A stretch of DNA of 64,000 bases from assembly GCF_014203715.1 (NCBI RefSeq), contig NZ_JACHJP010000001.1:846432-910431 (forward strand). The letters are read 5' to 3'. Below the pieces are notes generated by a model. It made no database searches and had not been told where the DNA came from. It worked only from the letters and a program-made list of their open reading frames with translations. Both the position numbers and the translations under genes were made by a program. The DNA comes from Streptosporangium saharense. GTDB taxonomy: Bacteria; Actinomycetota; Actinomycetes; Streptosporangiales; Streptosporangiaceae. Positions 1-64,000 of the stretch are shown here, piece after piece (position 1 is the stretch's first letter; the number at the start of each line of letters is the position of its first letter).

Positions 1-143
1 CTGTAGCCGCTGGCCGCGGCGATGTCGCGCACCGTCGTGCCGTCCACGCCCCGCTCGACGAACAGCCGCAGCGCCTCGACCAGCATCCGCCGCTTCGACG
101 GCGGATCCCGGTCGTCCACGAGGAACGTCTCGATCCCTGTCAC
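1..143 (-). CDS. TetR-family transcriptional regulator (N-terminal fragment, cut by window edge)
   Basis: Only the first 47 or so codons are in the window. They start at a GTG (141-143, minus strand) and encode the start of a TetR-type DNA-binding domain: a charged lead-in, then helix 1 (RRMLVEALRLFVERG) and the turn and recognition part (TTVRDIAAASGYS). The ligand-binding domain lies outside the window, so the target cannot be guessed. A 7-bp-arm palindrome sits 9 nt upstream of the start, which suggests autoregulation. Confidence 0.85.
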   Translation of the reverse strand, partial: MTGIETFLVDDRDPPSKRRMLVEALRLFVERGVDGTTVRDIAAASGY

Positions 144-151
144 ACCACGAA

Positions 152-167
152 GTTAGCAGTTGCTAAC
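152..167. promoter_or_regulatory. Palindrome upstream of tetR, probable TetR operator
   Basis: GTTAGCA-GT-TGCTAAC is a perfect inverted repeat with 7-bp arms and a 2-bp centre. It lies 9-24 nt upstream of the GTG start of the TetR gene. Size, AT-rich outer bases and position fit an autoregulatory TetR operator that overlaps the promoter. Binding is inferred. Confidence 0.7.
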
Positions 168-198
168 CGCCGCTCGCCAGGGGCCGAAAGTCCCGAAG

Positions 199-324
199 TC
201 AGCAGGTCGCCGAGACGACGGGGGCGGGCGGGCTGACGGCGGCGCGCGCGGGCGTCGCGGGGACGGTGACCAGGACCAGGAAGACAGGCAGGAGGGTGGC
301 GAGCGTTACGCGTCGTGTTCTCAT
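199..324 (-). CDS. Small secreted peptide (41 aa), hypothetical
   Basis: This short ORF has an ATG start preceded by a purine-rich GAGGTAGGTC Shine-Dalgarno region. It encodes 41 residues that are nearly all signal peptide: MRTRR positive end, a hydrophobic core (TLATLLPVFLVLVTV), a signal-peptidase-like site (ATPARA|AV), then a Pro/Val-rich tail ending in a single cysteine. The mature part would be only about 13 residues. It follows the TetR gene divergently from no other gene and could be a signalling peptide, a leader-like remnant or a noise ORF. The signal-peptide pattern plus the RBS makes a real gene plausible. Confidence 0.45.
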   Translation of the reverse strand: MRTRRVTLATLLPVFLVLVTVPATPARAAVSPPAPVVSATC

Positions 325-700
325 GACCTACCTCGATAGGGGAGTCGCCGACGGCCCCGAGGCCGCCGGAAGGCCGGGTTGCCTTGCTGAGGTGGCACCG
401 AGGGCGCGGACGGAACACGCCCGGAGACCGTGAGAGGCGTCCAGAGAGCCTCACGGAACCCGAAGAGCCGATAACGGTCAGAATAGGATCCATCACCATC
501 CGAAGGAAGCCGAAAACCCGGCCTCACCCGGCCACCCCTGCTCGGCCACGCCGTACGGCCCGCGCGACGGCAGACCGATGAGGTGCCCAGCTTCAGTCGG
601 CAGCGGCGAGCCTGGCGGCGGTAACCTCACCTCCGGTCGATCAGCGGCAGACCGGCGGCGACCTCAGCTCTGATCGATCAGCGGCAGGCCGCCGGTGGTC
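325..700. other. Intergenic gap; nothing coding supported
   Basis: No convincing gene is seen. Short ORFs here have poor composition and no good ribosome binding site. From about 636 to 700 the sequence holds two diverged copies of a unit containing GATCAGCGGCAG followed by CCTCAGC/TCTCAGC, running into the 3' end of the NUDIX gene. They look like small local duplications of that 3' end. Confidence 0.5.
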
Positions 701-1237
701 TCAGCCCCGGTCGAGCAGCAGCAGGCTGTAGGCGGCGAGGCTGCAGCTCTCCACGATCACTCCCTCGCGGATCATGTCCTCCACCTCCCGCCGGGGGAAC
801 CACCGCTGGCACAGGTCCTGCTCCTCGGCCTCCCGCTCCGCCTGCCCCTGCCGCAGCCCGGTCGCCAGGAACACGTCGTACCCCTGGACCGTCATCCCCG
901 GTGCGCAGTGCAGGTGCCCCAGATGCCGCATGGAGGCCGCCGTCAGCCCCGTCTCCTGGCGCAGTTCCTCCCTGGCCAGGTGCTCGGGGTCGGCGGTGGC
1001 CAGGTCGGGCATCGTCCCCTGGGGAAACTCCCACGACCTGCGGCCTATCGGATAGCGGTACTGCTCCACCAGGTGGAAGCCGTCATCCTCCAACGGGATG
1101 ATCAACGCGAAGTCCGGCTTGTCCACGTAGGAATACACCCCGAGCGACCCGTCGGCCCGCCGGATCTCGTCATGCCGCAACCGCATGTACCGCGTCTCAT
1201 GCACCACCGTGCTGGAAAGTCGCTCAATGTCAGCCAT
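701..1237 (-). CDS. NUDIX hydrolase (ADP-ribose pyrophosphatase-like)
   Basis: 178 aa, start ATG with GGAGG a few bases upstream. The N-terminal part (residues 1-70) has the beta-strand pattern of ADP-ribose/NDP-sugar pyrophosphatases, with RYPIGRRSWEFPQG just before the box. The Nudix box follows (AREELRQETGL, residues 88-98). The first Glu of the usual EExG is a Gln (Q94) here, while E90, E91 and E95 are kept, and the loop after FPQG is longer than normal. The product is probably a soluble hydrolase of nucleoside diphosphates linked to a sugar. The exact substrate cannot be read from sequence. Confidence 0.88.
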   Translation of the reverse strand: MADIERLSSTVVHETRYMRLRHDEIRRADGSLGVYSYVDKPDFALIIPLEDDGFHLVEQYRYPIGRRSWEFPQGTMPDLATADPEHLAREELRQETGLTAASMRHLGHLHCAPGMTVQGYDVFLATGLRQGQAEREAEEQDLCQRWFPRREVEDMIREGVIVESCSLAAYSLLLLDRG

Positions 1238-1320
1238 ACTCAGCCTCCGGACGGATCATGATATTTCCCGATTCTCCCCGGGTGCAGCCGTGTCTCCTGG
1301 GCGCATCCGTGAACCAGGGC

Positions 1321-2547
1321 TCAGCCACCTGTCAGCCGGGTTCTCAGCTCGGCGGTGGCGTCGCTGAGTGTGGACGGCAGAGCCGCCTTGGACCTCCCAA
1401 GCCTGTCGGCGACGGTGGTCAGGAGATTGTCCGTACGGTGTGACCCCACCTCCCCGACCTCCGCGAGCAGCGTGACCAGCACCGGCTCCGCCTCCCGCCA
1501 GGCGCCCGCCCGGACGAGGATGTCCAACTGCTGTGCCCTGTCGTTGAAGGAACAGCGAGTCCTACCGGCCTCGCATCCCTCAACGGCACGGCCGATCACC
1601 TCGACCGCGCGGTCCCATGACCCGAGATCGCCGTGACACACGGCCTCGTGGTAGGCCAGCTCGTGGTCGTCGATCCACCATGCCCACGGAGGGTCGGAGC
1701 TCCCCACACCGTCACCGAGATGGGCGTGGGCGGCGCTCAGCGCCTTGAGAGCGTCCCGTCGCTCGTCGAGCTGTGCGAGCGCCCGAGCGCGCCGCATCTG
1801 GAAGAGCGTCGAGGTCCTCCCCGACAGCCGTCTGTCGTCGATCACGGAGTCGGCCAGGGACAGGGCTTCACGCGACCGATGGAGGTAGACCCCCTGCATG
1901 CTGAGGTGGGAGAACTGGAGAAGCTCCATGCCACGGTCACCCGCGAGCCTGCTGATCATCATGGCCTCGTGGATGAGCTGGCGGGACAGGGCCTGCCGGT
2001 CGGCGTCATAGGCGATCCACGCCGCGATCTCTCCCGTCTCACCGACGGCGGCCTGTAGATCGCGTTCGACGGCGGGTGGGCAACGGCCCGAGGCGAGTCC
2101 GGCACCGGCGTTCCGGAAGGCGCGGCAGGCGATCGCCACGAGTTCGCCGCCGCCGTAGGCGTTGTCCAGCGCCACGAGGTGCCGGTTGGCGTCCCGCAGG
2201 GCGAGCACGTGGTCGGCGTCAACAGGACGGGCCCGCCTCGCCCCCGTGAGAAGAAGGTCCCCGAACGACGCGTGGTCGATGATCATCCCCTCCGGGGAGC
2301 CACCGAAAAGCTCATGATCAGACTTGCCGTATATCGTGCGATACAGCGGCCGATACGGGTCACCCGGCCTGTGGCGCCCGACCTCGTGCCCCTTGATACT
2401 CGCCACTATCGACTTCATACCGGGCAGCGTGTACGGCTCGGCCGCCTTCAGCATCTCGCGGGCGAGGTCGGCGCGTCCCCACCCCCGTGACTCACGTTCG
2501 GCGCGTAGCCGCCTGGCCCATTCCGGCAAACCAACCTTCACAGCCAT
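1321..2547 (-). CDS. XRE-family regulator with long helical C-terminal domain
   Basis: About 408 aa. An in-frame TTG lies one codon upstream, but ATG at 2547 is the more natural start. Residues about 8-60 form a Cro/C1-type helix-turn-helix (PEWARRLRAERESRGWGRADLAREML...). The remaining ~330 residues are alpha-helical with TPR-like spacing (for example repeated ALRDANRHLVALDNAYGG and RRARALAQLDERRDAL segments). This is the architecture of large actinobacterial XRE proteins that often control nearby genes. The NUDIX gene lies downstream on the same strand (83 nt gap). No ligand is suggested by the sequence. Confidence 0.8.
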   Translation of the reverse strand: MAVKVGLPEWARRLRAERESRGWGRADLAREMLKAAEPYTLPGMKSIVASIKGHEVGRHRPGDPYRPLYRTIYGKSDHELFGGSPEGMIIDHASFGDLLLTGARRARPVDADHVLALRDANRHLVALDNAYGGGELVAIACRAFRNAGAGLASGRCPPAVERDLQAAVGETGEIAAWIAYDADRQALSRQLIHEAMMISRLAGDRGMELLQFSHLSMQGVYLHRSREALSLADSVIDDRRLSGRTSTLFQMRRARALAQLDERRDALKALSAAHAHLGDGVGSSDPPWAWWIDDHELAYHEAVCHGDLGSWDRAVEVIGRAVEGCEAGRTRCSFNDRAQQLDILVRAGAWREAEPVLVTLLAEVGEVGSHRTDNLLTTVADRLGRSKAALPSTLSDATAELRTRLTGG

Positions 2548-2641
2548 CAACGCCTCGCCGCAGGTGGGTGATCGTTGTTCCTGCTCTCAGTATCACCACC
2601 GGCGCGTTCCGGCGTGCCGACCTGGAAGAAGTGACCTTCGT

Positions 2642-2682
2642 GGGTGCCCGGCCGGATGCCCCCCGCATCAGACCGGGCACCC
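2642..2682 (-). terminator. Hairpin downstream of the GNAT gene
   Basis: GGGTGCCCGG (2642-2651) pairs with CCGGGCACCC (2673-2682), and the loop contains a second stem GATGC/GCATC. It lies 25 nt past the stop of the minus-strand acetyltransferase gene at 2707. No clear T-run follows, so its role as a terminator is inferred from position. Confidence 0.5.
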
Positions 2683-2706
2683 TCACCCCCTACCCGCCTG
2701 AACCGT

Positions 2707-3264
2707 TCACACCCTGGCGGCGAGCCATTCGGGGGCCAGGACGGACATCACGACGGCGTCGTGCCAGCGGCCCTCCCAGAGCAGGGCGTCGCGGCGCACG
2801 CCCTCCTCGACGAAGCCGGCCTTCCGGTAGACGTGGGCGGCCCGCTCGTTGAAGGTGAAGACCTCAAGCTCGATCCGGTGCAGGTCGGTGGTGGTGAAGG
2901 CGTGGTGGAGCATCAGCCTGATCGCCTCGCTCCCGTAGCCCCTGCCGTACACCTCGGGGCCGGAGAGCGCGATGCGCAGGTTGCAGGAGAGGTTGTGCGC
3001 GTCAAGGTCGTTGAGCACGACCTCGCCCACGTAGGCGTCGTCGTCCGCGGCGCAGATCGCCAGGTCGAGACGGTCGTCCTGGTCGGCGCGCGTGTGGCAC
3101 CACAGGGCGATCGCCGCGCGGTCCACGACGCCGTGCGAGCCGGTGAGACGGGCGGTCTCCGGGTCGTTGATCAGCGTCCAGAGGCCTTCGGCATGCTCGG
3201 GGCCGACGGGCCTGAGGGTCACGCGGCTGCCGTACAGGACGGGTTTCTTCGCGAACAACGTCAC
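2707..3264 (-). CDS. GNAT family N-acetyltransferase (RimJ/RimL type)
   Basis: 185 aa single-domain acetyltransferase. It opens with the RimJ/RimL-like strand VTLRPVGPEHAEGLWTLINDPE and has the acetyl-CoA-binding motif GRGYGSEA at residues 107-114, followed by the typical ELEVFTFNERAAHVYRKAGF segment of the fold's C-terminal half. It probably acetylates an N-terminus or a small amine in the cytoplasm. The target is unknown. Neighbours on the same strand are separate transcription units. Confidence 0.88.
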   Translation of the reverse strand: MTLFAKKPVLYGSRVTLRPVGPEHAEGLWTLINDPETARLTGSHGVVDRAAIALWCHTRADQDDRLDLAICAADDDAYVGEVVLNDLDAHNLSCNLRIALSGPEVYGRGYGSEAIRLMLHHAFTTTDLHRIELEVFTFNERAAHVYRKAGFVEEGVRRDALLWEGRWHDAVVMSVLAPEWLAARV

Positions 3265-3305
3265 CCGAGGTGTCTACCCGGTCCGTACGGCGGGGGCAAC
3301 GGAAT

Positions 3306-3647
3306 TCACCAGGGGCCGTAGGGACCCTGGTTGCCACCCTTGCCGATCTCGCTCACCGCGGGCTTGACGTCGGCCAGGTAGATCCCGGCGGCGACCACCG
3401 ACGCGATGGCGAAGATGTTGAGCTGGCCGAGGCCGATGCCGAAGTAGCCGACGGCGGAGGCGAAGGAGAACAGCGCCGCCAGGCCCAGGATGATCAGCCA
3501 GAGCTTCTTCGTCTGCTTGCCGGTCACGGCGAAGGCGCGAGCGGGGGTACGCGTCGCGTGGAACAGCGCCCAGGCGGACATGCCGAAGGCGATGATGCTG
3601 AGGACCCAGAAGACGAGGTCCAGCCCTACGGAAATCATCGTCGTCAC
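3306..3647 (-). CDS. DUF2516 family membrane protein
   Basis: 113 aa with three predicted hydrophobic segments (about residues 8-28, 48-68, 74-92) and a short polar tail ending in GGNQGPYGPW. Length and layout match the DUF2516 family of actinobacterial membrane proteins. It lies downstream of the XRE-hbhA pair, the same gene order as M. tuberculosis Rv0474-Rv0475(hbhA)-Rv0476. A strong hairpin separates it from hbhA, so it may be transcribed on its own. Function is unknown. Confidence 0.8.
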   Translation of the reverse strand: MTTMISVGLDLVFWVLSIIAFGMSAWALFHATRTPARAFAVTGKQTKKLWLIILGLAALFSFASAVGYFGIGLGQLNIFAIASVVAAGIYLADVKPAVSEIGKGGNQGPYGPW

Positions 3648-3740
3648 TCCACCGTGCTCGCCCTGCTGACAGCAACCACCCTAATGCCGGAACTCTTCCC
3701 GTGGCGGACGTCCTTCCGCCCGGATCGGGCGGGAAAGACG

Positions 3741-3774
3741 GAGGGGCCGCCCCGGGTGTCCGGGGCGGCCCCTC
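3741..3774 (-). terminator. Strong hairpin terminator after the hbhA-like gene
   Basis: GAGGGGCCGCCCCG (3741-3754) and CGGGGCGGCCCCTC (3761-3774) form a perfect 14-bp stem with a 6-nt loop. It starts 27 nt past the stop of the minus-strand gene ending at 3801 and would end the XRE-hbhA transcript before DUF2516. Confidence 0.8.
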
Positions 3775-3800
3775 TCGGGATCCTGGGGAAGGCCCCGGGG

Positions 3801-4229
3801 TCAGGACTTCGCCGAAGAGCCGTTCCTGGTGGTGCGGGTGCTCTTCCTGGCCGGCTTGGCGGCCTCGGAGACCTGCGCGAGCTCACGGGCGGTCTGGCCG
3901 CTCGTCTTGGAGACGACCTTGCGGCCGCGGGTGGCGAACTCCTCGTACAGCTTGACGGCCCTGCCGCTGACCTGGTCGGCGTAGCCGCGGGCCTTGCCGG
4001 GGAACTCCCTGGCGTAGACCTCGGCCTTGTCGGCCAGCTCCTTGGCCTTCTCCGGCAGGTCCTTGGCGGCCTCCCTGGCGGCATCGCGGATGTCCTCGCG
4101 GCGGCCCTGGATGCGCTGCAGGTGTTCGGGCAGCTCACGGAGCTTCTCGACCGCGTAGTCGCCCGCGCCCGCGACGGCGTAGAACGGCTTGGACTCGGCG
4201 AGCCTCTTCACTTCGGTGGCGAGAGTCAT
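3801..4229 (-). CDS. hbhA: HbhA-like heparin-binding hemagglutinin homolog
   Basis: 142 aa. The N-terminal two thirds are charged, Ala/Glu/Lys-rich and helical (coiled-coil-like: EDIRDAAREAAKDLPEKAKELADKAEVYA...). The C-terminus is a short basic Lys/Arg/Ser/Thr tail (KPARKSTRTTRNGSSAKS). This two-part layout is that of HbhA, the mycobacterial surface protein whose lysine-rich tail binds heparan sulfate. The tail here is shorter and less lysine-rich than in M. tuberculosis. The gene starts 5 nt after the XRE gene and is clearly in operon with it. In a soil actinomycete an adhesin role is uncertain; a membrane-, lipid- or nucleic-acid-associated role is equally possible. Confidence 0.75.
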   Translation of the reverse strand: MTLATEVKRLAESKPFYAVAGAGDYAVEKLRELPEHLQRIQGRREDIRDAAREAAKDLPEKAKELADKAEVYAREFPGKARGYADQVSGRAVKLYEEFATRGRKVVSKTSGQTARELAQVSEAAKPARKSTRTTRNGSSAKS

Positions 4230-4234
4230 GGGTG

Positions 4235-4762
4235 TTAACCTTCCTTGGATTCCGGTGTGACGTTTTCGCTGTCCACGGGGGCCGCGTAGGGCTTCAACGC
4301 GGCGAGATACCCCTTGGGCAGCGGAGTCTCCCCCTCAGGAGAGATGTTCGCGTCGCTCCCCTGGGGCTCCGGTGCGGGATGCGCTTTCTGGGAGGTCTGC
4401 GCTTCCTCGTCCGGGGCCCCGTTCCGGTTCTCCCGGCGGAACGACTCGTAGATGTCGATCAGCACCTGGCGCTGACGCTCGGTGATGAGATGGTCCGCCC
4501 TGATCGCGGCGAGCACGTCGCTGTCCGGCTCGCGTTCCTCGATGAGCCCGGCCTGGACGTACAGGGCCTGCGACGAGATGTGCAGTCCCTTGGCGATCTG
4601 GTTGAGGATCTCCGCACTCGGTTTGCGCAGCCCCCGCTCGATCTGGCTGAGGTAGGGGTTGGAGACCCCCGCCGCCGCCGCGAGCTGGCGCAGCGAGATC
4701 TTCGCGTGCGTGCGCTGCTCCCGGATGTACTCACCGATCGAGCCGACCTTGGGTAGTGCCAT
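4235..4762 (-). CDS. XRE-family helix-turn-helix regulator (Rv0474-like)
   Basis: 175 aa. Residues about 9-63 form a clear XRE HTH (IREQRTHAKISLRQLAAAAGVSNPYLSQIERG...PSAEILNQIAKGL). Then comes a helical linker with ERQRQVLIDIYESF and a disordered acidic/proline tail. It is the first gene of a two-gene operon with the hbhA-like gene (5-nt gap), the same arrangement as Rv0474-hbhA in M. tuberculosis. Rv0474 has been reported as copper-responsive. A perfect TTGCAATTGCAA palindrome and further TGCAA elements just upstream (4764-4820) suggest autoregulation. Confidence 0.85.
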   Translation of the reverse strand: MALPKVGSIGEYIREQRTHAKISLRQLAAAAGVSNPYLSQIERGLRKPSAEILNQIAKGLHISSQALYVQAGLIEEREPDSDVLAAIRADHLITERQRQVLIDIYESFRRENRNGAPDEEAQTSQKAHPAPEPQGSDANISPEGETPLPKGYLAALKPYAAPVDSENVTPESKEG

Positions 4763-4763
4763 G

Positions 4764-4820
4764 TTTGCAGTCTACCCTCGTTGCTTGCAATTGCAAACGC
4801 GGTGGCTAACAGTTGCAAGC
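4764..4820. promoter_or_regulatory. TTGCAA-repeat operator cluster upstream of the XRE-hbhA operon
   Basis: The 59-nt gap holds a perfect 12-bp palindrome TTGCAATTGCAA (4785-4796), 22 nt before the start codon, flanked by TTTGCAG (about 4763-4769) and GTTGCAAGC (about 4812-4820). Three spaced TGCAA elements at a promoter point to cooperative binding of the XRE protein itself. The same TTGCA-NN-TGCAA core occurs upstream of cbiM (44112-44125). Confidence 0.65.
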
Positions 4821-4821
4821 G

Positions 4822-5748
4822 TCAGTGGGGCATCAGCCAGAGCAGCGGGGCCGAGGCCGTCAGGGTGACGGAGAAGGCGACGATGGCGTAGCGGACCCGC
4901 CGGGGGAGGTCGGGACCGGGGCTGACCAGGCGCTCGACCCTGGCCATCACGGCGCCCGTGGTCTCGGAGACGCCGAGGGCGCCCTGCGGGGTCGGCGCGG
5001 CGCCCGCCGTACCGAAACGGAGCAGGGCGGTGGCCAGACGGCGCGGTGAGCAGTAGCGGCGGGCGACGTCGTCGGCGGCCATCTCGACCAGCAGGCTGAC
5101 CTCGCTCTGCACCCTGCCGACGACCTGAGACCAGGGCAGCGCCCTGCGCAGCGCGGCGAACGGCAGCAGCACCAGGTCGTGGCGCTCGCGGACGTGCGCG
5201 GACTCGTGGGCGAGCACCGCGGTCAGCTCGGCGGGCGACAGCAGCTTGAGCGTCCCCTCGCTGACCACGACCTCAGAGCGCAGCCCCGGCACGCAGTAGG
5301 CGGCGGGGCCCGGGTGGTCGACGACCCTGACGCCGGGGACCTCGGGGTCCTCGCGGGCGACCAGGGCCAGCAGCGTGCGGTGCCTGCGACGGGCGCGGAG
5401 CGTCTGCGCGCCCGCGCTGAACAGCACGACGACCAGGATGGTCAGCGCCGTCAGCCCGGCGATGAGGGCCAGGATCCTCGGCAGCGTGAACGAGTCGGCG
5501 GGGCCGTACCCCCCGTTCATCGCCGAGACGGCGAAGGAGCCGAGACCGTGGAGCACGCCCTGCCCGTAGGGTTCGAGGGCGTAGGAGAGGAGCGCTCCCG
5601 TCCCGGCCAGGCCCCAGGTGACCCCGAGCGCCTGCCACAGGACGATGGCCACGTGCGGGGCGCGATACGTCCACCGCGCCCGCGTGAACCGCCAGGCTCC
5701 GACCGCGCAGACCAGGGCGAGGGTCGCCAGGACTGCCGCGGTGATCAC
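4822..5748 (-). CDS. M56/M48-type membrane metallopeptidase (BlaR1-like)
   Basis: 308 aa with N-terminal membrane segments (about 1-20, 35-60, 92-113), a cytoplasmic protease domain with the zinc motif HESAH (residues 181-185) in AVLAHESAHVRERHD, and a C-terminal membrane segment (about 285-305). It overlaps by 4 nt with the upstream BlaI-type repressor gene. In known BlaR1/MecR1 pairs the metalloprotease inactivates the repressor when a cell-wall signal is sensed. This member has no extracellular penicillin-binding domain, so its signal is unknown, as in many actinobacterial pairs. Confidence 0.88.
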   Translation of the reverse strand: MITAAVLATLALVCAVGAWRFTRARWTYRAPHVAIVLWQALGVTWGLAGTGALLSYALEPYGQGVLHGLGSFAVSAMNGGYGPADSFTLPRILALIAGLTALTILVVVLFSAGAQTLRARRRHRTLLALVAREDPEVPGVRVVDHPGPAAYCVPGLRSEVVVSEGTLKLLSPAELTAVLAHESAHVRERHDLVLLPFAALRRALPWSQVVGRVQSEVSLLVEMAADDVARRYCSPRRLATALLRFGTAGAAPTPQGALGVSETTGAVMARVERLVSPGPDLPRRVRYAIVAFSVTLTASAPLLWLMPH

Positions 5749-6101
5749 TCGTCCTCCAGCTCCGTCAACGCTTTGAGCAGGATCTCGGCCTCGCTGCCCG
5801 AGACGGCCTGTGCGAACCGGGTGAGGGCGGCGGACCGGTCTCCGGTCAGGTCCAACGCCTCAAGCATAAGCTCCGCGACGTACGCGTCACGGCTCTCGGC
5901 CGGCTCGTAGCGCCAGGCGCGCCCGTCCCGGGTGCGCTGCAGGAACCCCTTGCGGGTCAACCGGTCGAGCACGGTCATCACCGTGGTCGGCGCGAGGTCG
6001 CGATCGGCGATCAGACGCCCTACCTCCCGCGCCGTCACGGGGGATGACTGCGCCCAGATGATGTCCATGATGCTGCGTTCAAGCTCGCCCAGACCCTTCA
6101 C
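5745..6101 (-). CDS. blaI: BlaI/MecI/CopY family repressor
   Basis: 118 aa winged-helix repressor. The sequence follows the BlaI pattern: GELERSIMDIIWAQSSPVTAREVG, then TTVMTVLDRLTRKGFLQR (recognition helix and wing), then a short C-terminal dimerisation helix. It is the first gene of an operon with the M56 peptidase (4-nt overlap). A GTAGTACTAC palindrome lies about 30 nt upstream and resembles BlaI-type TACTAC half-sites, so autorepression is likely. Confidence 0.9.
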   Translation of the reverse strand: MKGLGELERSIMDIIWAQSSPVTAREVGRLIADRDLAPTTVMTVLDRLTRKGFLQRTRDGRAWRYEPAESRDAYVAELMLEALDLTGDRSAALTRFAQAVSGSEAEILLKALTELEDE

Positions 6102-6132
6102 ACAACCAAGCCTAACTCCCGCACCACGAGGG

Positions 6133-6142
6133 GTAGTACTAC
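6133..6142. promoter_or_regulatory. BlaI-type operator palindrome
   Basis: GTAGTACTAC (6133-6142) is a perfect 10-bp palindrome 32 nt upstream of the blaI start. It is built of TAGTA/TACTA half-sites like those bound by mycobacterial BlaI. The flanks (GG...GG) do not extend the symmetry. Confidence 0.6.
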
Positions 6143-6162
6143 GGGTTGTCGAGTGATTTCCG

Positions 6163-6684
6163 TCACAGCCTCAGAACCATGTAGATCTCGTCGCGGTCGT
6201 CCCCCGGGACCAGCCGGATGGCACCGGGGATCCGGCCGACCTCCGTGTAGCCGAACCGCGCGTAGAAGCCCTCGGTCCCGGTTCCGCCGCGCACGGTCAG
6301 GTGCAGCGCCTCGATCCCCAGGCCACGGGCCGCCTCCTCGGCCGCCCGCATGAGGTGCGCGCCGTACCCCGCGCCCTGGTGTTTGGGGTGGACCATCACG
6401 CGCAGCACCCAGCGCCAGTGGGCCCGCAGGTGGGATCCGGCGTCGGCCAGGACCAGCCAGCACGCCAGCCGCCCGGTCTCGTCGAATCCGGCGACGAGGT
6501 GGTCGGGGCCGTCCGCGCCGCAGCGGGCGAAGGTCGGCAGAGCCAGCTCGCGGACCTCGGCGGCGGTGACCGGGGGCACGAAGCCGACAGCCCCGCCCGC
6601 GTTGCTCACCTCGGTCCAGCACTCGACCAGCTCGGCGACGAGTTCCTCGGTCAGGTCGGGGTCCGTCACGAAACGAGGGGCCAT
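6163..6684 (-). CDS. GNAT family N-acetyltransferase
   Basis: 173 aa. The GNAT core is visible: WVLRVMVHPKHQGAGYGAHLMRAAEEAARGLGIEALHLTVRGG, with HQGAGYGAHL as the acetyl-CoA pyrophosphate loop, then FYARFGYTEVGRIPGA near the C-terminus. The start ATG has no Shine-Dalgarno but a TAGGGT -10 box 7 nt upstream, consistent with a leaderless mRNA. Substrate unknown. Confidence 0.87.
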   Translation of the reverse strand: MAPRFVTDPDLTEELVAELVECWTEVSNAGGAVGFVPPVTAAEVRELALPTFARCGADGPDHLVAGFDETGRLACWLVLADAGSHLRAHWRWVLRVMVHPKHQGAGYGAHLMRAAEEAARGLGIEALHLTVRGGTGTEGFYARFGYTEVGRIPGAIRLVPGDDRDEIYMVLRL

Positions 6685-6729
6685 GCCGACGACCCTAACC
6701 GCCGCATTCGGGACAGGTCCGCGCGGGGG

Positions 6730-7518
6730 TCAGCGTTCCAGGGCCGACCAGGGAAGGGTGAGTTCGCCGAGCCGCCAGCGGGCCCCGCCGCCGAGCGGGG
6801 GACGCGTCGCGACCGGCCAGGTCCTGGCCAGCGTCCGGGCGGTGGCGATCCACCGCTGCCGGAAGCCGTAGGCGCCCAGCGGGGCGTTGACCGCCCAGGC
6901 GTGGTCGAAGTCACGCAGGAAGGCGTGGATCGGCTCCCCGGGGACGTTGCGGTGGATCAGCGTCTTGGGCAGCCGCTCCGCCAGGTCGGAGGGGCGCTCG
7001 AACCCGCCGAACCGCGCGGAGAAGGTCAGCGTCCTCGGCCCCGTCGCGTCGAGCCCGGCCCACACGGCCCGGTGGCCGACCTCGGAACACGTCCCCTCGA
7101 CCACCACGCCGCCGGGGGCGACGGCCCGGCTGAGCATCGTCCAGTAGCCCCACGCCTCGGCCTCGCCGTACTGCCTGAGCACGTTGAAGGCCCTGACCAG
7201 CGTGGGCGGCCTGCCCACCGGCAGCTCGAAGCCGCCGAGCACGAAGGACAACCCCTCCTGCTCGTACGGCCTGGCCGCGGCGACCCTGGCTGGGTCGATC
7301 TCGACGCCGACCACCTCGACTGTGGGACAGACCCTCCGCAACCGGGAGAACAGTTCGAGGGTCGTGGTGTGCGAGGCGCCGTAGCCCAGGTCGACCACCA
7401 GGGGACGTTCGGCCGAGCGCAGCAGACGGCCGTGGACGGCGACCACCCAGCGGTCGGCGCGCCTGAGCCGGTTGTGGCCCGTGGTGCCCCTGGTGATCTC
7501 CCCGATCGGCTTGGGCAC
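6730..7518 (-). CDS. Class I SAM-dependent methyltransferase
   Basis: 262 aa. Residues about 38-60 hold the SAM-binding motif I (PLVVDLGYGASHTTTLEL), and VVGVEIDPARVAAA provides the acidic residue of motif II. No RNA- or DNA-binding extension is visible, and the acceptor is unknown. The gene begins 3 nt after the stop of the upstream SDR gene on the same strand, so the two are probably co-transcribed. Confidence 0.8.
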   Translation of the reverse strand: MPKPIGEITRGTTGHNRLRRADRWVVAVHGRLLRSAERPLVVDLGYGASHTTTLELFSRLRRVCPTVEVVGVEIDPARVAAARPYEQEGLSFVLGGFELPVGRPPTLVRAFNVLRQYGEAEAWGYWTMLSRAVAPGGVVVEGTCSEVGHRAVWAGLDATGPRTLTFSARFGGFERPSDLAERLPKTLIHRNVPGEPIHAFLRDFDHAWAVNAPLGAYGFRQRWIATARTLARTWPVATRPPLGGGARWRLGELTLPWSALER

Positions 7519-7521
7519 GGC

Positions 7522-8259
7522 TCAGACGCGGTGGATCTTGTGCTGGGCGGCCTGCGCGCGGGGGCGGATGACCAGGCGGTCCACGTTCACGTGCGCGGGC
7601 CTGGTCACGCACCAGGAGATGGCGTCGGCCACGTCGTCGGCGGTCAGCGGGCCGGGGACGCCCTGGTAGACGCGGTCGGCCGCGGCGGAGTCGCCGTGGA
7701 AGCGGTTGAGGGAGAACTCCTCGGTGTGGACCATGCCGGGGGCGACCTCGACGACCCTGACCGGCTCGCCGCACAGTTCGAGCCTGAGCACCTCGGTCAT
7801 CGCGGTCTGCGCGTGCTTGGCCGCGTTGTAACCGCCGCCGCCCTCGTAGGAGACCAGTCCCGCGACCGAGGTCAGCATGACCAGCACGCCGTCGCCGGAG
7901 GCGACCAGCAGGGGCAGCAGGGCCTTGGTGACACGAAGCGAGCCCAGCACGTTCGTGTCATACATCTGCTGCCAGTCGTCCACATTCCCGGCCGCGACGG
8001 GTTCGAGGCCGATCGCCCCGCCCGCGTTGTTGACCAGCACGTCGCAGCGCTCAAGGGAGGCGGCGAGGGCGTCGACCGACTCCTGGGAGGTGACGTCCAG
8101 GGAGACCGCGCGGATCCCCGGCACCTCGGCGGCCAGTTTGTCGAGCCGGTCCCGGCGCCGCGCCGCGGCCACCACGTCGAAACCCTCCGCGGCCAGGCGG
8201 CGGGCGGTCGCCTCGCCGATCCCGCTGCTGGCGCCGGTAACCACTGCCGTCCTGTTCAT
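7522..8259 (-). CDS. Short-chain dehydrogenase/reductase
   Basis: About 245 aa; the ATG at 8259 is preferred over one three codons upstream because it has purines (AGGATGGGGG) ahead of it. It has all classical SDR landmarks: TGASSGIG cofactor motif, NNAG, and the YNAAK active-site pair (Tyr/Lys) after the catalytic Ser region. The [11 protein letters not shown] segment after beta-2 favours NADP(H). It is divergent from mshA, and M. tuberculosis has an SDR (Rv0484c) in the same place. Substrate unknown. Confidence 0.9.
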
Positions 8260-8372
8260 GGCCCCCATCCTGCCAGGGCCGTGAGCCGCGGTGTCACCGC
8301 CTCCCGGGCGCCCGGGGCGGTGGGAATGTCGCGAACTATTGGGTGGTTATATCCCTCTCGGAGGTGGTGCCG

Positions 8373-9659
8373 GTGAGGCGGCGGGGTAGACAACGGGTCA
8401 ACCGGGTCGCGACGATCAGCATGCACACGTCCCCCCTGGACCAGCCAGGGACCGGAGACGCGGGCGGCATGAACGTCTACGTCGTCGAAGTGGCCAAGCG
8501 CCTGGCCGGGCTGGGCGTGGAGGTGGAGATCTTCACCAGGCAGACCGCGCGTGACCTGCCCCCGGTCGCCGAGATCGTTCCCGGGGTTTCGGTCCGCCAC
8601 ATCACGGCCGGGCCGTACGAGGAGCTGGACAAGGGGGACCTGCCGGGCCAGCTCTGCGGGTTCCTGTCCGGCGTGCTGCGCACCGAGGCGATGTACGACC
8701 CGGGCCGCTACGACGTCATCCACTCCCACTACTGGCTGTCCGGGCAGGTCGGCTGGCTGGCCAAGGAGCGCTGGGGCGTGCCCCTGGTGCACACCATGCA
8801 CACCATGGCCAGGGTGAAGAACCTCCTGCTTGCCGACGACGACAACCCCGAGCCCCAGGTCAGGGTCACCGGTGAGCAGCAGGTGGTGGACATCGCCGAC
8901 CGCCTGGTCGCCAACACGCCGACCGAGGCGCACGAGCTCGTCGAGCTGTACGGCGCCGCCCCGGGCCGTGTCGAGGTCGTCAGCCCCGGGGTGAACCTCA
9001 CGGTCTTCCAGCCCGCCTCCCAGGGCGCGGCCAGGCACCGTCTCGGGCTGCCCCAGGACGCCCACGTGCTGCTGTTCGTCGGCAGGGTGCAGCCGCTCAA
9101 GGCCCCTGACGTGCTGCTGCGCGCCGCGGCCCTGATGCTCGCCGAGGACCCGGCGCTCAGGTCGCGGCTGGTCGTCGCCTGCGTCGGCGGCCCCAGCGGC
9201 AACGGGCTCGCCAGGCCGTCCTACCTGACCGAGGTGGCCGCCTCGCTGGGCATCTCCGACGTGGTCAGGATCGTGCCGCCCGCCCCGCAGCACGAGCTGG
9301 CCGACTGGTACCGCGCCGCCGACGTGACCGTGGTCCCCTCCCACAGCGAGTCGTTCGGACTGGTCGCTCTTGAGTCCCAGGCGTGCGGGACGCCGGTCGC
9401 CGCCGCCTCGGTCGGGGGGCTGCGCACCGCCGTACGAGACGGGGTGTCCGGGGTGCTCGTCGAGGGGCACGATCCGCACGACTGGGCCAGGGTGCTCAGC
9501 CGGTTCGTGCACCACCCCGCCTGGCGCGACGCGCTGGCCGCGGGGGCGGTGACCCAGGCGGCCACCTTCGGCTGGTCGGCGACCGCCTCCAGGCTCGCCG
9601 ACGTCTACGCGCGGGCGATGACCAACCTGCACCGGGTGCCGGTCGCGGTCAGCTCGTAG
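8373..9659 (+). CDS. mshA: D-inositol-3-phosphate glycosyltransferase MshA (mycothiol biosynthesis)
   Basis: 428 aa GT-B glycosyltransferase that transfers GlcNAc from UDP-GlcNAc to 1-L-myo-inositol-1-phosphate, the first step of mycothiol synthesis. The N-terminal domain has the MshA pattern [31 protein letters not shown] and [11 protein letters not shown]. The C-terminal domain has [15 protein letters not shown] and the nucleotide-sugar motif [20 protein letters not shown]. Several GTGs are in frame; 8373 is chosen because GGAGG (8360-8364) lies 8 nt upstream. Neighbours (SDR, YbjN-like, gpm1) match the M. tuberculosis mshA context. Confidence 0.95.
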
Positions 9660-9668
9660 GGTGGGCAC

Positions 9669-10196
9669 ATGCGTGAGGTGATCGAGGCGGCGCTGCGGGC
9701 CGCGGAGGCGTCCTTCGAGGAGCCGAGGCCGGGCGCCTTCCTGGTACGGCTCCCCGGCCAGCACAAGCTCGCGACCATGACCTGGCTCATCGTCGGCGAC
9801 CAGGCCCTGCACGTGGAGGCGTTCTTCTGCCGCCAGCCCGACGAGAACCACGCCGAGTTCTACCGCTGGCTGCTGACCAAGAACGGCACGACGTACGGCG
9901 TGCACTTCGCCCTGGACCCGGTCGGCGACGTCTACCTCGTCGGCCGCGTCCCGCTGACCGCGGTCTCCGAGGAGGAGATCGACCGGCTGCTCGGCTGCGT
10001 GCTCACCTACGCCGACGAGGGCTTCGACCGGGCGCTCGAACTCGGCTTCGCCTCCTCCATCCGCAGGGAGTGGGAGTGGCGTGCCAAACGGGGCGAGTCG
10101 CTGGCCAACCTCCAGGCCTTCGCCAGGTTCGCCGACCCTGACCTGGGCGTCTCGCCTGTCGAGCGCCCTCCGGGAGCCGCGGAGGGGTCCCACTAA
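9669..10196 (+). CDS. YbjN-domain protein (type III secretion chaperone-like fold)
   Basis: 175 aa. The sequence ([46 protein letters not shown]...) matches the YbjN-like actinobacterial family that sits between mshA and gpm1 (Rv0487 position). It is cytoplasmic with no membrane segment; function unknown. The ATG lies 6 nt after TAGGGT, whose TAG is the mshA stop codon, so the gene may have its own leaderless promoter inside the mshA 3' end. Confidence 0.85.
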
Positions 10197-10206
10197 GCTT
10201 GGCCGC

Positions 10207-10950
10207 ATGGCGACTTTGGTGCTGCTTCGGCATGGTGAGAGTGAGTGGAACGCTAAGGGCCTGTTCACCGGGTGGGTGGACGCCGGGCTCTCCGCCAAGG
10301 GCGAGGAGGAGGCACGGCGCGGCGGGCGGCTGCTGAGCGACGCCGGGGTGCGGCCGGACGTGGTCCACACCTCGCTGCTGACCCGCGCGATCCAGACGGC
10401 CAACCTCGCGCTCGGTGCCGCCGACCTGCTGTGGCTGCCGGTCACCAGGTCCTGGCGGCTCAACGAGCGTCACTACGGCGCGCTGCAGGGCAAGGACAAG
10501 GCGCAGACCCGCGCCGAGTTCGGCGACGAGCAGTTCATGCTCTGGCGCCGCTCCTACGACACCCCGCCGCCCCCGATCGCCGACGACGACGAGTTCTCCC
10601 AGGCGGGCGAGGCCCGGTACGCGCTGCTGCCCGAGGAGCTGCTGCCGAAGACCGAGTGCCTGAAGGACGTCGTCGAGCGGATGCTGCCCTACTGGTACGA
10701 CGCGATCGTGCCCGACCTGGCCGACGGCAAGATCGTCCTCGTCGTGGCCCACGGCAACTCGCTCAGGGCGCTGGTCAAGCACCTGGACAAGATCGACGAC
10801 GACGCGATCGCCGGGCTCAACATCCCCACCGGCATCCCGCTCGTCTACGAGCTGAACGACGACTTCACCCCGGTCACCAAGGGCGGCCAGTACCTCGACC
10901 CCGACGCCGCGAAGGCGGCGATCGAGGCCGTGGCCAACCAGGGCCGGTAG
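10207..10950 (+). CDS. gpmA: 2,3-bisphosphoglycerate-dependent phosphoglycerate mutase
   Basis: 247 aa glycolytic enzyme interconverting 3- and 2-phosphoglycerate. It has the phosphohistidine motif [10 protein letters not shown] near the N-terminus, [10 protein letters not shown], the substrate-binding [15 protein letters not shown], and the second catalytic His in [11 protein letters not shown]. The length is normal for the family. The start ATG is 7 nt downstream of TAAGCT and lacks an SD, so it is probably leaderless. A bidirectional terminator follows. Confidence 0.96.
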
Positions 10951-10965
10951 CCTCCGGACACGTCG

Positions 10966-10993
10966 AAGGGCCCGCCGGTCACGGCGGGCCCTT
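10966..10993. terminator. Bidirectional terminator between gpmA and phoU
   Basis: AAGGGCCCGCCG (10966-10977) and CGGCGGGCCCTT (10982-10993) form a perfect 12-bp stem with a 4-nt loop. It lies between the convergent stops of gpmA and phoU and can serve both. Confidence 0.8.
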
Positions 10994-11007
10994 TCGCGTC
11001 CCCGGGC

Positions 11008-11670
11008 CTAGACCAGGTCGGCGGCGTCCGGCGTCCGGGTGCCGGTCACCAGGTAGACCACGTCGCGGGCGACGCGCACCGCGTGGTCGGCGTAACGCTC
11101 GTAGTAGCGCCCGATCAGCGTCACGTCGATGGCGGGCTCGACGCCGTGCTTCCAGTCGGGGGCCATCAGGACCTTGAACAGCCTGCGGTGCAGCCTGTCC
11201 ATCGCGTCGTCGTCGTCCTCAAGCTCAAGGGCGGCGTCCACGTCGCGGGAGGCGATGCAACTACCCGCCTTGGTGACCAGACGCTCGGCGATCTGGCCCA
11301 TCTCCACGATCGTCGAGCGGACCTCCGCCGGGATCGCCGACTCGGGGTGCCGCAGCCGCGCCACCTTGGCCACGTGCTCGGCCAGGTCGCCCATCCGTTC
11401 GAGGTCGGTGCCCATCCGCAGGGCCGCGATGACCACCCGAAGGTCCACGGCGACCGGCTGCTGGGTGGCCATCAGGCCGAAGATCGAGGCCTCGATCTCG
11501 GAGAAGATCCGGTCGACCTCCTCGTCTTGGGAGATCACGCTCTCGGCGAGCTGAAGGTCGGAGTCCAGGATTGCGGTGGTGGCCCGGGAGATCGCCGACC
11601 TCACCAGTCGGGTCATCTCCACCAGTTGGCCCGTGAGGGCGTCGAGCTCGTCATGGTAGGCGTCGCGCAT
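11008..11670 (-). CDS. phoU: Phosphate signalling protein PhoU
   Basis: About 220 aa of all-helical PhoU repeats. The two metal-binding motifs are visible as DLERMGDLAEHVAKVA (first half) and YERYADHAVRVARD (second half). PhoU couples the Pst transporter to the sensor kinase and damps the Pho response when phosphate is plentiful. The ATG at 11670 (MRDAYHDEL) is chosen; TACGGT lies 7 nt upstream, giving a leaderless start whose -35 region is covered by the PHO box at 11690-11722. It is divergent from the sensor kinase gene. Confidence 0.95.
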   Translation of the reverse strand: MRDAYHDELDALTGQLVEMTRLVRSAISRATTAILDSDLQLAESVISQDEEVDRIFSEIEASIFGLMATQQPVAVDLRVVIAALRMGTDLERMGDLAEHVAKVARLRHPESAIPAEVRSTIVEMGQIAERLVTKAGSCIASRDVDAALELEDDDDAMDRLHRRLFKVLMAPDWKHGVEPAIDVTLIGRYYERYADHAVRVARDVVYLVTGTRTPDAADLV

Positions 11671-11689
11671 GGCCCTCACCGTATGTGCG

Positions 11690-11722
11690 CAACAGTGAAC
11701 GAACCTCGACCGTAAAGTGAAC
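11690..11722 (-). promoter_or_regulatory. PHO box: three contiguous 11-nt repeats (PhoP/RegX3 site)
   Basis: Read on the minus strand the site is GTTCACTTTAC, GGTCGAGGTTC, GTTCACTGTTG, in direct succession (11722 down to 11690). The outer two match the Streptomyces PHO-box direct-repeat unit (G-T-T-C-A-C plus five), and the middle one is a weaker unit with correct 11-nt phasing. The site lies between phoU and the senX3-regX3 operon and occupies the -35 area of the phoU promoter. Confidence 0.85.
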
Positions 11723-11817
11723 TTTGCGGGAAAGGCCTTGGTCGTGCCCCCATGAGCTGCCCCAATGGGGAAAGCACCCGCCTACCATCAAGGACGTGAA
11801 GCGGACAGGAGGAGCAC

Positions 11818-13002
11818 GTGAGTGAACTGATGGCGAGTCTGGCCGCCCTGGCCGGGTTCGTCGTGGGGGCGCTGGCCGTGATGGTGGTCCGTCAGAACTT
11901 GGGGCGAGAGACTCCCGCCGCGTCGGACTCACCCGAGCCCGCCACGCTGCCGCAGGGTGTCGCCTCGGTGCTGGCGGTCCTGCCGTCGTCGGCGGTCGTG
12001 CTCGACAAGGAGGACCGGGTGCTGCGGGCCAGTTCGGCCGCGCGGGCCTTCGGTCTCGTACGGGGCGAGAACCTGATGGCGGCCGAACTGCTCGCGCTGG
12101 CCAGGCAGGTCCGCAGGGACGGTGAGATCCGCGAGAGCGAGATCGAGGTCGCGGGCCACAAGTTCGGCCAGGACTCGACGAGCTTCGCCGTACGGGTGGC
12201 CCCGCTCGGCTCGCACGGGCAGGTGCTGGTGCTCGCCGAGGACCAGACGGAACACCGCAGGGTCGAGGCCGTACGGCGTGACTTCGTGGCCAACGTCAGC
12301 CACGAGCTCAAGACACCGGTCGGGGCGCTGTCGCTGCTCGCGGAGACCATCCAGGACGCCGCCGACGACCCCGAGGCCGTCACCCGGTTCGCCGGGCGCA
12401 TGCAGCACGAGGCCGCGAGGCTCACCTACCTCGTCCAGGACCTCATCACCCTGTCCCGCATCCAGGGGGCGGAACCCATCCCCACCCCTGGACCCGTCCC
12501 CGTTGACGAGGTCGTGCACGAGGCCATCGACCGCTGCAACACCACGGCCGCCGCCAAGGACATCACCCTCGTCGCCGGAGGGGCCGAGGGGCTGCGCATC
12601 TGGGGCGACGACGATCTCCTCGTCACCGCGCTGCGCAACCTCATCGACAACGCGGTCGCCTACAGCCCCGAGCACACCCGCGTCGTGGTCAGCGCGCGCA
12701 CCGCGGGGCCGCACAGCGACTCGATCGAGATCAGCGTCAGCGACCAGGGCATCGGCATCCCGGAGAACGCCCAGGAGCGCATCTTCGAGCGGTTCTTCCG
12801 CGTGGACGCCGCCCGCTCGCGCGCGACCGGAGGCACGGGCCTCGGCCTGGCCATCGTCAAACACGTCGCCGCCGCCCACAACGGCGCGGTGACGGTGTGG
12901 AGCAAGGAAGGGTCGGGCTCCACCTTCACACTTCGTCTGCCCGCCTTCGGCGCGGCAGCCGTACCCCGTACCACCACCATTCCCCTGGAGGCCGCGCAGT
13001 GA
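11818..13002 (+). CDS. senX3: Phosphate-sensing histidine kinase (SenX3/PhoR)
   Basis: 394 aa sensor kinase. An N-terminal membrane segment (about 5-25) is followed by a PAS-like domain (about 45-140), HisKA with the phospho-acceptor His in FVANVSHELKTPVGAL, and HATPase_c with N-box NLIDNAVAYS, DQGIGIP and GGTGLGLAIVKH. It has one membrane segment rather than the two flanking a large external loop seen in other kinases, as usual for PhoR/SenX3 that sense through PhoU/Pst. The GTG start has GGAGGAGC upstream. The stop overlaps the regX3 start (GTGA). Confidence 0.94.
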   Translation: MSELMASLAALAGFVVGALAVMVVRQNLGRETPAASDSPEPATLPQGVASVLAVLPSSAVVLDKEDRVLRASSAARAFGLVRGENLMAAELLALARQVRRDGEIRESEIEVAGHKFGQDSTSFAVRVAPLGSHGQVLVLAEDQTEHRRVEAVRRDFVANVSHELKTPVGALSLLAETIQDAADDPEAVTRFAGRMQHEAARLTYLVQDLITLSRIQGAEPIPTPGPVPVDEVVHEAIDRCNTTAAAKDITLVAGGAEGLRIWGDDDLLVTALRNLIDNAVAYSPEHTRVVVSARTAGPHSDSIEISVSDQGIGIPENAQERIFERFFRVDAARSRATGGTGLGLAIVKHVAAAHNGAVTVWSKEGSGSTFTLRLPAFGAAAVPRTTTIPLEAAQ

Positions 13003-13688
13003 CTCGCGTGCTTGTTGTCGAGGACGAGGAGTCCTTCTCGGACGCCCTGTCGTACATGCTGCGCAAGGAGGGCTTCGAGGTCGCGGTCGCGGCCACGGGT
13101 CCCGAGGCGCTGGACACCTTCGACCGCAACGGCGCGGACCTGGTGCTGCTCGACCTGATGCTGCCGGGGCTGCCCGGCACGGAGGTCTGCCGTTCCCTCC
13201 GTCAGCGTTCCAACGTCCCGGTGATCATGCTCACCGCCAAGGACAGCGAGATCGACAAGGTCGTCGGCCTCGAACTCGGCGCCGACGACTACGTGACCAA
13301 GCCGTTCTCCTCACGGGAGCTGGTCGCCCGCATCCGTGCCGTACTGCGCCGCCAGGGCGACGTCGAGGAGCTTGAGTCGGCCGTCCTGACCGCGGGTCCC
13401 GTCAGGATGGACGTGGACCGCCACATCGTCGCCGTCCGCGGCGACCACGTGCAGCTCCCGCTGAAGGAGTTCGAGCTGCTTGAGGTCCTGCTCCGCAACG
13501 CGGGACGGGTGCTCACCCGGGGCCAGCTCATCGACCGCGTCTGGGGCGCCGACTACGTGGGCGACACCAAGACCCTGGACGTCCACGTCAAGCGCCTGCG
13601 CGCCAAGGTCGAGGCCGATCCCTCCAACCCCCGCTGCATCCTCACGGTGCGAGGCCTCGGCTACAAATTCGACCCCGCCGAGGACTGA
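12999..13688 (+). CDS. regX3: Two-component response regulator (RegX3/PhoP)
   Basis: 229 aa OmpR-family regulator. The receiver domain has acidic pocket VEDEE, the phospho-accepting Asp in LVLLDLMLPGLPG and Lys in VTKPFSSRELVAR. The C-terminal winged helix follows (LPLKEFELLEVLLRNAGRV..., KTLDVHVKRLRAKVE, TVRGLGYKF). Translation is coupled to the kinase by a GTGA overlap. It is expected to bind the PHO box at 11690-11722. Confidence 0.95.
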   Translation: MTRVLVVEDEESFSDALSYMLRKEGFEVAVAATGPEALDTFDRNGADLVLLDLMLPGLPGTEVCRSLRQRSNVPVIMLTAKDSEIDKVVGLELGADDYVTKPFSSRELVARIRAVLRRQGDVEELESAVLTAGPVRMDVDRHIVAVRGDHVQLPLKEFELLEVLLRNAGRVLTRGQLIDRVWGADYVGDTKTLDVHVKRLRAKVEADPSNPRCILTVRGLGYKFDPAED

Positions 13689-13705
13689 CCAACCCATTCA
13701 ACGTT

Positions 13706-13742
13706 CAAGGGGTACGGCGCACGCCGTACCCCTTGTTGTTTA
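13706..13742 (+). terminator. Intrinsic terminator after regX3
   Basis: CAAGGGGTACGGCG (13706-13719) pairs perfectly with CGCCGTACCCCTTG (13722-13735), a 14-bp stem with a CA loop, followed by TTGTTTATTT. This is one of the few terminators in the window with a real T-rich tail. Confidence 0.9.
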
Positions 13743-13804
13743 TTTGCCGTTATGAGCCGGTAATTGCATTTGTGCTTTACCGACGCCGTGCGTGAAGAGT
13801 GTCG

Positions 13805-13971
13805 GCTTGGGCGCGTCGGTGAGCTGGACTGAGGAGTGACGGAGCGAAGCGGAGGAGCGACGAGGGAAGTCACCGACTTCAGGCGCCCAAGCCCTGCGGT
13901 GCCGTCAGGCGCCGCAAAGCAAGCACAGCCAAGCCCTGCGGCGCCGAAGGCGCCGCAAAGCAAGCAGGGCT
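13805..13971. repeat. Structured intergenic element: 88-nt stem-loop plus 42-nt tandem repeat
   Basis: GCTTGGGCGC-GTCGGTGA (13805-13822) pairs with TCACCGAC (13870-13877) and GCGCCCAAGC (13883-13892), an 18-bp stem with a 5-nt bulge and a purine-rich apical loop. Its right arm runs into two copies of a ~42-nt direct repeat starting CCAAGCCCTGCGG (13887 and 13929), each ending in GCGCCGCAAAGCAAGCA. The second copy reaches the stop codon of the lipoprotein gene. It lies between convergent genes and looks like a small repetitive element rather than a terminator alone. Confidence 0.6.
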
Positions 13972-14596
13972 AATGACCGTGTTCATCCGTGGCCGGAGCG
14001 GTCGGCTCAGCGGGGGCCGTGGGGTCCGCAGGGGCAGCGCCGGTCGTGGTGGCCGAGGGGCTCGGGGTGGGGCCGGCGGTCGAGGCGGGGGCCTGGGGCA
14101 GGTCGGCGAACTCGCGGCTGCGGGTGATGACCGGGACCGTCAGCGAGATGACTCCGGCCCTGGCGAACTGGAGCTGCACCGGGATGCTCTCGCCGCCGCT
14201 GAGCGCCTTCTTGAGGCCGTCGATCATGATCGTCGGCGTCGGCTTACCGACGTTGACGCGCTGCTGGATCGGCAGGTTCACGGGGGAGACGACCTTGGCG
14301 GTGCCGAGGGCGGGGTCCACGCCGAGACCGACGAGCTGGTCGGCGTCCTTGTTGGTGTTCACCAGCGACAGGTAGAGCGGCGTCGCGCCGCCCTCGGCCA
14401 GCTTCGAGCCGGAGTCCGGGCCCAGGAAGAACGCCTGGGAGACGGAGATGCCCTTGGCTTCGACGTGGAGGGCCTCGGTCGGGGCGTACGGCTTGTTGGT
14501 GATCGCGTCGAACCCGGCGCCGCAGCCGGTCAGGACCGGGGCGGCTGCGAGGAACGCGGCGGCGGCGATCGCCCAGTGACGGCTGTTGCGGGTCAC
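13970..14596 (-). CDS. Secreted lipoprotein, PCu(A)C/DUF461-like
   Basis: 208 aa. The GTG at 14596 is chosen because AAGGAGT lies 10 nt upstream; longer in-frame readings include a Pro-rich leader unlike a protein start. The N-terminus is a lipoprotein signal with lipobox LTGC. The mature domain (EALHVEAKGISVSQAFFLGPDSG..., LYLSLVNTNKDADQLVGL, PVNLPIQQRVNVGK) has the beta-rich pattern of copper-chaperone-like DUF461 lipoproteins, but the Met/His copper ligands are not obvious. A Pro/Ala/Thr tail ends in DEHGH. It is divergent from carD. Confidence 0.75.
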   Translation of the reverse strand: MTRNSRHWAIAAAAFLAAAPVLTGCGAGFDAITNKPYAPTEALHVEAKGISVSQAFFLGPDSGSKLAEGGATPLYLSLVNTNKDADQLVGLGVDPALGTAKVVSPVNLPIQQRVNVGKPTPTIMIDGLKKALSGGESIPVQLQFARAGVISLTVPVITRSREFADLPQAPASTAGPTPSPSATTTGAAPADPTAPAEPTAPATDEHGH

Positions 14597-14858
14597 GGTG
14601 CGGGTACTCCTTGTCACAAACGGGGCCAGGGCAGAGCCAACCCTATCCGTGGGCTTCGCCGGGTTTTCCGCCGACCCGCCCCATCGCGGGGAGGTGTGGC
14701 CCGCAGGTCGCGGGGGCCTTTCAGGCCCCTGATTCACAGAGTCGGACACTTGTCAAGCCTTAATATGCGGCTTTGACCTGCAGTTATGGTGATTTCACTG
14801 TTCCGGGAGGCTGTGGATACGTGGTACTCTTGAGTACAGCGGAAGGGGTACTTGTCAC

Positions 14859-15341
14859 ATGACTTTCCAGGTCGGCGACACTGTCGTCTACCCCCACCAC
14901 GGGGCTGCTCGGATCGAGGCCATCACGACCCGAACCATCAAAGGTGAGGAAAGGACCTACCTGGTTCTCAAGGTCGACAAGGGCGACCTTACCGTCCAGG
15001 TGCCGGCTGACAACGCCGAACTCGTCGGTGTTCGCGATGTCGTCGGCCAGGAGGGCCTTGAGCGCGTCTTCGACGTGCTTCGCATGCCTCACACCGAAGA
15101 GCCCACGAACTGGTCCCGCCGCTACAAGGCCAACCTCGAGAAGCTGGCGTCTGGCGACGTCAACAAGGTGGCCGAGGTCGTTCGCGACCTGTGGCGGCGT
15201 GACAAGGAGCGCGGGCTCTCCGCAGGAGAGAAGCGTATGCTCGCCAAGGCGAGGCAGATCTTGGTAAGCGAGCTCGCGCTCGCCGAGAAGACCAACGAAG
15301 ACAAGGCCGAGGCCCTGCTCGACGAGGTTCTCAACTCCTGA
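14859..15341 (+). CDS. carD: CarD-family RNA polymerase-binding transcription factor
   Basis: 160 aa. The N-terminal Tudor-like domain binds RNAP beta ([20 protein letters not shown]..., about 1-60). The C-terminal helical DNA-interacting domain includes [17 protein letters not shown] and [16 protein letters not shown]. CarD stabilises open complexes, mainly at rRNA and housekeeping promoters. It is followed 17 nt later by ispF. Confidence 0.96.
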
Positions 15342-15358
15342 ATACATCATTTCCACGG

Positions 15359-15838
15359 GTGGGCGTCGGGGTCGACGTCCACCCGTTCGCATCCGACCGC
15401 GAGTTGCATCTCGCGGGACTTCACTGGCCGGGCGAAACCGGTCTGGCCGGGCATTCGGACGGCGACGCCGCCGCCCACGCCGCCTGTGACGCGCTGCTCT
15501 CCGCGGCCGGTCTCGGCGACATCGGCGGCCTCTTCGGCACCGCGGACCCACGCTGGGCCGGTGCCTCCGGCGTCGCCCTGCTTGAGGAGACCGCACGGCA
15601 GGTGCGTGCCGCGGGCTTCGAGATCGGCAACGTGGCCGTCCAGGTCGTGGGGAACCGTCCCAAGATGGCGCCGCGCCGTACGGAGGCTGAGAAGGCGCTC
15701 AGCGCGGCCGTGGGGGCACCGGTGAGCGTCAGCGCGACCACCACCGACGGTCTGGGGCTGACGGGGCGCGGTGAGGGCGTCGCGGCCATCGCGACCGCGA
15801 TAGTGGTCAACCACTCTCCGCAGTCAGGCGTCTCCTGA
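15359..15838 (+). CDS. ispF: 2-C-methyl-D-erythritol 2,4-cyclodiphosphate synthase
   Basis: 159 aa MEP-pathway enzyme. It has the metal-binding DVHPF and [16 protein letters not shown] motifs and the C-terminal [16 protein letters not shown]. The start is GTG at 15359, close behind carD with no good SD, so translational coupling or read-through is likely. In M. tuberculosis and Streptomyces ispD normally lies between carD and ispF; here it is absent. Confidence 0.95.
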
Positions 15839-16003
15839 TACAGAACGCGTCAGCGTTCCGGCGGGTGGCGCGAAGACCCGCCGCCGCATTCCGAGGTGGC
15901 CCGTTTACTGGCGCGGTACGGGCCACCTCCTTTTCTGGAATGACCGGTGAATGTCCTGGGTAACCCCTAATTAGCCATGTCTCGTCATCGGGGGGAGCCG
16001 GAC

Positions 16004-16270
16004 ATGATTGGCTCGATTATCGCTGCGATCGTCATCGGTGCCATCATCGGTGCCCTCGCCCGTCTGATACTTCCCGGGCGGCAGAACCTGTCGATAGGTC
16101 TGACGCTCATCGTGGGTATCGTCGCGGCCCTCATCGGCACCGCCATCGCGGCGGCGCTGGGTCTCACCCACACCAGGGGTATCAACTGGTGGGAGCACAT
16201 CATCCAGCTCGCGCTCGCGGTGCTCGGAGTGCTGCTGGTGGTCCAGATGCGTGCGAGAAAGACGCACTGA
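16004..16270 (+). CDS. GlsB/YeaQ/YmgE family stress-response membrane protein (copy 1)
   Basis: 88 aa, three hydrophobic segments (about 4-24, 34-54, 66-83). It has the family's Gly-rich pattern GAIIGALARLILPGRQ and VGIVAALIGTAIA. ATG 16004 with GGGGGAG upstream is preferred over the longer reading from 15977. This family of small inner-membrane proteins is stress-induced in other bacteria (transglycosylase-associated protein family). A paralog of equal length follows at 16364. Confidence 0.85.
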   Translation: MIGSIIAAIVIGAIIGALARLILPGRQNLSIGLTLIVGIVAALIGTAIAAALGLTHTRGINWWEHIIQLALAVLGVLLVVQMRARKTH

Positions 16271-16318
16271 GCGGAAACTTTGCCGTTCCCAGGAATATCC
16301 GTGACCCAGGGGGTAGCC

Positions 16319-16357
16319 AACCTCCCGTGAGCGTGAAGGTCACCTCACTGGGAGGTT
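16319..16357 (+). promoter_or_regulatory. Hairpin covering the ribosome binding site of the second glsB-like gene
   Basis: AACCTCCC-GTGAG (16319-16331) pairs with CTCAC-T-GGGAGGTT (16344-16357), one bulged T. The Shine-Dalgarno GGGAGG is inside the right arm, 8 nt before the ATG at 16364. As drawn, the RNA would hide its own ribosome binding site. Confidence 0.6.
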
Positions 16358-16363
16358 CACGAT

Positions 16364-16630
16364 ATGACCATCGCATCCATTCTCGGGGCCATCATCATCG
16401 GTGCCGTCATCGGCGCTCTGGGTCGTCTCCTGCTTCCCGGTAGGCAGCCGATCGGGTGGATCCTGACCGTTGTGGTCGGCATCGTCGCCGCGCTGATCGG
16501 TACCGCCATCGCCCAGGTCCTCGGCGTCGCGACCACGAACGGGATCGACTGGATCGAACTCGTCATGCAGGTCGTCCTCGCCGCCGTCGGTGTCGGCCTG
16601 GTCGCGAGCATGCAGCGTTCCAGGGTCTGA
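16364..16630 (+). CDS. GlsB/YeaQ/YmgE family stress-response membrane protein (copy 2)
   Basis: 88 aa paralog of the preceding gene with the same three membrane segments and landmarks (GAVIGALGRLLLPGRQ, VGIVAALIGTAIAQVLG). The start ATG is fixed by GGGAGG 8 nt upstream, which is buried in a hairpin. The pair are diverged tandem duplicates inserted between ispF and cysS. Function in stress is inferred from the family. Confidence 0.85.
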   Translation: MTIASILGAIIIGAVIGALGRLLLPGRQPIGWILTVVVGIVAALIGTAIAQVLGVATTNGIDWIELVMQVVLAAVGVGLVASMQRSRV

Positions 16631-16834
16631 CCCGAGAGGACGCCGCACCTTGGGAAGACGTCCGAACGCCCGTCCGTCTCCCGTCGCCGGTCCGTTCCGG
16701 CGGCGGTGAGCCGGGCGGGCTCCGGCGCGCCGTACCCCGAAAGCACTGACCGCCCCGCGGCGGGGCGTCGCCCACAGATCGGTGAGCGAGAAGCCTGCGG
16801 GCCTGTCCGATCCGCGTGAACGCGGCCCCCAGAC

Positions 16835-16870
16835 CGGGCCGGCTCCTTCCAAGGCCCCGGAGCCGGCCCG
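16835..16870 (-). terminator. Terminator hairpin of the DUF2637-like gene
   Basis: CGGGCCGGCTCC (16835-16846) pairs perfectly with GGAGCCGGCCCG (16859-16870). The stem starts 7 nt past the stop of the minus-strand gene at 16877. Confidence 0.7.
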
Positions 16871-16876
16871 ATTCTC

Positions 16877-18055
16877 TTATTCCTCGCCTTTTTCCGGCGG
16901 GACGGGGGTGCTGCGCATCCGCCCCGAGGGCGCCGCGTCGTCAGCTTTGTCCGTCTCGCCGGATCTCTTCGCGGGCTCGTCGGTCGCCACGGCCATCGGC
17001 TGGGTGTCCTCGCCCGGGTCCTCCTCCGCGTCTTTCTCCTCGGCCTTCTCGGCGGGTTCCTCAGGGGAGCGCTGCTCGGCCTCCCACGTCTCGACCCGCT
17101 CACTGACCCGCCCCTCCGGCTCCTCCGGCTCATCCGAGGCGTCCTGTACGGCGGAGCGCGGCGGGTGGACGAGGAGGTCGCCGTGGTGAGGCCGTACCAG
17201 ATCACCCCAGCGCAGCGGCCTGTCAGGCTCGCGCTCAGGCTCAGGCTCCGCTTCCGCGCGGGGGGCGGGGAGCTCGGTGACCTCGGGCGTCTCCGGAGCG
17301 GCGGTCGGGCCGACTACCGGTTCCGAGACGGGAACGGTGACGGGCGCGGCGGGCGGGGCGTGGCGCGGCGCGGGTTCGAGCGGGGGAGCGGCCTGCGGGT
17401 CGAGCACCACCTCGGAGGGCTGGTGGTGCACCGGCTCCTCGTGCCGCCCCGAGTACTCCTGGTGCGCCGGTCGGGGGAGCGGGACGGGATACTCGGCGGT
17501 CGGCAGGTCCCCTTCGGGGAAGGGCACGATGTCGGCCGTACGGCCCGCCGCCGCGGTGTCAGCCGACGCCCGTCTGGCCGCCGCGTGGTTGATCAGCAGC
17601 AGCCAGAGCCACAGGGCCAGCAGTAACGCCACCCAGGGGAAGACGGCCACGACCACGGCCGCGCGCCGTACGTCAACGGTGGCCCGGACGGCGGTGGCCG
17701 TCTCGGCGGCGACCGCGCCCGCGAGCAGCAGGGTCAGGACCACGCCCGCCTGCAGCCGGATCGGCCAGCGCGCGCCCCGCAGCAGGAGCACGGAGATCAG
17801 CGCGACGGCCAGCAGCGCGTCGAAGGCGGCGGGATAGAGGTAGGCGAGGCCGACGGGGGCCTCGCCCGTGATCGCGAGGGCCCGCAGGTCCTCGAAGGAG
17901 AGCACACACGCCGCCGCGGCGAGCGCGGCCACGCCTACACCGACCAGGGCGATCCCGGTACGGCGCAGCACGATGGCTGTCCTGCTCTGCTGGGCGGGCG
18001 GGATCGAGGACGGGCGGGAGGCGATGCCTGCCGCCGCGGGGGATTTCACGTCCAT
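16877..18055 (-). CDS. DUF2637-like membrane protein with acidic/proline-rich tail
   Basis: 392 aa. Residues about 25-170 contain four hydrophobic segments (GIALVGVGVAALAAAACVLSF, LAYLYPAAFDALLAVALISVLLL, AGVVLTLLLAGAVAAE, FPWVALLLALWLWLLLINH), typical of DUF2637 actinobacterial proteins. The rest is a long disordered region rich in Pro, Glu and Ala with little conserved content. DUF2637 proteins are common near conjugation and plasmid functions and in developmental loci, but none are nearby here. Role unknown. Confidence 0.75.
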   Translation of the reverse strand: MDVKSPAAAGIASRPSSIPPAQQSRTAIVLRRTGIALVGVGVAALAAAACVLSFEDLRALAITGEAPVGLAYLYPAAFDALLAVALISVLLLRGARWPIRLQAGVVLTLLLAGAVAAETATAVRATVDVRRAAVVVAVFPWVALLLALWLWLLLINHAAARRASADTAAAGRTADIVPFPEGDLPTAEYPVPLPRPAHQEYSGRHEEPVHHQPSEVVLDPQAAPPLEPAPRHAPPAAPVTVPVSEPVVGPTAAPETPEVTELPAPRAEAEPEPEREPDRPLRWGDLVRPHHGDLLVHPPRSAVQDASDEPEEPEGRVSERVETWEAEQRSPEEPAEKAEEKDAEEDPGEDTQPMAVATDEPAKRSGETDKADDAAPSGRMRSTPVPPEKGEE

Positions 18056-18122
18056 GGCGCTTCGAGCCTACAGAATCGACACCTGGCATGATCTGTACAT
18101 CGAAGCACGACAAGGAGGAAAG

Positions 18123-18512
18123 TTGTCCGAACTATCCGACGACGTGCGGGCGCTCTTCGACGCGGCGAACTACGCCACCGTGACGAGTCTGAACGCGGAC
18201 GGCAGCCCGCAGGCCAGCGTGATCTGGGTGAAGACCGACGGTGACGACGTGGTGTTCTCCACGGTCAGGGGACGGCGCAAGGCCCGCAACTTCGACCGCG
18301 ACCCCAGGACCGCCGTCGTGGTGATCGACCACACCAACCCCTTCCGCTACGCGGAGGTGCGCGGCAAGGTCACGGTGACGGAGGACCCGACGGGCGCTCT
18401 CATCCAGGAGTTGGCGCACAAATACACCGGCAAGCCCTGGACCGAGTCTCGTCCTGACATCGAGCGGTTGATCGTCCGAGTGATCCCAGAAAAGGTGCAT
18501 CTGCACGGCTGA
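18123..18512 (+). CDS. PPOX-class F420-dependent (Rv1155-like) oxidoreductase
   Basis: 129 aa split-barrel flavin/deazaflavin-binding protein. The start is TTG at 18123, set by a strong AAGGAGG 6 nt upstream; it is short for longer readings. The family pattern is visible: ANYATVTSLNADGSPQASVIWVKTDGDDVVFST, RRKARNFDRDPRTAVVV, YAEVRGKVTV. Actinobacterial members of this size usually use F420. The substrate is unknown. It lies upstream of cysS but is probably a separate unit. Confidence 0.82.
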   Translation: MSELSDDVRALFDAANYATVTSLNADGSPQASVIWVKTDGDDVVFSTVRGRRKARNFDRDPRTAVVVIDHTNPFRYAEVRGKVTVTEDPTGALIQELAHKYTGKPWTESRPDIERLIVRVIPEKVHLHG

Positions 18513-18601
18513 CCGGGGAATGCGTGGGGCGCCATTCGCCCTCGTTGGTATAAAAAGTGCCGTCGGGCAGTCCCAACGTCTCGTAACACGGCTTGTGAGG
18601 T

Positions 18602-18625
18602 GAGGTAAGGCGTTAGCCTTGCCTC
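18602..18625 (+). promoter_or_regulatory. Leaderless cysS promoter overlapped by an inverted repeat
   Basis: TAGCCT (18614-18619) lies 7 nt before the GTG start of cysS, the spacing expected for transcription starting at the start codon. The same bases sit in an inverted repeat GAGGTAAGGC-GTTA-GCCTTGCCTC (18602-18625, one mismatch), which could be a protein-binding site on the -10 box. Confidence 0.5.
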
Positions 18626-18626
18626 C

Positions 18627-20024
18627 GTGAGCCTGCACCTATACGACACCAGCGCACGTACGGTCCGCGAGTTCGTTCCGGTCGAGTCCGGCCGGGCGTC
18701 GATCTACCTGTGTGGTGCCACCGTGCAGGCTCCTCCGCATATCGGGCACATCCGCTCCGGCGTCAACTTCGACGTGCTGCGCCGGTGGATGATCCGGTCC
18801 GGCTACGACGTCACGTTCTGCCGCAACGTCACCGACATCGATGACAAGATCATCAGGGTCGCGGCGGCCGAGGGCGTGCCGTGGTTCGTCGTCGCAGAGC
18901 GCAACCAGCGCGCCTTCACCTGGGCCTACCAGATTCTCGGCTGCCTTCCGCCGACCGTCGAGCCCAGGGCCACCGGCCACGTGCCCGAGATGATTGAGCT
19001 GATGGAACGGCTCATCGCCGCCGGGCACGCCTACCCGGCGGGCGGTGACGTCTACTTCGACGTCGTCTCCTACGCAGACCGGTACGGCTCGCTGTCCAAC
19101 CAGCGCCTGGAGAACATGAGGGCGGCCGGGGACACCGACACCGACTCAGCCAAGCACGACCCGCGTGACTTCGCGCTGTGGAAGGGCGAGAAGCCCGGCG
19201 AGCCGACCTGGCCGACCCCCTGGGGGCGTGGCCGTCCCGGCTGGCACCTGGAGTGCTCCGCCATGGCGACCAAGTATCTCGGCCCGACCTTCGACATCCA
19301 CGGCGGCGGCGTCGACCTGATCTTCCCGCACCACGAGAACGAGCTGACCCAGTCGCAGGCGGCCGGTGACGGCTTCGCCCGCTACTGGATGCACAACGGG
19401 ATGCTCAAGATCGGCGCGGAGAAGATGAGCAAGTCGCTCGGCAACTCCCTGCTGATCCCCGAGGTGACCAAGAAGGTCCGCCCGGTCGAGTTGCGCTACT
19501 ACCTGGCGGCCCCGCACTACCGTTCCGCGATCGAGTACTCCGAGGAGGCGCTGGCCGAGGCCGCCGCCGCCTACCAGCGCATCGAGGGGTTCGTCACCAG
19601 GGCCGCCGAGGTGATCCACGACGTGGACGCCCACGCGCCGCTGCCCCAGGCGTTCGTCGACGCCCTCGACGACGACCTGGGCACCCCGCAGGCGCTCGCG
19701 GTCGTGCACGAGGTGGTCAAGGAGGGCAACGTCGCCCTCGCCCAGGGCAACAAGGAGCAGGTGGCCAGGCTCCTGGCCGAGACGCAGAACATGCTCGACG
19801 TGCTCGGTCTCGACCCCCGCTCCGAGCAGTGGCGCTCCTCCGGCGACGACTCCGGCCTGCGCGCGACCGTCGACGCGCTGGTCGGCGTGGCCCTCGAACA
19901 GCGTCAGGCGGCCAGGGCTCGCAAGGACTTCGCGGCGGCCGACGGCATCCGTGACCAGCTCGCCCGGGCGGGCATCGTCGTCGAGGACACCGCCCAGGGA
20001 CCGCGCTGGGAACTTTCCCGGTAG
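18627..20024 (+). CDS. cysS: Cysteinyl-tRNA synthetase
   Basis: 465 aa class I aminoacyl-tRNA synthetase. It has the HIGH motif in PHIGHIRSG, zinc/cysteine-recognition residues (Cys in LYLCGATVQ region, [13 protein letters not shown]), and KMSKSLGN. The C-terminal helical domain closes with [28 protein letters not shown]. The enzyme charges tRNA-Cys. Gene order cysS-rlmB downstream of carD-ispF is conserved in actinobacteria. GTG start with no SD, leaderless type. Confidence 0.96.
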
Positions 20025-20047
20025 ACGCAGGCCATACCCTAGACACC

Positions 20048-21019
20048 ATGGCTGCTGGCGGTAGAGGGTCCGGACGACCCGCGAAGAAGAAGAGTCCGAC
20101 CAAGGGCACGGGCGGTAACAAGCGCCGTGGCCTTGAGGGCAGGGGCGCGACCCCGCCGGCGCACCTGCGGCACTGGCACAAGGACAAGGCCAGGACCGAA
20201 CGGGTCGAGCGGGAGGAACGCACCGGCGGCAAGACCTCCGCCGCGCGTCCGCAGACCCGCACCAGGCGCAGCGAGGACGCCCCCGAGTACATCGGCGGGC
20301 GCAACCCCGTCCTGGAGGCGCTGCGTGCGGGTGTGCCCGCCGCCGCCATGTACGTCGCGCTGCGCATCGACAACGACGACCGCGTCAAGGAGGCCGTACG
20401 GCTGGCCGCCGAGCGGGGCATCGCGCTCCTTGAGGTCGGCAGGGAGAAGCTGGACCGGCTGACCGAGGGCGGCATCCACCAGGGCGTCGCCCTGCAGATC
20501 CCGGCGTACGAGTACGCCCACCCCGACGACCTCGTGAGCATCGCCCAGGAGGCGGGAGAGGTGCCGTTGATCGTCGCGCTCGACAGCGTCACCGACCCGC
20601 GTAACCTCGGCGCCATCGCCCGTTCCGCGACCGCCTTCGGCGCCCACGGCCTGCTGGTCCCCTCCCGCCGTTCCGCCGGGGTCACCGGAGGGGCCTGGAA
20701 GACCTCCGCGGGCACGCTGGCCACCCTGACCGTCGCCCGTGCCTCCAACCTGACCTCTGCCCTGCGGGAGTACCGCGAGGCGGGCCTGTTCGTCGTCGGC
20801 CTCGACGGTGAGGGCAGCGTGGACCTGGAGAAGGCCAACCTTCTCGACGGCCCACTGGTCATCGTGGTCGGCTCCGAGGGCAAGGGCCTGTCGCGCCTGG
20901 TCGCCGAGTCTTGTGACCTGGTGGTACGCATTCCCATGCACGCCGCGGCCGAGTCGCTCAACGCGGGTGTAGCGGCGGGCATCGCGCTGTACGAGGTGGC
21001 TCGCCACCGCCGCCGCTGA
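20048..21019 (+). CDS. rlmB: 23S rRNA (guanosine-2'-O-)-methyltransferase RlmB / TrmH family
   Basis: 323 aa. A basic, disordered N-terminus (about 1-75) is followed by the substrate-binding domain (YIGGRNPVLEALRAG, about 80-150) and the SPOUT methyltransferase core (about 160-320). The core has the knot motifs ALDSVTDPRNLGAIARSATAFG, IVVGSEGKGLSRL and IPMHAAAESLNAGVAAGIALYE. ATG at 20048 is 7 nt after TACCCT, so a leaderless start 23 nt past cysS. Confidence 0.94.
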   Translation: MAAGGRGSGRPAKKKSPTKGTGGNKRRGLEGRGATPPAHLRHWHKDKARTERVEREERTGGKTSAARPQTRTRRSEDAPEYIGGRNPVLEALRAGVPAAAMYVALRIDNDDRVKEAVRLAAERGIALLEVGREKLDRLTEGGIHQGVALQIPAYEYAHPDDLVSIAQEAGEVPLIVALDSVTDPRNLGAIARSATAFGAHGLLVPSRRSAGVTGGAWKTSAGTLATLTVARASNLTSALREYREAGLFVVGLDGEGSVDLEKANLLDGPLVIVVGSEGKGLSRLVAESCDLVVRIPMHAAAESLNAGVAAGIALYEVARHRRR

Positions 21020-21117
21020 CTTTCTCTCCGCCGGGGCGGCCGTACGGAAATCGGCGTTTCGGCGGCTCCGTCGGTGACGTCCACCGTTCGGGCCGACTAC
21101 ACTCATCAGTTGACCAT

Positions 21118-21190
21118 GCCGACGTAGCTCAATCGGCAGAGCAACAGTCTTGTAAACTGTAGGTCAGGGGTTCGATTCCCCTCGTCGGCT
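21118..21190 (+). tRNA. tRNA-Thr (anticodon TGT)
   Basis: The cloverleaf is complete: acceptor GCCGACG (21118-21124) with CGTCGGC (21183-21189), D-arm GCTC/GAGC, anticodon stem ACAGT/ACTGT with loop CTTGTAA (anticodon TGT at 21151-21153), T-arm AGGGG-TTCGATT-CCCCT, discriminator T. CCA is not encoded. It stands at the left edge of the accessory region, a typical integration site, although no second copy of its 3' end was seen in the window. Confidence 0.97.
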
Positions 21191-21194
21191 CGTG

Positions 21195-21222
21195 AAGAAC
21201 CCCCAGGCACCTGGGGGTTCTT
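21195..21222 (+). terminator. Terminator of tRNA-Thr
   Basis: AAGAACCCCCAG (21195-21206) and CTGGGGGTTCTT (21211-21222) form a perfect 12-bp stem with a 4-nt loop, followed by ACTTTTGTT, 5 nt past the tRNA. Confidence 0.9.
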
Positions 21223-21699
21223 ACTTTTGTTGGTCCGATCTTCCTCGCGGGGGCGACCGGCAGTCGGACGACTCCCGGACAGCGACCTTTCAGGAGAACA
21301 GAGTGGCAATCGCCTCGGCCGCCTCCCGGGCCACTCCCGGCGTGATCGACGTGTGTGACGGAATCCGTCATCACCAGATACCTGGGGACGTACAGGACGG
21401 CAGTTGAAGAAGCCGCGATCGGCTGGAGCAACCTTTCCTTGGAGAGGCTCAAGTCGGCCGCCACGACAGCTCCCATCGTGCGCTTCTACACTCCTTGACG
21501 TCTTGGGCTCTGAGGTGCTGCCACTCGCGGAGTTCAGTCGGCACGTCACGTTCATTGGCCCTCGGCGATGCAGTGCAACGCCGAGAACTGCGTCATCTCC
21601 GTGATGTTCATGTGCTCGCTGCTCGGGTCCGTTGACGAGACTCTCAACGGACCGGAGCAGCAGTAAGAGCAGGTGGAGCTTCTGGCGGGGGCGATGCGG
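21223..21699. other. Gap with possible gene remnant and a hairpin
   Basis: No firm gene. A 47-codon reading from GTG 21355 to TGA 21498 (VTESVITRYLGTYRTAVEEA...) looks protein-like but has no clear RBS and may be the remains of a larger gene. At 21626-21653 GGTCCGTTGA pairs with TCAACGGACC around an inner GAG-A-CTC, a strong hairpin just upstream (on the opposite side) of the next gene's stop. Confidence 0.4.
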
Positions 21700-22038
21700 T
21701 TACGCGAAAAGATCCTCCGGATCGCGGCCCTCGGCTAGTTCGCCGGTTCCTGCTAGTAGCACATTGGAGGTGCGGCCATCGGCGCTAGCCGGATCGGCGC
21801 CAACCTGGACAGCACGCAGTCCCGCACCGGCTAGGGCTTCCGCCGCGATATCCGCCGCCTTCTCCTGGCGGTCTGTCGGAACCACTAGGTAGAGCCGGAC
21901 ATGGTTGTCCTGGATGAAAAGGCAGGCGCCGTTCAGGGAGGAGGTATCGACCGGGAAACCGGTGTCGTCGTCTCGGACGTCGAAACCAGCCGCGATGAGA
22001 GCCGCTTCGGTCTGTCGGCGGAGGTCCTGAAGATTCAT
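21700..22038 (-). CDS. Hypothetical protein (112 aa)
   Basis: 112 aa, soluble, acidic, starting MNLQDLRRQTEAALIAAGFDV, with no signal or membrane segment. The alternation of helical and strand-like stretches (CLFIQDNHVRLYLVVPTD, EKAADIAAEALAGAGLRAV) suggests a compact alpha/beta fold. Not recognised. Its base composition is lower in GC than that of flanking housekeeping genes, in keeping with an accessory origin. Confidence 0.6.
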   Translation of the reverse strand: MNLQDLRRQTEAALIAAGFDVRDDDTGFPVDTSSLNGACLFIQDNHVRLYLVVPTDRQEKAADIAAEALAGAGLRAVQVGADPASADGRTSNVLLAGTGELAEGRDPEDLFA

Positions 22039-22628
22039 GAGTATTGCTCGTCTTACGTTAGGTATTGATCATCTCCGGAGTGGGATGATCACTGCTTTCG
22101 AGCGTACGCGCGATCGAGACCGGATTGTTAGTTCAGCCCGCCCGGCACCTCGAAAGCCCTCCTTCCGGAGATCATGAGACGTGGCAGTGACAGTCTCTGG
22201 GGTCCCGGTTCCTCGAAACGGGCCGCCGAAGGGGCTACGCGAAGGCGCCTCTATCTTCGACCGTTCCCCCTGGCCGGTCAGGTAGAGGTACGGGTAGCAG
22301 CGCCGCTACCTGTTCTGGAACGGAGCCTGGCCATCCTTCCCGCCGTCCTGGTAATCGCGTGGCGCTCCTGCGAGTGTCACGGCGGGGTTCGGGGAGAAAG
22401 ATGCAGGCCAGGGCGGGTTCACGGATCGCGGCACCCGGTATGGCACTCTCGTGACACCCGTGGCGGCAAGATCAAAAACTTTCTCGCGCGCATCCCGTAC
22501 GCAGTCGTATGTGTGACTCGGGCCATCAACTGCACCAGGAGTTCGATATTCCAGGTGACTCGGGTTTTCGCATCGAAAATCTGCTAATATGGTTTTCGTA
22601 GTGAAAAGCCTATGCCACGGGGGGAAAC
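22039..22628. other. 590-nt gap; promoter region of the RHH gene at its right end
   Basis: A 137-codon reading at 22174-22587 has a composition unlike a protein and no RBS and is not called. ATCTCCGGA occurs in inverted orientation (about 22072 and 22164). The right end (22565-22607) holds two dyads around a good -10 box, described separately. Confidence 0.5.
22565..22607 (+). promoter_or_regulatory. Twin TTTTCG dyads flanking a -10 box upstream of the RHH gene
   Basis: TTTTCGCATCGAAAA (22565-22579, perfect dyad) and TTTTCGTAGTGAAAA (22593-22607, one mismatch) start 28 nt apart. TAATAT (22585-22590), a good -10 hexamer, lies between them. The gene start is at 22629. This is what an autorepression site for the RHH protein would look like. 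Confidence 0.65.
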
Positions 22629-23387
22629 GTGTCTAACTCCAACAAGGGGGGCCGGCCGTCGGTCGGCACCCCCATCACCACAACGATCCCGGATGACTTG
22701 CTGGCCGAGATCGACCAGCAGGCCGCCATGTCCGGAGTCACCCGGGCGGCCGAGGTGCGGGACCTGTTGGCCAGCTCAATCGGATTGTTCAGGGGGCCAA
22801 TCGAGCTGCCCGTCTCCGAATGGAGCGACGTGGCCGAGAAGGTGCGTCCCGTCACCGAACTCCTGGTGCGCTGGATCGGCCACACCCCAGCCAAAGCACT
22901 CAAGCGGTATCGGGACTACCGTGTCCGCTCGCTCGACCCCGACCGCCTCCTTCGAGTGATCGGGGTAGCCCGGGGAGAACTCCTGCTCGCCAAAGAATCC
23001 GGCGTGTCTCCGGCCCCGGAGCTGATCGCCTGGCTGAGTGGCGAGAACGGGCGCCCTGCCCGCAGCCTGCTGGCCGCGACGGTCAAGCAGGGACTCGACC
23101 AAAAGGGAATCCTCAACGCCATCCAGCTTGTGGACCGTGTGAACACTGTTATCGACAAGGAAGCGAACCTGCACGAGGGAAGCGCTGACGTCGAGGTCTG
23201 GCTGACCAACGCTTACGAGATTCGCATCCGGATGGGCGAGCAGTGGCTGGGGGATTACAACATCGCCAAGAGCGTGGAGGAAGAGCTCAACCGAGCCGGG
23301 TTCGACCTGTTTGGTACTGCCCCCGCTGTGGACATCTGCACGCTGCTGGCAGAGCGGGCCGAAGTTGAGGTACGAGCTCGTCCCTAA
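22629..23387 (+). CDS. Ribbon-helix-helix domain protein (252 aa)
   Basis: GTG start with GGGGGGAAAC just upstream. Residues about 5-55 (GGRPSVGTPITTTIPDDLLAEIDQQAAMSGVTRAAEVRDLLASS) form an RHH DNA-binding unit of the CopG/Arc type: a beta strand then two helices. The remaining ~195 residues are helical and not recognised (LLVRWIGHTPAKALKRYRDYRV..., ELLLAKESGV...). It is larger than a simple antitoxin and no toxin-like ORF is adjacent. Two dyads at its promoter suggest autoregulation. Confidence 0.75.
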   Translation: MSNSNKGGRPSVGTPITTTIPDDLLAEIDQQAAMSGVTRAAEVRDLLASSIGLFRGPIELPVSEWSDVAEKVRPVTELLVRWIGHTPAKALKRYRDYRVRSLDPDRLLRVIGVARGELLLAKESGVSPAPELIAWLSGENGRPARSLLAATVKQGLDQKGILNAIQLVDRVNTVIDKEANLHEGSADVEVWLTNAYEIRIRMGEQWLGDYNIAKSVEEELNRAGFDLFGTAPAVDICTLLAERAEVEVRARP

Positions 23388-23461
23388 GCGTCGAGCTTGT
23401 CCCAGCGTACGTCGTCTGGTCGGGTTGTGGTTCAAGGTGGCCGACGTCCCGGTTTGGATGC

Positions 23462-23483
23462 CCGGGTCCGACGTCGGACCCGG
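23462..23483. repeat. 22-bp perfect palindrome
   Basis: Centred on GAC|GTC, the half CCGGGTCCGAC is followed by its exact complement. It lies between the RHH gene and the small secreted protein gene (convergent), so it could act as a terminator, although a palindrome without a loop is also a good protein-binding site. Confidence 0.6.
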
Positions 23484-23647
23484 ACACTCTCAGAACTGGG
23501 CGTACGGCGGGCCGATGACGGGCGGCATGGGCGTCGGAAGGGCCCAAGGAGGTATGTTCCAAGGCCCGGACCCCCTGGACGTCTGGGGTTGTCTGGCCAC
23601 CCACCTGCAGAAACGCTCTTTTTGCTTTTTCCTGGGGCTGTTGCGAC

Positions 23648-23896
23648 TCAGTAGCCCATGAGGAAGTAGAAGCCGAAGCGCGGGAGGTCGGTGTTGTATT
23701 CGCAGGGGTCGACGAAGCGGTAGGGCGGGTGCGCGAGGGTGTAGTCCCGGTATTCGTTGCACTCTTTCAGAGTCTTGAAGGGGCCCACCCACATTATCTG
23801 TGAGCCGGTCTGAGCAGTGGCGGCGGTGGGGGCGGCCAGGACGGTGGTGCCCAGTGCCGCCGTTAGCAGGGCGGTGTGGAGTCTGCGGATCTTCAC
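23648..23896 (-). CDS. Small secreted protein (82 aa) with two cysteines
   Basis: The signal peptide is clear: MKIRRLHTALLTAALGTTVLAAPTAATAQ, predicted cleavage near residue 28. The mature ~54 residues (TGSQIMWVGPFKTLKECNEYRDYT..., FVDPCEYNTDLPRFGFYFLMGY) contain two Cys, likely one disulfide, and many aromatic residues. The VGPF.T...C...R.Y pattern resembles small secreted actinobacterial hypothetical proteins. Function unknown. Confidence 0.75.
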   Translation of the reverse strand: MKIRRLHTALLTAALGTTVLAAPTAATAQTGSQIMWVGPFKTLKECNEYRDYTLAHPPYRFVDPCEYNTDLPRFGFYFLMGY

Positions 23897-24243
23897 TGCG
23901 GGTGGCTCCTCACGGCTGGGTAGGAGGACACCTCAAGATGACCACCGGTCGTTGGGACCGGGGAGCTCTCGGTTCTCCATATTTCGGCTGCATGGTCCTG
24001 CTTTGCCGCCTGCTGGATCGGACCCGAATCGGCGTCGGTCATGGCTCGGTGAAGTGATCGCGTGTGGCCCGCGACGCAGGAGCGACATCGGCCCTGAAGG
24101 GGTTCCTGATTCTTTCGGCACCACCCTGACGGCGTGAACTCCTGAGAGGTCCATGACCAACGTCGTTCTGATGGGCGGTGGAGCTTCTGGTGGCCGGTGG
24201 TTTCGGGCGACCGCCGTGTGTGATGGTTCGCCAGAATAGTGGG
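23897..24243. other. Gap between divergent genes; nothing identified
   Basis: Divergent region between the small secreted protein (minus) and the kinase-like gene (plus). Overlapping short ORFs on both strands are not credible. No strong palindrome or hairpin was seen. Confidence 0.4.
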
Positions 24244-25083
24244 ATGCCCCGACCGGTTTCCGCCGACCTTCTGGAGATCGCTGAAGCGCTTGTCCCCGGC
24301 GCTCCACCTGACTCCGCACGCCTCGCCGAGGACGGGAACATGCACCACGTCGTGCTGTTCCCCGGTGTCGCCGCCGTGCGTATCAGCAGGCGCCCCGATG
24401 CCGCCGCCGAGCTGCCGCGCCGGGTCGAGATTCTTCGGAGCGTCGCGGCGGTAGGTCTGCCTTTCGCCGTACCGGAGCCGCTGACCGAGGTGGCCGCGTT
24501 CGGGGAGCGCGCGGCCGTCGCGATTTCGTGGATCGGCGGGGAGGGGCTACCGGAGGGCGTCGGGGACCCGGGGGCGTTCGGCCTGCTTCTGGAGGCGCTG
24601 CGTGAGGTCGAGATCTCGCCGGAGCTTGAGGCCGTTCTCCACAGGCCGCGCCGGTGTGCCGATGGCCTGGGGTGGGCCGACATTCTGAACGACGAGATCG
24701 TTCCGCGCCTGCCGACGAAGTGGCGTGACGGAGTCCGGCGACGGCTGGACACGCTGCTGGCGCTTGAGGAGGTCCCGGCCAGGCTCGTCCACGGCGATCT
24801 TGGTGGAGGCAACGTCCACTTCGGCGAGGAGGGCAGGCTGATCGGCGTCCTCGACTGGGACATGGCGATCCTGTCCGACCCGGCGATCGACGCGGCACTT
24901 GTCGCGACCTGGCACGGCTGGGATGTCCTCCGTACCACCGACGAGGAGACCAACCGACGCGCCCGGGCCTGGAACGACGTGGTCGGGGTCGAGCACCTCC
25001 ACGCGGTGTTCACCGGCGAACCGGTGTCGCGTGTCGATGGTTTCGTCCGTTCTGTTGTTGCCTGGTTGGAGGGGCGTGACTGA
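24244..25083 (+). CDS. Phosphotransferase of the APH/choline kinase superfamily
   Basis: 279 aa from ATG 24244 (a longer frame from 24178 adds an unlikely leader). The kinase-like fold is shown by the catalytic loop LVHGDLGGGNVHF (H-G-D-L-x3-N) and the metal-binding GVLDWDMA. The N-lobe has AAVRISRRPDAAAELPRRVEILR. Members phosphorylate aminoglycosides, macrolides, homoserine, choline and others. No substrate-specific signature is seen, so a resistance role should not be assumed. Confidence 0.85.
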   Translation: MPRPVSADLLEIAEALVPGAPPDSARLAEDGNMHHVVLFPGVAAVRISRRPDAAAELPRRVEILRSVAAVGLPFAVPEPLTEVAAFGERAAVAISWIGGEGLPEGVGDPGAFGLLLEALREVEISPELEAVLHRPRRCADGLGWADILNDEIVPRLPTKWRDGVRRRLDTLLALEEVPARLVHGDLGGGNVHFGEEGRLIGVLDWDMAILSDPAIDAALVATWHGWDVLRTTDEETNRRARAWNDVVGVEHLHAVFTGEPVSRVDGFVRSVVAWLEGRD

Positions 25084-25271
25084 TGCCCTCTCCTCGGGTG
25101 GCCGACCAAGGGGACGGACTCAAGCCAGGGGTCAGAGCACGGGCAGGTCCATCACCCACCCAAGGCTTCAACACGCCCACCTGAGAGGGAACATCACGCT
25201 TGGCCCGGACCCGCGCCGAGCCGGGCAACTCGTCCAGCGATGATCGGCAAGTGGCGGCGCACAGCGTGGGA

Positions 25272-26060
25272 TCACCTTGTTAGTACCCGGACCTGGTCGG
25301 CCGGAGGGGCGGTCACGGTCGTGCCTCCCCAGTGGGAGAAGGTGACCTCCGCCGGGGCCTTCGCGGTCAGGCGTTGCCGTACCGGACGCCCCTGGTTGTC
25401 GAGCCAGAGATCGTACGTGGCCCGTGGGCCGAACTCCTTGAGCAACTTCTCGCGTAGCCGTGCCTGTGCCGCTTTGTCACCGGCCCGGACCAGGGCGTAC
25501 TCGTCCCCGGTGTCCCGCGTGAACGGCAGCGGGTCGTACGCGTCGAGGAACGTGCCGAGATCCACCTCGTCGAGTGCCGCCCGCACGTCGATGGTGACCG
25601 TGTAACGGTCGAGATCACCATCGGGCGCCGGGCCGCTCGCTCGTCCCCGCGCTGCCAGCAGCGCGTGCACCCGGTGGCTGTTCACCAGTGTCATCGCCTG
25701 GCTTGTCACCATGGTGACACCGAGCAGGTTGTACGGCTCGTGCTCTTCGGTGATCCTGTCCCAGGTCTTGCCGGGTGCCACCTCCTCTCCCGGTGTCTGC
25801 ATGTAGGCGGCACCGCCCGTCTGGATGAGCCGTCCGCGCAGGCCCCCGCCCAGATCGGCGAAGGCGTCCTGGTCCTGTCCCCTGATGACCACGGTGGCGC
25901 TCTGGATTCCACTCTTCGCCACCCGCTTGACGTCCGGGTGCGCCTGTAGATACGTCTCGACATATCCGGCGATTTCGGGGGCGGTCCTCGCTCCCGAACT
26001 GCAACCCGCCGCCAGCAGCGCCAACACGACGATCGCCATGTATTTAGGCACACCGGGCAT
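25272..26060 (-). CDS. Secreted lipoprotein (LppX/LprG-like fold possible)
   Basis: 262 aa with lipoprotein signal MAIVVLALLAAGC (lipobox LAAGC). The mature part has the beta-rich layout of actinobacterial lipoproteins that resemble LppX/LolA (WDRITEEHEPYNLLGVT..., GDLDRYTVTIDVRAALDEVDLG, ATYDLWLDNQGRPVRQRLTA). In particular the closing YDLWLDNQGRPVRQ strand pair is typical. A lipid- or peptide-handling role at the membrane surface is plausible, not shown. Confidence 0.75.
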   Translation of the reverse strand: MPGVPKYMAIVVLALLAAGCSSGARTAPEIAGYVETYLQAHPDVKRVAKSGIQSATVVIRGQDQDAFADLGGGLRGRLIQTGGAAYMQTPGEEVAPGKTWDRITEEHEPYNLLGVTMVTSQAMTLVNSHRVHALLAARGRASGPAPDGDLDRYTVTIDVRAALDEVDLGTFLDAYDPLPFTRDTGDEYALVRAGDKAAQARLREKLLKEFGPRATYDLWLDNQGRPVRQRLTAKAPAEVTFSHWGGTTVTAPPADQVRVLTR

Positions 26061-26274
26061 GCTCGCACCGTCGCGTGCAGATTCTCCTGGGCGGGACGTG
26101 TGGATCGCGTGCAGAAAGATCGGCCCGAAGCCGAGTCCGCCGATCGTCGACGCGTGGATGGAAGTGGCGATGCCCTTACCGAAACACTAAGCACTTGATC
26201 GACTACTGATGGTTATGTCCGCGAGGTTCCCGGTTATGTTCCGTGAGGTCATCCACCCCACGGAAGGACCTCTC

Positions 26275-26574
26275 GTGCGCCTGACCCACCCTCTGCTCAC
26301 CACCGCCCTGGCCACCCTTGTCGCCGCCACAGCCGTGGTCCTGGTCCCGTCCAGCTCGGCCTGGGCGGGGAACGGCTCGCTGTGGATCAACGGCCGACGT
26401 CACCACAACCCCAGCGGCTGCTTCACCGTCATGGGACGGCTTTCGATGACCAACCGCACCAACACGGCGGCCATCCTCTACAGGGGCGACAGGTGCAACA
26501 GCCGGATCCTCGGCGCCCTCGGGCCCGAGCAGCGCAACACGTGGGAGTTCGTCGGCAGCGTCTACGTCCAGTAG
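26275..26574 (+). CDS. Small secreted protein (99 aa) with two cysteines
   Basis: GTG 26275 is chosen for GGAAGGA upstream and because it begins the signal peptide directly (VRLTHPLLTTALATLVAATAVVLVPSSSAWA). The mature ~70 residues (GNGSLWINGRRHHNPSGCFTV..., LYRGDRCNSRILGALGPEQRNTWEF) have two Cys, probably one disulfide, and a beta-sheet-like pattern. Hypothetical; one of three such genes within 3.5 kb. Confidence 0.72.
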   Translation: MRLTHPLLTTALATLVAATAVVLVPSSSAWAGNGSLWINGRRHHNPSGCFTVMGRLSMTNRTNTAAILYRGDRCNSRILGALGPEQRNTWEFVGSVYVQ

Positions 26575-26855
26575 CACGGCACCGGCTGACGCCCTCGTCC
26601 ATCAAGGGGCGGGGGCGTCGTCGCGTCCGACGTTGGACAGCTCGGCCTGATGGCGGAGGGGGCGCAGGGGCGGTGCGTGGCGCCATGATCACGTGTAGGT
26701 GAACGTTGGCCGTCGGCAACGGTCCGTGCCGTAACTGCCGTTGCGGAATGCTCATTGATGTCCGCTTCTGGTCATGAGATGAGAGCGGTCTCCCGGGTTA
26801 CCTTCAAGGCGCTCCCCCGAACGGTCTCGCCAACCTTCTCGTGAAGGGCACTCCC

Positions 26856-27155
26856 ATGTCCTTGATCAAACGTCTCGCCGTCACCGCTGCTGCGACGATG
26901 CTCGCTGTCCCGTTGGCGGCGGCTCCGGCCACCGCTGTCGCCACCCGCACCTACGTCTGCGCTCAGGGAGGATGGGTGGACTGGTATCCGTTCCAGGTGA
27001 TGTCCCTGGAAGGCCAAGGGTGCACCGGGCCGGACGGGTTGGGCGGGCCCGGCGTGATCACCGTATCTTCCTGGGGAAAGACCTATAGCTGTGAGTCCGT
27101 GCTGTGGGCTTCCACAAAAGCCTCCGCAATCGGCTTCCGCTGCGTCCTGGCGTAG
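26856..27155 (+). CDS. Small secreted protein (99 aa) with four cysteines
   Basis: ATG 26856 begins a good signal peptide (MSLIKRLAVTAAATMLAVPLAAAPATAVA). The mature ~70 residues carry four Cys (YVCAQ, GQGCTG, YSCES, FRCVLA) that could form two disulfides, as in small secreted effectors, inhibitors or bacteriocin-like proteins. Not recognised. Confidence 0.72.
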   Translation: MSLIKRLAVTAAATMLAVPLAAAPATAVATRTYVCAQGGWVDWYPFQVMSLEGQGCTGPDGLGGPGVITVSSWGKTYSCESVLWASTKASAIGFRCVLA

Positions 27156-27362
27156 CAAGTCCTGGACATGACAGCGCCCCAGCCCAGAAGGACGGGGGCG
27201 CCGCGTCCGCGAAGTTCTCTCGGGAGCACTGTCGCCTCCGCCTCACTCCCCACGAACGGCCATGCTTCCGGCAGCCAAACGTGATCAGGCCGGCGTCCCC
27301 ACACCGCTTGCAGAGCCTTCAAGAGCCGGTTCATCTGAATGATGCTCGTACGGCCCGGCGCC

Positions 27363-27641
27363 TCAGGTGGGCTCAGGGGGCGGAGGCTCGGTCGTCGGTT
27401 CCGGGGGCGGGCTCGTCTCCACCCGTGCCTTGGCCGGGGCTGGCGATCTCACCGAACGGTCGGGTTCGCCGTGGTAGACGACCATGGCGATGACGACGAC
27501 GATCGCGATCGCCACCGCGCCGCTGATCCCGGCCACCGTGGCCGTGAAGACCGTCCGACTGTGCGCACGGACCCTGACCCGCCGTCCATTCGCGAGGGTT
27601 CGCCAGTGCGATCGGACCCGTGTTGTGCGCTTAGGGGTCAT
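27363..27641 (-). CDS. Single-pass membrane protein with Pro/Glu tail (92 aa)
   Basis: Start chosen at ATG 27641. A basic N-terminus (TTRVRSHWRTLANGRRVRVRAHSR, with repeated H-x-R elements) precedes one membrane segment (AGISGAVAIAIVVVIAMVVY) and a Pro/Thr/Glu-rich tail. Topology would place the basic part inside. Function unknown. Confidence 0.6.
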   Translation of the reverse strand: MTPKRTTRVRSHWRTLANGRRVRVRAHSRTVFTATVAGISGAVAIAIVVVIAMVVYHGEPDRSVRSPAPAKARVETSPPPEPTTEPPPPEPT

Positions 27642-27901
27642 TATCGGACCGTATGAAGGGGATATCGGCAGGTCAGGTCGCGGTGAGGCGGGCATTACCT
27701 GCCGTGCGGGTGAGGTGATTCCAGCCACGTCCAGGATTGCTCGCCGTCGGGTCTCGGCCGTAGGGGATCACGGGACGGCTTGGTGAAGGCGGTCCGAAGG
27801 AGCTTCTTGCTCATCCCGGTCATGCCTGGCCCGGGAAGGACTCGCCAGGAGGGCATTCCCCTGCTCGGCGCGGGTCCGATGGAGCCTGGTGGTCGCGCGT
27901 C

Positions 27902-28366
27902 CTATCCCTCGGATCCGGGGCGGACGATCATCAGGACTACGACGATGGCCCAGATCAGGTTGTAGAACCCGGCGAGCATGGACAGGGTGCGCAGGGGGGC
28001 GGCCGGGCCGGGGGTGTCGAGTGCCGCCCGTTGACGCGGGACGATCTGGGTGACCAGCAGGCCCGCCGCTCCCGCGGTGAGGATCATCGACAGGGTGATC
28101 CAGATCTCTCCCATCCGGCCCTGCACTGTCGCGAGGACGATACCGGCCACGGGAACGACGAGACCGGCGACGGCGTAGCCCCGGGTGATGCGGTGCATCG
28201 CGGCAGCGACGGTGGGGCTGCGTTCGTCCTGGTCGGACGCGGCCTCCGCGGGAACGGTCGCGGCGACAGGTGCGTAGCGGGGGAACAGGCTCGTCGCGAC
28301 GGCGGATCCGCCGACGAACACGATGGCGGCCAGGACATGGACCACCAGCAGGACGTCTTCCAGCAC
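27902..28366 (-). CDS. DUF2269-like integral membrane protein
   Basis: 154 aa with four hydrophobic segments (about 5-25, 62-83, 88-108, 128-148) and the family's helix-1 pattern LLVVHVLAAIVFVGGSAVATSLFPRYA, in which a His faces the membrane. GTG start with GAAGGGA upstream. It lies directly downstream of a MarR gene and of a duplicated MarR-type operator (28385-28427), so it is probably its regulated target. Function unknown. Confidence 0.75.
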   Translation of the reverse strand: MLEDVLLVVHVLAAIVFVGGSAVATSLFPRYAPVAATVPAEAASDQDERSPTVAAAMHRITRGYAVAGLVVPVAGIVLATVQGRMGEIWITLSMILTAGAAGLLVTQIVPRQRAALDTPGPAAPLRTLSMLAGFYNLIWAIVVVLMIVRPGSEG

Positions 28367-28384
28367 GGATGGCTCCCTTCAACC

Positions 28385-28427
28385 TTCAGGCTGGCTGAAG
28401 CCTAGACCATGCTTCAGCCAGCCTGAA
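28385..28427. promoter_or_regulatory. Duplicated TTCAG-N5-CTGAA operator upstream of the DUF2269-like gene
   Basis: Two copies of a dyad, TTCAGGCTGGCTGAA (28385-28399) and TTCAGCCAGCCTGAA (28413-28427), are exact reverse complements of each other, centres 28 nt apart. On the minus strand TAGGCT, a -10 hexamer, lies between them. Two same-size sites around a -10 box between a MarR gene and its neighbour fit a MarR operator. Confidence 0.75.
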
Positions 28428-28450
28428 AGATGGGGTCCGTGGAGAAGGGG

Positions 28451-28888
28451 TCAGTCGGTGGTACGGAAGGCGGCCAGGATGGCTTCGCCCACCTGCCGAC
28501 GCGTTGGATCGGAGTTCGGGCCGAACAGGTGCTCGTCCACCTGGTCCACAGCTTCCTGCGCCGCGCGCAGCAGGTGCGCGCCCTCCTCGGTCACCTCGAT
28601 GACCGAGGCGGAACCGGCGCGGGCGCTGCTGTCGCGCACCAGTCCCGACCGCTCCAGCGCCTTCACCGCCGTGTGCACGCTCTGTACGGTGATCCCCGAC
28701 ATGCGCGCCAGGTCGCTGAACGACACCCCGGGCACGGCCCTGATGTGCGCCAGCAGCCCCAGCCTGCTCACCGTCAGATCCAACGGCGCCAGGGCCTTGT
28801 TCAGCTCCGCCTCGACCTGGTGCGCCAACGTCAGGACCACGATCGAAACGCTGGTCACAGGCGGCGCGGGCCGGGAGGTCTCAGACAC
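28451..28888 (-). CDS. MarR-family transcriptional regulator
   Basis: 145 aa from GTG 28888. Helix 1 (VVLTLAHQVEAELNKALAPLDLTVSRLGLLAHI), then the winged helix (GVSFSDLARMSGITVQSVHTAVKALERSGLVRDS) with wing ASVIEVTEEGAHLL, and a C-terminal dimerisation helix. Same strand as the DUF2269-like gene, 84 nt upstream of it, with the duplicated operator between them. Confidence 0.88.
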   Translation of the reverse strand: MSETSRPAPPVTSVSIVVLTLAHQVEAELNKALAPLDLTVSRLGLLAHIRAVPGVSFSDLARMSGITVQSVHTAVKALERSGLVRDSSARAGSASVIEVTEEGAHLLRAAQEAVDQVDEHLFGPNSDPTRRQVGEAILAAFRTTD

Positions 28889-29117
28889 CGTTCCAGTGTC
28901 CCCGGTCAGACAGGCACTTCGCACAGACACGGGGCCGCTCTCGTCGTGTCGGAAGGGCGCGGGGAGCTGTCGCCAGGTGGGCAGGCCAGGGTGTGCGTCA
29001 GCGGGTAGGGCCGGTGGCGTCCGGAGACGCGTGAAAACTGACCCCGGGGGAGTTCAGTCTTGGCTGCGGCCGGGGCTTTCGCGTGACCGTCGTCTTCTCG
29101 CCGCGTACGGTCGAACC

Positions 29118-29240
29118 ATGGCTGAGGATGACGACGTGCGCCTTGGCGCGCAGGGTGAATGGATCAGCCAGAACGGCACCGGGCCGAAGCAGACCGTGTG
29201 GGTGAAGTGCAAGGCGTGTAGCGGAACAGGGCGGAGATGA
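29118..29240 (+). CDS. Tiny protein (40 aa) with one CxxCxGxG element
   Basis: ATG 29118 is 6 nt after TACGGT (leaderless type). The 40-residue product starts acidic (MAEDDDVRLG) and ends VKCKACSGTGRR, a DnaJ-type half zinc finger. Its stop overlaps the start of the next ORF (ATGA, 29237-29240), so translation of the two is coupled. It is too short for usual gene finders; the promoter and the overlap support it. Confidence 0.6.
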   Translation: MAEDDDVRLGAQGEWISQNGTGPKQTVWVKCKACSGTGRR

Positions 29241-29539
29241 CCGACCCGATCACCTGCCCGGAGTGCGAGGGGCGCAAAGGACAGCACCTGGGGGAGCTGT
29301 TTCTCCGGTGCCGGTTCTGCGGGGGGCTCGGCTGGGTGGGTGATCACAACGAACCCGCCGAACGCGGGGAGCGCCCGCCCCCGGAGCCACCACCGGCGTG
29401 GGAACACAAGGTGTGGCGAGACCCGGTCGTCGTCGCGGCGCTGCCATGCCGGTACTGCCTCGGCGCCCGAACCGTGTCGCACATCGACGAGAAATCCCGA
29501 CGAATGACCACGGCGGCCTGCCCGGCGTGTGTGGCGTGA
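29237..29539 (+). CDS. Small CxxC-rich (DnaJ-type zinc finger-like) protein
   Basis: 100 aa with four CxxC-type motifs: CPECEGRKG, CRFCGGLGW, CRYCLGA and CPACVA, enough for two zinc sites of DnaJ central-domain type. A Pro-rich, negatively charged linker separates the halves. No J domain. Coupled to the preceding 40-aa ORF, which adds another half finger. Located next to the CRISPR array leader. Role unknown; nucleic-acid or protein binding is possible. Confidence 0.7.
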   Translation: MTDPITCPECEGRKGQHLGELFLRCRFCGGLGWVGDHNEPAERGERPPPEPPPAWEHKVWRDPVVVAALPCRYCLGARTVSHIDEKSRRMTTAACPACVA

Positions 29540-29858
29540 CCGAACACGGGAGCCACGGCCGAGGAGGAGGTCGCGGCTCGGCCTGCCGTGTGGGGATCTG
29601 CGTGAGGGGGTCCGCTGGAGGGGCGCTGACTTCGTGGAAGTGCCGAAGCCTCATGTCGTGTGGAGCAGCGGGCTTTTGAAGGTGATTCTGAGGGCTGGGT
29701 TGCGTCTGGAGTCGGGGGAGGGAAAACTTGTGGGCCTGGCCGGATTCCACAAGATGATCAACGCTCTGACCTGCACTTCTGCACTACCGCCGGACCGCTG
29801 CAGAAACAGTCCGTCCTCTCCCTGTCTTGCCCTGTCTGACCTGGGACTTTACTCTCGG
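29540..29858. other. Presumed CRISPR leader region
   Basis: No credible gene. The stretch next to the first repeat is pyrimidine-rich and somewhat lower in GC (CTGTCTTGCCCTGTCTGACC... TTTACTCTCG). Since the degenerate repeat is at the other end, this side should be the leader. Confidence 0.45.
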
Positions 29859-30210
29859 GTCGCTCATCACCCTGAAGGGTTCGCAACACGATCCCTTGGA
29901 TGATTTCGATCATTTCGTCAGGGTCGCTCATCACCCTGAAGGGTTCGCAACCCCGGCCACACCGACCGGAAGATGCGGTGACCGTCCTGTCGCTCATCAC
30001 CCTGAAGGGTTCGCAACAGGTCGGCCATACACGCGGCCTGCGCCGCGCTGAGTCGCTCATCACCCTGAAGGGTTCGCAACCGGGCTTGTGGCGGCGCCCC
30101 TTGGGGGCGGGCAGCGTCGCTCATCACCCTGAAGGGTTCGCAACTCGATCTCACTTCCCCGGTAGCCCAGGTCGTCCCCGAGTCGCTCATCACCCTGGAG
30201 GGTTCGTGAC
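29859..30210 (+). CRISPR. CRISPR array, 6 repeats and 5 spacers, no cas genes in window
   Basis: A 29-nt repeat beginning GTCGCTCATC, with the inner hairpin ACCCT-GA-AGGGT and ending TTCGCAAC, occurs at 29859-29887, 29923-29951, 29989-30017, 30052-30080, 30116-30144 (identical) and 30182-30210 (three changes). Spacers are 35, 37, 34, 35 and 37 nt and differ from each other. The degenerate last copy sets the orientation: leader on the left. The subtype cannot be set without cas genes. The last repeat overlaps the 3' end of the BldC-like gene on the other strand. Confidence 0.95.
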
Positions 30211-30438
30211 TTGGGTGGTTGGGGGGTTGATGAGAGCGTTGATGTCGCTTTGGCGGTAGCGGCGCTGCCCGCTGGGCGTTTTGAGGGAGGGGATCTTCCC
30301 GGTGAGGGACCAGCGGTTGACGGTTTTGGGGTCGACGCCGAAGATGTGGGCGACTTCGCCGGGGGTGAGGAGGCGGTCGGTGGTTTCTGGGCCGGTGGTG
30401 AAGGTGCCGTCGGGGGTGACGGTCTTGCTCGGGGGCAT
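30190..30438 (-). CDS. BldC-like MerR-type HTH protein (excisionase-like)
   Basis: 82 aa from ATG 30438, with AAGGAG upstream. Residues about 22-70 (LLTPGEVAHIFGVDPKTVNRWSLTGKIPSLKTPSGQRRYRQSDI) are a MerR/BldC winged HTH, also the fold of phage and ICE excisionases. The last seven codons (…VTNPPG) and the stop lie inside the degenerate CRISPR repeat 6. BldC is a developmental regulator in Streptomyces; this diverged copy in an accessory region could instead be an excisionase or local regulator. Confidence 0.82.
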   Translation of the reverse strand: MPPSKTVTPDGTFTTGPETTDRLLTPGEVAHIFGVDPKTVNRWSLTGKIPSLKTPSGQRRYRQSDINALINPPTTQVTNPPG

Positions 30439-30449
30439 GGGGGGCTCCT

Positions 30450-30689
30450 TCAGTAGCGGAGGTTGTGGAGGATCTTGTCGTGGTGGGCGAGTGCCCTGAT
30501 CAACCCGTGCAGGGTGGTACGGCCCAGCACGTCGCGGGCCCCGGCCTTTCGCTGGTCGGGGCGCAGCGGGTAGTAGCGGGTGGCCCACCAGCGGGGCAGT
30601 CCGGGCAGGTCGCGTTGTTCGTAGTACCAGCCGGGGTGGGTGCTGGTGAGCACGTCGATCACACGTCGCTCGTACTCGTCATCGGTCAT
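30450..30689 (-). CDS. Small 'PGW' domain protein, paralog 5 of 5
   Basis: 79 aa from ATG 30689. It contains HPGWYYEQRDL..RWWATRYYPLRPDQRKAG followed by TLHGLIRALAHHDKI, which aligns with the P-G-W / W-A-x-R / L..AL..(Q/H)D pattern of four other small proteins at 31110-32385. Next gene (BldC-like) starts 11 nt downstream on the same strand. Function unknown. Confidence 0.7.
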   Translation of the reverse strand: MTDDEYERRVIDVLTSTHPGWYYEQRDLPGLPRWWATRYYPLRPDQRKAGARDVLGRTTLHGLIRALAHHDKILHNLRY

Positions 30690-31109
30690 CGTCGTCTCAC
30701 TTCGGAGGACGGACAGGAAACCCGCCTCACGCGGGGAGGTCTCGCCGGTCAGGCGGGGGGGTGCCCGGCCCCGAGCCGGGGAGCACGGGCCGGGCACCCG
30801 GTAGGGGAGTTCTCACGGGAATGGAGCGGGTGTTCTTGCGGGGAGAGGGAGATGGGTGCCCGGCCCCGAGCCGGGGAGCAGGGGGCGGGCACCCGGTAGG
30901 AGGACCGGTCCCGCGTGTGGGGACGCGGGACCGGTACGCGAGGCGGCTCCCCCTTCCCCAACACGCCCGGCCCTTGGGAAAGCCGTGTCCCGGCGTGCGT
31001 GGGAGCCACCTTGCGGGGGTGTGCGGCTCAAGCCCTCCAACCTGAGCCGCACGCTTGGGGGTACGGCGGGCAGCGGGTGGGATGAGGTCCCACTGCCCGC
31101 CGTACCGGC
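30690..31109. repeat. Hairpin-rich noncoding stretch (five or six large inverted repeats)
   Basis: Back-to-back perfect or near-perfect hairpins: GGGTGCCCGGCCC/GGGCCGGGCACCC (30759-30799), a diverged copy of the same (30854-30893), ACCGGTCCCGCGT/ACGCGGGACCGGT (30904-30935), a longer-range GGCTCCC/GGGAGCC pair (about 30945-31007), GTGCGGCTCA/TGAGCCGCAC (31021-31052) and GTACGGCGGGCAG/CTGCCCGCCGTAC (31061-31105). The last follows the stop of the gene at 31110 and can terminate it. No protein reading here is credible. Confidence 0.8.
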
Positions 31110-31502
31110 TTAGGGGCGCAGAAGTCTGCGCAGGGCGGGAGGCCGGTAACCGGTCCGACCGGCCCGGAGGGCGCGGGTGGCAGCGACGGCCCGGATGCTC
31201 GGCGGCACCACCGGGGGTGCCTGAGCGGTCAGGCGAATGGACACCTGCCTGGGCGCCTGTACGGGCACCTGAGCGGGTGTCTGGGCGGTCAGCTTGCGGT
31301 CCAGCTCCTCCGCCGACTCGGCGCGTACCAGCAACACGGCCCCGGGGGTCGGCCTGCCGGACAGGACGTGCCGGTAGGCGCTCCACAACCCGGTCTGCGC
31401 GTTGGGGAAGACCAGCCAGCCCGGGTGAGCCGTTTGCACGGTGTTACAGGTTCGATCTGAAAGCCCGGCCTCTGGACGAGACGCCCCGAGCGATGGCATC
31501 AT
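31110..31502 (-). CDS. 'PGW' domain protein, paralog 4, with Pro/Gln-rich tail
   Basis: 130 aa. The domain part is AHPGWLVFPNAQTGLWSAYRHVL...ESAEELDRKL, the same order of P-G-W, an aromatic in place of W-A and a final L-rich helix as its neighbours. A tail with repeated TAQTPAQVPVQAP and a basic end follows. Its start overlaps the stop of the preceding gene (31499) by 4 nt. Function unknown. Confidence 0.65.
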   Translation of the reverse strand: MMPSLGASRPEAGLSDRTCNTVQTAHPGWLVFPNAQTGLWSAYRHVLSGRPTPGAVLLVRAESAEELDRKLTAQTPAQVPVQAPRQVSIRLTAQAPPVVPPSIRAVAATRALRAGRTGYRPPALRRLLRP

Positions 31503-31873
31503 GCCGCCCTCCCACCCGGACGCCGCCGCCTGGCCGTGCCCCGGTAACGCGTTCCTGTCGTGTCCCGGTCGCGCGGCTCAGTGGGCGGACGCTCCTCGCC
31601 GCCGTGCTGGGGCGGCGCGGCCTGAACCAGGCGGACCATCTCCGCTTCCTGCATCCGCTCCTCCAACCCCTCGGAGGTAGCGTGCTCGACGATGACGGCC
31701 TGCGGGCTGTCCCAGGAGGCCACGGCAGAGAAGCTCCGCTTGCTCAGGCTGTAGAACACCGTCCACTCAGGCCACACCTGGCTGAGCCGCTCGGCCTCCG
31801 CCCGCGCGGGTCCGTCCCACACTCGCCGATACACCAGGCTGTACGGCTGGCCCTCCCGGTGCCGTCCCGTCAC
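31499..31873 (-). CDS. 'PGW' domain protein, paralog 3 (diverged: P-E-W)
   Basis: 124 aa. A short leader (SLVYRRVWDGPARAEAERLS) precedes the domain VWPEWTVFYSLSKRSFSAVASWD...SEGLEERMQEAE, with P-E-W in place of P-G-W and no W-A-x-R. The C-terminus is an Arg/Pro-rich tail. It overlaps 4 nt with both neighbours, so the three genes 32097-31110 form one coupled operon. Confidence 0.65.
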   Translation of the reverse strand: MTGRHREGQPYSLVYRRVWDGPARAEAERLSQVWPEWTVFYSLSKRSFSAVASWDSPQAVIVEHATSEGLEERMQEAEMVRLVQAAPPQHGGEERPPTEPRDRDTTGTRYRGTARRRRPGGRAA

Positions 31874-32097
31874 GAAGCCACCCCCTCAACAGCGGTCCGG
31901 GCCTTCTCCTCCTGCTCGGCTACGGCCTCCTGGACCTCCTCGAAGGTGTCGGCGTCCACGGCCGGTTCCACCCCGGCCCGCAACGCCGTACGCGGGAAAG
32001 CCCGGTTGCGGATGGCCCAGTACCGGCCGGTGTCACTGACGATCAACCGCCAGCCCGGGATCGCCGGGGCGGTCGTCGCGGCTTTACCATCGTGCAC
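31870..32097 (-). CDS. 'PGW' domain protein, paralog 2
   Basis: 75 aa, GTG start with AAAGGAG upstream. The sequence IPGWRLIVSDTGRYWAIRNRAFPRTALRAGVEPAVDADTFEEVQEAVAEQEEK keeps the full pattern P-G-W-x5-T-G-R-x-W-A-x-R-N-R. Acidic helix at the end. Overlaps the next gene by 4 nt. Function unknown. Confidence 0.7.
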   Translation of the reverse strand: MHDGKAATTAPAIPGWRLIVSDTGRYWAIRNRAFPRTALRAGVEPAVDADTFEEVQEAVAEQEEKARTAVEGVAS

Positions 32098-32169
32098 GGT
32101 CGCGCTCCTTTACGATCAAGAACATGTCCGGACGCCGAGAACGACCGGTAGGTCCGCCACCCCTGACGT

Positions 32170-32385
32170 TCAGCCAGCCTCGGCGGCCAATCGGTCCTGG
32201 TGCCGGAGCTGTTCGACGAGCTGGTGCACGTCCTCGTCGCTGACGGTCTGCTCCAAGCCCTGTTCCATCTGCGCACCGGTGAGCCGCCGGTTGCGGGTCG
32301 CCCAGAGACGACCGGTCGAACTTCGCCAGATCGTCCATCCAGGAAACGCGGCCTGAAGGTCCGCGAGGATCACCGGCTTGCTCAT
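32170..32385 (-). CDS. 'PGW' domain protein, paralog 1 (most complete)
   Basis: 71 aa: FPGWTIWRSSTGRLWATRNRRLTGAQMEQGLEQTVSDEDVHQLVEQLRHQDRL. It is the cleanest example of the shared domain (P-G-W, S-T-G-R-x-W-A-x-R-N-R, G-x3-T-V, then a helix). First gene of the array, divergent from the DUF5919 regulator. The W-A-x-R and final helix suggest a small helix-strand module, possibly for binding. Function unknown. Confidence 0.72.
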   Translation of the reverse strand: MSKPVILADLQAAFPGWTIWRSSTGRLWATRNRRLTGAQMEQGLEQTVSDEDVHQLVEQLRHQDRLAAEAG

Positions 32386-32439
32386 GCAACAAGGTTGCTG
32401 AGAGTAGGAGGATTTTCACACCCCGTTTCCAGGACGTGA

Positions 32440-32472
32440 GGGACGTTCAGCGCTACCGTCAAAAAACGTCCC
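32440..32472. promoter_or_regulatory. GGACGT inverted repeat in the divergent promoter region
   Basis: GGGACGTT (32440-32447) and AACGTCCC (32465-32472) are exact complements 17 nt apart. A further GGACGT half lies at 32432. The site sits between the first 'PGW' gene and the DUF5919 regulator and may be bound by the latter. Confidence 0.5.
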
Positions 32473-32501
32473 CCATGTCCTTCCGCCGATTCGAGGCAGT
32501 A

Positions 32502-33263
32502 GTGACCAACGACTCTCTCCGCCACGCCATGGCCGATGCCAGATTTACCGAAAAAGACCTCGCCGAACGGTGCAAGGTGGATGTCAAAACGGTGTCCCGC
32601 TGGCTGACGGACGAAGGGCGCATGCCCCACCCACGCCACCGGTGGGCCGCCTCCGAAGCGTTGAAAGTGGATGAGTCCGTGCTGTGGCCCGACGCGATAC
32701 GTAACACGGTCAAAACCGGCCCGGACCGCGAGGTCCTGACGGTCTACCCCTACCGGTCCGCCTGCCCCAAAAGCGTGTGGCGCTCCCTGATCACCAACGC
32801 CACCTCAACCATCGTGCTGGCCGGATACACCAACTACTTCCTGTGGCTGGAACACCCCAACTTCGCCACCGTCCTCAAACGCAAAGCCGAACAGGGATGC
32901 CGCATCCGCTTCCTCGTCGGCGACCCCGACAGCGAGGTCACCCGCCGCCGCGAACAGGTCGAGGCCGTACCACTGACCGTCTCCACCCGCATCCGCATCA
33001 CCCTGGCCGAACTCGACCCCCTCAAGAACCTCTCCGGCATCGAGGCCCGCTTCGGCGACGAACACATCGCCCTGTCGGTCTTCCAGTTCGACGACGAGAT
33101 GCTCGTCACCCCCCACCTGGCCAACCTGGTCGGCCACGACTCCCCGATGCTGCACCTCAAACGCCGCCAGGACGACGGCCTCTACGACCGCTTCGCCTAC
33201 CACGCCAACGAACTGTGGCAACACGGCCGCGACATCTGGAACAACGAACCCACCACCACCTGA
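32502..33263 (+). CDS. XRE HTH regulator with DUF5919 domain
   Basis: About 253 aa from GTG 32502 (GAGG 6 nt upstream; ATG readings further upstream lack an RBS). Residues about 1-60 are an HTH (LRHAMADARFTEKDLAERCKVDVKTVSRWLTDEGRMPHPRHRW). The rest matches the DUF5919 type of actinobacterial regulators, with a phospholipase-D-like core pattern (ATSTIVLAGYTNYFLWLEHPNF..., CRIRFLVGDPDSEV). Such proteins are thought to sense a small molecule through the C-terminal fold. It faces the 'PGW' array across a divergent promoter. Confidence 0.8.
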   Translation: MTNDSLRHAMADARFTEKDLAERCKVDVKTVSRWLTDEGRMPHPRHRWAASEALKVDESVLWPDAIRNTVKTGPDREVLTVYPYRSACPKSVWRSLITNATSTIVLAGYTNYFLWLEHPNFATVLKRKAEQGCRIRFLVGDPDSEVTRRREQVEAVPLTVSTRIRITLAELDPLKNLSGIEARFGDEHIALSVFQFDDEMLVTPHLANLVGHDSPMLHLKRRQDDGLYDRFAYHANELWQHGRDIWNNEPTTT

Positions 33264-33284
33264 ACGCACCGGGAGAGTCGCAGG

Positions 33285-33923
33285 ATGGCCGTGCACTCGC
33301 GCTATCTGGACCTTGCCACGCAAATCCGGACACGGATCGAGGCGGGCGAGTGGGAACCCGGGGCCAGGCTGCCGCGACTTGATGACTTCGCCGCGCAGTA
33401 CGGTGCCAACCGCGACACCATCGGCCGGGCCATCGCCGTCCTGGAGTCAGAGGGCTACGTCTGGGCGGTCCAGGGGCGAGGAATCATCGTCCGGCACGGC
33501 ATGATGCGCCTGCGCAGACCACGCGGCAACCTCGTCAAACGCAACGTCGCCACCGACGGCCCCGGCTACTCCTTCCCCTCAGCCTCCGGCCAGGAAGTCT
33601 GGAAACACCATGTTCCGCCCACGGTGTCGGATGAACCCCTGACCGACCCGCGTATCGCCAAACTGCTCGGCGTCCCACCCGGCACGACCGTGACCCGGCG
33701 CTTCCGCGTCACCGGCCCACAGTCGGAACCCCCGTTCCAGATCGCCGTCTCCTGGATCCACCCACGCGGCCTGGCCGACGCCCCCGAGGTGACCGCTCAG
33801 GCCACCGGGCCGGGCGACTGGCTGTATCGGCTGGAGCAGGCCGGACACTGGCCCATCTCGTGGATCGAGTTCCATCGCGCCCGCATGCCCACCAAAAACG
33901 AGGCCGCCCTAACGTCACCGTGA
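33285..33923 (+). CDS. GntR/HutC-family regulator, UTRA domain damaged by a deletion
   Basis: 212 aa. The N-terminal winged helix (YLDLATQIRTRIEAGEWEPGARLPRLDDFAAQYGANRDTIGRAIAVLESEGYV) is intact. The UTRA domain starts normally and runs to RARMPTKNEAAL, then the frame ends at TSP. The next frame immediately continues NVTVIVIDMKP (33911-33951), which is the normal last strand of UTRA. The loop between the two strands is missing, so an internal deletion with frame loss is likely. DNA binding may remain; ligand sensing probably does not. Follows the DUF5919 gene by 21 nt. Confidence 0.7.
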   Translation: MAVHSRYLDLATQIRTRIEAGEWEPGARLPRLDDFAAQYGANRDTIGRAIAVLESEGYVWAVQGRGIIVRHGMMRLRRPRGNLVKRNVATDGPGYSFPSASGQEVWKHHVPPTVSDEPLTDPRIAKLLGVPPGTTVTRRFRVTGPQSEPPFQIAVSWIHPRGLADAPEVTAQATGPGDWLYRLEQAGHWPISWIEFHRARMPTKNEAALTSP

Positions 33924-34258
33924 TCGTCATCGACATGAAACCCACAACCTGACCGCAAGCCGTACCGGCAGATCGGCCCTGGGCTTCACCCACCCAGCGG
34001 CGTTCGGCCATCGGCCGCGTGAACACCGCCTGGTCACCTACCTTCCCGCGAGGCTCCGGTGCTGGTACAGCGCCGGAGCCTTGTGCGTGCCGGGCACCGC
34101 TCGCACAGTGAGGATCAGGAATCCTCAGACGAAGGCGGGGAGCCCCATCACCTCTGAGGAATCATGGCTCGGCGTGATTCCGCGATGGCTGGTCTGAGTC
34201 AGTGGATTCAGGAGACGCCGGCACGCTGGAGATCATTGCTGTCGGACAGGAGAGGTTG
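33924..34258. other. 335-nt gap with the tail of the broken GntR gene
   Basis: The first ~28 nt hold the out-of-frame end of the UTRA domain. CCTCAG (about 34120) and CTGAGG (about 34156) may form a weak hairpin. No gene seen. Confidence 0.4.
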
Positions 34259-34738
34259 ATGACACGTATCGGTGTGACCGGGCACATGGACCTGACGGAA
34301 CAGACGGCCGAGCTGGTGACGCGGGCGCTTCAGGAACGGCTGGGGCAGGTAGGCGGCGAGCTGGTCGGGGTGTCGTGTCTGGCGCGCGGGGCCGACTCGT
34401 TGTTCGCCGACGCCGTACTGCGGGCAGGCGGAGCGCTGGAAGTGGTGCTGCCCTCACGGGACTACCGGCGGGCCAAGGTCAAGGCCGACCACGCCGAACA
34501 GTTCGACCGGCTGCTCGACGCGGCGTCCCGGGTGCGGGTGATGGACTTCGAGCACGCCTCCGGCGAGGCGTATGTCGCGGCCAACGAGACGGTGCTCGGC
34601 TCGGTGCACGAACTGGTCGCGGTATGGGACGGCGTACTGCCAGCAAAGGAAGGCGGAACCGCCGACGTCGTGACCCAGGCACGCCAACGCGGCCTCCCGG
34701 TGCACATCATCTGGCCACAGGGAGCCACACGCGGCTGA
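34259..34738 (+). CDS. SLOG/Rossmann-type protein (YspA-like), putative
   Basis: 159 aa from ATG 34259 (GAGAGG upstream). It starts MTRIGVTGHMDLTEQTAELV, then LVGVSCLARGADSLFADAVL and LEVVLPSRDYR, ending LPVHIIWPQG. The G-V-T-G-H, C-x-A-x-G-A-D and hydrophobic strands match SLOG-superfamily nucleotide-binding proteins. Many SLOG proteins occur in conflict and stress systems. It is convergent with a PP2C-like gene 30 nt away. Confidence 0.65.
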   Translation: MTRIGVTGHMDLTEQTAELVTRALQERLGQVGGELVGVSCLARGADSLFADAVLRAGGALEVVLPSRDYRRAKVKADHAEQFDRLLDAASRVRVMDFEHASGEAYVAANETVLGSVHELVAVWDGVLPAKEGGTADVVTQARQRGLPVHIIWPQGATRG

Positions 34739-34768
34739 CTCTGTAGAAGGCCGCGGTGCCGTACAGGA

Positions 34769-35638
34769 TCAGAGGAGTCGCGGCTGAGGGAAGGGCCAGA
34801 AGGCGGCGGTGGCGTCGTCGTGGGTTTTGGGGCGGGGCCAGCGGGCGCCTTGGGGGTCTTCGTGTTCGGCGGCGCGGACGCGGGTGATCAGGGACTGGGG
34901 GCCGTCGTTGGCCAGGAGGTCGAGGAGTTGGCGCCAGGTGGCCAGGCCGAAGAGGTCAGTCAGGCGGGAGGCGCCGTCGCTGAGCAGGGCGGCGGCCCGC
35001 ACCTGGTCGGCAAGGACGGTTCCGGTCAGGGACTGTTCGGCGGCGAGGGGGTCGGCGGAGGCGGTCCAGAAGCCTCCCTCGCGGTTGCGGTGGCCGTTCA
35101 TGACCTCGATGTAGCGCCGTAGGGCCTCGGTGTGCTCGGGGGTTCCGTTCGGCAGGGCGTCCAGCTCGGCCCGGTGGAGCGCGCCGATCCGTTCGAGCCG
35201 GTCGTCGCTGAGCACGGTCGGCTCCGCCGTACCGGTGTCGAGGATGATCACTGAGTCGGCCAGCACCAGCCACTCCAGGCTGTCGTCCGTACGGCGCAGC
35301 ATCGCGACCGTGGCCGAGGGGGTGCCGGGGTGGGTCAGGTCGCAGGTGAAGTCGTGCAGCGAGGCGACGGTCTTGATCGACCTGGTGAGCAGCTCGGTCA
35401 GGGGCGCGGCGCTCTGGGTCACCTCGGCCAGCAGGGTCGAGCCGAGCATGCGGGCGTACCAGGCGACGCCGTGTGAGCAGCCGGACTCCATGCCGCCGGG
35501 GGTACCCGCCCCGTCCAGGAGGACCACCGCGCCCGAGGTGACCCCGACGAAGTCCTCGTTGGGACGGCTCGGGGAGGAGGGTTCGGTGGCGAGGCTGAGC
35601 CGCATGTCCGTCGTCCTCGTGTCCTGGTCGGGTCGCAT
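34769..35638 (-). CDS. PP2C-like protein phosphatase (diverged)
   Basis: 289 aa. The PP2C order is visible: NEDFVGV (first metal-binding Asp region), VVLLDGAGTPGG (second, D-G motif), LVLADSVIILDTG, and AALLSDGASRLTDLFG (D-G motif near the end). The N-terminal Asp is partly replaced (N-E-D), and the usual G-x-x-x-N-E-D tail is changed, so catalytic activity is uncertain. Such proteins are often annotated as protein phosphatase 2C domain proteins in actinomycetes. Soluble. Confidence 0.68.
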   Translation of the reverse strand: MRPDQDTRTTDMRLSLATEPSSPSRPNEDFVGVTSGAVVLLDGAGTPGGMESGCSHGVAWYARMLGSTLLAEVTQSAAPLTELLTRSIKTVASLHDFTCDLTHPGTPSATVAMLRRTDDSLEWLVLADSVIILDTGTAEPTVLSDDRLERIGALHRAELDALPNGTPEHTEALRRYIEVMNGHRNREGGFWTASADPLAAEQSLTGTVLADQVRAAALLSDGASRLTDLFGLATWRQLLDLLANDGPQSLITRVRAAEHEDPQGARWPRPKTHDDATAAFWPFPQPRLL

Positions 35639-35846
35639 GAGGGTTCCTCGGGTGCGGGGGTGTGTTCGACGCCGGGAGGTGGTGTGCGGGTCACGTCAGG
35701 CGAGCCTTTGGGGGCATGCCCGCCAATGACAGGAAATATGCCCTTATGGAGGGCTGCACGCCTCGGCGGGGACTCGGTGATCAGGGCGCGGGAACAGGCC
35801 ACCGTTCCCGAGATGGCCCAGTGGAACCGGCCGGATCCGCAACTGA

Positions 35847-36731
35847 TCACCCCTGGGACATGGGGCCGGTGATGACGGCGACGATCACCGTGCCGGGTGG
35901 GAAGGCGCCGTTCTCGGCCATCGTGAACACGGCCCGCATCATCTTGGCCACGTAGATCCGGTCCAGACGCAGGCCGTGCCGGGCGGCGAAGTCGTCGGTG
36001 AACGTCTCAAGGGCGGCGTCACTTCTGGCGTAACCGCCCGAGTGGAAGTCCAGGGCGATCGACCAGTTGCCGGACGCCTGGCCGTACGCCTCGGTCTGGA
36101 GGCGGGTGACCTCGTCGGTGAGGAAGGCTCCGCCGCGCAGCACCGAGACGCCGAGCGCCCGCCGCCCAGGCTCCAGGCCCGCGGCGATGCCCGCGAGGGT
36201 GCCGCCCGTGCCGACCGGGCAGCAGACGATGTCGTACGGCACGGCGATCTCGGCGGGCAGTTCGGCGCAACCGTGCACGGCCAGCGCGTTGCTGCCGCCT
36301 TCCGGCAGCAGGTAGAAACGGCCGAACCGCTCTCGGAGCGCCTCGACGACGGGGGCGGTGTGCTTGGCCCGGTAGGTGGTGCGGTCGAGGTAGGTCAGCC
36401 GCATCCCACGTCCGACGGCGAAGGTCAGGACCTCGTTGAGCGGCAGGTGCTCCTCCCCGCGCACGACCCCGACGGTCCTGAACCCGAAGCGGGCACCGGC
36501 CGCGGCTACGGCCCGCAGGTGGTTGGAGTAGGCGCCCCCGAAGGTCAGCAGCGTGTCGTGTCCCAGTTCGGCGGCGCGTGTCAGGTTGTGTCGGAGCTTG
36601 CGCCACTTGTTGCCTGGCAGGTCGGGGTGGAGGAGGTCGTCGCGTTTGAGGAGCAGCCGTACCCCTGCTTGGGCGAGGCGCGGGTCGCGCAGCTCGGTGA
36701 GGGGCGAGGGGGCCACGGGAGCGCCGATCAT
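35847..36731 (-). CDS. 1-aminocyclopropane-1-carboxylate deaminase / D-cysteine desulfhydrase family PLP enzyme
   Basis: 294 aa from ATG 36731 (longer frame has an Arg/Pro-rich leader unlike the family). It is a fold-type II PLP enzyme: the Lys of LLLKRDDLLHPDLPGNKWRKLRHNL is the expected PLP site; TFGGAYSNHLRA and PVGTGGTLAGIAAG bind cofactor phosphate. The catalytic product (ACC deamination, D-Cys or other D-amino-acid breakdown) cannot be told. Its 5' end lies in a run of degenerate repeats. Confidence 0.85.
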   Translation of the reverse strand: MIGAPVAPSPLTELRDPRLAQAGVRLLLKRDDLLHPDLPGNKWRKLRHNLTRAAELGHDTLLTFGGAYSNHLRAVAAAGARFGFRTVGVVRGEEHLPLNEVLTFAVGRGMRLTYLDRTTYRAKHTAPVVEALRERFGRFYLLPEGGSNALAVHGCAELPAEIAVPYDIVCCPVGTGGTLAGIAAGLEPGRRALGVSVLRGGAFLTDEVTRLQTEAYGQASGNWSIALDFHSGGYARSDAALETFTDDFAARHGLRLDRIYVAKMMRAVFTMAENGAFPPGTVIVAVITGPMSQG

Positions 36732-37202
36732 GCGCCACCGGCCGGGGGAGTGGCCACGGGCTGTTCGGCGGTCTCGCGTCCCAGCAGCGGTGGCCGCACG
36801 GACGCACCGGTGGAGGCGGCCAGGGGAACGCCGATCATGCGGCGCCAGCCGACCCGGCTGTGGTGGTCGCATGGGAGCGCCGGTGGAGGCGGTGCCTGAT
36901 CATGCGGTGCCGGTTGGGGAGCGCTGATGGGAGGCGCCGCGGGGTGCTCGGCGGCCTCGTGCCCCGGCCGTGGTGGCTGTACGGGAGCGCTGGTGGGTAC
37001 ATCGGTTCAGGATGCCATCTTCGGCACTGGTCCTTCCGTTCTGAAGGTGAAAGCCGCAATGCAGCCTCCAATCAACGCATATATCCGGACATGCCCGTTG
37101 ATAAGGCATTCCTCTGCCACGCCGTACGACGTCATCATGGGGGGAACCAGCGGCCCGCACCCTGCCGCGGCGGTCGGAGCCCACGTGTGAAGAGGAAGAC
37201 GT
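36732..37202. repeat. Degenerate repeats and promoter region of kynU
   Basis: Copies of a unit containing GGGAGCGCC...GATCATGCGG are found around 36717-36735, 36822-36845, 36870-36910 and 36925-36990 (the last as GGGAGCGCTG). They look like repeated duplications of the start region of the PLP-enzyme gene. To the right (37000-37200) the composition becomes lower in GC; it should hold the kynU promoter. No gene seen. Confidence 0.5.
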
Positions 37203-38486
37203 ATGACCCACTCGTTGACAACCGGCCCGACCCAGCAGGAGCAGGAGGAGGACGCGCTGCGGCGTGACGCGGAGGATCCCGGACGCAGGGAGCTCTTCCT
37301 CGTCCCGCCCGCCGAGGGTGGAAACTACCCGGAGAGCGCCTATCTCGCGGGCAACTCGCTGGGGCTCCAGCCGAAGGCCACCAGGACCGAGCTGCTCGCC
37401 GACCTGGACGCCTGGGCGAAGCTCGGTGTCGAGGGGCATCTTGAGGCGGAACGTCCCTGGCTGCCCTACCACGAGCTGCTCACCGAGCCCGCCGCCCGGC
37501 TCGTCGGCGCGCTGCCCGAGGAGACCGTGGTGATGAACTCGCTGACGGTCAACCTGCACCTGCTGATGGTGTCGTTCTACCGGCCGCAGGGGAGGCGCAC
37601 CCGGATCGTCATCGAGGACACGGCCTTCCCCTCCGACAGCTACGCGGTGCGCAGCCAGGCCCGTTTCCACGGCCTCGACCCGGACGCCACGGTGGTACGG
37701 CTGCGCGACGGCGGGGAGGTTCTCGACTACCTGGCGCGTGAGGGGGAGACGGTCGCGCTGGTGATGCTCGGCGGGGTGAACTACCTGACCGGCGAACTCA
37801 TGGACATCCCCGCGATCACCGCCGCCGGGCACGCGGCAGGGGCCGTCGTGGGCTGGGACCTGGCGCACGCGGCGGGCAACGTCCCGCTGAGCCTGCACGA
37901 GTGGGGGCCGGACTTCGCCGCCTGGTGCTCCTACAAGTACCTCAACTCGGGTCCCGGCGCCCTCGGCGGCGTCTTCGTCCACCAGCGGCACCTGGGCGAT
38001 CCCTCGCTGCCGCGCTTCGAGGGCTGGTGGAGCACCGAGCAGGCGACCCGCTTCCTGATGGACCCGGTCTCCAGGCCGCCCGCGACCGCCGACGCCTGGC
38101 AGATCTCCAACCCGCCGATCTACGCGATGGGCCCGGTGCGCACCTCGCTCGAACTCTTCGACCGGGTCGGGATGGCCGAACTGCGGGCCCGGAGCGTACG
38201 GCTCACCGCCTACCTGGAGAGCCTGCTCGACGAGATCGTGCCGTCCAGGCCGCTCAGCGTGGTCACCCCGCGCGACCCCGAACGCCGGGGCTGCCAGCTC
38301 TCCCTGCGGATCGAGCGCGGCAGCGCCGCCGAACTGGCCGGGCGGCTGCGCCGGGAGTACGGCGTCGTCACCGACGCCAGGGAGCCGGACATCGTCAGGG
38401 TGGCGCCGACCCCGCTCTACTCGACCTACCACGACTGCTGGCGCGCCGTCGTCGCGCTGGCCGACTGCGTCCAGGAGGAGTCGTGA
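37203..38486 (+). CDS. kynU: Kynureninase
   Basis: 427 aa PLP enzyme that cleaves kynurenine/3-hydroxykynurenine to anthranilate/3-hydroxyanthranilate plus alanine. It has YLAGNSLGLQPKATR at the start, DTAFPSDSYAV, the Asp of GWDLAHAAGNVPL and the PLP lysine in AWCSYKYLNSGPG. Length is normal. First gene of a coupled operon; the TGA overlaps the start of the monooxygenase (GTGA). Confidence 0.95.
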   Translation: MTHSLTTGPTQQEQEEDALRRDAEDPGRRELFLVPPAEGGNYPESAYLAGNSLGLQPKATRTELLADLDAWAKLGVEGHLEAERPWLPYHELLTEPAARLVGALPEETVVMNSLTVNLHLLMVSFYRPQGRRTRIVIEDTAFPSDSYAVRSQARFHGLDPDATVVRLRDGGEVLDYLAREGETVALVMLGGVNYLTGELMDIPAITAAGHAAGAVVGWDLAHAAGNVPLSLHEWGPDFAAWCSYKYLNSGPGALGGVFVHQRHLGDPSLPRFEGWWSTEQATRFLMDPVSRPPATADAWQISNPPIYAMGPVRTSLELFDRVGMAELRARSVRLTAYLESLLDEIVPSRPLSVVTPRDPERRGCQLSLRIERGSAAELAGRLRREYGVVTDAREPDIVRVAPTPLYSTYHDCWRAVVALADCVQEES

Positions 38487-39796
38487 CCGTCGCCGTCGTC
38501 GGAGCCGGGCTCACCGGTTGCCTGCTCGCCTGCTATCTGGCCCGCCGTGGCCTCGACGTGACCGTCTACGAGCGGCGCCCCGACCCGCGTGCGGGCACGC
38601 CGGAGCGTGGCCGGTCGATCAACCTGGCCATCTCCGAGCGTGGCCGGGACGCGCTGCGCAGGATCGGCCTTGAGGACCAGGTCATGGCCGACGCGCTGCC
38701 GATGCGCGGCCGGATGATCCACCCGGTGAGCGGGCCGCTCGACTTCCAGCCCTACAGCCACGACGGCGAGATGGCGATCAACTCGATCAGCAGGGGAGCG
38801 CTCAACAACACGCTGCTCGACGCCGCCGAGGCCGCCCCCGGGGTGAAGGTCTTCTTCGGCCACCGGCTGACCGGGCTGGACCCGGCGACCGGGGCGATGA
38901 CCTTCCAGACGCCCGACGGGCCGGTCGAGACGGTCGCCGACGTCGTGCTCGGCGCCGACGGGGCGGGCTCCGCCGTACGGGGACAACTGCTGGCGCACCG
39001 GGACATCGAGGAGAGCCTGGACTTTCTCGACTACGGCTACAAGGAGCTGACGATCCCGGCGGTCGACGGGGAGTTCGCGCTGGACCCGGGCGCGCTGCAC
39101 ATCTGGCCGCGCGGCACCTCCATGATGATCGCGCTGCCCAACCCCGACCGGTCCTTCACCTGCACGATGTTCTGGCCGACCGGCGGCACCGCGAGTTTCG
39201 CCTCGCTGAGCAGCCCGGCGGCCATCGAGCGGCACTTCCGCGACCACTACCCGGACGTGGTGCCGCTCGCGCCGACGCTGGTTGACGACTACCTGCACAA
39301 CCCGGTCGGGCTGCTCGGCACGGTCCGCTGCGCGCCCTGGCAGTCGGACGGCAGGGTCGGCCTGATCGGGGACGCGGCGCACGCGATCGTGCCGTTCTAC
39401 GGCCAGGGCGCCAACTGCGGCTTCGAGGACGTGGTCGTGCTCGACCAGTGCCTCGACGAGACCGGGGGCTCCTGGTCCAGTGCCCTGTCGCTGTACGAAC
39501 GGCGCCGCAAGGAGAACGCGGACGCGATCGCCGAGATGGCGCTGGAGAACTTCACCGAGATGCGCGACAAGGTCGCCTCCCCGGTGTTCCGGCTGGTCAA
39601 GGGCATCGAGCACCGGCTTGAGCGGGCGCTGCCCGGCCGTTACGTGTCGCGCTACGAGCTGGTCTCCTTCTCCACGGTGCCCTACGCCCAGGTCAGGCGC
39701 CGGGTGCGGACCCAGCAGCGGCTGCTCGCCGGGGCGGCCGCCGTGCTCGCCGGGGCGCTCGTTGCGGGGCTCGCCGGTCTCAGGCGCAGGTCATGA
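38483..39796 (+). CDS. kmo: Kynurenine 3-monooxygenase (FAD)
   Basis: 437 aa from GTG 38483, overlapping kynU by 4 nt. FAD-binding GxGxxG-type motif VAVVGAGLTGCLLACYL at the start, the DG-type motif VVLGADGAGSAVRG, and GLIGDAAHAIVPFYGQGANCGFED (GD motif). A C-terminal hydrophobic segment (LLAGAAAVLAGALVAGLAGL) may anchor it in the membrane, as in other KMOs. It hydroxylates kynurenine at C3. Confidence 0.93.
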   Translation: MTVAVVGAGLTGCLLACYLARRGLDVTVYERRPDPRAGTPERGRSINLAISERGRDALRRIGLEDQVMADALPMRGRMIHPVSGPLDFQPYSHDGEMAINSISRGALNNTLLDAAEAAPGVKVFFGHRLTGLDPATGAMTFQTPDGPVETVADVVLGADGAGSAVRGQLLAHRDIEESLDFLDYGYKELTIPAVDGEFALDPGALHIWPRGTSMMIALPNPDRSFTCTMFWPTGGTASFASLSSPAAIERHFRDHYPDVVPLAPTLVDDYLHNPVGLLGTVRCAPWQSDGRVGLIGDAAHAIVPFYGQGANCGFEDVVVLDQCLDETGGSWSSALSLYERRRKENADAIAEMALENFTEMRDKVASPVFRLVKGIEHRLERALPGRYVSRYELVSFSTVPYAQVRRRVRTQQRLLAGAAAVLAGALVAGLAGLRRRS

Positions 39797-40479
39797 CGGA
39801 GGACCGCGCCGTCCTGGAGAGGGCCGCGCCCGGTCCTGACGAGACGGTCGAGTACGGCCCGGCCCCCGACCAGGTGACCGACCTGTGGCACGGGACGGGG
39901 CCGACGGTGGCGCTGGTCCACGGCGGGTTCTGGCGGCCCGAGTATGACCGGCTCCACCTGCGTCCCATGGCGAACGCGCTGCGCGAGGCGGGCTGGAACG
40001 TCGCCGTTGTCGAGTACCGCCGCGAGCCCGGCCACCCGGACGCGGCGGTCGAGGACGTCCGTACCGCGCTCGCCGCGCTTGGTCCCGCCGTGGTCGCCGG
40101 TCACTCGGCCGGTGGCCACCTTGCCCTGCTCGCGAGCCCGGAGGAGGCCGGGGTCCTCGCCCTGGCCCCGGTGGCCGACCTGGGGCTCGCCCACCGGCTC
40201 GACCTCGACGAGGGCGCGGTCGCCGACTTCCTCGGCGGCCCGCCCGACGGGCGTCCCGATCTCGATCCGGTACGGCTGGACGCCCGCCCGGGGCGGGTGA
40301 CGATCGTGCACGGCACCGAGGACGGGCGGGTTCCCGTCGAGGTCTCCGAGTCCTACGTCGCCGCCCGTCCCGAGGTCTCGCTGGTGCGGCTTCCCGGTGC
40401 CGGGCATTTTGTGGTTATTGACCCGGAAAGTGATGTCTGGTCGATTGTTCTGAGGGAATTGGCAGCCCTCGTCCGTTGA
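39793..40479 (+). CDS. Alpha/beta hydrolase, probable kynurenine formamidase-like
   Basis: 228 aa; ATG overlaps the KMO stop (ATGA). The oxyanion HGGFW motif and nucleophile GHSAGGHLA are typical of arylformamidase/esterase-type enzymes, and the catalytic Asp/His are likely in HGTEDGRVP and GAGHFVVID. Being the third gene of a kynurenine operon, it probably hydrolyses N-formylkynurenine. The tryptophan dioxygenase that would make this substrate is not nearby. Confidence 0.82.
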   Translation: MTEDRAVLERAAPGPDETVEYGPAPDQVTDLWHGTGPTVALVHGGFWRPEYDRLHLRPMANALREAGWNVAVVEYRREPGHPDAAVEDVRTALAALGPAVVAGHSAGGHLALLASPEEAGVLALAPVADLGLAHRLDLDEGAVADFLGGPPDGRPDLDPVRLDARPGRVTIVHGTEDGRVPVEVSESYVAARPEVSLVRLPGAGHFVVIDPESDVWSIVLRELAALVR

Positions 40480-40561
40480 CGCGGTGGTTTTTTGATGGTT
40501 CTCCGGGTTACTGGGGTTTCGATCAGTACGGTGATCCCAGCCCCCGAAGGAGAAACCGCAT

Positions 40562-41107
40562 ATGACATCTCCAACCCCTCAGGAGTTGAGAAAGCTTCAG
40601 GAACCCGCGTACTGGCTGATCTTCGCGCTGCCCTGGCCCGAGTCCCAGGGGGACGCCGCGATGGCGGAGGCCGCCTACGTCGTCGCGCCGCCGCTCGTCC
40701 CCAGGAACCAGGTGTCGGAGAACGCCGAGGGGGTCTTCGCGGTGGCCCACTTCCACGTCAAGGAGAACCCGGGCCGCAGGACCGTCTGGTTCAGCGACCT
40801 CACCCGGTGGCTGGCCGGGCGGGACAACAGTTGGCAGGGGCTTGGGGTGGACTGGGAGGCGGCACTGCGCGAGATCCACGAGCTGCCCACGTTCGGGATG
40901 TTCCTGCAGGTCAGCAGGCGGGGCTACATGTTCCTGCTGGACGGCTCACCGGAGGGGGCGACGGTGACCTATCCCGGAGGGGAGCGGGAACGCCTGACCG
41001 CGCGGGAGCGCGAGGCGGTGCACGCCGACTTCGAGGCCAGGATCACGCGTGACTGGGCGAACTACATCGGGGAGATGGCCGCGCGGGGGATGATCCACCT
41101 TCACTGA
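40562..41107 (+). CDS. Hypothetical protein (181 aa)
   Basis: Soluble, acidic, no signal or membrane segment. It starts MTSPTPQELRKLQEPAYWLIFALPWPES, and AGGAGAAAC lies just upstream. There is a WFSDLTRWLAGRDNSW... segment and an acidic helical end. Not recognised. Its 3' end overlaps by 7 nt with a small convergent ORF (41101-41265). Confidence 0.75.
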   Translation: MTSPTPQELRKLQEPAYWLIFALPWPESQGDAAMAEAAYVVAPPLVPRNQVSENAEGVFAVAHFHVKENPGRRTVWFSDLTRWLAGRDNSWQGLGVDWEAALREIHELPTFGMFLQVSRRGYMFLLDGSPEGATVTYPGGERERLTAREREAVHADFEARITRDWANYIGEMAARGMIHLH

Positions 41108-41265
41108 AGGCGGCGCGACGCGGGCCCGGGGCCCCGGCTCCCCTCGCCGGAGTCGGGGCCGGTCCTTCGGCCGGACGCGAGGCGCTCGGCCTCGCCGTGC
41201 AACGCCTCGACGAGGAGCAGCTCCAGAAGGAGGTCCGCGTCCACGAGATCGTCGAGTGCTGCCAT
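41101..41265 (-). CDS. Small ORF (54 aa), hypothetical
   Basis: ATG 41265 is preceded by a textbook AGGAGG with 4-5 nt spacing (CACCAGGAGGGCACATG). The product has a leucine- and acid-rich N-terminal helix (MAALDDLVDADLLLELLLVEAL) and a Gly/Arg/Pro-rich tail. The overlap with the upstream convergent gene is only 7 nt. The strong RBS makes it credible, the family is unknown. Confidence 0.5.
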   Translation of the reverse strand: MAALDDLVDADLLLELLLVEALHGEAERLASGRRTGPDSGEGSRGPGPASRRLQ

Positions 41266-41441
41266 GTGCCCTCCTGGTGAAAAGACGCCCCACGGGTCAC
41301 ACGGGTTGCTTCTCATAACGGAACGGCATGGAAATTCCCCGGCAGATCACCCGGAAACATACGGATTTTTCGTGCTTTTGGGCGAGAAGTCGATAGCCGC
41401 CCCGGCTTCAAGGCCGTTTCCGGATGTCCGAGACTTGTCCC

Positions 41442-41978
41442 ATGAACCGTCCCCCGGCGCCGAAAGGCGTCCTCTACGTGATCGTCTGCGCGGCCGGAGC
41501 GGCCCCCACGGCACAGGACCTGGTCGTGACGGCCCTCGCCGAGGGATGGGAGGTCCAGGTCGTCGCCACCCCCGCCGCGCTGGGCTTCTTCGACGTCCCC
41601 GCGTTCGAGGAGCTGACCGGACGGCCCGTCAAGAGCCGCTACCGCAGGCCGGACGAGCCGAAGCCGCCCAGGGCGGACGCCATCGTCGTCGCCCCGGCCA
41701 CCTTCAACACCGTCAACAAGTTCGCCCAGGGCATCGCCGACACCTACGCGCTCGGCCTGCTCGCCGAGGCCCCCGGGCTGGGCATCCCGGTGGCCGTGGT
41801 GCCCTTCGTCAACGCCGCCCTGGCCTGCCGGACCCCGTTCCTGCGGAGCGTCGAGACGCTGCGCGCCGAGGGGGTGCGGGTGCTCCTCGACCCACGGAAC
41901 GAGGGCTGGAGCGGTGCCAAGCCCTGGCGGGAGGCCCTGGACGCGATCGGGGCACCCCGGCACGGCGACGCGGAGTAA
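41442..41978 (+). CDS. Flavoprotein, HFCD superfamily (Dfp/CoaC-like)
   Basis: 178 aa from ATG 41442. It has the HFCD pattern: N-terminal VLYVIVCAAGAAPTAQDLV, ...VVATPAALGFFD, ADAIVVAPATFNTVNKFAQGIADTYAL (P-A-x-x-N-T motif) and a VAVVPFVNAALA strand. HFCD flavoproteins decarboxylate 4'-phosphopantothenoyl-cysteine or peptide cysteines. No Cys-peptide precursor is adjacent. The specific role is unknown. Confidence 0.82.
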   Translation: MNRPPAPKGVLYVIVCAAGAAPTAQDLVVTALAEGWEVQVVATPAALGFFDVPAFEELTGRPVKSRYRRPDEPKPPRADAIVVAPATFNTVNKFAQGIADTYALGLLAEAPGLGIPVAVVPFVNAALACRTPFLRSVETLRAEGVRVLLDPRNEGWSGAKPWREALDAIGAPRHGDAE

Positions 41979-42134
41979 CGAAACGGCGGGCGCGCGGGCC
42001 GTACGAAAAGGGGAGTTTCCACCAGGGGCGGCGAAGGCGGGAGGACCAAGAAGCCGGATCCGCCCCCCGCGCGCGGCCCTTCGTCACATACTGAAACGCT
42101 GCGTGACGTTGAGTAACCGACGGGGGGCACAGCG

Positions 42135-44102
42135 GTGACGGGGACGATCATTCAAGCGGTTCGCGCGGGGCGCGGTGAGCGGACGAGCGGGGAGGGGCCC
42201 CCGGGGGACGAGGCCGTCGGGCGGGGGCGCTGGGCGGCCCGGGAGGAGGCGCAGCGTCCCGACATCGACGTCAGCGTGATCGTCCCCGTCCACAACTGCC
42301 GTCCCTACCTCGACCGGTGCCTGACGTCGCTGCTGGTCCAGCGGGTCAACCGGGAGATCATCGTCGTCGACGACGGCTCCACCGACGGCAGCGCCGAGCT
42401 GCTCGACCTCTACGCCGCCCACCACAGGGGGGTCGTGCGGGTCGTCCACCTGGAGCGCTCGGGCGGCGCGGGCCGTCCCCGCAACGTCGGCCTGGCCCAC
42501 GCCAGGGGGAGATACGTCTTCTTCTGCGACGCCGACGACTACCTCGGCCCCGAGGCGCTCGAACGGATGCTCGCGATGGCCGAGCGCAACGGCTCCGACA
42601 TGGTGCTCGGGAAGATCGTCGGGCACGACCGCAGGGCGCCCGTCTCGATGTTCCGCGAGAACGCCGAACGGGTCACGCTCGCGGAGAGCTGCGTCTACAA
42701 CAGCCTGAGCTGCTTCAAGCTGTTCCGCAGGGAGATGGTCGAGCGCTACGGCATCCGCTTCGACGAGACGCTGCTGGTCGGCGAGGACGTGTTCTTCACG
42801 ACCCACGCCTACTGCCACGCCGAGGTGATCTCCGTCGTCGCCGACTACGACTGCTACCACCTGGTCGCCAGGCCGGACGGCAGCAGCATCATGCAGCAGC
42901 CGGGCAGCCGTGACCCGGTCGCCTGGATGCGGATGATCAAGAAGTCCGTCGAGCTGATGGTGAGCCACGTGCGTCCCGGGGCGCTCCGCGACCACCTGCT
43001 CGGCCGTCACTTCAGGATGGACGCGCTCAGCAACCTCGGCAGGCCCTTCCTCGACGCCGGGGACGAGACGCGCAGGCTGATCGCCGCCGAGGTCGCCGAC
43101 ATGTGCGAGCGGTGGCTGACCGACGGCGTCCGCGAGCGCCTCAACCCCATCGACCGGGGCCGCGTCGCCGCCCTCCAGGACATCGACCGTCTGGTACGGC
43201 TCGCGCACATCGAGTCGGCCGTGATCCACAGGCGGCTGACCGGCCTGCACTGGGACCCGCGGGACGGCCTCGTCGTCGCGGGCCTGGTCGCGCTCGACGC
43301 CCTCGACGCCCTCAGCAGGGACGGGCGCCCCGACCTCGTGGCCGACGGTCTGGACCTGGTGCTGCGGCTGCGCGGGGGGAACGCGGGAAGCGACGGGGGG
43401 CGGCCGGTCGAGCGGGTGTTCCCGGTCAGCGGCGACCACGAGGGCTTCACCGCCGTGGTGGACGTCACGACGCTGTCCTCCGGGGTCTGGGACGTCTATC
43501 TGAACGTCGAGTGCGAGGGCGTCACCCGTCTGGTACGGCTCGGCGCCGAGCGGGACGAGCGGATCGCCAGGCCCGCCCCCCGGGTGATCGACGGCGTCGT
43601 CGCCCTACCGTACTTCACGAGGCCGCACGGCAATCTCAGCCTCGACGTCGGGGGATACGTGGTGAGCGTCCCCGGGAGCGTCCGGCTGACCCGGACCCGC
43701 TGGACGATCGGGCACAGGCTGGTGCTCGACGGCAGGATCAGCGTCGGCTCGGCAGCCCCGGGGGCGCGGGCCGTACGGCATCTGGTGTGGCGGGAACGGT
43801 GGTCGGGGCGGGAGCGGCGCGAGCCGGTCGAGGTCGGGGAGGGGGGCGAGTTCGCCGCCCGGCAGGCACTCGGCAGACTGGGACCCGGCACCTGGGACGC
43901 CTACCTGGAGCTGGACCTGGGCGGGCCGCCCGCGCGGTTCAGGGTCGAGGCGCCCGCCGAGATCGTCGCGCCGCCGCGCACCTGGTGGCGCGGGCTGGTC
44001 AGGCGCAGCGTCAGGCCCTACGCGACCGCGGGCAAGGGGCGGCTGAGCACGGTCGTCCGCACGTTCACCCCCAGGTCACTCGTCCGCCGGGTCCTGCGCT
44101 AA
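42135..44102 (+). CDS. Family 2 glycosyltransferase with C-terminal extension (655 aa)
   Basis: GTG start. After a disordered N-terminus of about 40 residues, the GT-A domain follows (VSVIVPVHNCRPYLDRCLTSLLVQ, VVDDGSTDGSAELL, GRPRNVGLAHARGRYVFFCDADDYLG with the D-x-D-type DADD). The second half (~370 residues) is a helical and beta region not recognised in detail; similar sizes occur in teichoic-acid-type polymerising glycosyltransferases. Acceptor unknown. Confidence 0.82.
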   Translation: MTGTIIQAVRAGRGERTSGEGPPGDEAVGRGRWAAREEAQRPDIDVSVIVPVHNCRPYLDRCLTSLLVQRVNREIIVVDDGSTDGSAELLDLYAAHHRGVVRVVHLERSGGAGRPRNVGLAHARGRYVFFCDADDYLGPEALERMLAMAERNGSDMVLGKIVGHDRRAPVSMFRENAERVTLAESCVYNSLSCFKLFRREMVERYGIRFDETLLVGEDVFFTTHAYCHAEVISVVADYDCYHLVARPDGSSIMQQPGSRDPVAWMRMIKKSVELMVSHVRPGALRDHLLGRHFRMDALSNLGRPFLDAGDETRRLIAAEVADMCERWLTDGVRERLNPIDRGRVAALQDIDRLVRLAHIESAVIHRRLTGLHWDPRDGLVVAGLVALDALDALSRDGRPDLVADGLDLVLRLRGGNAGSDGGRPVERVFPVSGDHEGFTAVVDVTTLSSGVWDVYLNVECEGVTRLVRLGAERDERIARPAPRVIDGVVALPYFTRPHGNLSLDVGGYVVSVPGSVRLTRTRWTIGHRLVLDGRISVGSAAPGARAVRHLVWRERWSGRERREPVEVGEGGEFAARQALGRLGPGTWDAYLELDLGGPPARFRVEAPAEIVAPPRTWWRGLVRRSVRPYATAGKGRLSTVVRTFTPRSLVRRVLR

Positions 44103-44111
44103 TGCCACTCC

Positions 44112-44125
44112 CTTGCAAGTGCAAG
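44112..44125. promoter_or_regulatory. CTTGCA-AG-TGCAAG dyad upstream of cbiM
   Basis: A perfect 6-bp-arm inverted repeat (CTTGCAAGTGCAAG) lies 47 nt upstream of the cbiM start. Its TTGCA-NN-TGCAA core equals the palindrome at the XRE-hbhA promoter (4785-4796). No cobalamin riboswitch fits in the 70-nt gap, so a protein regulator is more likely. Confidence 0.6.
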
Positions 44126-44171
44126 CCCATGGCTTAAAGTAGGGAGGATTTCGCATTTCCGGAGGCTTGCC

Positions 44172-45212
44172 GTGCACGTGCCCGATGGCTTTTTCAACGC
44201 AGCCGTATCCATTTCGGCCGGGGCCGTCGCGGCCGCCGGTGTGGGGGTCTGCCTGCGGGGAGCCCGTAAGGAGCTCGACGACAGGACCGCCCCCATGGCG
44301 GGTCTGGTCGCCGCCTTCATCTTCGCCGTCCAGATGCTCAACTTCCCGGTCGCCGCGGGCACCAGCGGGCACCTGCTCGGTGGCACGCTCGCGGCGATAC
44401 TCGTCGGACCGTACACGGCGGTGTTGTGCGTGGCCGTCGTCCTGCTCGTGCAGGGCTTCTTCTTCGCCGACGGCGGCCTGACCGCGCTCGGGGTGAACAT
44501 CACCCTCATGGGCATCGTCGCCATCGTGGCCGGTTGGGCGGTCTTCCGCCTGATCGCGAGCAGGGCGCGCAGCCGGGGCGTGGTGGTCGCGGCCTCCTTC
44601 GTCGCGGCGCTGGTCTCGGTGCCGGTCGCCGCGCTGGCCTTCGCGCTGCTGTTCTGGATCGGCGGCACCGCGCCCATCGAGGTCGGCACAGTAGCCATGG
44701 CCATGGGCGGGGTGCACGTGCTCATCGGCATCGGCGAGGGCCTGATCACCGCGGTCACCGTCAGCACCGTGCTCGCGGTCAGGCCCGACCTGGTCTACGG
44801 CGCCCGCGGACTTGCCGCGCCCCTGGTGCTGAAGGGCGCCGACGGCGAGGCGACCGCGGTGAGCGCTCCCCAGCGGGCGACGGCCCCGCGCCGGGTCGGC
44901 TGGTTCCTGCCCGCGGGTGTCCTGGTCGCGGCGCTGCTGGCCGGGATCGTCAGCTTCTACGCCTCCTCCTCGCCCGACGGTCTTGAGCGGGTCGCCGAAG
45001 ACAAGGGTTTCATCAGCCAGGCCAGGGACCACGCCCTCGGCGACCAGCCGCTTGCCGACTACGGCGAGGTCGGCGGCATCCCGGTCGGCGTCGCGGGGCT
45101 GGTCGGCGTGGGGGTGACCCTCGCCGTCGGCGGCGGCCTCTTCTTCGCGGTACGGCGCCGTAACCAGGGAAAGGCGAGTGACGACTCGGCGAAGGACGAG
45201 GTCACCGCGTAG
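44172..45212 (+). CDS. cbiM: CbiM, ECF cobalt/nickel transporter permease with PDGLE domain
   Basis: 346 aa from GTG 44172. The N-terminus MHVPDGF is the conserved metal-binding entry of CbiM/NikM; about six membrane segments follow. The C-terminal part has a PDGLE motif (SSSPDGLERVAED), which is the CbiN/NikN element normally made as a separate small protein, so this is a CbiMN fusion. It is the substrate-specific component for Co2+ or Ni2+ uptake. Overlaps cbiQ by one base. Confidence 0.93.
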   Translation: MHVPDGFFNAAVSISAGAVAAAGVGVCLRGARKELDDRTAPMAGLVAAFIFAVQMLNFPVAAGTSGHLLGGTLAAILVGPYTAVLCVAVVLLVQGFFFADGGLTALGVNITLMGIVAIVAGWAVFRLIASRARSRGVVVAASFVAALVSVPVAALAFALLFWIGGTAPIEVGTVAMAMGGVHVLIGIGEGLITAVTVSTVLAVRPDLVYGARGLAAPLVLKGADGEATAVSAPQRATAPRRVGWFLPAGVLVAALLAGIVSFYASSSPDGLERVAEDKGFISQARDHALGDQPLADYGEVGGIPVGVAGLVGVGVTLAVGGGLFFAVRRRNQGKASDDSAKDEVTA

Positions 45213-45988
45213 TGGGAGCGGGCCACCACCACCAGCTCTACCGGCCGGGCGACACCCTCGTCCACCGGCTGCCGCCCCAGTGCAAGCTGGTCGCGGTCGC
45301 GGCCTTCGCGCTGGTGGTCGTGGCGACCCCGCGTGAGTGGCTGTGGGCCTTCGGGCTCTACGCGCTCCTGCTGGGCGTGGTGGCGTTCGCCGCCCGGGTG
45401 CCACCGGGCTTCGTGCTGCGGCGGATGGTGGTCGAGCTGCCGTTCGTGGTGTTCGCGGTGGCGCTGCCGTTCATCGGGCTCGGCGAGCGGGTGCCGTTCC
45501 TGGGGATCACGCTCAGCGTCGAGGGGCTCTGGGCGGCCTGGAACATCCTGGCCAAGGCCACGCTCGGGGTCGCCGCGAGCGTGCTGCTCGCGGCCACGAC
45601 CGAGCCGAGGCTGATGCTGCTCGGCGCCCAGCGGCTGCGGCTGCCGCCGCTGCTGGTGCAGATCGCGATGTTCATGCTCCGCTACATGGACGTGATCGTG
45701 GACGAGATGCGCAGGATGCGGGTGGCCAGGGAGTCGCGGGGGTTCGTGGCCAGGGACGTCCGGCACATCCCGGCCGTCGCCAAGTCGGCGGGGGCGCTGT
45801 TCATCCGCTCCTACGAGCGTGGCGAGCGGGTGCACCTGGCGATGCTCAGCCGGGGCTACACGGGCTCGATGCCGGTCATCCAGGACCTGTCCGCCTCCTC
45901 GCGTCAGTGGCTCACCGCGGGTATGTTGCCGGGCGCGGCGCTGGTCGCGCTGCTCGGGACGACGCTCGTGAACGGGGGCCTGGGATGA
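45212..45988 (+). CDS. cbiQ: CbiQ, ECF transporter T-component
   Basis: 258 aa membrane protein with about five membrane segments and the coupling region ARESRGFVARDVRHIPAV (A-R-x-x-G motif of T-components) and LSRGYTGSMPV. It couples CbiM to the ATPase CbiO. GTG start overlaps the cbiM stop; its own stop overlaps the cbiO start (ATGA). Confidence 0.92.
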   Translation: MGAGHHHQLYRPGDTLVHRLPPQCKLVAVAAFALVVVATPREWLWAFGLYALLLGVVAFAARVPPGFVLRRMVVELPFVVFAVALPFIGLGERVPFLGITLSVEGLWAAWNILAKATLGVAASVLLAATTEPRLMLLGAQRLRLPPLLVQIAMFMLRYMDVIVDEMRRMRVARESRGFVARDVRHIPAVAKSAGALFIRSYERGERVHLAMLSRGYTGSMPVIQDLSASSRQWLTAGMLPGAALVALLGTTLVNGGLG

Positions 45989-46734
45989 CCGCCTCGCTGG
46001 AGGTGCGCCGCCTGGCGTACGCCTATCCGGACGGCACGCAGGCGCTGTTCGGCGTGGACTTCGAGATCGCGCGCGGGGAGCGGGTCGCGCTGCTCGGCCC
46101 GAACGGCGCGGGCAAGACCACGCTGGTGATGCACCTCAACGGCATCCTGACGCCGGGGCACGGCACGGTGACGGTCGCCGGGCTGCCGGTCGGCAAGGAC
46201 TCGCTCAAAGAGATCCGCAGGCGGGTCGGGCTCGTCTTCCAGGACCCCGACGACCAGCTCTTCATGCCGACGGTCAGGGAGGACGTCGCCTTCGGCCCGG
46301 CCAACCTCGGGATCAGGGGCGAGGAACTGCGGCGCCGGGTGGAGGAGGCCCTCGACCGCGTCGGCATGCTCGACGTGGTCGACAGGCCGCCGCACCACCT
46401 GTCCTTCGGCCAGCGCCGCAGGGTCGCGGTGGCGACGGTGCTGGCGATGGAGCCGGAGATCCTGGTGCTGGACGAGCCCTCGTCGAACCTGGACCCGGCC
46501 TCGCGGCGTGAGCTGGCCGAGATCCTCAGGGGGCTGGACGTGACCGTGCTGATGGTCACGCATGACCTGCCGTACGCCATGGAGCTGTGTGAGCGGGCGC
46601 TGATCCTGTCGGGCGGCGTGATCGCCGCGGACGGGCCGACCAGGGAGATCCTCGCCGACGCGGAACTGCTCGCCGCCCACCGTCTGGAACTGCCGTACGG
46701 CTTCGCCCTCCCGCGAGCGGAGCATTCCTCATGA
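45985..46734 (+). CDS. cbiO: CbiO, ECF transporter ATPase
   Basis: 249 aa ABC ATPase. Walker A is GPNGAGKTT, the Q-loop is VFQDPDDQLFMPT (typical of ECF ATPases), the signature motif is LSFGQ, and Walker B is ILVLDEPSSNLDP with H-loop VTHDL. It powers Co/Ni import together with CbiM and CbiQ. Three overlapping genes make one operon. Confidence 0.95.
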   Translation: MTASLEVRRLAYAYPDGTQALFGVDFEIARGERVALLGPNGAGKTTLVMHLNGILTPGHGTVTVAGLPVGKDSLKEIRRRVGLVFQDPDDQLFMPTVREDVAFGPANLGIRGEELRRRVEEALDRVGMLDVVDRPPHHLSFGQRRRVAVATVLAMEPEILVLDEPSSNLDPASRRELAEILRGLDVTVLMVTHDLPYAMELCERALILSGGVIAADGPTREILADAELLAAHRLELPYGFALPRAEHSS

Positions 46735-47046
46735 TCATTACCGTGTGTATCAATTCGCTGTGATAGCGGCTTATATGATCTTTGATCCGCGTTATTCGTG
46801 ATTTTTCCGGTATAACTCGGCGGGGGATGCCACGGTCTGGCCGGTTCGGCTGTGTCGTGTCGCGCTGTGCCGTACGGTGCCGTGCTGTGCCGTTGGCTTC
46901 ACGGACGGGGATCCGGAACGGGGTGAGGGTGATGTGTGGCGTTTACGGTTCTTCCTCCGCCCGGGGCGAATGATCATAGGGTCGCGGGACCTCACATACG
47001 GTGATGGCGAAGTAAAGTGGGTCTGCCTCATGGGCGAGGAGGACTG
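46735..47046. other. Gap before the STAS gene; AT-richer left side, minicistron at right
   Basis: The left part (46740-46810) is the most AT-rich stretch nearby. A GTGCCGT/CTGTGCCGT repeat run lies around 46850-46895. At 47030-47047 ATG GGC GAG GAG GAC TGA is a five-codon minicistron whose stop overlaps the STAS start codon (TGATG). No other gene seen. Confidence 0.5.
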
Positions 47047-47385
47047 ATGAAGCTACGGCTGGCTCGCCGCGCCGTCGGCGACGCCGTGGTGGTGGCCGTC
47101 GAGGGCGAACTCGATCTGTTCACCGCCCCCTTTCTGCGGGACGAGGTTCGCGATGCCATCAAGCTCGACGGGTCCCGGCTGATCCTCGACCTGACGGCGC
47201 TGTCGTTCATGGACTCAAGCGGCCTGTCCGTGCTCATCGAGGCCTGGCGGCTGGCCACGGGCGAGGGCGGCGGTGTCAGCCTCGCCGCCCCGCAGGCCCC
47301 GGTGGCCAGGATCCTGCGCACCACCGGTCTCGACCGCCGCATCAAGGTCTATCCCGACGTCGGCACCGCGGTCGGCGCGGGCTGA
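47047..47385 (+). CDS. STAS-domain anti-anti-sigma factor (RsbV type)
   Basis: 112 aa STAS domain from ATG 47047, with GAGGAGG upstream. The phosphorylation site is in FMDSSGLSVLIEA (S-S-G), and VVVAVEGELDLFTAP is the first strand pair. Such proteins bind anti-sigma kinases when dephosphorylated. No kinase or sigma gene is adjacent; a partner with an HATPase and a PP2C domain is encoded at 56053-58281. Confidence 0.92.
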   Translation: MKLRLARRAVGDAVVVAVEGELDLFTAPFLRDEVRDAIKLDGSRLILDLTALSFMDSSGLSVLIEAWRLATGEGGGVSLAAPQAPVARILRTTGLDRRIKVYPDVGTAVGAG

Positions 47386-47465
47386 GCGTCACGGAGCGTG
47401 AGGCGACCTGCCGAACGACCACCCCCTGGTAGAACTTCATTCGGTAGCCGCGTTAGAGTCCGCTC

Positions 47466-48239
47466 ATGGACCTGAACGGAGCAGCAGCAGTCATCTCGGG
47501 CGGTGCCAGCGGCCTCGGTGAGGCCACGGCCCGTCATCTCGCCGCACACGGCGCCACCGTGGTCGTCGCCGACCTCAACGAGGAGCGCGGAAAGATCGTC
47601 GCCGACGAGATCGGCGGGGTCTTCGTCAAGACCGACGTCTCCGACGAGCAGCAGGTGCAGGCGGCGGTCGACGCGGCGGTCGCGACCGGCAAGCCCTTGC
47701 GCGTCGTGGTCAACAGCGCGGGCATCGGCTGGGCGGGCCGTACGGTCAACAGGGACGGCACCCCGCACGACCTGGCCTCCTACCGCAGGGTCATCGAGGT
47801 CAACCTGATCGGCACCTTCAACCTCCTGCGCGTCGGCGCCGCCGCCATCGCCAAGACCGACCCGGTCGACGAGGACGGCCAGCGCGGCGTGATCGTCAAC
47901 ACCGCCTCCGTCGCGGCGCTCGAAGGACAGACGGGCCAGGTGGCCTACTCGGCGTCCAAGGGCGGCATCGTCGGCATGACCCTGCCCGCCGCGCGCGACC
48001 TGTCGCCCGTCGGCATCCGCGTCAACACAATCTGCCCCGGCATCATCGACACCCCGATCTACGCCTTCAACGCCAACGCGGAGGAGTTCAAGGCCAAGCT
48101 CGTCGCCCCCGTGGTCTTCCCCAAGCGCATGGGCAGGCCGGAGGAGTTCGCCCAGCTCGTGCGCTCCCTGATCGAGAACGACTACATGAACGCCGAGACC
48201 GTCCGCTTCGACGGCGGCATCCGTTTCCAGCCCAAGTAG
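47466..48239 (+). CDS. SDR, 3-hydroxyacyl-CoA dehydrogenase-like (17beta-HSD10 type)
   Basis: 257 aa. It has the cofactor motif [12 protein letters not shown], the Ser of [22 protein letters not shown] with Y-x-x-x-K, and the [10 protein letters not shown] loop. The sequence around [18 protein letters not shown] is typical of the HSD17B10-like branch. ATG at 47466 follows TAGAGT by 6 nt, leaderless type. It is followed 23 nt later by an enoyl-CoA hydratase, so a beta-oxidation-like pair. Confidence 0.92.
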
Positions 48240-48262
48240 CTTCCGGCCGAAGGAGTCAACCG

Positions 48263-49027
48263 GTGTCTGACGAGGTACTGGCCGAGGTCGGCGACGGCGT
48301 CGCGGTCATCACGATCAACCGCCCCCAGGCCAGGAACGCGATCAACGGCGCGGTCGCCAGGGGGATCGCCGCGGTGCTCGACGAGTTCGAGGAGCGCGCG
48401 GACGTCTCGGTCTACGTGCTGACCGGGGCGGGCGGCACCTTCTGCGCGGGCATGGACCTGAAGGGCTTCCTCAAGGGCGACCTGCCCTTCCTTGAGGGCC
48501 GGGGCTTCGGCGGCATCGTCGAGGCGCCGCCGAGGAAGCCGATCGTCGCCGCCGTCGAGGGCTACGCCCTGGCCGGGGGCTTCGAGCTCGCGCTTGCCTG
48601 CGACATCATCGTGGCCTCGGAGAAGGCCGTCTTCGGGCTGCCCGAGCCCAAGAGGGGCCTGGTCGCGGCGGCGGGCGGCGTGATGCGGCTGCCCCGGCGC
48701 ATCCCGTACCACGTCGCGATGGAGATCGCCCTGACCGGCGACCACTTCCCCGCCTCCCGGCTGAGCGAGGTCGGCCTGGTCAACCACGTCACGCCCGAGG
48801 GCGAGGCGCTGACCAGGGCGGTCGAGCTGGCCAAGCGGATCGCGGGCAACGCCCCGCTGTCGCTCGCCGCGACCAAGCGGGTGATCGTCGAGTCCGCCGA
48901 CTGGAGCGCGGGGGAGATGTTCGCCAGGCAGGCGGAGATCATCGACCCGGTGTTCGCGTCGAAGGACGCCCAGGAGGGCGCCGCGGCCTTCGCCGAGAAG
49001 CGCGCCCCGGTCTGGAAGGGCGAGTAG
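48263..49027 (+). CDS. Enoyl-CoA hydratase/isomerase (crotonase family)
   Basis: 254 aa from GTG 48263 (GAAGGAG upstream). The oxyanion-hole region GGTFCAGMDLKGFL and AAVEGYALAGGFELALACDIIVASE are typical, with GLPEPKRGLVAAAGG in place of the Glu-bearing catalytic loop (E in LPEP is present). Operon with the preceding SDR; together they would act on acyl-CoA intermediates. Confidence 0.93.
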   Translation: MSDEVLAEVGDGVAVITINRPQARNAINGAVARGIAAVLDEFEERADVSVYVLTGAGGTFCAGMDLKGFLKGDLPFLEGRGFGGIVEAPPRKPIVAAVEGYALAGGFELALACDIIVASEKAVFGLPEPKRGLVAAAGGVMRLPRRIPYHVAMEIALTGDHFPASRLSEVGLVNHVTPEGEALTRAVELAKRIAGNAPLSLAATKRVIVESADWSAGEMFARQAEIIDPVFASKDAQEGAAAFAEKRAPVWKGE

Positions 49028-49038
49028 GACCTCTCACG

Positions 49039-49073
49039 GCGCCGGGCGCGGTCCGACGGGCCGCGCCCGGCGC
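49039..49073 (+). terminator. Terminator after the enoyl-CoA hydratase gene
   Basis: GCGCCGGGCGCGG (49039-49051) pairs perfectly with CCGCGCCCGGCGC (49061-49073), 12 nt past the stop. Confidence 0.75.
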
Positions 49074-49192
49074 GTTCGTGGCCTGGAATGCGTACGGTGG
49101 AAGGGCGTACGGCGTAGGTGTGGAAGGGCACGGCCAGGGCACCTGACCCCCACCCCGACACCCCGACCGCCCCCCGAAGGCCAGGAGAGTGC

Positions 49193-49849
49193 ATGGACGA
49201 CCCACTGGACACCTACGGCACCCGGTTCTCCCCGGCCGAGCGGCCCGCCGGGGAGCGGTTCAGGCGCAGGGCGGGTGAGCTGGCCGCGGGCGCGGCCGGA
49301 GCCGCGATGCTCATCATCGTGTTGGTCGCGGGCATGTGGGCGATCGAGGTCGCCGACTACGTGCTGCCCGCCGACTTCGACGCCTACGGCATCAGGTCGT
49401 GGGACGTCGAGGGCCTCGGCGGCATCTTCCTGGCGCCGTTCCTGCACGCGGGCTTCGGCCACCTGATGGCCAACTCGCTGCCCCTGCTGATCCTCGGCTT
49501 CCTCGCCGCGCTGCGCGGGATCGGCAGGTTCCTGCTCGCTAGCCTGATCATCATCGTGGTCAGCGGCCTCGGCGTCTGGTTCACCAGCTCGCCGTACGTC
49601 ATCACGGTCGGGGCGAGCGGGCTGGTCTTCGGCTACTTCGGCTTCGTGGTGGCCAGGGGCCTGTTCGACCGGCGTGCCCTCGACATCGTCATCGGCATCG
49701 GCGTCGCCGTGGCGTACTACTCGATCATCTGGGGCGTGCTGCCGGGCGAGGCGGGCATCTCCTGGCAAGGGCACCTGTTCGGATTGGTCGGCGGTGTCCT
49801 GGCGGCCTGGGCGCTGCGCCGCAGACGTCCCGCGCCACTCGCCTACTGA
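49193..49849 (+). CDS. Rhomboid family intramembrane serine protease
   Basis: 218 aa, six hydrophobic segments. The catalytic Ser is in GASGLVFGYFG and the His in SWQGHLFGLVGG; FLHAGFGHLMANSLPL is the H-x4-H-x3-N element of the second helix. ATG 49193 with CAGGAGAG upstream. It cleaves membrane-protein segments; substrate unknown. The genes that follow are unrelated. Confidence 0.93.
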   Translation: MDDPLDTYGTRFSPAERPAGERFRRRAGELAAGAAGAAMLIIVLVAGMWAIEVADYVLPADFDAYGIRSWDVEGLGGIFLAPFLHAGFGHLMANSLPLLILGFLAALRGIGRFLLASLIIIVVSGLGVWFTSSPYVITVGASGLVFGYFGFVVARGLFDRRALDIVIGIGVAVAYYSIIWGVLPGEAGISWQGHLFGLVGGVLAAWALRRRRPAPLAY

Positions 49850-49917
49850 CTTCTCGCCGGTGTCGGACCACGGGGATGGCTCCAGCCGGTGCCAGAAACG
49901 CTGTGGAGGGACTTTCA

Positions 49918-50523
49918 GTGGAATCTCAGGAGATAGCGGACCCGCGCCAGGAAAGTGGCTCTGCGAGCCACACGGAGCCCCGCGTGGTGGTACGGCGCGC
50001 ACTGCCGACCCAGCCCGCCGTACGGGCCTCGGCGTCGCTCTTCATGACCGAGGCCGCCGCGCAGGGCGTTACCCCGGGCCGTCGCATGCTGGATGTCGGC
50101 CCCGAACCCGCCTCCGCCGACGTCGCGGCGGCGCTGCGCGTCGAGCCCGGCACCGACGTCCTGGCCCGCAGGAAGCTACTGCTCGCCAATGACATTCCGG
50201 TGCGGATCGCCACGAGCTATTTCAGGCTCGACCTGTTCGGCGGCACCCCGCTGTGCGATCCCGATTTCGTACGGCCGACGCTGCAGGCGGGCATCGAGGC
50301 CCTCGGCCACCGCTTCGGCCACGCCGAGGAGGAGCTGGTGGCCCGCCCGCCGACCGCCTTCGAGGCCGCGACCCTGGAGCTCGGCCCCGGCGAGTGGATC
50401 GTGCGGGTGCTGCGCACGGGCTACGGCGACGACGGCACCCCGGTCCACGCCCTTGAGACGATCTGCGCCGCCTCCCGGCACGTCTTCGTCGTGGCGCAGG
50501 TCACGGGCGCCGACGAGTTCTGA
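49918..50523 (+). CDS. Stand-alone UTRA-domain protein (GntR-like without HTH)
   Basis: 201 aa from GTG 49918 (GGAGGG 8 nt upstream). Residues about 55-195 follow the UTRA pattern (DVLARRKLLLANDIPVRIATSYFRLDLFGGTPL, ARPPTAFEAATLEL, WIVRVLRTGYGDDGTPVHALETICAASRH). The first ~50 residues are disordered and contain no winged helix. It could bind a small molecule and modulate a partner GntR regulator. Confidence 0.82.
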   Translation: MESQEIADPRQESGSASHTEPRVVVRRALPTQPAVRASASLFMTEAAAQGVTPGRRMLDVGPEPASADVAAALRVEPGTDVLARRKLLLANDIPVRIATSYFRLDLFGGTPLCDPDFVRPTLQAGIEALGHRFGHAEEELVARPPTAFEAATLELGPGEWIVRVLRTGYGDDGTPVHALETICAASRHVFVVAQVTGADEF

Positions 50524-50550
50524 CCACCGGGAGACGGGGCGGGGGAGCGG

Positions 50551-51669
<1,119 letters not shown>

Positions 51670-51761
51670 CTACTGAGCCCGCCGCGCGATCCTGTCCGGG
51701 GTCCGTATTTCGAGACGTGCGTGCCGTACCAGGTGAGACCGAAATCTCCCGGTAACGCGAG

Positions 51762-51797
51762 ACGGCTGCCGCGCGAGGTGCGTCGCGCGACAGCCGT
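51762..51797 (-). terminator. Terminator after citrate synthase 2
   Basis: ACGGCTGCCGCGCGA (51762-51776) pairs with TCGCGCGACAGCCGT (51783-51797), 14 of 15 pairs, beginning 19 nt beyond the minus-strand stop at 51816. Confidence 0.7.
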
Positions 51798-51815
51798 ACC
51801 AGACCAGGTGGGGGA

Positions 51816-52922
51816 TCAGAACGAGTTGAGAACCTCGGCGGCGCCGGGCACGTCGTTGATCGAGCGCTGCGGCGGGCCCACGTACTTGGCGCTGGGGCGG
51901 ACCAGCCTGCCCGTGCGCTTCTGTTCCAGGATGTGAGCCGCCCAGCCCGCGGTGCGGGCGCAGGTGAACATCGAGGTGAACATGTTGGAGGGAACCTCGG
52001 CGAAATCCAGGATGACCGCGGCCCAGTACTCGACGTTGGTGGCGAGCACCCGGTCGGGCTTGCGGGCGTGCAGCTCCTCAAGCGCGGCCTGCTCAAGAGC
52101 GGCGGCGACCTCGTAGCGAGGCGCGTTGAGCTCCTTGGCCGTACGGCGCAGCACACGGGCCCTGGGGTCCTCGGCCCGGTAGACCCGGTGACCGAAGCCC
52201 ATGAGCCGCTGGCCGCCGTCCAGCTCCTGCTGGACCCACTTCCTGGCGTCGCCCAGCTTCTCGACGCCCTCGATCATGTGCAGCACGCGGGCGGGGGCGC
52301 CCCCGTGCAGCGGACCGGACATGGCGCCGACCGCGCCGCTCAGCGCCGCCGCGACGTCGGCGCCGGTCGAGGCGATCACCCGGGCGGTGAAGGTCGAGGC
52401 GTTCATGCCGTGCTCGGCGGCCGACGTCCAGTAGGCGTCGATGGCCTTGACGTGCTTGGGGTCGGCCTCGCCACGCCAGCGGATCATGAACCGCTCGACG
52501 ATGCTCTCCGCCTTGTCGACCTCGCTCTGCGGGACCATCGGCAGGCCGAGGCCACGCGCCGACTGGGCCACGAAGCTGAGGGCGGTCACGCTGGCGCGCG
52601 CGAGGTCGGCGCGCACCTGGTCGGCGTCGATGTCGAGCAGCTGGCGGAAGCCGTACGCGGGGGCCAGGATGGCCAGCGCGCTCTGCACGTCGACGCGGAT
52701 GTCACCTGAATGGACGGGGATGGGGTACGGCTCGGCCGGGGGCAGGCCCGGCTGGAACGTGTTGTCGACGAGCAGGCCCCACACGTGTCCAAAGGAGACG
52801 CGGCCGACCAGCTCTTCGATGTCGACGCCCCGGTAACGAAGGGCGCCCCCTTCTTTGTCCGGTTCCGCGATCTCCGTCTCGAAGGCCACCACGCCTTCGA
52901 GCCCGGGTTTGAAGTCGGACAT
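51816..52922 (-). CDS. citA: Citrate synthase 2 (methylcitrate synthase-like)
   Basis: 368 aa. The catalytic His pair and Asp are visible in GPLHGGAPARVLHMIE, MGFGHRVYRAEDPRARVL and NVEYWAAVILDFAEVPSNMFT. The short N-terminus places it in the citrate synthase 2 branch of actinobacteria, which includes methylcitrate synthases. Neighbour of serC on the same strand; terminator downstream. Confidence 0.93.
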   Translation of the reverse strand: MSDFKPGLEGVVAFETEIAEPDKEGGALRYRGVDIEELVGRVSFGHVWGLLVDNTFQPGLPPAEPYPIPVHSGDIRVDVQSALAILAPAYGFRQLLDIDADQVRADLARASVTALSFVAQSARGLGLPMVPQSEVDKAESIVERFMIRWRGEADPKHVKAIDAYWTSAAEHGMNASTFTARVIASTGADVAAALSGAVGAMSGPLHGGAPARVLHMIEGVEKLGDARKWVQQELDGGQRLMGFGHRVYRAEDPRARVLRRTAKELNAPRYEVAAALEQAALEELHARKPDRVLATNVEYWAAVILDFAEVPSNMFTSMFTCARTAGWAAHILEQKRTGRLVRPSAKYVGPPQRSINDVPGAAEVLNSF

Positions 52923-53090
52923 TCTCGGCCGCCTCCCTTTCTTGAAGTCAAAGCCTTGATGTCGAGATACCGGCGGGTCATATTCAACCCCCTGGGGCGC
53001 GGTGGTGTGCCGCCGGACCCGCCGGAACGCGATCGTCCCAGGTGGGGGCGGTGCGCATGCTCTCCGTCAAGCACGGGAGAATACCTTCCC

Positions 53091-53744
53091 GTGGATGCCA
53101 CCTCGCGCCCGCCTTCGCTCGCCGGGCTTCGCCGCACCTACGAAGGTCTTCCTCTCCTTGAGGAGGATCTCGCCCCCGACCCCGTCTCCCAGTTCGCCCG
53201 ATGGTTCGACGACGCCGTGGCCGCGGAGCTTCCCGAGCCGAACGCGATGGTCGTCGCGACCAGTTCCGCGGGGGGCAGGCCGACGGCCAGGACCGTCCTG
53301 CTCAAGGGCTACGACGAGAACGGTTTCGTCTTCTACACCAACTACGAGTCCCGCAAGGGCCGCGACCTCGCGGAGAACCCGAGGGCCAGCCTGCTGTTCC
53401 CCTGGCACTCCATCCGCCGCCAGGTCAGGATCGAGGGCCGCGTCGTACGGCTGCCGCGCGAGGAGTCGGCCGCCTACTTCAGGTCCCGCCCGTACGGCTC
53501 GCGCATCGGGGCCTGGGCCTCGCGGCAGTCGGCCGTCGTGCAGTCCAGGCGGGAGCTGGACGAGCGCTACGAGGAGCTGGCCGAGCGCTGGCCGGAGGAC
53601 CCGCCGGTGCCCGACTTCTGGGGCGGTTTCCTGGTCGTGCCGTCGGAGGTCGAGTTCTGGCAGGGGCAACTGGACCGCATGCACGACCGCCTCCGTTACC
53701 GTCGCGCGGGCTCCTCGTGGACCGTCGAACGCCTGGCCCCCTGA
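53091..53744 (+). CDS. pdxH: Pyridoxamine 5'-phosphate oxidase
   Basis: 217 aa FMN enzyme that makes pyridoxal 5'-phosphate. It has ARTVLLKGYDENGFVFYTNYESRKGRDLAENPRASLLF, QVRIEGRVVRLP and the PdxH C-terminal block SRIGAWASRQSAVV and VPDFWGGFLVVPSEVEFWQG. GTG 53091 is chosen as start because it matches the family's length; the SD is weak. Divergent from citA. Confidence 0.94.
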   Translation: MDATSRPPSLAGLRRTYEGLPLLEEDLAPDPVSQFARWFDDAVAAELPEPNAMVVATSSAGGRPTARTVLLKGYDENGFVFYTNYESRKGRDLAENPRASLLFPWHSIRRQVRIEGRVVRLPREESAAYFRSRPYGSRIGAWASRQSAVVQSRRELDERYEELAERWPEDPPVPDFWGGFLVVPSEVEFWQGQLDRMHDRLRYRRAGSSWTVERLAP

Positions 53745-53802
53745 CTTGTTACCTGGCCATTACTGATATATCCCCATATGTCCGAAGGGCTGAGGGGGAA
53801 AT

Positions 53803-55050
53803 GTGGCAGTCAGGGATCTCGTCAGAAGACTCGCGGTGGACACCCGTCCGCTGCGGGTCCCGGCCTACCGGCGGCTCTGGATGGGCCAGGGCGTCTCGTT
53901 CATCGGCTTCCAGCTCACCTCGGTCGCGGTCAGCGCCCAGATCTACGGCATCACCGACTCCTCCCTCTGGGTCGGCATGCTGGGCCCGGCCAACCTGGTC
54001 CCGCTGATCGTCTTCGGCCTGTGGGGCGGGGCCGTCGCCGACGCCGTGGACCGGCGCAGGCTGCTGCTGATCGGATCCCTGATCGCCTGGAGCGCGACGC
54101 TGGCCCTGCTCGCCCAGGCGGTCCTGCAGGTCTCGAACGTCGGCCTGCTCCTGGCCACCGTCGCCGTGCACGCCACCGGCTTCGCCATCACCGGGCCGAC
54201 CAGGGGAGCGATCATCCCCAGACTCGTCCCGACCGACCTCGTCCCCGCCGCCAACACCCTCAACTTCCTGGTCAGCAGCCTCGGAACCGTGATCGGCCCG
54301 CTGATCGCCGGCGTCGTGCTCGCCCAGGGCGGCGTCGCCACCGCCTACCTGATCGACGCGCTGCTGTTCGGCGCGGGCTTCTACGCCGCCGTACGGCTGC
54401 CGCGCCTCGAACCGGTCGGCGTGGTCACCCAGCCGGGACTGCGCTCCGTCATCGACGGCCTGCGCTACATCTCCGGCCACCCCGTGGTGATGATGTCCTT
54501 CGTCGTGGACATCATCGCCATGGCCTTCGCGATGCCCAGGGCGCTGTTCCCCGAGATCGTCGCCGAGCGCTTCGGCGGCGACCTGCTCGCGTACGGCTGG
54601 CTCTCGGCGAGCATCTCGATCGGCGCGGTCCTCGGCGGCCTGCTGTCCGGCTGGGTCGGCAGGATCAGCCGTCAGGGGCTCGCCCTGACGTTCGTGATCG
54701 CCGCCTGGGGCGTCAGCGTGGCCCTGGCGGGACTGGCCGGCCAACTGTGGCTGATGGTCGCCCTGCTGGCCCTCGGCGGCGCCGCCGACCTGATCTCGGC
54801 CGTGTGGCGGCAGACGATCCTGCAGACCCACGCCCCCGATGACATGCGCGGACGCATGCAGGGCGTGTTCATGGTCGTGGTCGCCGGTGGCCCCAGACTC
54901 GGCGACCTCAGGGCGGGCGCCACGGCCGTGTGGTTCGGCGCGACGGCCTCCTGGATCGGCGGGGGAATCGCGTGCGCCGTGGTGGTGCTCCTGGTCGGGC
55001 TGGCCGTACCGGCCTTCAGGAACTACCGTTCCGCGGCCCGAAGCGTCTGA
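53803..55050 (+). CDS. MFS transporter, EntS-like exporter
   Basis: 415 aa, 12 hydrophobic segments. The D-R-R loop of MFS proteins (GGAVADAVDRRRLLLIG) lies between helices 2 and 3, and the sequence GPTRGAIIPRLVPTDLVPAANTLNFLVSSLGTVIGPLIAG fits the EntS (enterobactin exporter)/multidrug branch. The gene after it encodes a DtxR-family metal regulator, but they are probably separate units. Substrate unknown. Confidence 0.9.
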   Translation: MAVRDLVRRLAVDTRPLRVPAYRRLWMGQGVSFIGFQLTSVAVSAQIYGITDSSLWVGMLGPANLVPLIVFGLWGGAVADAVDRRRLLLIGSLIAWSATLALLAQAVLQVSNVGLLLATVAVHATGFAITGPTRGAIIPRLVPTDLVPAANTLNFLVSSLGTVIGPLIAGVVLAQGGVATAYLIDALLFGAGFYAAVRLPRLEPVGVVTQPGLRSVIDGLRYISGHPVVMMSFVVDIIAMAFAMPRALFPEIVAERFGGDLLAYGWLSASISIGAVLGGLLSGWVGRISRQGLALTFVIAAWGVSVALAGLAGQLWLMVALLALGGAADLISAVWRQTILQTHAPDDMRGRMQGVFMVVVAGGPRLGDLRAGATAVWFGATASWIGGGIACAVVVLLVGLAVPAFRNYRSAARSV

Positions 55051-55227
55051 GTGATCTCAGCGTTTGGGCAGGTTGGGAAGGATTTACCTCTCCTCGATGT
55101 TGCCATCGATGGCCGCTGTGGGCGGATCTCGCAATAGGGTCAGGGTCTGAGGACTTTCGGTCCATCGCTGTCCCCAGGGGAGGACGCCGCGACAGGGCCT
55201 TGGAACGAGATAAGGACGGGAGGAGCC

Positions 55228-55932
55228 TTGACCGCACACGGCCTGATCGACACCACGGAGATGTACCTCCGCACGATCTTCGAGTTGGAGGAGGAGGGAA
55301 TCACCCCTCTCCGTGCGCGCATCGCCGAGCGGCTTCAGCAGAGTGGACCCACCGTCAGCCAGACGGTGGCCCGCATGGAGCGCGATGGCCTGGTCAGGGT
55401 TGAGGGAGACCGGCACCTGACGATGACCGACCTGGGACGCACGCTCGCCACGCGCGTCATGCGCAAGCACCGCCTCGCCGAGTGCCTGCTCACCCAGGTG
55501 ATCGGCCTGCCCTGGGAGGAGGTGCATGTCGAAGCCTGCCGCTGGGAGCACGTCATGTCCGAGTCCGTGGAGGCGCGGCTGGTCACCCTGCTGAACAACC
55601 CGACGGAGGACCCGCACGGCAATCCCATCCCCGGCCTTGAGGAGCTGGGCGTCACGGGCCAGGACAGCGGTGCCTGGCAGTCGCTGCCGTCGATGGCGGC
55701 GTTGGCCGGACCCAGGGATATACCCGTTGTCGTCCGCCGAATTAGCGAACAAGTGCAAAGTGATCCGGCTGTGATGCTTAAACTCAAGCAAGTTGGGATA
55801 CAACCCGGACGCGAGGTAACGCTCGCGGCAAGCGACGACGGTGTGCGGGTGACAGGTGACGACAAGGCGGAGAATACTCTGGCGGACCTCCCGCGAGACA
55901 TCGCCGCGCATGTTTTCGTCTCCACCCGATGA
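55228..55932 (+). CDS. DtxR/IdeR-family metal-dependent regulator
   Basis: 234 aa from TTG 55228, set by GGGAGGAGCC upstream. N-terminal winged helix (IDTTEMYLRTIFELEEEGITPLRARIAERLQQSGPTVSQTVARMERDGLV), dimerisation and metal domain (HRLAECLLTQVIGLPWEEVHVEACRWEHVMSESVE, with the conserved Cys, Glu and His ligands of IdeR/DtxR), and an SH3-like C-terminal domain. Regulates iron or manganese genes; no clear iron box was seen near it. Confidence 0.93.
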   Translation: MTAHGLIDTTEMYLRTIFELEEEGITPLRARIAERLQQSGPTVSQTVARMERDGLVRVEGDRHLTMTDLGRTLATRVMRKHRLAECLLTQVIGLPWEEVHVEACRWEHVMSESVEARLVTLLNNPTEDPHGNPIPGLEELGVTGQDSGAWQSLPSMAALAGPRDIPVVVRRISEQVQSDPAVMLKLKQVGIQPGREVTLAASDDGVRVTGDDKAENTLADLPRDIAAHVFVSTR

Positions 55933-56052
55933 CCAAGATCCATCTGCTTGGTTGAATTCCCCCCGGGAGACCCTCCACTCCCCTGCCGAGACCGCAGCAG
56001 GAGCAACCGTGGTTCGCTTTGCGCAAAGCCGTCCCCAAGGGGTGGTCGCTGG

Positions 56053-58281
56053 ATGAAACGGTGGGGGGATCTCTCACAGGACACCGCCGACCACCTCTCG
56101 GCTCACTCGGTCCTCGACCATGCCGAGATGGCGGTGGTCGTGACCGACCGCTTCAGCAACGTCGTCTACTGGAACCCCTTCGCGGAGCGACTGTTCGGCA
56201 GGCCGGGCCCCGCGGCCCGGGACCAGTCGCGTTCCCTGGGGATCATGGAGAAGGACCACCCCCTCGCCGTCGAGCTCGCCAAGCACGTGCTCAAGGGCGG
56301 GGTGTGGGAGGGCACCTTCGACGTCAAGCGCGGAGACGGCACGATCATCTACGTCCGGGCCCAGGCGGTGCCGCTGCGTCACCCGTCGGGCTCGGTCACC
56401 GGCATCGTCATCACCGCCAGGGAGGCGATGCGCAGCAACGAGCGCGAGAAGGACCGCTACGGCCTGCTCGAACGGATCGGTGAGCGCCTCGCGGGCTCGC
56501 TGTACGTCGAGGAGACGCTCAACCGCGTCGCCGAGATGCTCGTCCCGCAGTTCGCCGACCACTGTTTCATCGAGCTCATGGACAACGGCAGGCTGACCAG
56601 GAAGGTCTCTAGCCACGTCCAGGGCTGGAGCCCGCCGCCCAACACCTGGGCCCCCGTCGGTGCCGACATCAACTACCCGACCGGGCACTACGCCGACATC
56701 GCGCTGCGGCGCCAGGAGACGATCCTCGTCGAGGACTTCTCCCAGACGAACTATCCGAGCCCGGGGGAGGCCAACACCCGCCTCGCCGCCGAGATAGGGA
56801 TGACCTCGGCCATCGTGGCGCCGCTGTGCGTGCGCGGCGAGATCCTCGGGCTGATGTACCTCGGCCTGTCCAACCTGACCGACCGGCGCAGCCCGCACTA
56901 CGACGCCTTCGACCGCGACTTCGTCGGGGCCGTGGCGACCCGGGTCGCGCTCGCGGTGGACAACGCGCTGCTGTTCGAGGAGGAGCGCCACACCGCCGAG
57001 TCCTTCCAGAAGAACCTGCTGCCCCCCCAGCCGCTGCCCGAGCTCGACGGCCTGGAGATCGCGGTCCGCTACTTCCCCGCGGCGCCGCTCGCCTCGCACG
57101 GCCAGGGCATCCAGACCCAGGTCGGCGGCGACTGGTACGACGTCATCCCGCTGTCGGCGGGCCGGGTCGGCATCGTCATCGGCGACGTCGAGGGCAGGGG
57201 AGCCAAGGCCGCCGCCGTCATGGGCCAGCTACGGGCCGCGCTGCGGGCCTTCGCCCAGGACGACAAGCCGCCCGCGGAGATCCTCGCCAGGCTCGACGAC
57301 TGGACCCACAGCATCGCCACCCCCGAGTGGGACGACAGCGGCGCCGACATCAGCGTCCCGCCCATCGTGACCTGCCAGTACCTCGTCTACGACGCCTGGT
57401 CACGGCAGCTCTCCTTCGCCAACGCCGGGCACGCCCCGCCGCTGCTCCTCGTGGACGGCACCTGCACCGAGCTGGAGATCGAGGAGGTCGGCAAGCCCTT
57501 GGGCGTCCGCGCCCGTGGCATCAACGCCGACCTGGTCTACAAGGAGGAGACCCGCACGCTGCCCGCCGGGGCCGCGCTGCTGCTCTACACCGACGGCCTC
57601 GTGGACCGCCGCCCCATGCGCGACGCCGACAGCAAGCCACCGAGCGACGAGGAGACCCTCGCCACGCTCTTCGGCAAGCTCATCGAGATCGCCGACGACA
57701 CGGTCGAGAACATCGCCGACACCGCGACGGCCGCCGTCCCCGGCGAGATCGACGACGACATGGCCATCCTGGTCGTCAGGTCGGCCCGCGAGGAGCTGGA
57801 CGTCGAGGAGCGCACCTTCCCCGCCCAGCCGATCATGGTCGGCGAGGCCCGCAGGATGGCCGCGGAGGCCTTCAACGGCTGGAACGTCCCCGAGGAGCGC
57901 GCGGAGCTGGCCTGCCTGCTGGTCTCCGAGGTGGTCACCAACGTCGTGCTGCACGCCGCCAACGCCAGCGTCCCCCGCCGCGACCTGGTGATCGACACCA
58001 CGACCCCCATCTCGTTCGACGAGTCGTGGGACATCCCGGGCTTCGAGGACGAGGTCGTCAGCGAGAAGGAGTTCACCCTGCGGCTGCGCAGGGGGGGCGA
58101 GTCCGTCTGGGTCGAGGTCTTCGACCAGGACCTGCGGCTTCCCCGAATCCGCAGCGCGGGGGAGAACGACGAGGGCGGCCGAGGGCTCTACCTCGTGGAC
58201 CAGCTCGCCAAGCGCTGGGGCTCCCGCCCGACCAGGGAGGGCAAGGCCGTCTGGTTCGAGATCCCCACCAAGTCGCGCTGA
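56053..58281 (+). CDS. PAS-GAF-PP2C(SpoIIE)-HATPase multi-domain phosphatase (RsbU-like)
   Basis: 742 aa from ATG 56053. Domains in order: PAS (about 15-125, FSNVVYWNPFAERLFG), GAF (about 140-300), SpoIIE-type PP2C (about 335-570, GGDWYDVIPLSAGRVGIVIGDVEGRGAKAAAVMGQL, LLLYTDGLVDRR), and RsbW-like HATPase (about 600-735, LLVSEVVTNVVLHA, GRGLYLVDQLAKRWG). It joins phosphatase and kinase-like activities of the sigma-B-type partner switch. Widespread in Streptomyces and relatives. Possible partner: the STAS protein at 47047. Confidence 0.92.
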   Translation: MKRWGDLSQDTADHLSAHSVLDHAEMAVVVTDRFSNVVYWNPFAERLFGRPGPAARDQSRSLGIMEKDHPLAVELAKHVLKGGVWEGTFDVKRGDGTIIYVRAQAVPLRHPSGSVTGIVITAREAMRSNEREKDRYGLLERIGERLAGSLYVEETLNRVAEMLVPQFADHCFIELMDNGRLTRKVSSHVQGWSPPPNTWAPVGADINYPTGHYADIALRRQETILVEDFSQTNYPSPGEANTRLAAEIGMTSAIVAPLCVRGEILGLMYLGLSNLTDRRSPHYDAFDRDFVGAVATRVALAVDNALLFEEERHTAESFQKNLLPPQPLPELDGLEIAVRYFPAAPLASHGQGIQTQVGGDWYDVIPLSAGRVGIVIGDVEGRGAKAAAVMGQLRAALRAFAQDDKPPAEILARLDDWTHSIATPEWDDSGADISVPPIVTCQYLVYDAWSRQLSFANAGHAPPLLLVDGTCTELEIEEVGKPLGVRARGINADLVYKEETRTLPAGAALLLYTDGLVDRRPMRDADSKPPSDEETLATLFGKLIEIADDTVENIADTATAAVPGEIDDDMAILVVRSAREELDVEERTFPAQPIMVGEARRMAAEAFNGWNVPEERAELACLLVSEVVTNVVLHAANASVPRRDLVIDTTTPISFDESWDIPGFEDEVVSEKEFTLRLRRGGESVWVEVFDQDLRLPRIRSAGENDEGGRGLYLVDQLAKRWGSRPTREGKAVWFEIPTKSR

Positions 58282-58418
58282 CCTGATCCAGGATCACTGT
58301 CAGGTTTCGTGAGCTTGGTCGGAATTTCCCGCAGGTTACGCGCCCCGTGTCGGCGAGGCGGTCAGGGCATGGCGCCTCCGTCATAGAAGCCGGGGACGAT
58401 CGGTGCTTCACTCGGGGG

Positions 58419-59195
58419 ATGGATCTGGCCTTCGAACGTCGCGGGACAGGGGAGCCCCTGGTCCTGCTGCACGGAATCGGGCACCACTGGCAGGCGTGGC
58501 TGCCTGTGCTCGACCTGCTCGCCACCGAGCGGGATGTGATCGCCGTTGACCTTCCCGGCTTCGGCGCCTCCCCGCCCCTGCCGCCGGGCACGCCGTACAC
58601 GGTGGAGAGCCTCGCCGACGCGGTCGAGACGTTCTGCGCGAGGCTCGGCGTCACCGAGCCCCATGTCGCGGGCACCTCCCTCGGGGGTCACCTGGCCCTG
58701 GAGCTGGCTTCACGGGGGACGGTCCGTACGGCTACCGCGCTGTCTCCCGTCGGGTTCTGGAACCGGAGCGAACTGGTCTACTCGCGGGCGGTGCTCAGGG
58801 CGTCGCGGGCACTGGCCTTCGCGCTGGACTCCGCGCGGGGTGAGGCCATCGCGGCCGGTCCGCTCGGTCACACGCTGGCCGCCGGGCTGCTCGTCGCCCA
58901 CCCGTCCAGGCTCTCCACGCGGGACCTCTCCGAGGCCCGGCAGGCGCTGCGGCGGGCGCCGGGGTTCGACGACACCCTCGACTCGTTCGTCTGGCTGATG
59001 CCTCCGGCCCCGCCGAAGACGCCGATCACGATCGCCTGGGGTGAGCGCGACCGGCTGTTCTCCAGGCGGCAGGCCGTACGGGCCGCGAGATGGTCGGGGC
59101 AGCGGGTGCGGCTGCTGCGCGACTGCGGGCACCTGCCGATGAACGACGACCCGGCGCTGGTCGCGCGGGTGCTGCTTGAGGGGTCGCGGATCTGA
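58419..59195 (+). CDS. Alpha/beta-fold hydrolase
   Basis: 258 aa from ATG 58419. Oxyanion HGIGHHW, nucleophile GTSLGGHLALELA, catalytic Asp in WGERDRLF region and His in CGHLPMNDDP. The pattern is that of small soluble esterases/hydrolases. The substrate is not determined. A small two-helix membrane protein is encoded on the other strand just after it. Confidence 0.88.
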   Translation: MDLAFERRGTGEPLVLLHGIGHHWQAWLPVLDLLATERDVIAVDLPGFGASPPLPPGTPYTVESLADAVETFCARLGVTEPHVAGTSLGGHLALELASRGTVRTATALSPVGFWNRSELVYSRAVLRASRALAFALDSARGEAIAAGPLGHTLAAGLLVAHPSRLSTRDLSEARQALRRAPGFDDTLDSFVWLMPPAPPKTPITIAWGERDRLFSRRQAVRAARWSGQRVRLLRDCGHLPMNDDPALVARVLLEGSRI

Positions 59196-59222
59196 AGGTT
59201 CTCGTACGGCGGGCGGGGTCGC

Positions 59223-59384
59223 TCAGCGGAAGGTCTGGCCCCACATGGCGAGCATCACCAGGATGAAGACGATCATGATGCCGGCATAGGCGATCGTGCT
59301 GAGCCGCAACGCCCGCCGTACCCGGTTGAGCCCCCAGGCGAACAGGAACGCCAGGAAGACCAGCAGGATCAGTCCGCTGTCCAT
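59223..59384 (-). CDS. Small two-helix membrane protein (53 aa)
   Basis: ATG 59384, stop TGA. Two hydrophobic helices (GLILLVFLAFLFAWGL and IAYAGIMIVFILVMLAMWG) joined by a basic loop NRVRRALRLS, ending GQTFR. The positive loop predicts its cytoplasmic side. Gene-like features (GAGG upstream, compact, no overlap with neighbours) make it likely though short. Function unknown. Confidence 0.7.
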   Translation of the reverse strand: MDSGLILLVFLAFLFAWGLNRVRRALRLSTIAYAGIMIVFILVMLAMWGQTFR

Positions 59385-59473
59385 CAACACCGCCTCAGGG
59401 GAGCCTACGGTGACCAGTATGCGTCGGCCGTGTGGATCTCGCGGCGATTAACCGCGATGCCGTGTCTCGTGGA

Positions 59474-60022
59474 ATGGTGCTGTCCGTGAGTAGATGGGTG
59501 AAAGTGACACGCCTTCCTTCGGCCGTCCGGGGCTCCGTGCTCGCCGTCGCGCTCGCCGCCTGCCTGGCGGCCTGCTCCTCGGGGGGCTCCTCTCCCACCG
59601 GTTCGGCCGCCGCGCCGTCGGCAACGCCGTCGGCCAGTCCGTCGGCCACACCGTCGGCCACGGTCACCGTCACGGTCACCGAGAGCCAGCCGAGCGTGCC
59701 GGTTTCCACTTCTACGCCTCCTACGCCGACGCCTTCCCGCAGCGGGGGCATCACGAAGGTGGACGAGGTGACGGGAAGGCTCAGCCCGGTGGGCAAGGAA
59801 TCGGTCGTGGTGGACACCTCCGACGGGCCGCACGAGGTGCACCTGACCGCCGACACAGTTGTGCTCGACACGCAGGGGAGCGTCTGCGACAAGGGGGCGG
59901 TCCCGCATCGTTGCACGTCGGAGCAACTGGTCAAGGCGCTCAAGGCGGGGGTCACGTTCGAGGCGAAGGTGCTGATCACGGACGGCGACGCCGTCAAGAT
60001 CGAGGAGATCGTCAGGGACTAG
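59474..60022 (+). CDS. Secreted lipoprotein with Ser/Ala/Pro/Thr linker
   Basis: About 182 aa; ATG 59474 or GTG 59486. Lipobox LAAC after AVRGSVLAVALAACL, then a low-complexity SPSAT/PTPS linker (about 40-95), then a small beta-rich domain (VDEVTGRLSPVGKESVVVDTSDGPHEVHLTADTVVLDTQGSVC..., two Cys). Similar small lipoproteins with DUF5666-like domains occur in actinobacteria. Function unknown. Confidence 0.7.
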   Translation: MVLSVSRWVKVTRLPSAVRGSVLAVALAACLAACSSGGSSPTGSAAAPSATPSASPSATPSATVTVTVTESQPSVPVSTSTPPTPTPSRSGGITKVDEVTGRLSPVGKESVVVDTSDGPHEVHLTADTVVLDTQGSVCDKGAVPHRCTSEQLVKALKAGVTFEAKVLITDGDAVKIEEIVRD

Positions 60023-60027
60023 GTGGG

Positions 60028-60061
60028 GCCGCCCTCTCGACGTCCGGGTCGGGAGGGCGGC
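60028..60061. terminator. Bidirectional terminator between convergent genes
   Basis: GCCGCCCTC (60028-60036) and GAGGGCGGC (60053-60061) pair across a 16-nt loop between the lipoprotein stop (60022) and the acyl-CoA dehydrogenase stop (60072). Confidence 0.65.
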
Positions 60062-60071
60062 GGGCCCGTGG

Positions 60072-61217
60072 TCAGAAGCCGAAGGAGCGGCCGATGATCT
60101 CCTTCATGATCTCGGTCGTGCCGCCGTAGATCGTCTGCACCCGGCTGTCGATCCAGGCCTTGGCCACGGGGTAGTCCATCATGTAGCCGTAGCCGCCGTG
60201 CAGCTGCAGGCAGCGGTCGATGACCTTGTTCTGCAGCTCCGTGGTCCACCACTTGGCCTTGGCCGCGTCGACCGCGCTCAGCTCCCCGGCGTTGAGGGCG
60301 ACGACACACCTGTCCACGTAGTGCCGGGCGATCTCCAGCTCGGTGTCCAGTTCGGCCAGGACGAACCGGGTGTTCTGGAAGCTGCCGATGTTCCGGCCGA
60401 AGGCCGTACGGGACCTGCAGTACTCGATGGTCTGGGCCAGCACGGTCTCCGCGGAGGCGATCGCCATCACCGCGATCGACAGGCGCTCCTGCGGCAGGTT
60501 GGCCATGAGCTGGAAGAATCCCTGGCCCTCCTGCCCGCCGAGCAGGTTGGCCACCGGGACACGTACGTCGTCGAAGAACAGCTCCGCCGTGTCCTGGGCG
60601 TGCATGCCGATCTTGTCCAGGTTGCGGCCCCGGCCGAACCCCTCCATGCCCCGCTCGACGACCAGCAGCGAGACGCCCCTGGCGCCCGCCTCGGGATCGG
60701 TCTTGGCGACCACCACGACGAGGTCGGAGTTGATGCCGTTGGTGATGAAGGTCTTCTGGCCGTTGACGACGTAGTGGTCGCCCTCGCGTCTCGCGGTGGT
60801 CCTGATGCCCTGAAGGTCGCTGCCCGCGCCGGGCTCGGTCATCGCCACGGCCGTGATCAGCTCGCCGGAGGCGAACCCGGGCAGCCAGCGGGCCTTCTGG
60901 TCCTCGTCGGTGAGGTCCACGAAGTACGGTGCCATCACGTCGTTGTGCAGGGAGAACCCGAGACCGGTGGCCCCGATCCGCATGACCTCCTCGGTGATCA
61001 CGACGTTGTAGCGGAAGTCCTTGATCCCGGCACCGCCGTACTCCTCGGGCACCCCGAAGCCGAACACACCGATCTCACCGGCCTTCTTCCACACCTCGCG
61101 GGGGACGATGCCGTCCTTCTCCCACCGGTCGTGGTGGGGGACCACCTCGCGGGCCATGAACTCGCGCACGGTCTCCTGGAAGAGCAGGTGCTCCTCCTCG
61201 AAGAGGTCTCGTCGCAT
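60072..61217 (-). CDS. Acyl-CoA dehydrogenase
   Basis: 381 aa FAD enzyme. Signature motifs are AMTEPGAGSDLQGIRT and LQLHGGYGYMMDYPVAKAWIDSRVQTIYGGTTEIMKEIIGRSF at the C-terminus, with Glu of the TIYGGTTEI element as usual FAD contact. Catalytic base residue depends on chain-length class and cannot be set here. AAGGAGG lies 9 nt upstream of the ATG. Its leader has a tandem 16-nt repeat and a strong operator-like dyad. Confidence 0.94.
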   Translation of the reverse strand: MRRDLFEEEHLLFQETVREFMAREVVPHHDRWEKDGIVPREVWKKAGEIGVFGFGVPEEYGGAGIKDFRYNVVITEEVMRIGATGLGFSLHNDVMAPYFVDLTDEDQKARWLPGFASGELITAVAMTEPGAGSDLQGIRTTARREGDHYVVNGQKTFITNGINSDLVVVVAKTDPEAGARGVSLLVVERGMEGFGRGRNLDKIGMHAQDTAELFFDDVRVPVANLLGGQEGQGFFQLMANLPQERLSIAVMAIASAETVLAQTIEYCRSRTAFGRNIGSFQNTRFVLAELDTELEIARHYVDRCVVALNAGELSAVDAAKAKWWTTELQNKVIDRCLQLHGGYGYMMDYPVAKAWIDSRVQTIYGGTTEIMKEIIGRSFGF

Positions 61218-61227
61218 GGGCTTGCCT

Positions 61228-61259
61228 CCTTGGGATACGAGGACCTTGGGATACGAGGA
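61228..61259 (-). repeat. Two tandem copies of a 16-nt repeat in the acyl-CoA dehydrogenase leader
   Basis: CCTTGGGATACGAGGA occurs at 61228-61243 and again at 61244-61259. The unit nearest the gene contributes CCAAGG to the Shine-Dalgarno region on the minus strand. Confidence 0.7.
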
Positions 61260-61275
61260 CAGAATACGATTCTGT
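61259..61275. promoter_or_regulatory. Perfect dyad, probable TetR-type operator of the acyl-CoA dehydrogenase
   Basis: ACAGAAT-ACG-ATTCTGT is a perfect 17-bp inverted repeat with 7-bp arms, 42-58 nt upstream of the ATG. Its form resembles TetR-family operators of fatty-acid/sterol catabolism genes (AGAA..TTCT type). The regulator is not encoded in the window as far as can be seen. Confidence 0.7.
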
Positions 61276-61454
61276 TACCCATAGGTACGCGAGTTGACGA
61301 GACGCGTAGGGCCCTGCCGGGGATCACAAGTACGCCACGGTCTTCAACTGCATCTTCCATCTCGCTGCGCTCAAGATGGTGCAAACCGTACGATCTACTC
61401 TTGGTTTGCTAAGTCTGTAATCCCAATTGGTGCCCCTCCCGATTGGAGTGTGCG

Positions 61455-63056
61455 GTGGTGTGGCGATCTGGGCTCCGTAGGTCCGTGGTGATCTCGGCCT
61501 TGGGCCTGGTGGGTGGTGCGCTGGTCGTGCTGCCCTCGGTCCCGGCCGGTGCCAACAGTGCCGAACTCGTGGTCGACTACAGCTGCACCGGAGGGCCGAC
61601 CTCGGTCGCCTCGCACGGTCCGGTGAGTCTGACGACCAGGGTTTCCGTTCCCACGACGCTCACCGTCGGACAGCCGCTCAACGTCCAGTGGGCCCTCGGC
61701 TACAAGGGCGACGCGGCCAGGTTCGGTTCCCCGGACTACTTCGCGGCCGGTGGCAAGGCCACGGTGACCGGGAACGTGCAACTGTCCGGCGTCTGGAACG
61801 GAATCCTCCAGCCGTCGGGATCGGTCGAGCAGGCGGAACTCGGCAAGGACGAGATTCTGAAGCTTCCCGAGAGCATCTCCGACTCCGCGCACACCAACCG
61901 GGCGGGAAAGCTGCGGGTTACGCCCCAGCAGTTGTTTGTGGACTTCACGCCGCCCAAGGGCGAGGACGTCGTCAACGACGACGACTTCGCCCGCGTGAAG
62001 TACGCCGGTGACTGGGAGGACCTCAACGACCAGCCCCGGAACAACAACGACTACCACTACGACATCCACCGGACCGTGGACAAGGGCGCCAAGGCCGAGA
62101 TGACGTTCACCGGGACCGGGATCGAGTACGTCGCGCAGCGGGACTTCCGCGCGGGACGGGTTCTGTTCTACATCGACGGTCAGCCCGCCACCCCGGCCTC
62201 CGTGGACGCCTCGAAGAACACCAACGGCACGCCGTCGAACGACGCCAACAAGGGTGGCCAGACGCTGTGGAGGTTCCACGGCCTCAAGTACGGCAAGCAC
62301 CTCGTCCAGGTCGTCAACGACGAGCAGGACAAGTGGGCGCAGCTGGACGCGTTCCGGGTGATCACCGACGAGCTGCCGGAGGCACCCCAGGAGCACCGGG
62401 CCACGTGCACGCTCGTCAGCGCACCGGTGTCGGTCGATGTCACGATCTCCAGCGGATCGACGCCCACCCCGACCAACAGCGAGGGTCCCGTGGGCACCCC
62501 GACGTGCACCCCCGTGTCGTATCCGGCGACGCCGACCTGCACCCCCGGATCGCCGACGCCGACGTGTACCCCCACGCCCACCCGGACGTGTACTCCCACG
62601 ACACCTCCTCCGACGTGCACCTCAACGCCGTATCCGACGGGGTGTCCGTCTCCGACGATCACTCCCACGTGCCGTGTGGTCACCCCGACGCCCACTCCCA
62701 CGGGCACTCCGCCCGTCACCCCCACGCCCACCCCGACGTGTATTGTCAGTCCTTCCCCCACCACTTCGACGACTCCCACCCCCACGCAGGGAGGGACGAG
62801 CACCACCACCTCCACCGCCACTCCCAAGCCGACGCTGACCGTGACGGCGACCGTCACCCCCACCAGGCCCACGCCCACCGCCCCGCAGGTGGTGATCACT
62901 CCCTCGGGAGGCGCGCAGACCGGTGAGGCCCCCGAAGGAAGCCCCTCGGGACCGGGTCTGATCGGTGCCGGAGCCGCAATGGTGCTCGGCAGCGCCTGGG
63001 GCGGGGTCGCCCTGAAGCGGCGCCGGGCGGCGCACGCGCGTGGCGGCCAGGACTAG
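61455..63056 (+). CDS. Cell-surface protein, probable sortase substrate, Cys/Pro/Thr-rich stalk
   Basis: 533 aa from GTG 61455 (GGAG upstream). Signal peptide (VVISALGLVGGALVVLPSVPAGA), an N-terminal domain, then a galactose-binding-like region (AEMTFTGTGIEYVAQRDFRAGRVLFYIDGQ..., GLKYGKHLVQVVNDE). A ~130-residue stalk follows with repeated TPTCTP-type units. The C-terminus has GAQTGEAPEG, a hydrophobic segment and a KRRR tail, the layout of a sortase signal, with G before AQTG instead of L. It is followed 14 nt later by a sortase gene. Confidence 0.78.
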   Translation: MVWRSGLRRSVVISALGLVGGALVVLPSVPAGANSAELVVDYSCTGGPTSVASHGPVSLTTRVSVPTTLTVGQPLNVQWALGYKGDAARFGSPDYFAAGGKATVTGNVQLSGVWNGILQPSGSVEQAELGKDEILKLPESISDSAHTNRAGKLRVTPQQLFVDFTPPKGEDVVNDDDFARVKYAGDWEDLNDQPRNNNDYHYDIHRTVDKGAKAEMTFTGTGIEYVAQRDFRAGRVLFYIDGQPATPASVDASKNTNGTPSNDANKGGQTLWRFHGLKYGKHLVQVVNDEQDKWAQLDAFRVITDELPEAPQEHRATCTLVSAPVSVDVTISSGSTPTPTNSEGPVGTPTCTPVSYPATPTCTPGSPTPTCTPTPTRTCTPTTPPPTCTSTPYPTGCPSPTITPTCRVVTPTPTPTGTPPVTPTPTPTCIVSPSPTTSTTPTPTQGGTSTTTSTATPKPTLTVTATVTPTRPTPTAPQVVITPSGGAQTGEAPEGSPSGPGLIGAGAAMVLGSAWGGVALKRRRAAHARGGQD

Positions 63057-63070
63057 GGAAGGCCGTCGCG

Positions 63071-63907
63071 ATGTACCCAGGGGCTCCCCATCAGGATGGA
63101 CACGACCCGTACCGGGGCTACGGCCGTCCCCAGAAAAGCGTCGGAGGCAGGCTGCTTCCCGCCCTGCTCGTGGTGGGATCGCTCGGCGGCGTCGGGGCGA
63201 TCATGGCGGGGCTGCTCACCTACATGACACCGGTGGCCAGCGACGAGCCCTACGGACCCCCGATCCCGCAGGCGGCGAGCACCATGGAGGTGGCACCTCC
63301 CGCGGCCGGACAGGGCCAGGAGCCGGTGGCGGTGCTGCCCGCGGGGGTTGGGCCCGGGGGTCCGGACGCGCCGCTGACGGCCGCCGACCCCACGGCGCCG
63401 CCGCCGCTGCCCGTGGTTCTGCCGCCCGCGCCGCTCAAGAGTGCCGGGGTACGGCCGGGCAAGCTGGCCATTCCGAAGATCGGGCTGCTGGCTCCGTTGA
63501 TGGCGTTGGGGGTCGATGCCAAGAAGGAGATCCAGACGCCGCCGCTGAGTAAGCCGAAGCTGGCCGGGTGGTACAAGAACGGGCCGGTTCCCGGGCAGCA
63601 GGGGCCCTCGGTGGTGCTCGGGCACGTGAACACCCGCAGGGGCGCGGCCGTCTTCAGCCGTCTGAAGGAGGTCCGGCGCGGGGACAAGATCAAGGTCTCC
63701 AGGTCGGACGGGGCCATCGTGGAGTTCACCGTTGACGGGGTCGAGCAGGTCAGCAAGACGTCGTTCCCGTCGAAGCGGGTCTACGGCAACACCGGGGAGG
63801 CGACGTTGCGCCTGATCACCTGCGGTGGCGTCTACAACAGCAAGACCCACCACTACACCGACAACATCATCGTCTACGCGACCCTCTCGGCCACCCGCAA
63901 GGCCTGA
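63071..63907 (+). CDS. Class F-like sortase
   Basis: 278 aa. A cytoplasmic start of about 25 residues, one membrane segment (LLPALLVVGSLGGVGAIMAGLLTYM), a Pro/Ala-rich linker (60-125) and the sortase domain (about 130-275). Catalytic His is H185 in VVLGHVNT and Cys is C251 in LRLITCGG. I could not place the catalytic Arg with confidence. Immediately downstream of its likely substrate, so the pair should anchor that protein to the cell wall. Confidence 0.85.
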   Translation: MYPGAPHQDGHDPYRGYGRPQKSVGGRLLPALLVVGSLGGVGAIMAGLLTYMTPVASDEPYGPPIPQAASTMEVAPPAAGQGQEPVAVLPAGVGPGGPDAPLTAADPTAPPPLPVVLPPAPLKSAGVRPGKLAIPKIGLLAPLMALGVDAKKEIQTPPLSKPKLAGWYKNGPVPGQQGPSVVLGHVNTRRGAAVFSRLKEVRRGDKIKVSRSDGAIVEFTVDGVEQVSKTSFPSKRVYGNTGEATLRLITCGGVYNSKTHHYTDNIIVYATLSATRKA

Positions 63908-63958
63908 CGCGCGCGGGCGGTTACCGTGGTCATGCCGCCGAACGGGAGGAATCACCCG

Positions 63959-64000
63959 ATGCTCGAGTTGCCGACCTACGACGACGTCAGGGACGCCGCC
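63959..64000 (+). CDS. Start of a PLP-dependent threonine/serine dehydratase (partial, cut by window edge)
   Basis: ATG 63959 with GGGAGGA upstream; only 14 codons are present (MLELPTYDDVRDAA). The motif L-P-T-Y-D-D-V resembles the N-termini of threonine/serine dehydratases and racemases of fold type II. The identification rests on this short stretch only. Confidence 0.45.
   Translation, partial: MLELPTYDDVRDAA

Follow-up and report, generated by a model that had tools for sequence, protein, structure and literature searches.

By profile comparison, the five small proteins encoded by the genes termed here F1 to F5 constitute one undescribed small-domain superfamily, and four of these genes belong to a cassette with the order F4-F3-F2-F1-BldC-like gene, of which an F3 profile finds 23 copies in the genome of Streptosporangium saharense. 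In the window, that is, the whole analysed stretch of 64,000 nucleotides, the gene layout indicates that a pair made up of F5 and a DUF5919-type regulator is joined to the front of this standard cassette. Its role is more likely gene control than enzymatic defence. As shown in Table 1, all five open reading frames proved to be real at the coordinates given by the first-pass annotation of the window, and all lie on the minus strand. That annotation had described three genes overlapping by 4 nt; three genes (F4, F3 and F2) are indeed joined, but by only two overlaps, F4/F3 at 31870-31873 and F3/F2 at 31499-31502, with a spacing of 72 nt between F5 and F4 and of 420 nt between F2 and F1. The TGRxWAxR element which it ascribed to the whole set is literal in F4 and F5 but reads PRWWATR in F1, TGLWSAYR in F2 and KRSFSAVA in F3, and the BldC-like gene closing the cassette had been overlooked. 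A tRNA-Thr gene (21118-21191) lies upstream of the variable stretch that contains the cassette, and two short CxxC-rich open reading frames, zinc-ribbon-like by eye, are present at 29120-29539, directly left of the CRISPR array.

Table 1. Features of the F cassette and its surroundings, in window coordinates
Feature	Position	Strand	Remarks
Leader, ~110 bp	29750..29858	+	common to the genome's other arrays of the same type
CRISPR array	29859..30210	+	six 29-nt repeats, last degenerate; five spacers of 34-37 nt
BldC-like (MerR-type HTH_17) DNA-binding protein	30190..30438	-	last gene of cassette
F1	30450..30689	-	79 aa
Hairpin copy 1, F2-F1 gap	30759..30799	-	coordinates derived from motif match
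Hairpin copy 2, F2-F1 gap	30854..30894	-	coordinates derived from motif match
F2	31110..31502	-	130 aa
F3	31499..31873	-	124 aa; hallmark gene of cassette
F4	31870..32097	-	75 aa; gene 1 of standard cassette; domain almost invariant across 19 genome copies
F5	32170..32385	-	71 aa; foremost of the five genes; DUF5919-type regulator divergent from it
HTH protein, sub-threshold DUF5919 / PLD-like C-terminal part	32436..33263	+	faces F5
GntR-family regulator	33285..33923	+	shorter than near-identical L042 relative

Comparison of small alignments by hhalign joined F4 with F5 (E 7e-14), F1 with F5 (2e-7), F1 with F4 (3e-5) and F2 with F3 (6e-4), and left F4 unjoined with F2 (5e-3, probability 6.7) and with F3 (0.14, probability 0.4). 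The F4-F3 homology was visible only with iterated profiles, small alignments being insufficient for it. With an iterated HMM, F1, F2, F4 and F5 fell in a single set of 127 domains, to which the iterated F3 profile aligned with probability 95.6, E 1.2e-8 and a score of 40.9; the highest score among 100 column-shuffled controls was 15.9, and the reversed profile reached 12.0. This rules out a chance resemblance, and the profile search which the first-pass annotation had proposed thus returns F1 to F5 as one superfamily. We take their resemblance to be homology because the profile comparisons stand above the controls and the AlphaFold domain models are confident. The annotation had also failed to recognise the family, and this was borne out, as F1 to F5 gave no match beyond chance level in Pfam, NCBIfam, PHROGs and PADLOC, the last assigning them to none of its anti-phage defence families. 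Eighteen family members scanned together against Pfam gave one chance-level match, sequence searches against solved structures gave chance-level matches only, and no publication on the family or on such cassettes was found in the literature on DUF5919, Streptosporangium CRISPR, DUF397/XRE and BldC. The median pN/pS between genome copies was 0.29 for F1, 0.45 for F2, 0.47 for F3 and 0.31 for F4, and these reading frames are under purifying selection.

The set had been taken for a locally expanded small domain. This view is not tenable, because the gene order belongs to an old cassette of which 23 copies include F3, and the dispersal of its copies across the genome rules out a local tandem expansion. 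F5 alone gave 52 matches (E up to 1) within its own 8.5-Mb genome, and the F4-F3-F2-F1-BldC-like order is repeated there at about 69-85% DNA identity (longest alignments shown), with four further cassette fragments at contig ends, which may be halves of fewer cassettes. One copy of F1 (L050, 6034-6320) is split over two frames and looks disrupted. At L038, L040, L041, L045, L047 and L049 we noticed a Cys-rich open reading frame (CGCF...CARCGHSPYAHGC) upstream of F4, in several copies in frame into it, which could be an extra cassette gene or a fusion. The cassette order is found in part in other genera as well. Of 150 genomes sampled from the host's family, 37 (the window's included) had F3; they represent 25 of 68 genera, and outside the window's genome the copy number reached 16. 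Nine named loci with F3 come from S. violaceochromogenes, S. carneum and S. minutum. Across the class, F3 occurred in at least 24 of 394 genomes, all of them from the host's family (24 of the 41 listed for it), and the F4/F5 type in at least 21 of 394, one of them outside this family; as scoring was confined to 13 or 15 candidates in each genome, these figures are lower bounds and absences are weak.

F3 is nearly always accompanied by a sensor-type regulator upstream. We fetched 100 regions, which with the window gave 101 loci, the weaker F3 matches of the 150-genome survey being set aside, and 88 were counted after dropping 13 with no good F3 match or less than 4 kb upstream. A regulator of one of five clusters lay within 4 kb upstream of F3 in 85 of the 88, as against 8 of 80 control 4-kb windows drawn from seven of the same genomes, a contrast that is somewhat flattered because the test loci themselves served to define the clusters. 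XRE-DUF5753 regulators were found in 38 loci, TPR type a in 35, XRE-TPR in 29, TPR type b in 28 and GntR in 22; these counts overlap, since a single gene may be hit by several models. The clusters are broad families with representatives in Pfam, the TPR-type representative L086 having no Pfam match at 1e-3, and the loci L116, L121 and L141 had no regulator of the five clusters within 4 kb upstream. Most regulators are divergent from the cassette, while XRE-TPR genes are mostly on its strand (22/25). The cassettes of L044 and L048 share about 84% DNA identity, yet the former has an XRE-TPR gene on the cassette strand and the latter a divergent TPR-type regulator. The claim that the set has a regulator of its own therefore fails as regards a fixed partner: several kinds of sensor are swapped between cassettes, and only F5 goes with the DUF5919 type. 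The window's GntR protein is nearly identical over about 190 residues to the one encoded at L042 (3781-4737), where a PP2C-like gene and an I-B array follow, and it ends earlier; being near-identical but shortened, it makes the window seem to hold a relocated, shortened copy of the L042 arm.

The divergent DUF5919 regulator of the first-pass annotation is real and faces the set, but its match to PF19319 (DUF5919) reached only 20.8 bits, under the gathering score of 23.5. It has close relatives in other genera, and the proposed check on conservation of the pair came out in its favour, since an F-family gene was divergent from the regulator in 15 of 25 close homologues with fetched flanks, the window included, and the pair is retained in several genera. 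F5 was divergent from a DUF5919-type regulator in all 11 best-scoring loci fetched (the window among them). In the remaining 10 of the 25 close homologues and in 5 of 5 distant ones we observed no divergent F-family gene. Because the divergent pair is conserved in close homologues, we regard F5 and its regulator as a separate unit.

Small genes with 4-nt overlaps, many copies and HTH neighbours are also the marks of a toxin-antitoxin or addiction module, in which one F protein would act as toxin and be neutralised by the others or by the HTH protein, and which would account for the many dispersed copies. DUF397 genes were present in 25 of the 88 F3 loci (the neighbouring gene at L043 matches DUF397 in Pfam), and XRE-DUF397 pairs are proposed as such systems in the consulted part of PMC10364602; the same part, on the other hand, describes one XRE-DUF397 pair that activates antibiotic production. 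Pfam, NCBIfam, PHROGs, PADLOC and Foldseek returned neither a toxin family nor a toxin fold, and the family of the HTH partner differs between similar cassettes, and hence we consider a toxin-antitoxin function unlikely.

The CRISPR array noted beside the set is real, and in the window's genome its adjacency is not accidental. Its Rfam match (CRISPR-DR12) was below threshold, and it is of type I-B because its leader and repeat are like those of the array beside a type I-B cas operon; a "type III-like" label was ruled out, the matching operon being I-B. This operon, cas8b-cas7b-cas5/cas3b-cas4b-cas1b-cas2b according to PADLOC, lies elsewhere in the genome and starts about 5 kb from an F cassette; the array after its cas2 (L205) combines a similar leader with a variant repeat, and 13 kb separate it from the nearest F3. 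Elsewhere, L206 (G000:C1:1030000-1049900) contains a type III-type locus with a Csm3-like protein adjoining a CARF-HEPN protein, where a simple array finder detected no array. The repeat core of the window's array gave 74 matches genome-wide at up to 2 mismatches, grouped as 17 clusters that do not include the L205 array, and 14 of the 17 lay within 6 kb of a cassette (26 positions; expected fraction 3.7%, binomial 5e-18), a P value that is too small if arrays and cassettes were copied together, as the clusters are then not independent. Of the contig-end cassette fragments, three entered this count and the fourth, at the C13 end, was left out, as were the cas-linked variant-repeat array and two degenerate repeats in L071. 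The 14 clusters all agree in relative strand; 12 of them are upstream and 2, including that of the window, downstream. Two of the other three are at contig ends, oriented so that a cassette would lie off the contig, and no F gene was seen there; the third is a lone degenerate match at 12.7 kb. I-E-type repeat clusters behaved similarly, 7 of 13 lying within 6 kb of a cassette (P 1e-7). Many pairs of arrays share little beyond 110-205 bp of leader and some share 300-900 bp; at L037, L041 and L047 a GNAT-like acetyltransferase gene (by eye) adjoins the leader within 800-900 bp of shared sequence. Among 55 spacers no two have 14 nt or more in common, and the five of the window's array matched no phage or plasmid.

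Arrays of at least three repeats were detected by an automatic finder in 11 of 26 regions of the same genome, the window's being additional, in 5 of 14 regions of S. violaceochromogenes (G101, in which the fetched regions cover 14 of 16 F3 matches), in 2 of 60 other F3 regions and in 0 of 20 controls. Outside the window's species and S. violaceochromogenes the link of array and cassette thus nearly vanishes. A search of eight genomes with the array repeat of genome G139, allowing 3 mismatches, gave matches in five; one of the three groups in G139 lay near an F3 match, and in G129 and G142 no listed group lay near the listed F3 matches. Since the consulted part of the paper on the S. roseum genome gives the number of CRISPR repeats as 0 (PMC3035251), not every Streptosporangium species is known to have CRISPR. 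The proximity and uniform strand of the I-B clusters, the I-E-type clusters, the cassette near the cas operon and the S. violaceochromogenes arrays would all suit an accessory module in which F proteins or the BldC-like protein would control or support the arrays next to them. Such a role is nevertheless improbable in our judgement, as arrays are so rare in other F3 regions, related-repeat arrays elsewhere mostly stand away from F3, the cas-adjoining array is not close to an F3 gene, no F protein matched PADLOC and the P values shrink too far under joint duplication. We read the association as co-dispersal of arrays and cassettes within one lineage, in keeping with the common leader, the separate spacers and the cas operon elsewhere, though simple co-dispersal would not strictly require arrays so regular in orientation and distance. 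The array repeats, the leader and the I-B cas operon of the same genome are those of a type I-B system, from which the many small arrays away from the operon and beside cassettes differ.

AlphaFold models of F4 and F3, made from alignments of 18 and 10 sequences, were confident over the domain. The F4 model (mean pLDDT 86.7) has strands at 16-20, 26-30 and 46-49 and a helix at 52-74 and is without the first helix, and that of F3 (mean pLDDT 80.0) has a helix, three strands and a helix with a low-confidence N-terminal stretch. The predicted F fold is a tiny alpha-beta-beta-beta-alpha domain resembling a dsRBD in element order only. The gap between F2 and F1 contains a hairpin with an invariant core, found at 22 loci of the window's genome (21 copies aligned) and in 0 of 20 control regions; a window copy folds at -36.4 kcal/mol with a z of -3.1. 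Matches to its short-form pattern in this genome numbered seven, all of them at cassettes or cassette fragments, and the alignment holds a both-sided change in one sequence (L038), judged by eye with no formal covariation count. Together with the 11 dsRNA-binding proteins, judged by title, among the 50 Foldseek rows listed for F3, the F3 element order and this hairpin might suggest that the domain binds RNA hairpins, such as the F2-F1 hairpin, and regulates at the RNA level. We give this little credence, because Foldseek returned no significant neighbour for F3 (best E 0.087, TM 0.32, RNase III complexed with dsRNA) or for F4 (best E 1.7), the first helix is missing from F4, the family matches no solved structure by sequence and the short hairpin form is absent from seven other genomes having or possibly having F genes.

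The BldC-like protein scored 42.9 bits with HTH_17 (cut-off 27) and 76.9 with the BldC subfamily NF033787 of NCBIfam, just under its cut-off of 77. As its gene followed F3 in only 24 of the 88 loci, mainly in the window's genome, it is not a general partner. Its weak matches to excisionase-type profiles (TIGR01764, 18.8 against a cut-off of 28.8 bits; phrog_66, E 1.6e-9) and the GntR neighbours could point to the remnant of an integrative element, with the BldC-like protein as excisionase, GntR as its regulator and the F genes as cargo. This is very improbable: no integrase, transposase or TraB-type gene was recognised on reading the 30 listed neighbour clusters, the reading from which a mobile-element remnant was disfavoured, where a lone replication-initiator-like cluster (by eye) occurred at 4 loci, and F5 had no match in phage records and one in plasmid records, on a replicon of 11.85 Mb. 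Scarcely any weight can be given to the bolder proposal that the F proteins are new dsRBD-like binders of their own operon's hairpin and of neighbouring array transcripts, which would make the arrays part of a locus-by-locus, sensor-gated RNA regulation in Streptosporangium and not only immune memory.

The reading we prefer, by analogy with the WhiJ/BldB loci and at a strength a little short of even, is that the cassette may be the output arm of a sensor-controlled regulatory module with which CRISPR arrays have been co-dispersed. It is consistent with an operon-like block encoding one to several small paralogous proteins of the predicted fold. The sensor HTH protein would control the F operon, and the small F proteins would pair with each other and with the sensor or the BldC-like protein, thereby tuning DNA binding by the partner; in Foldseek the F3 and F4 models had no structural neighbour backing such a protein-binding role. 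Paralogues from different loci could mix, so that about two dozen loci might act as one network, of the kind proposed for BldB and WhiJ in Streptomyces. F5 and the DUF5919-type regulator would form a second, separately conserved pair at the front of the cassette, and the I-B arrays would be ordinary immune arrays copied around along with cassettes.

In the consulted part of PMC10294661, BldB is described as not binding DNA and as hetero-oligomerising with paralogues encoded beside WhiJ genes. Like the BldB/WhiJ/AbaA and XRE-DUF397 systems of Streptomyces, the F genes encode small proteins beside HTH regulators in large paralogous sets, here HTH-adjacent at nearly all F3 loci and with F3 in 23 copies in one genome, and DUF397 and XRE-DUF5753 genes occur in many of the same loci. 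Unlike them, the F proteins (F1 to F5 and 18 members) match no DUF397 model (PF04149), and the F block has several tandem family members, a varying sensor family and, in the window's genome, a closing BldC-like gene. BldC binds direct repeats in DNA as cooperative multimers, according to the consulted part of PMC5859096; the last cassette gene resembles it in encoding a MerR-type HTH_17 protein but is multi-copy and stands at the end of a small-protein block.

The F family extends the actinomycete sensor/small-protein loci, which are linked with development and antibiotic production, by an uncatalogued small-protein superfamily. With around two dozen cassettes in one genome, it illustrates clearly how sensors are swapped while the output block stays fixed, and the co-location of arrays and cassettes makes it testable whether the arrays spread as passengers of repeated regulatory loci or have a part in their working.
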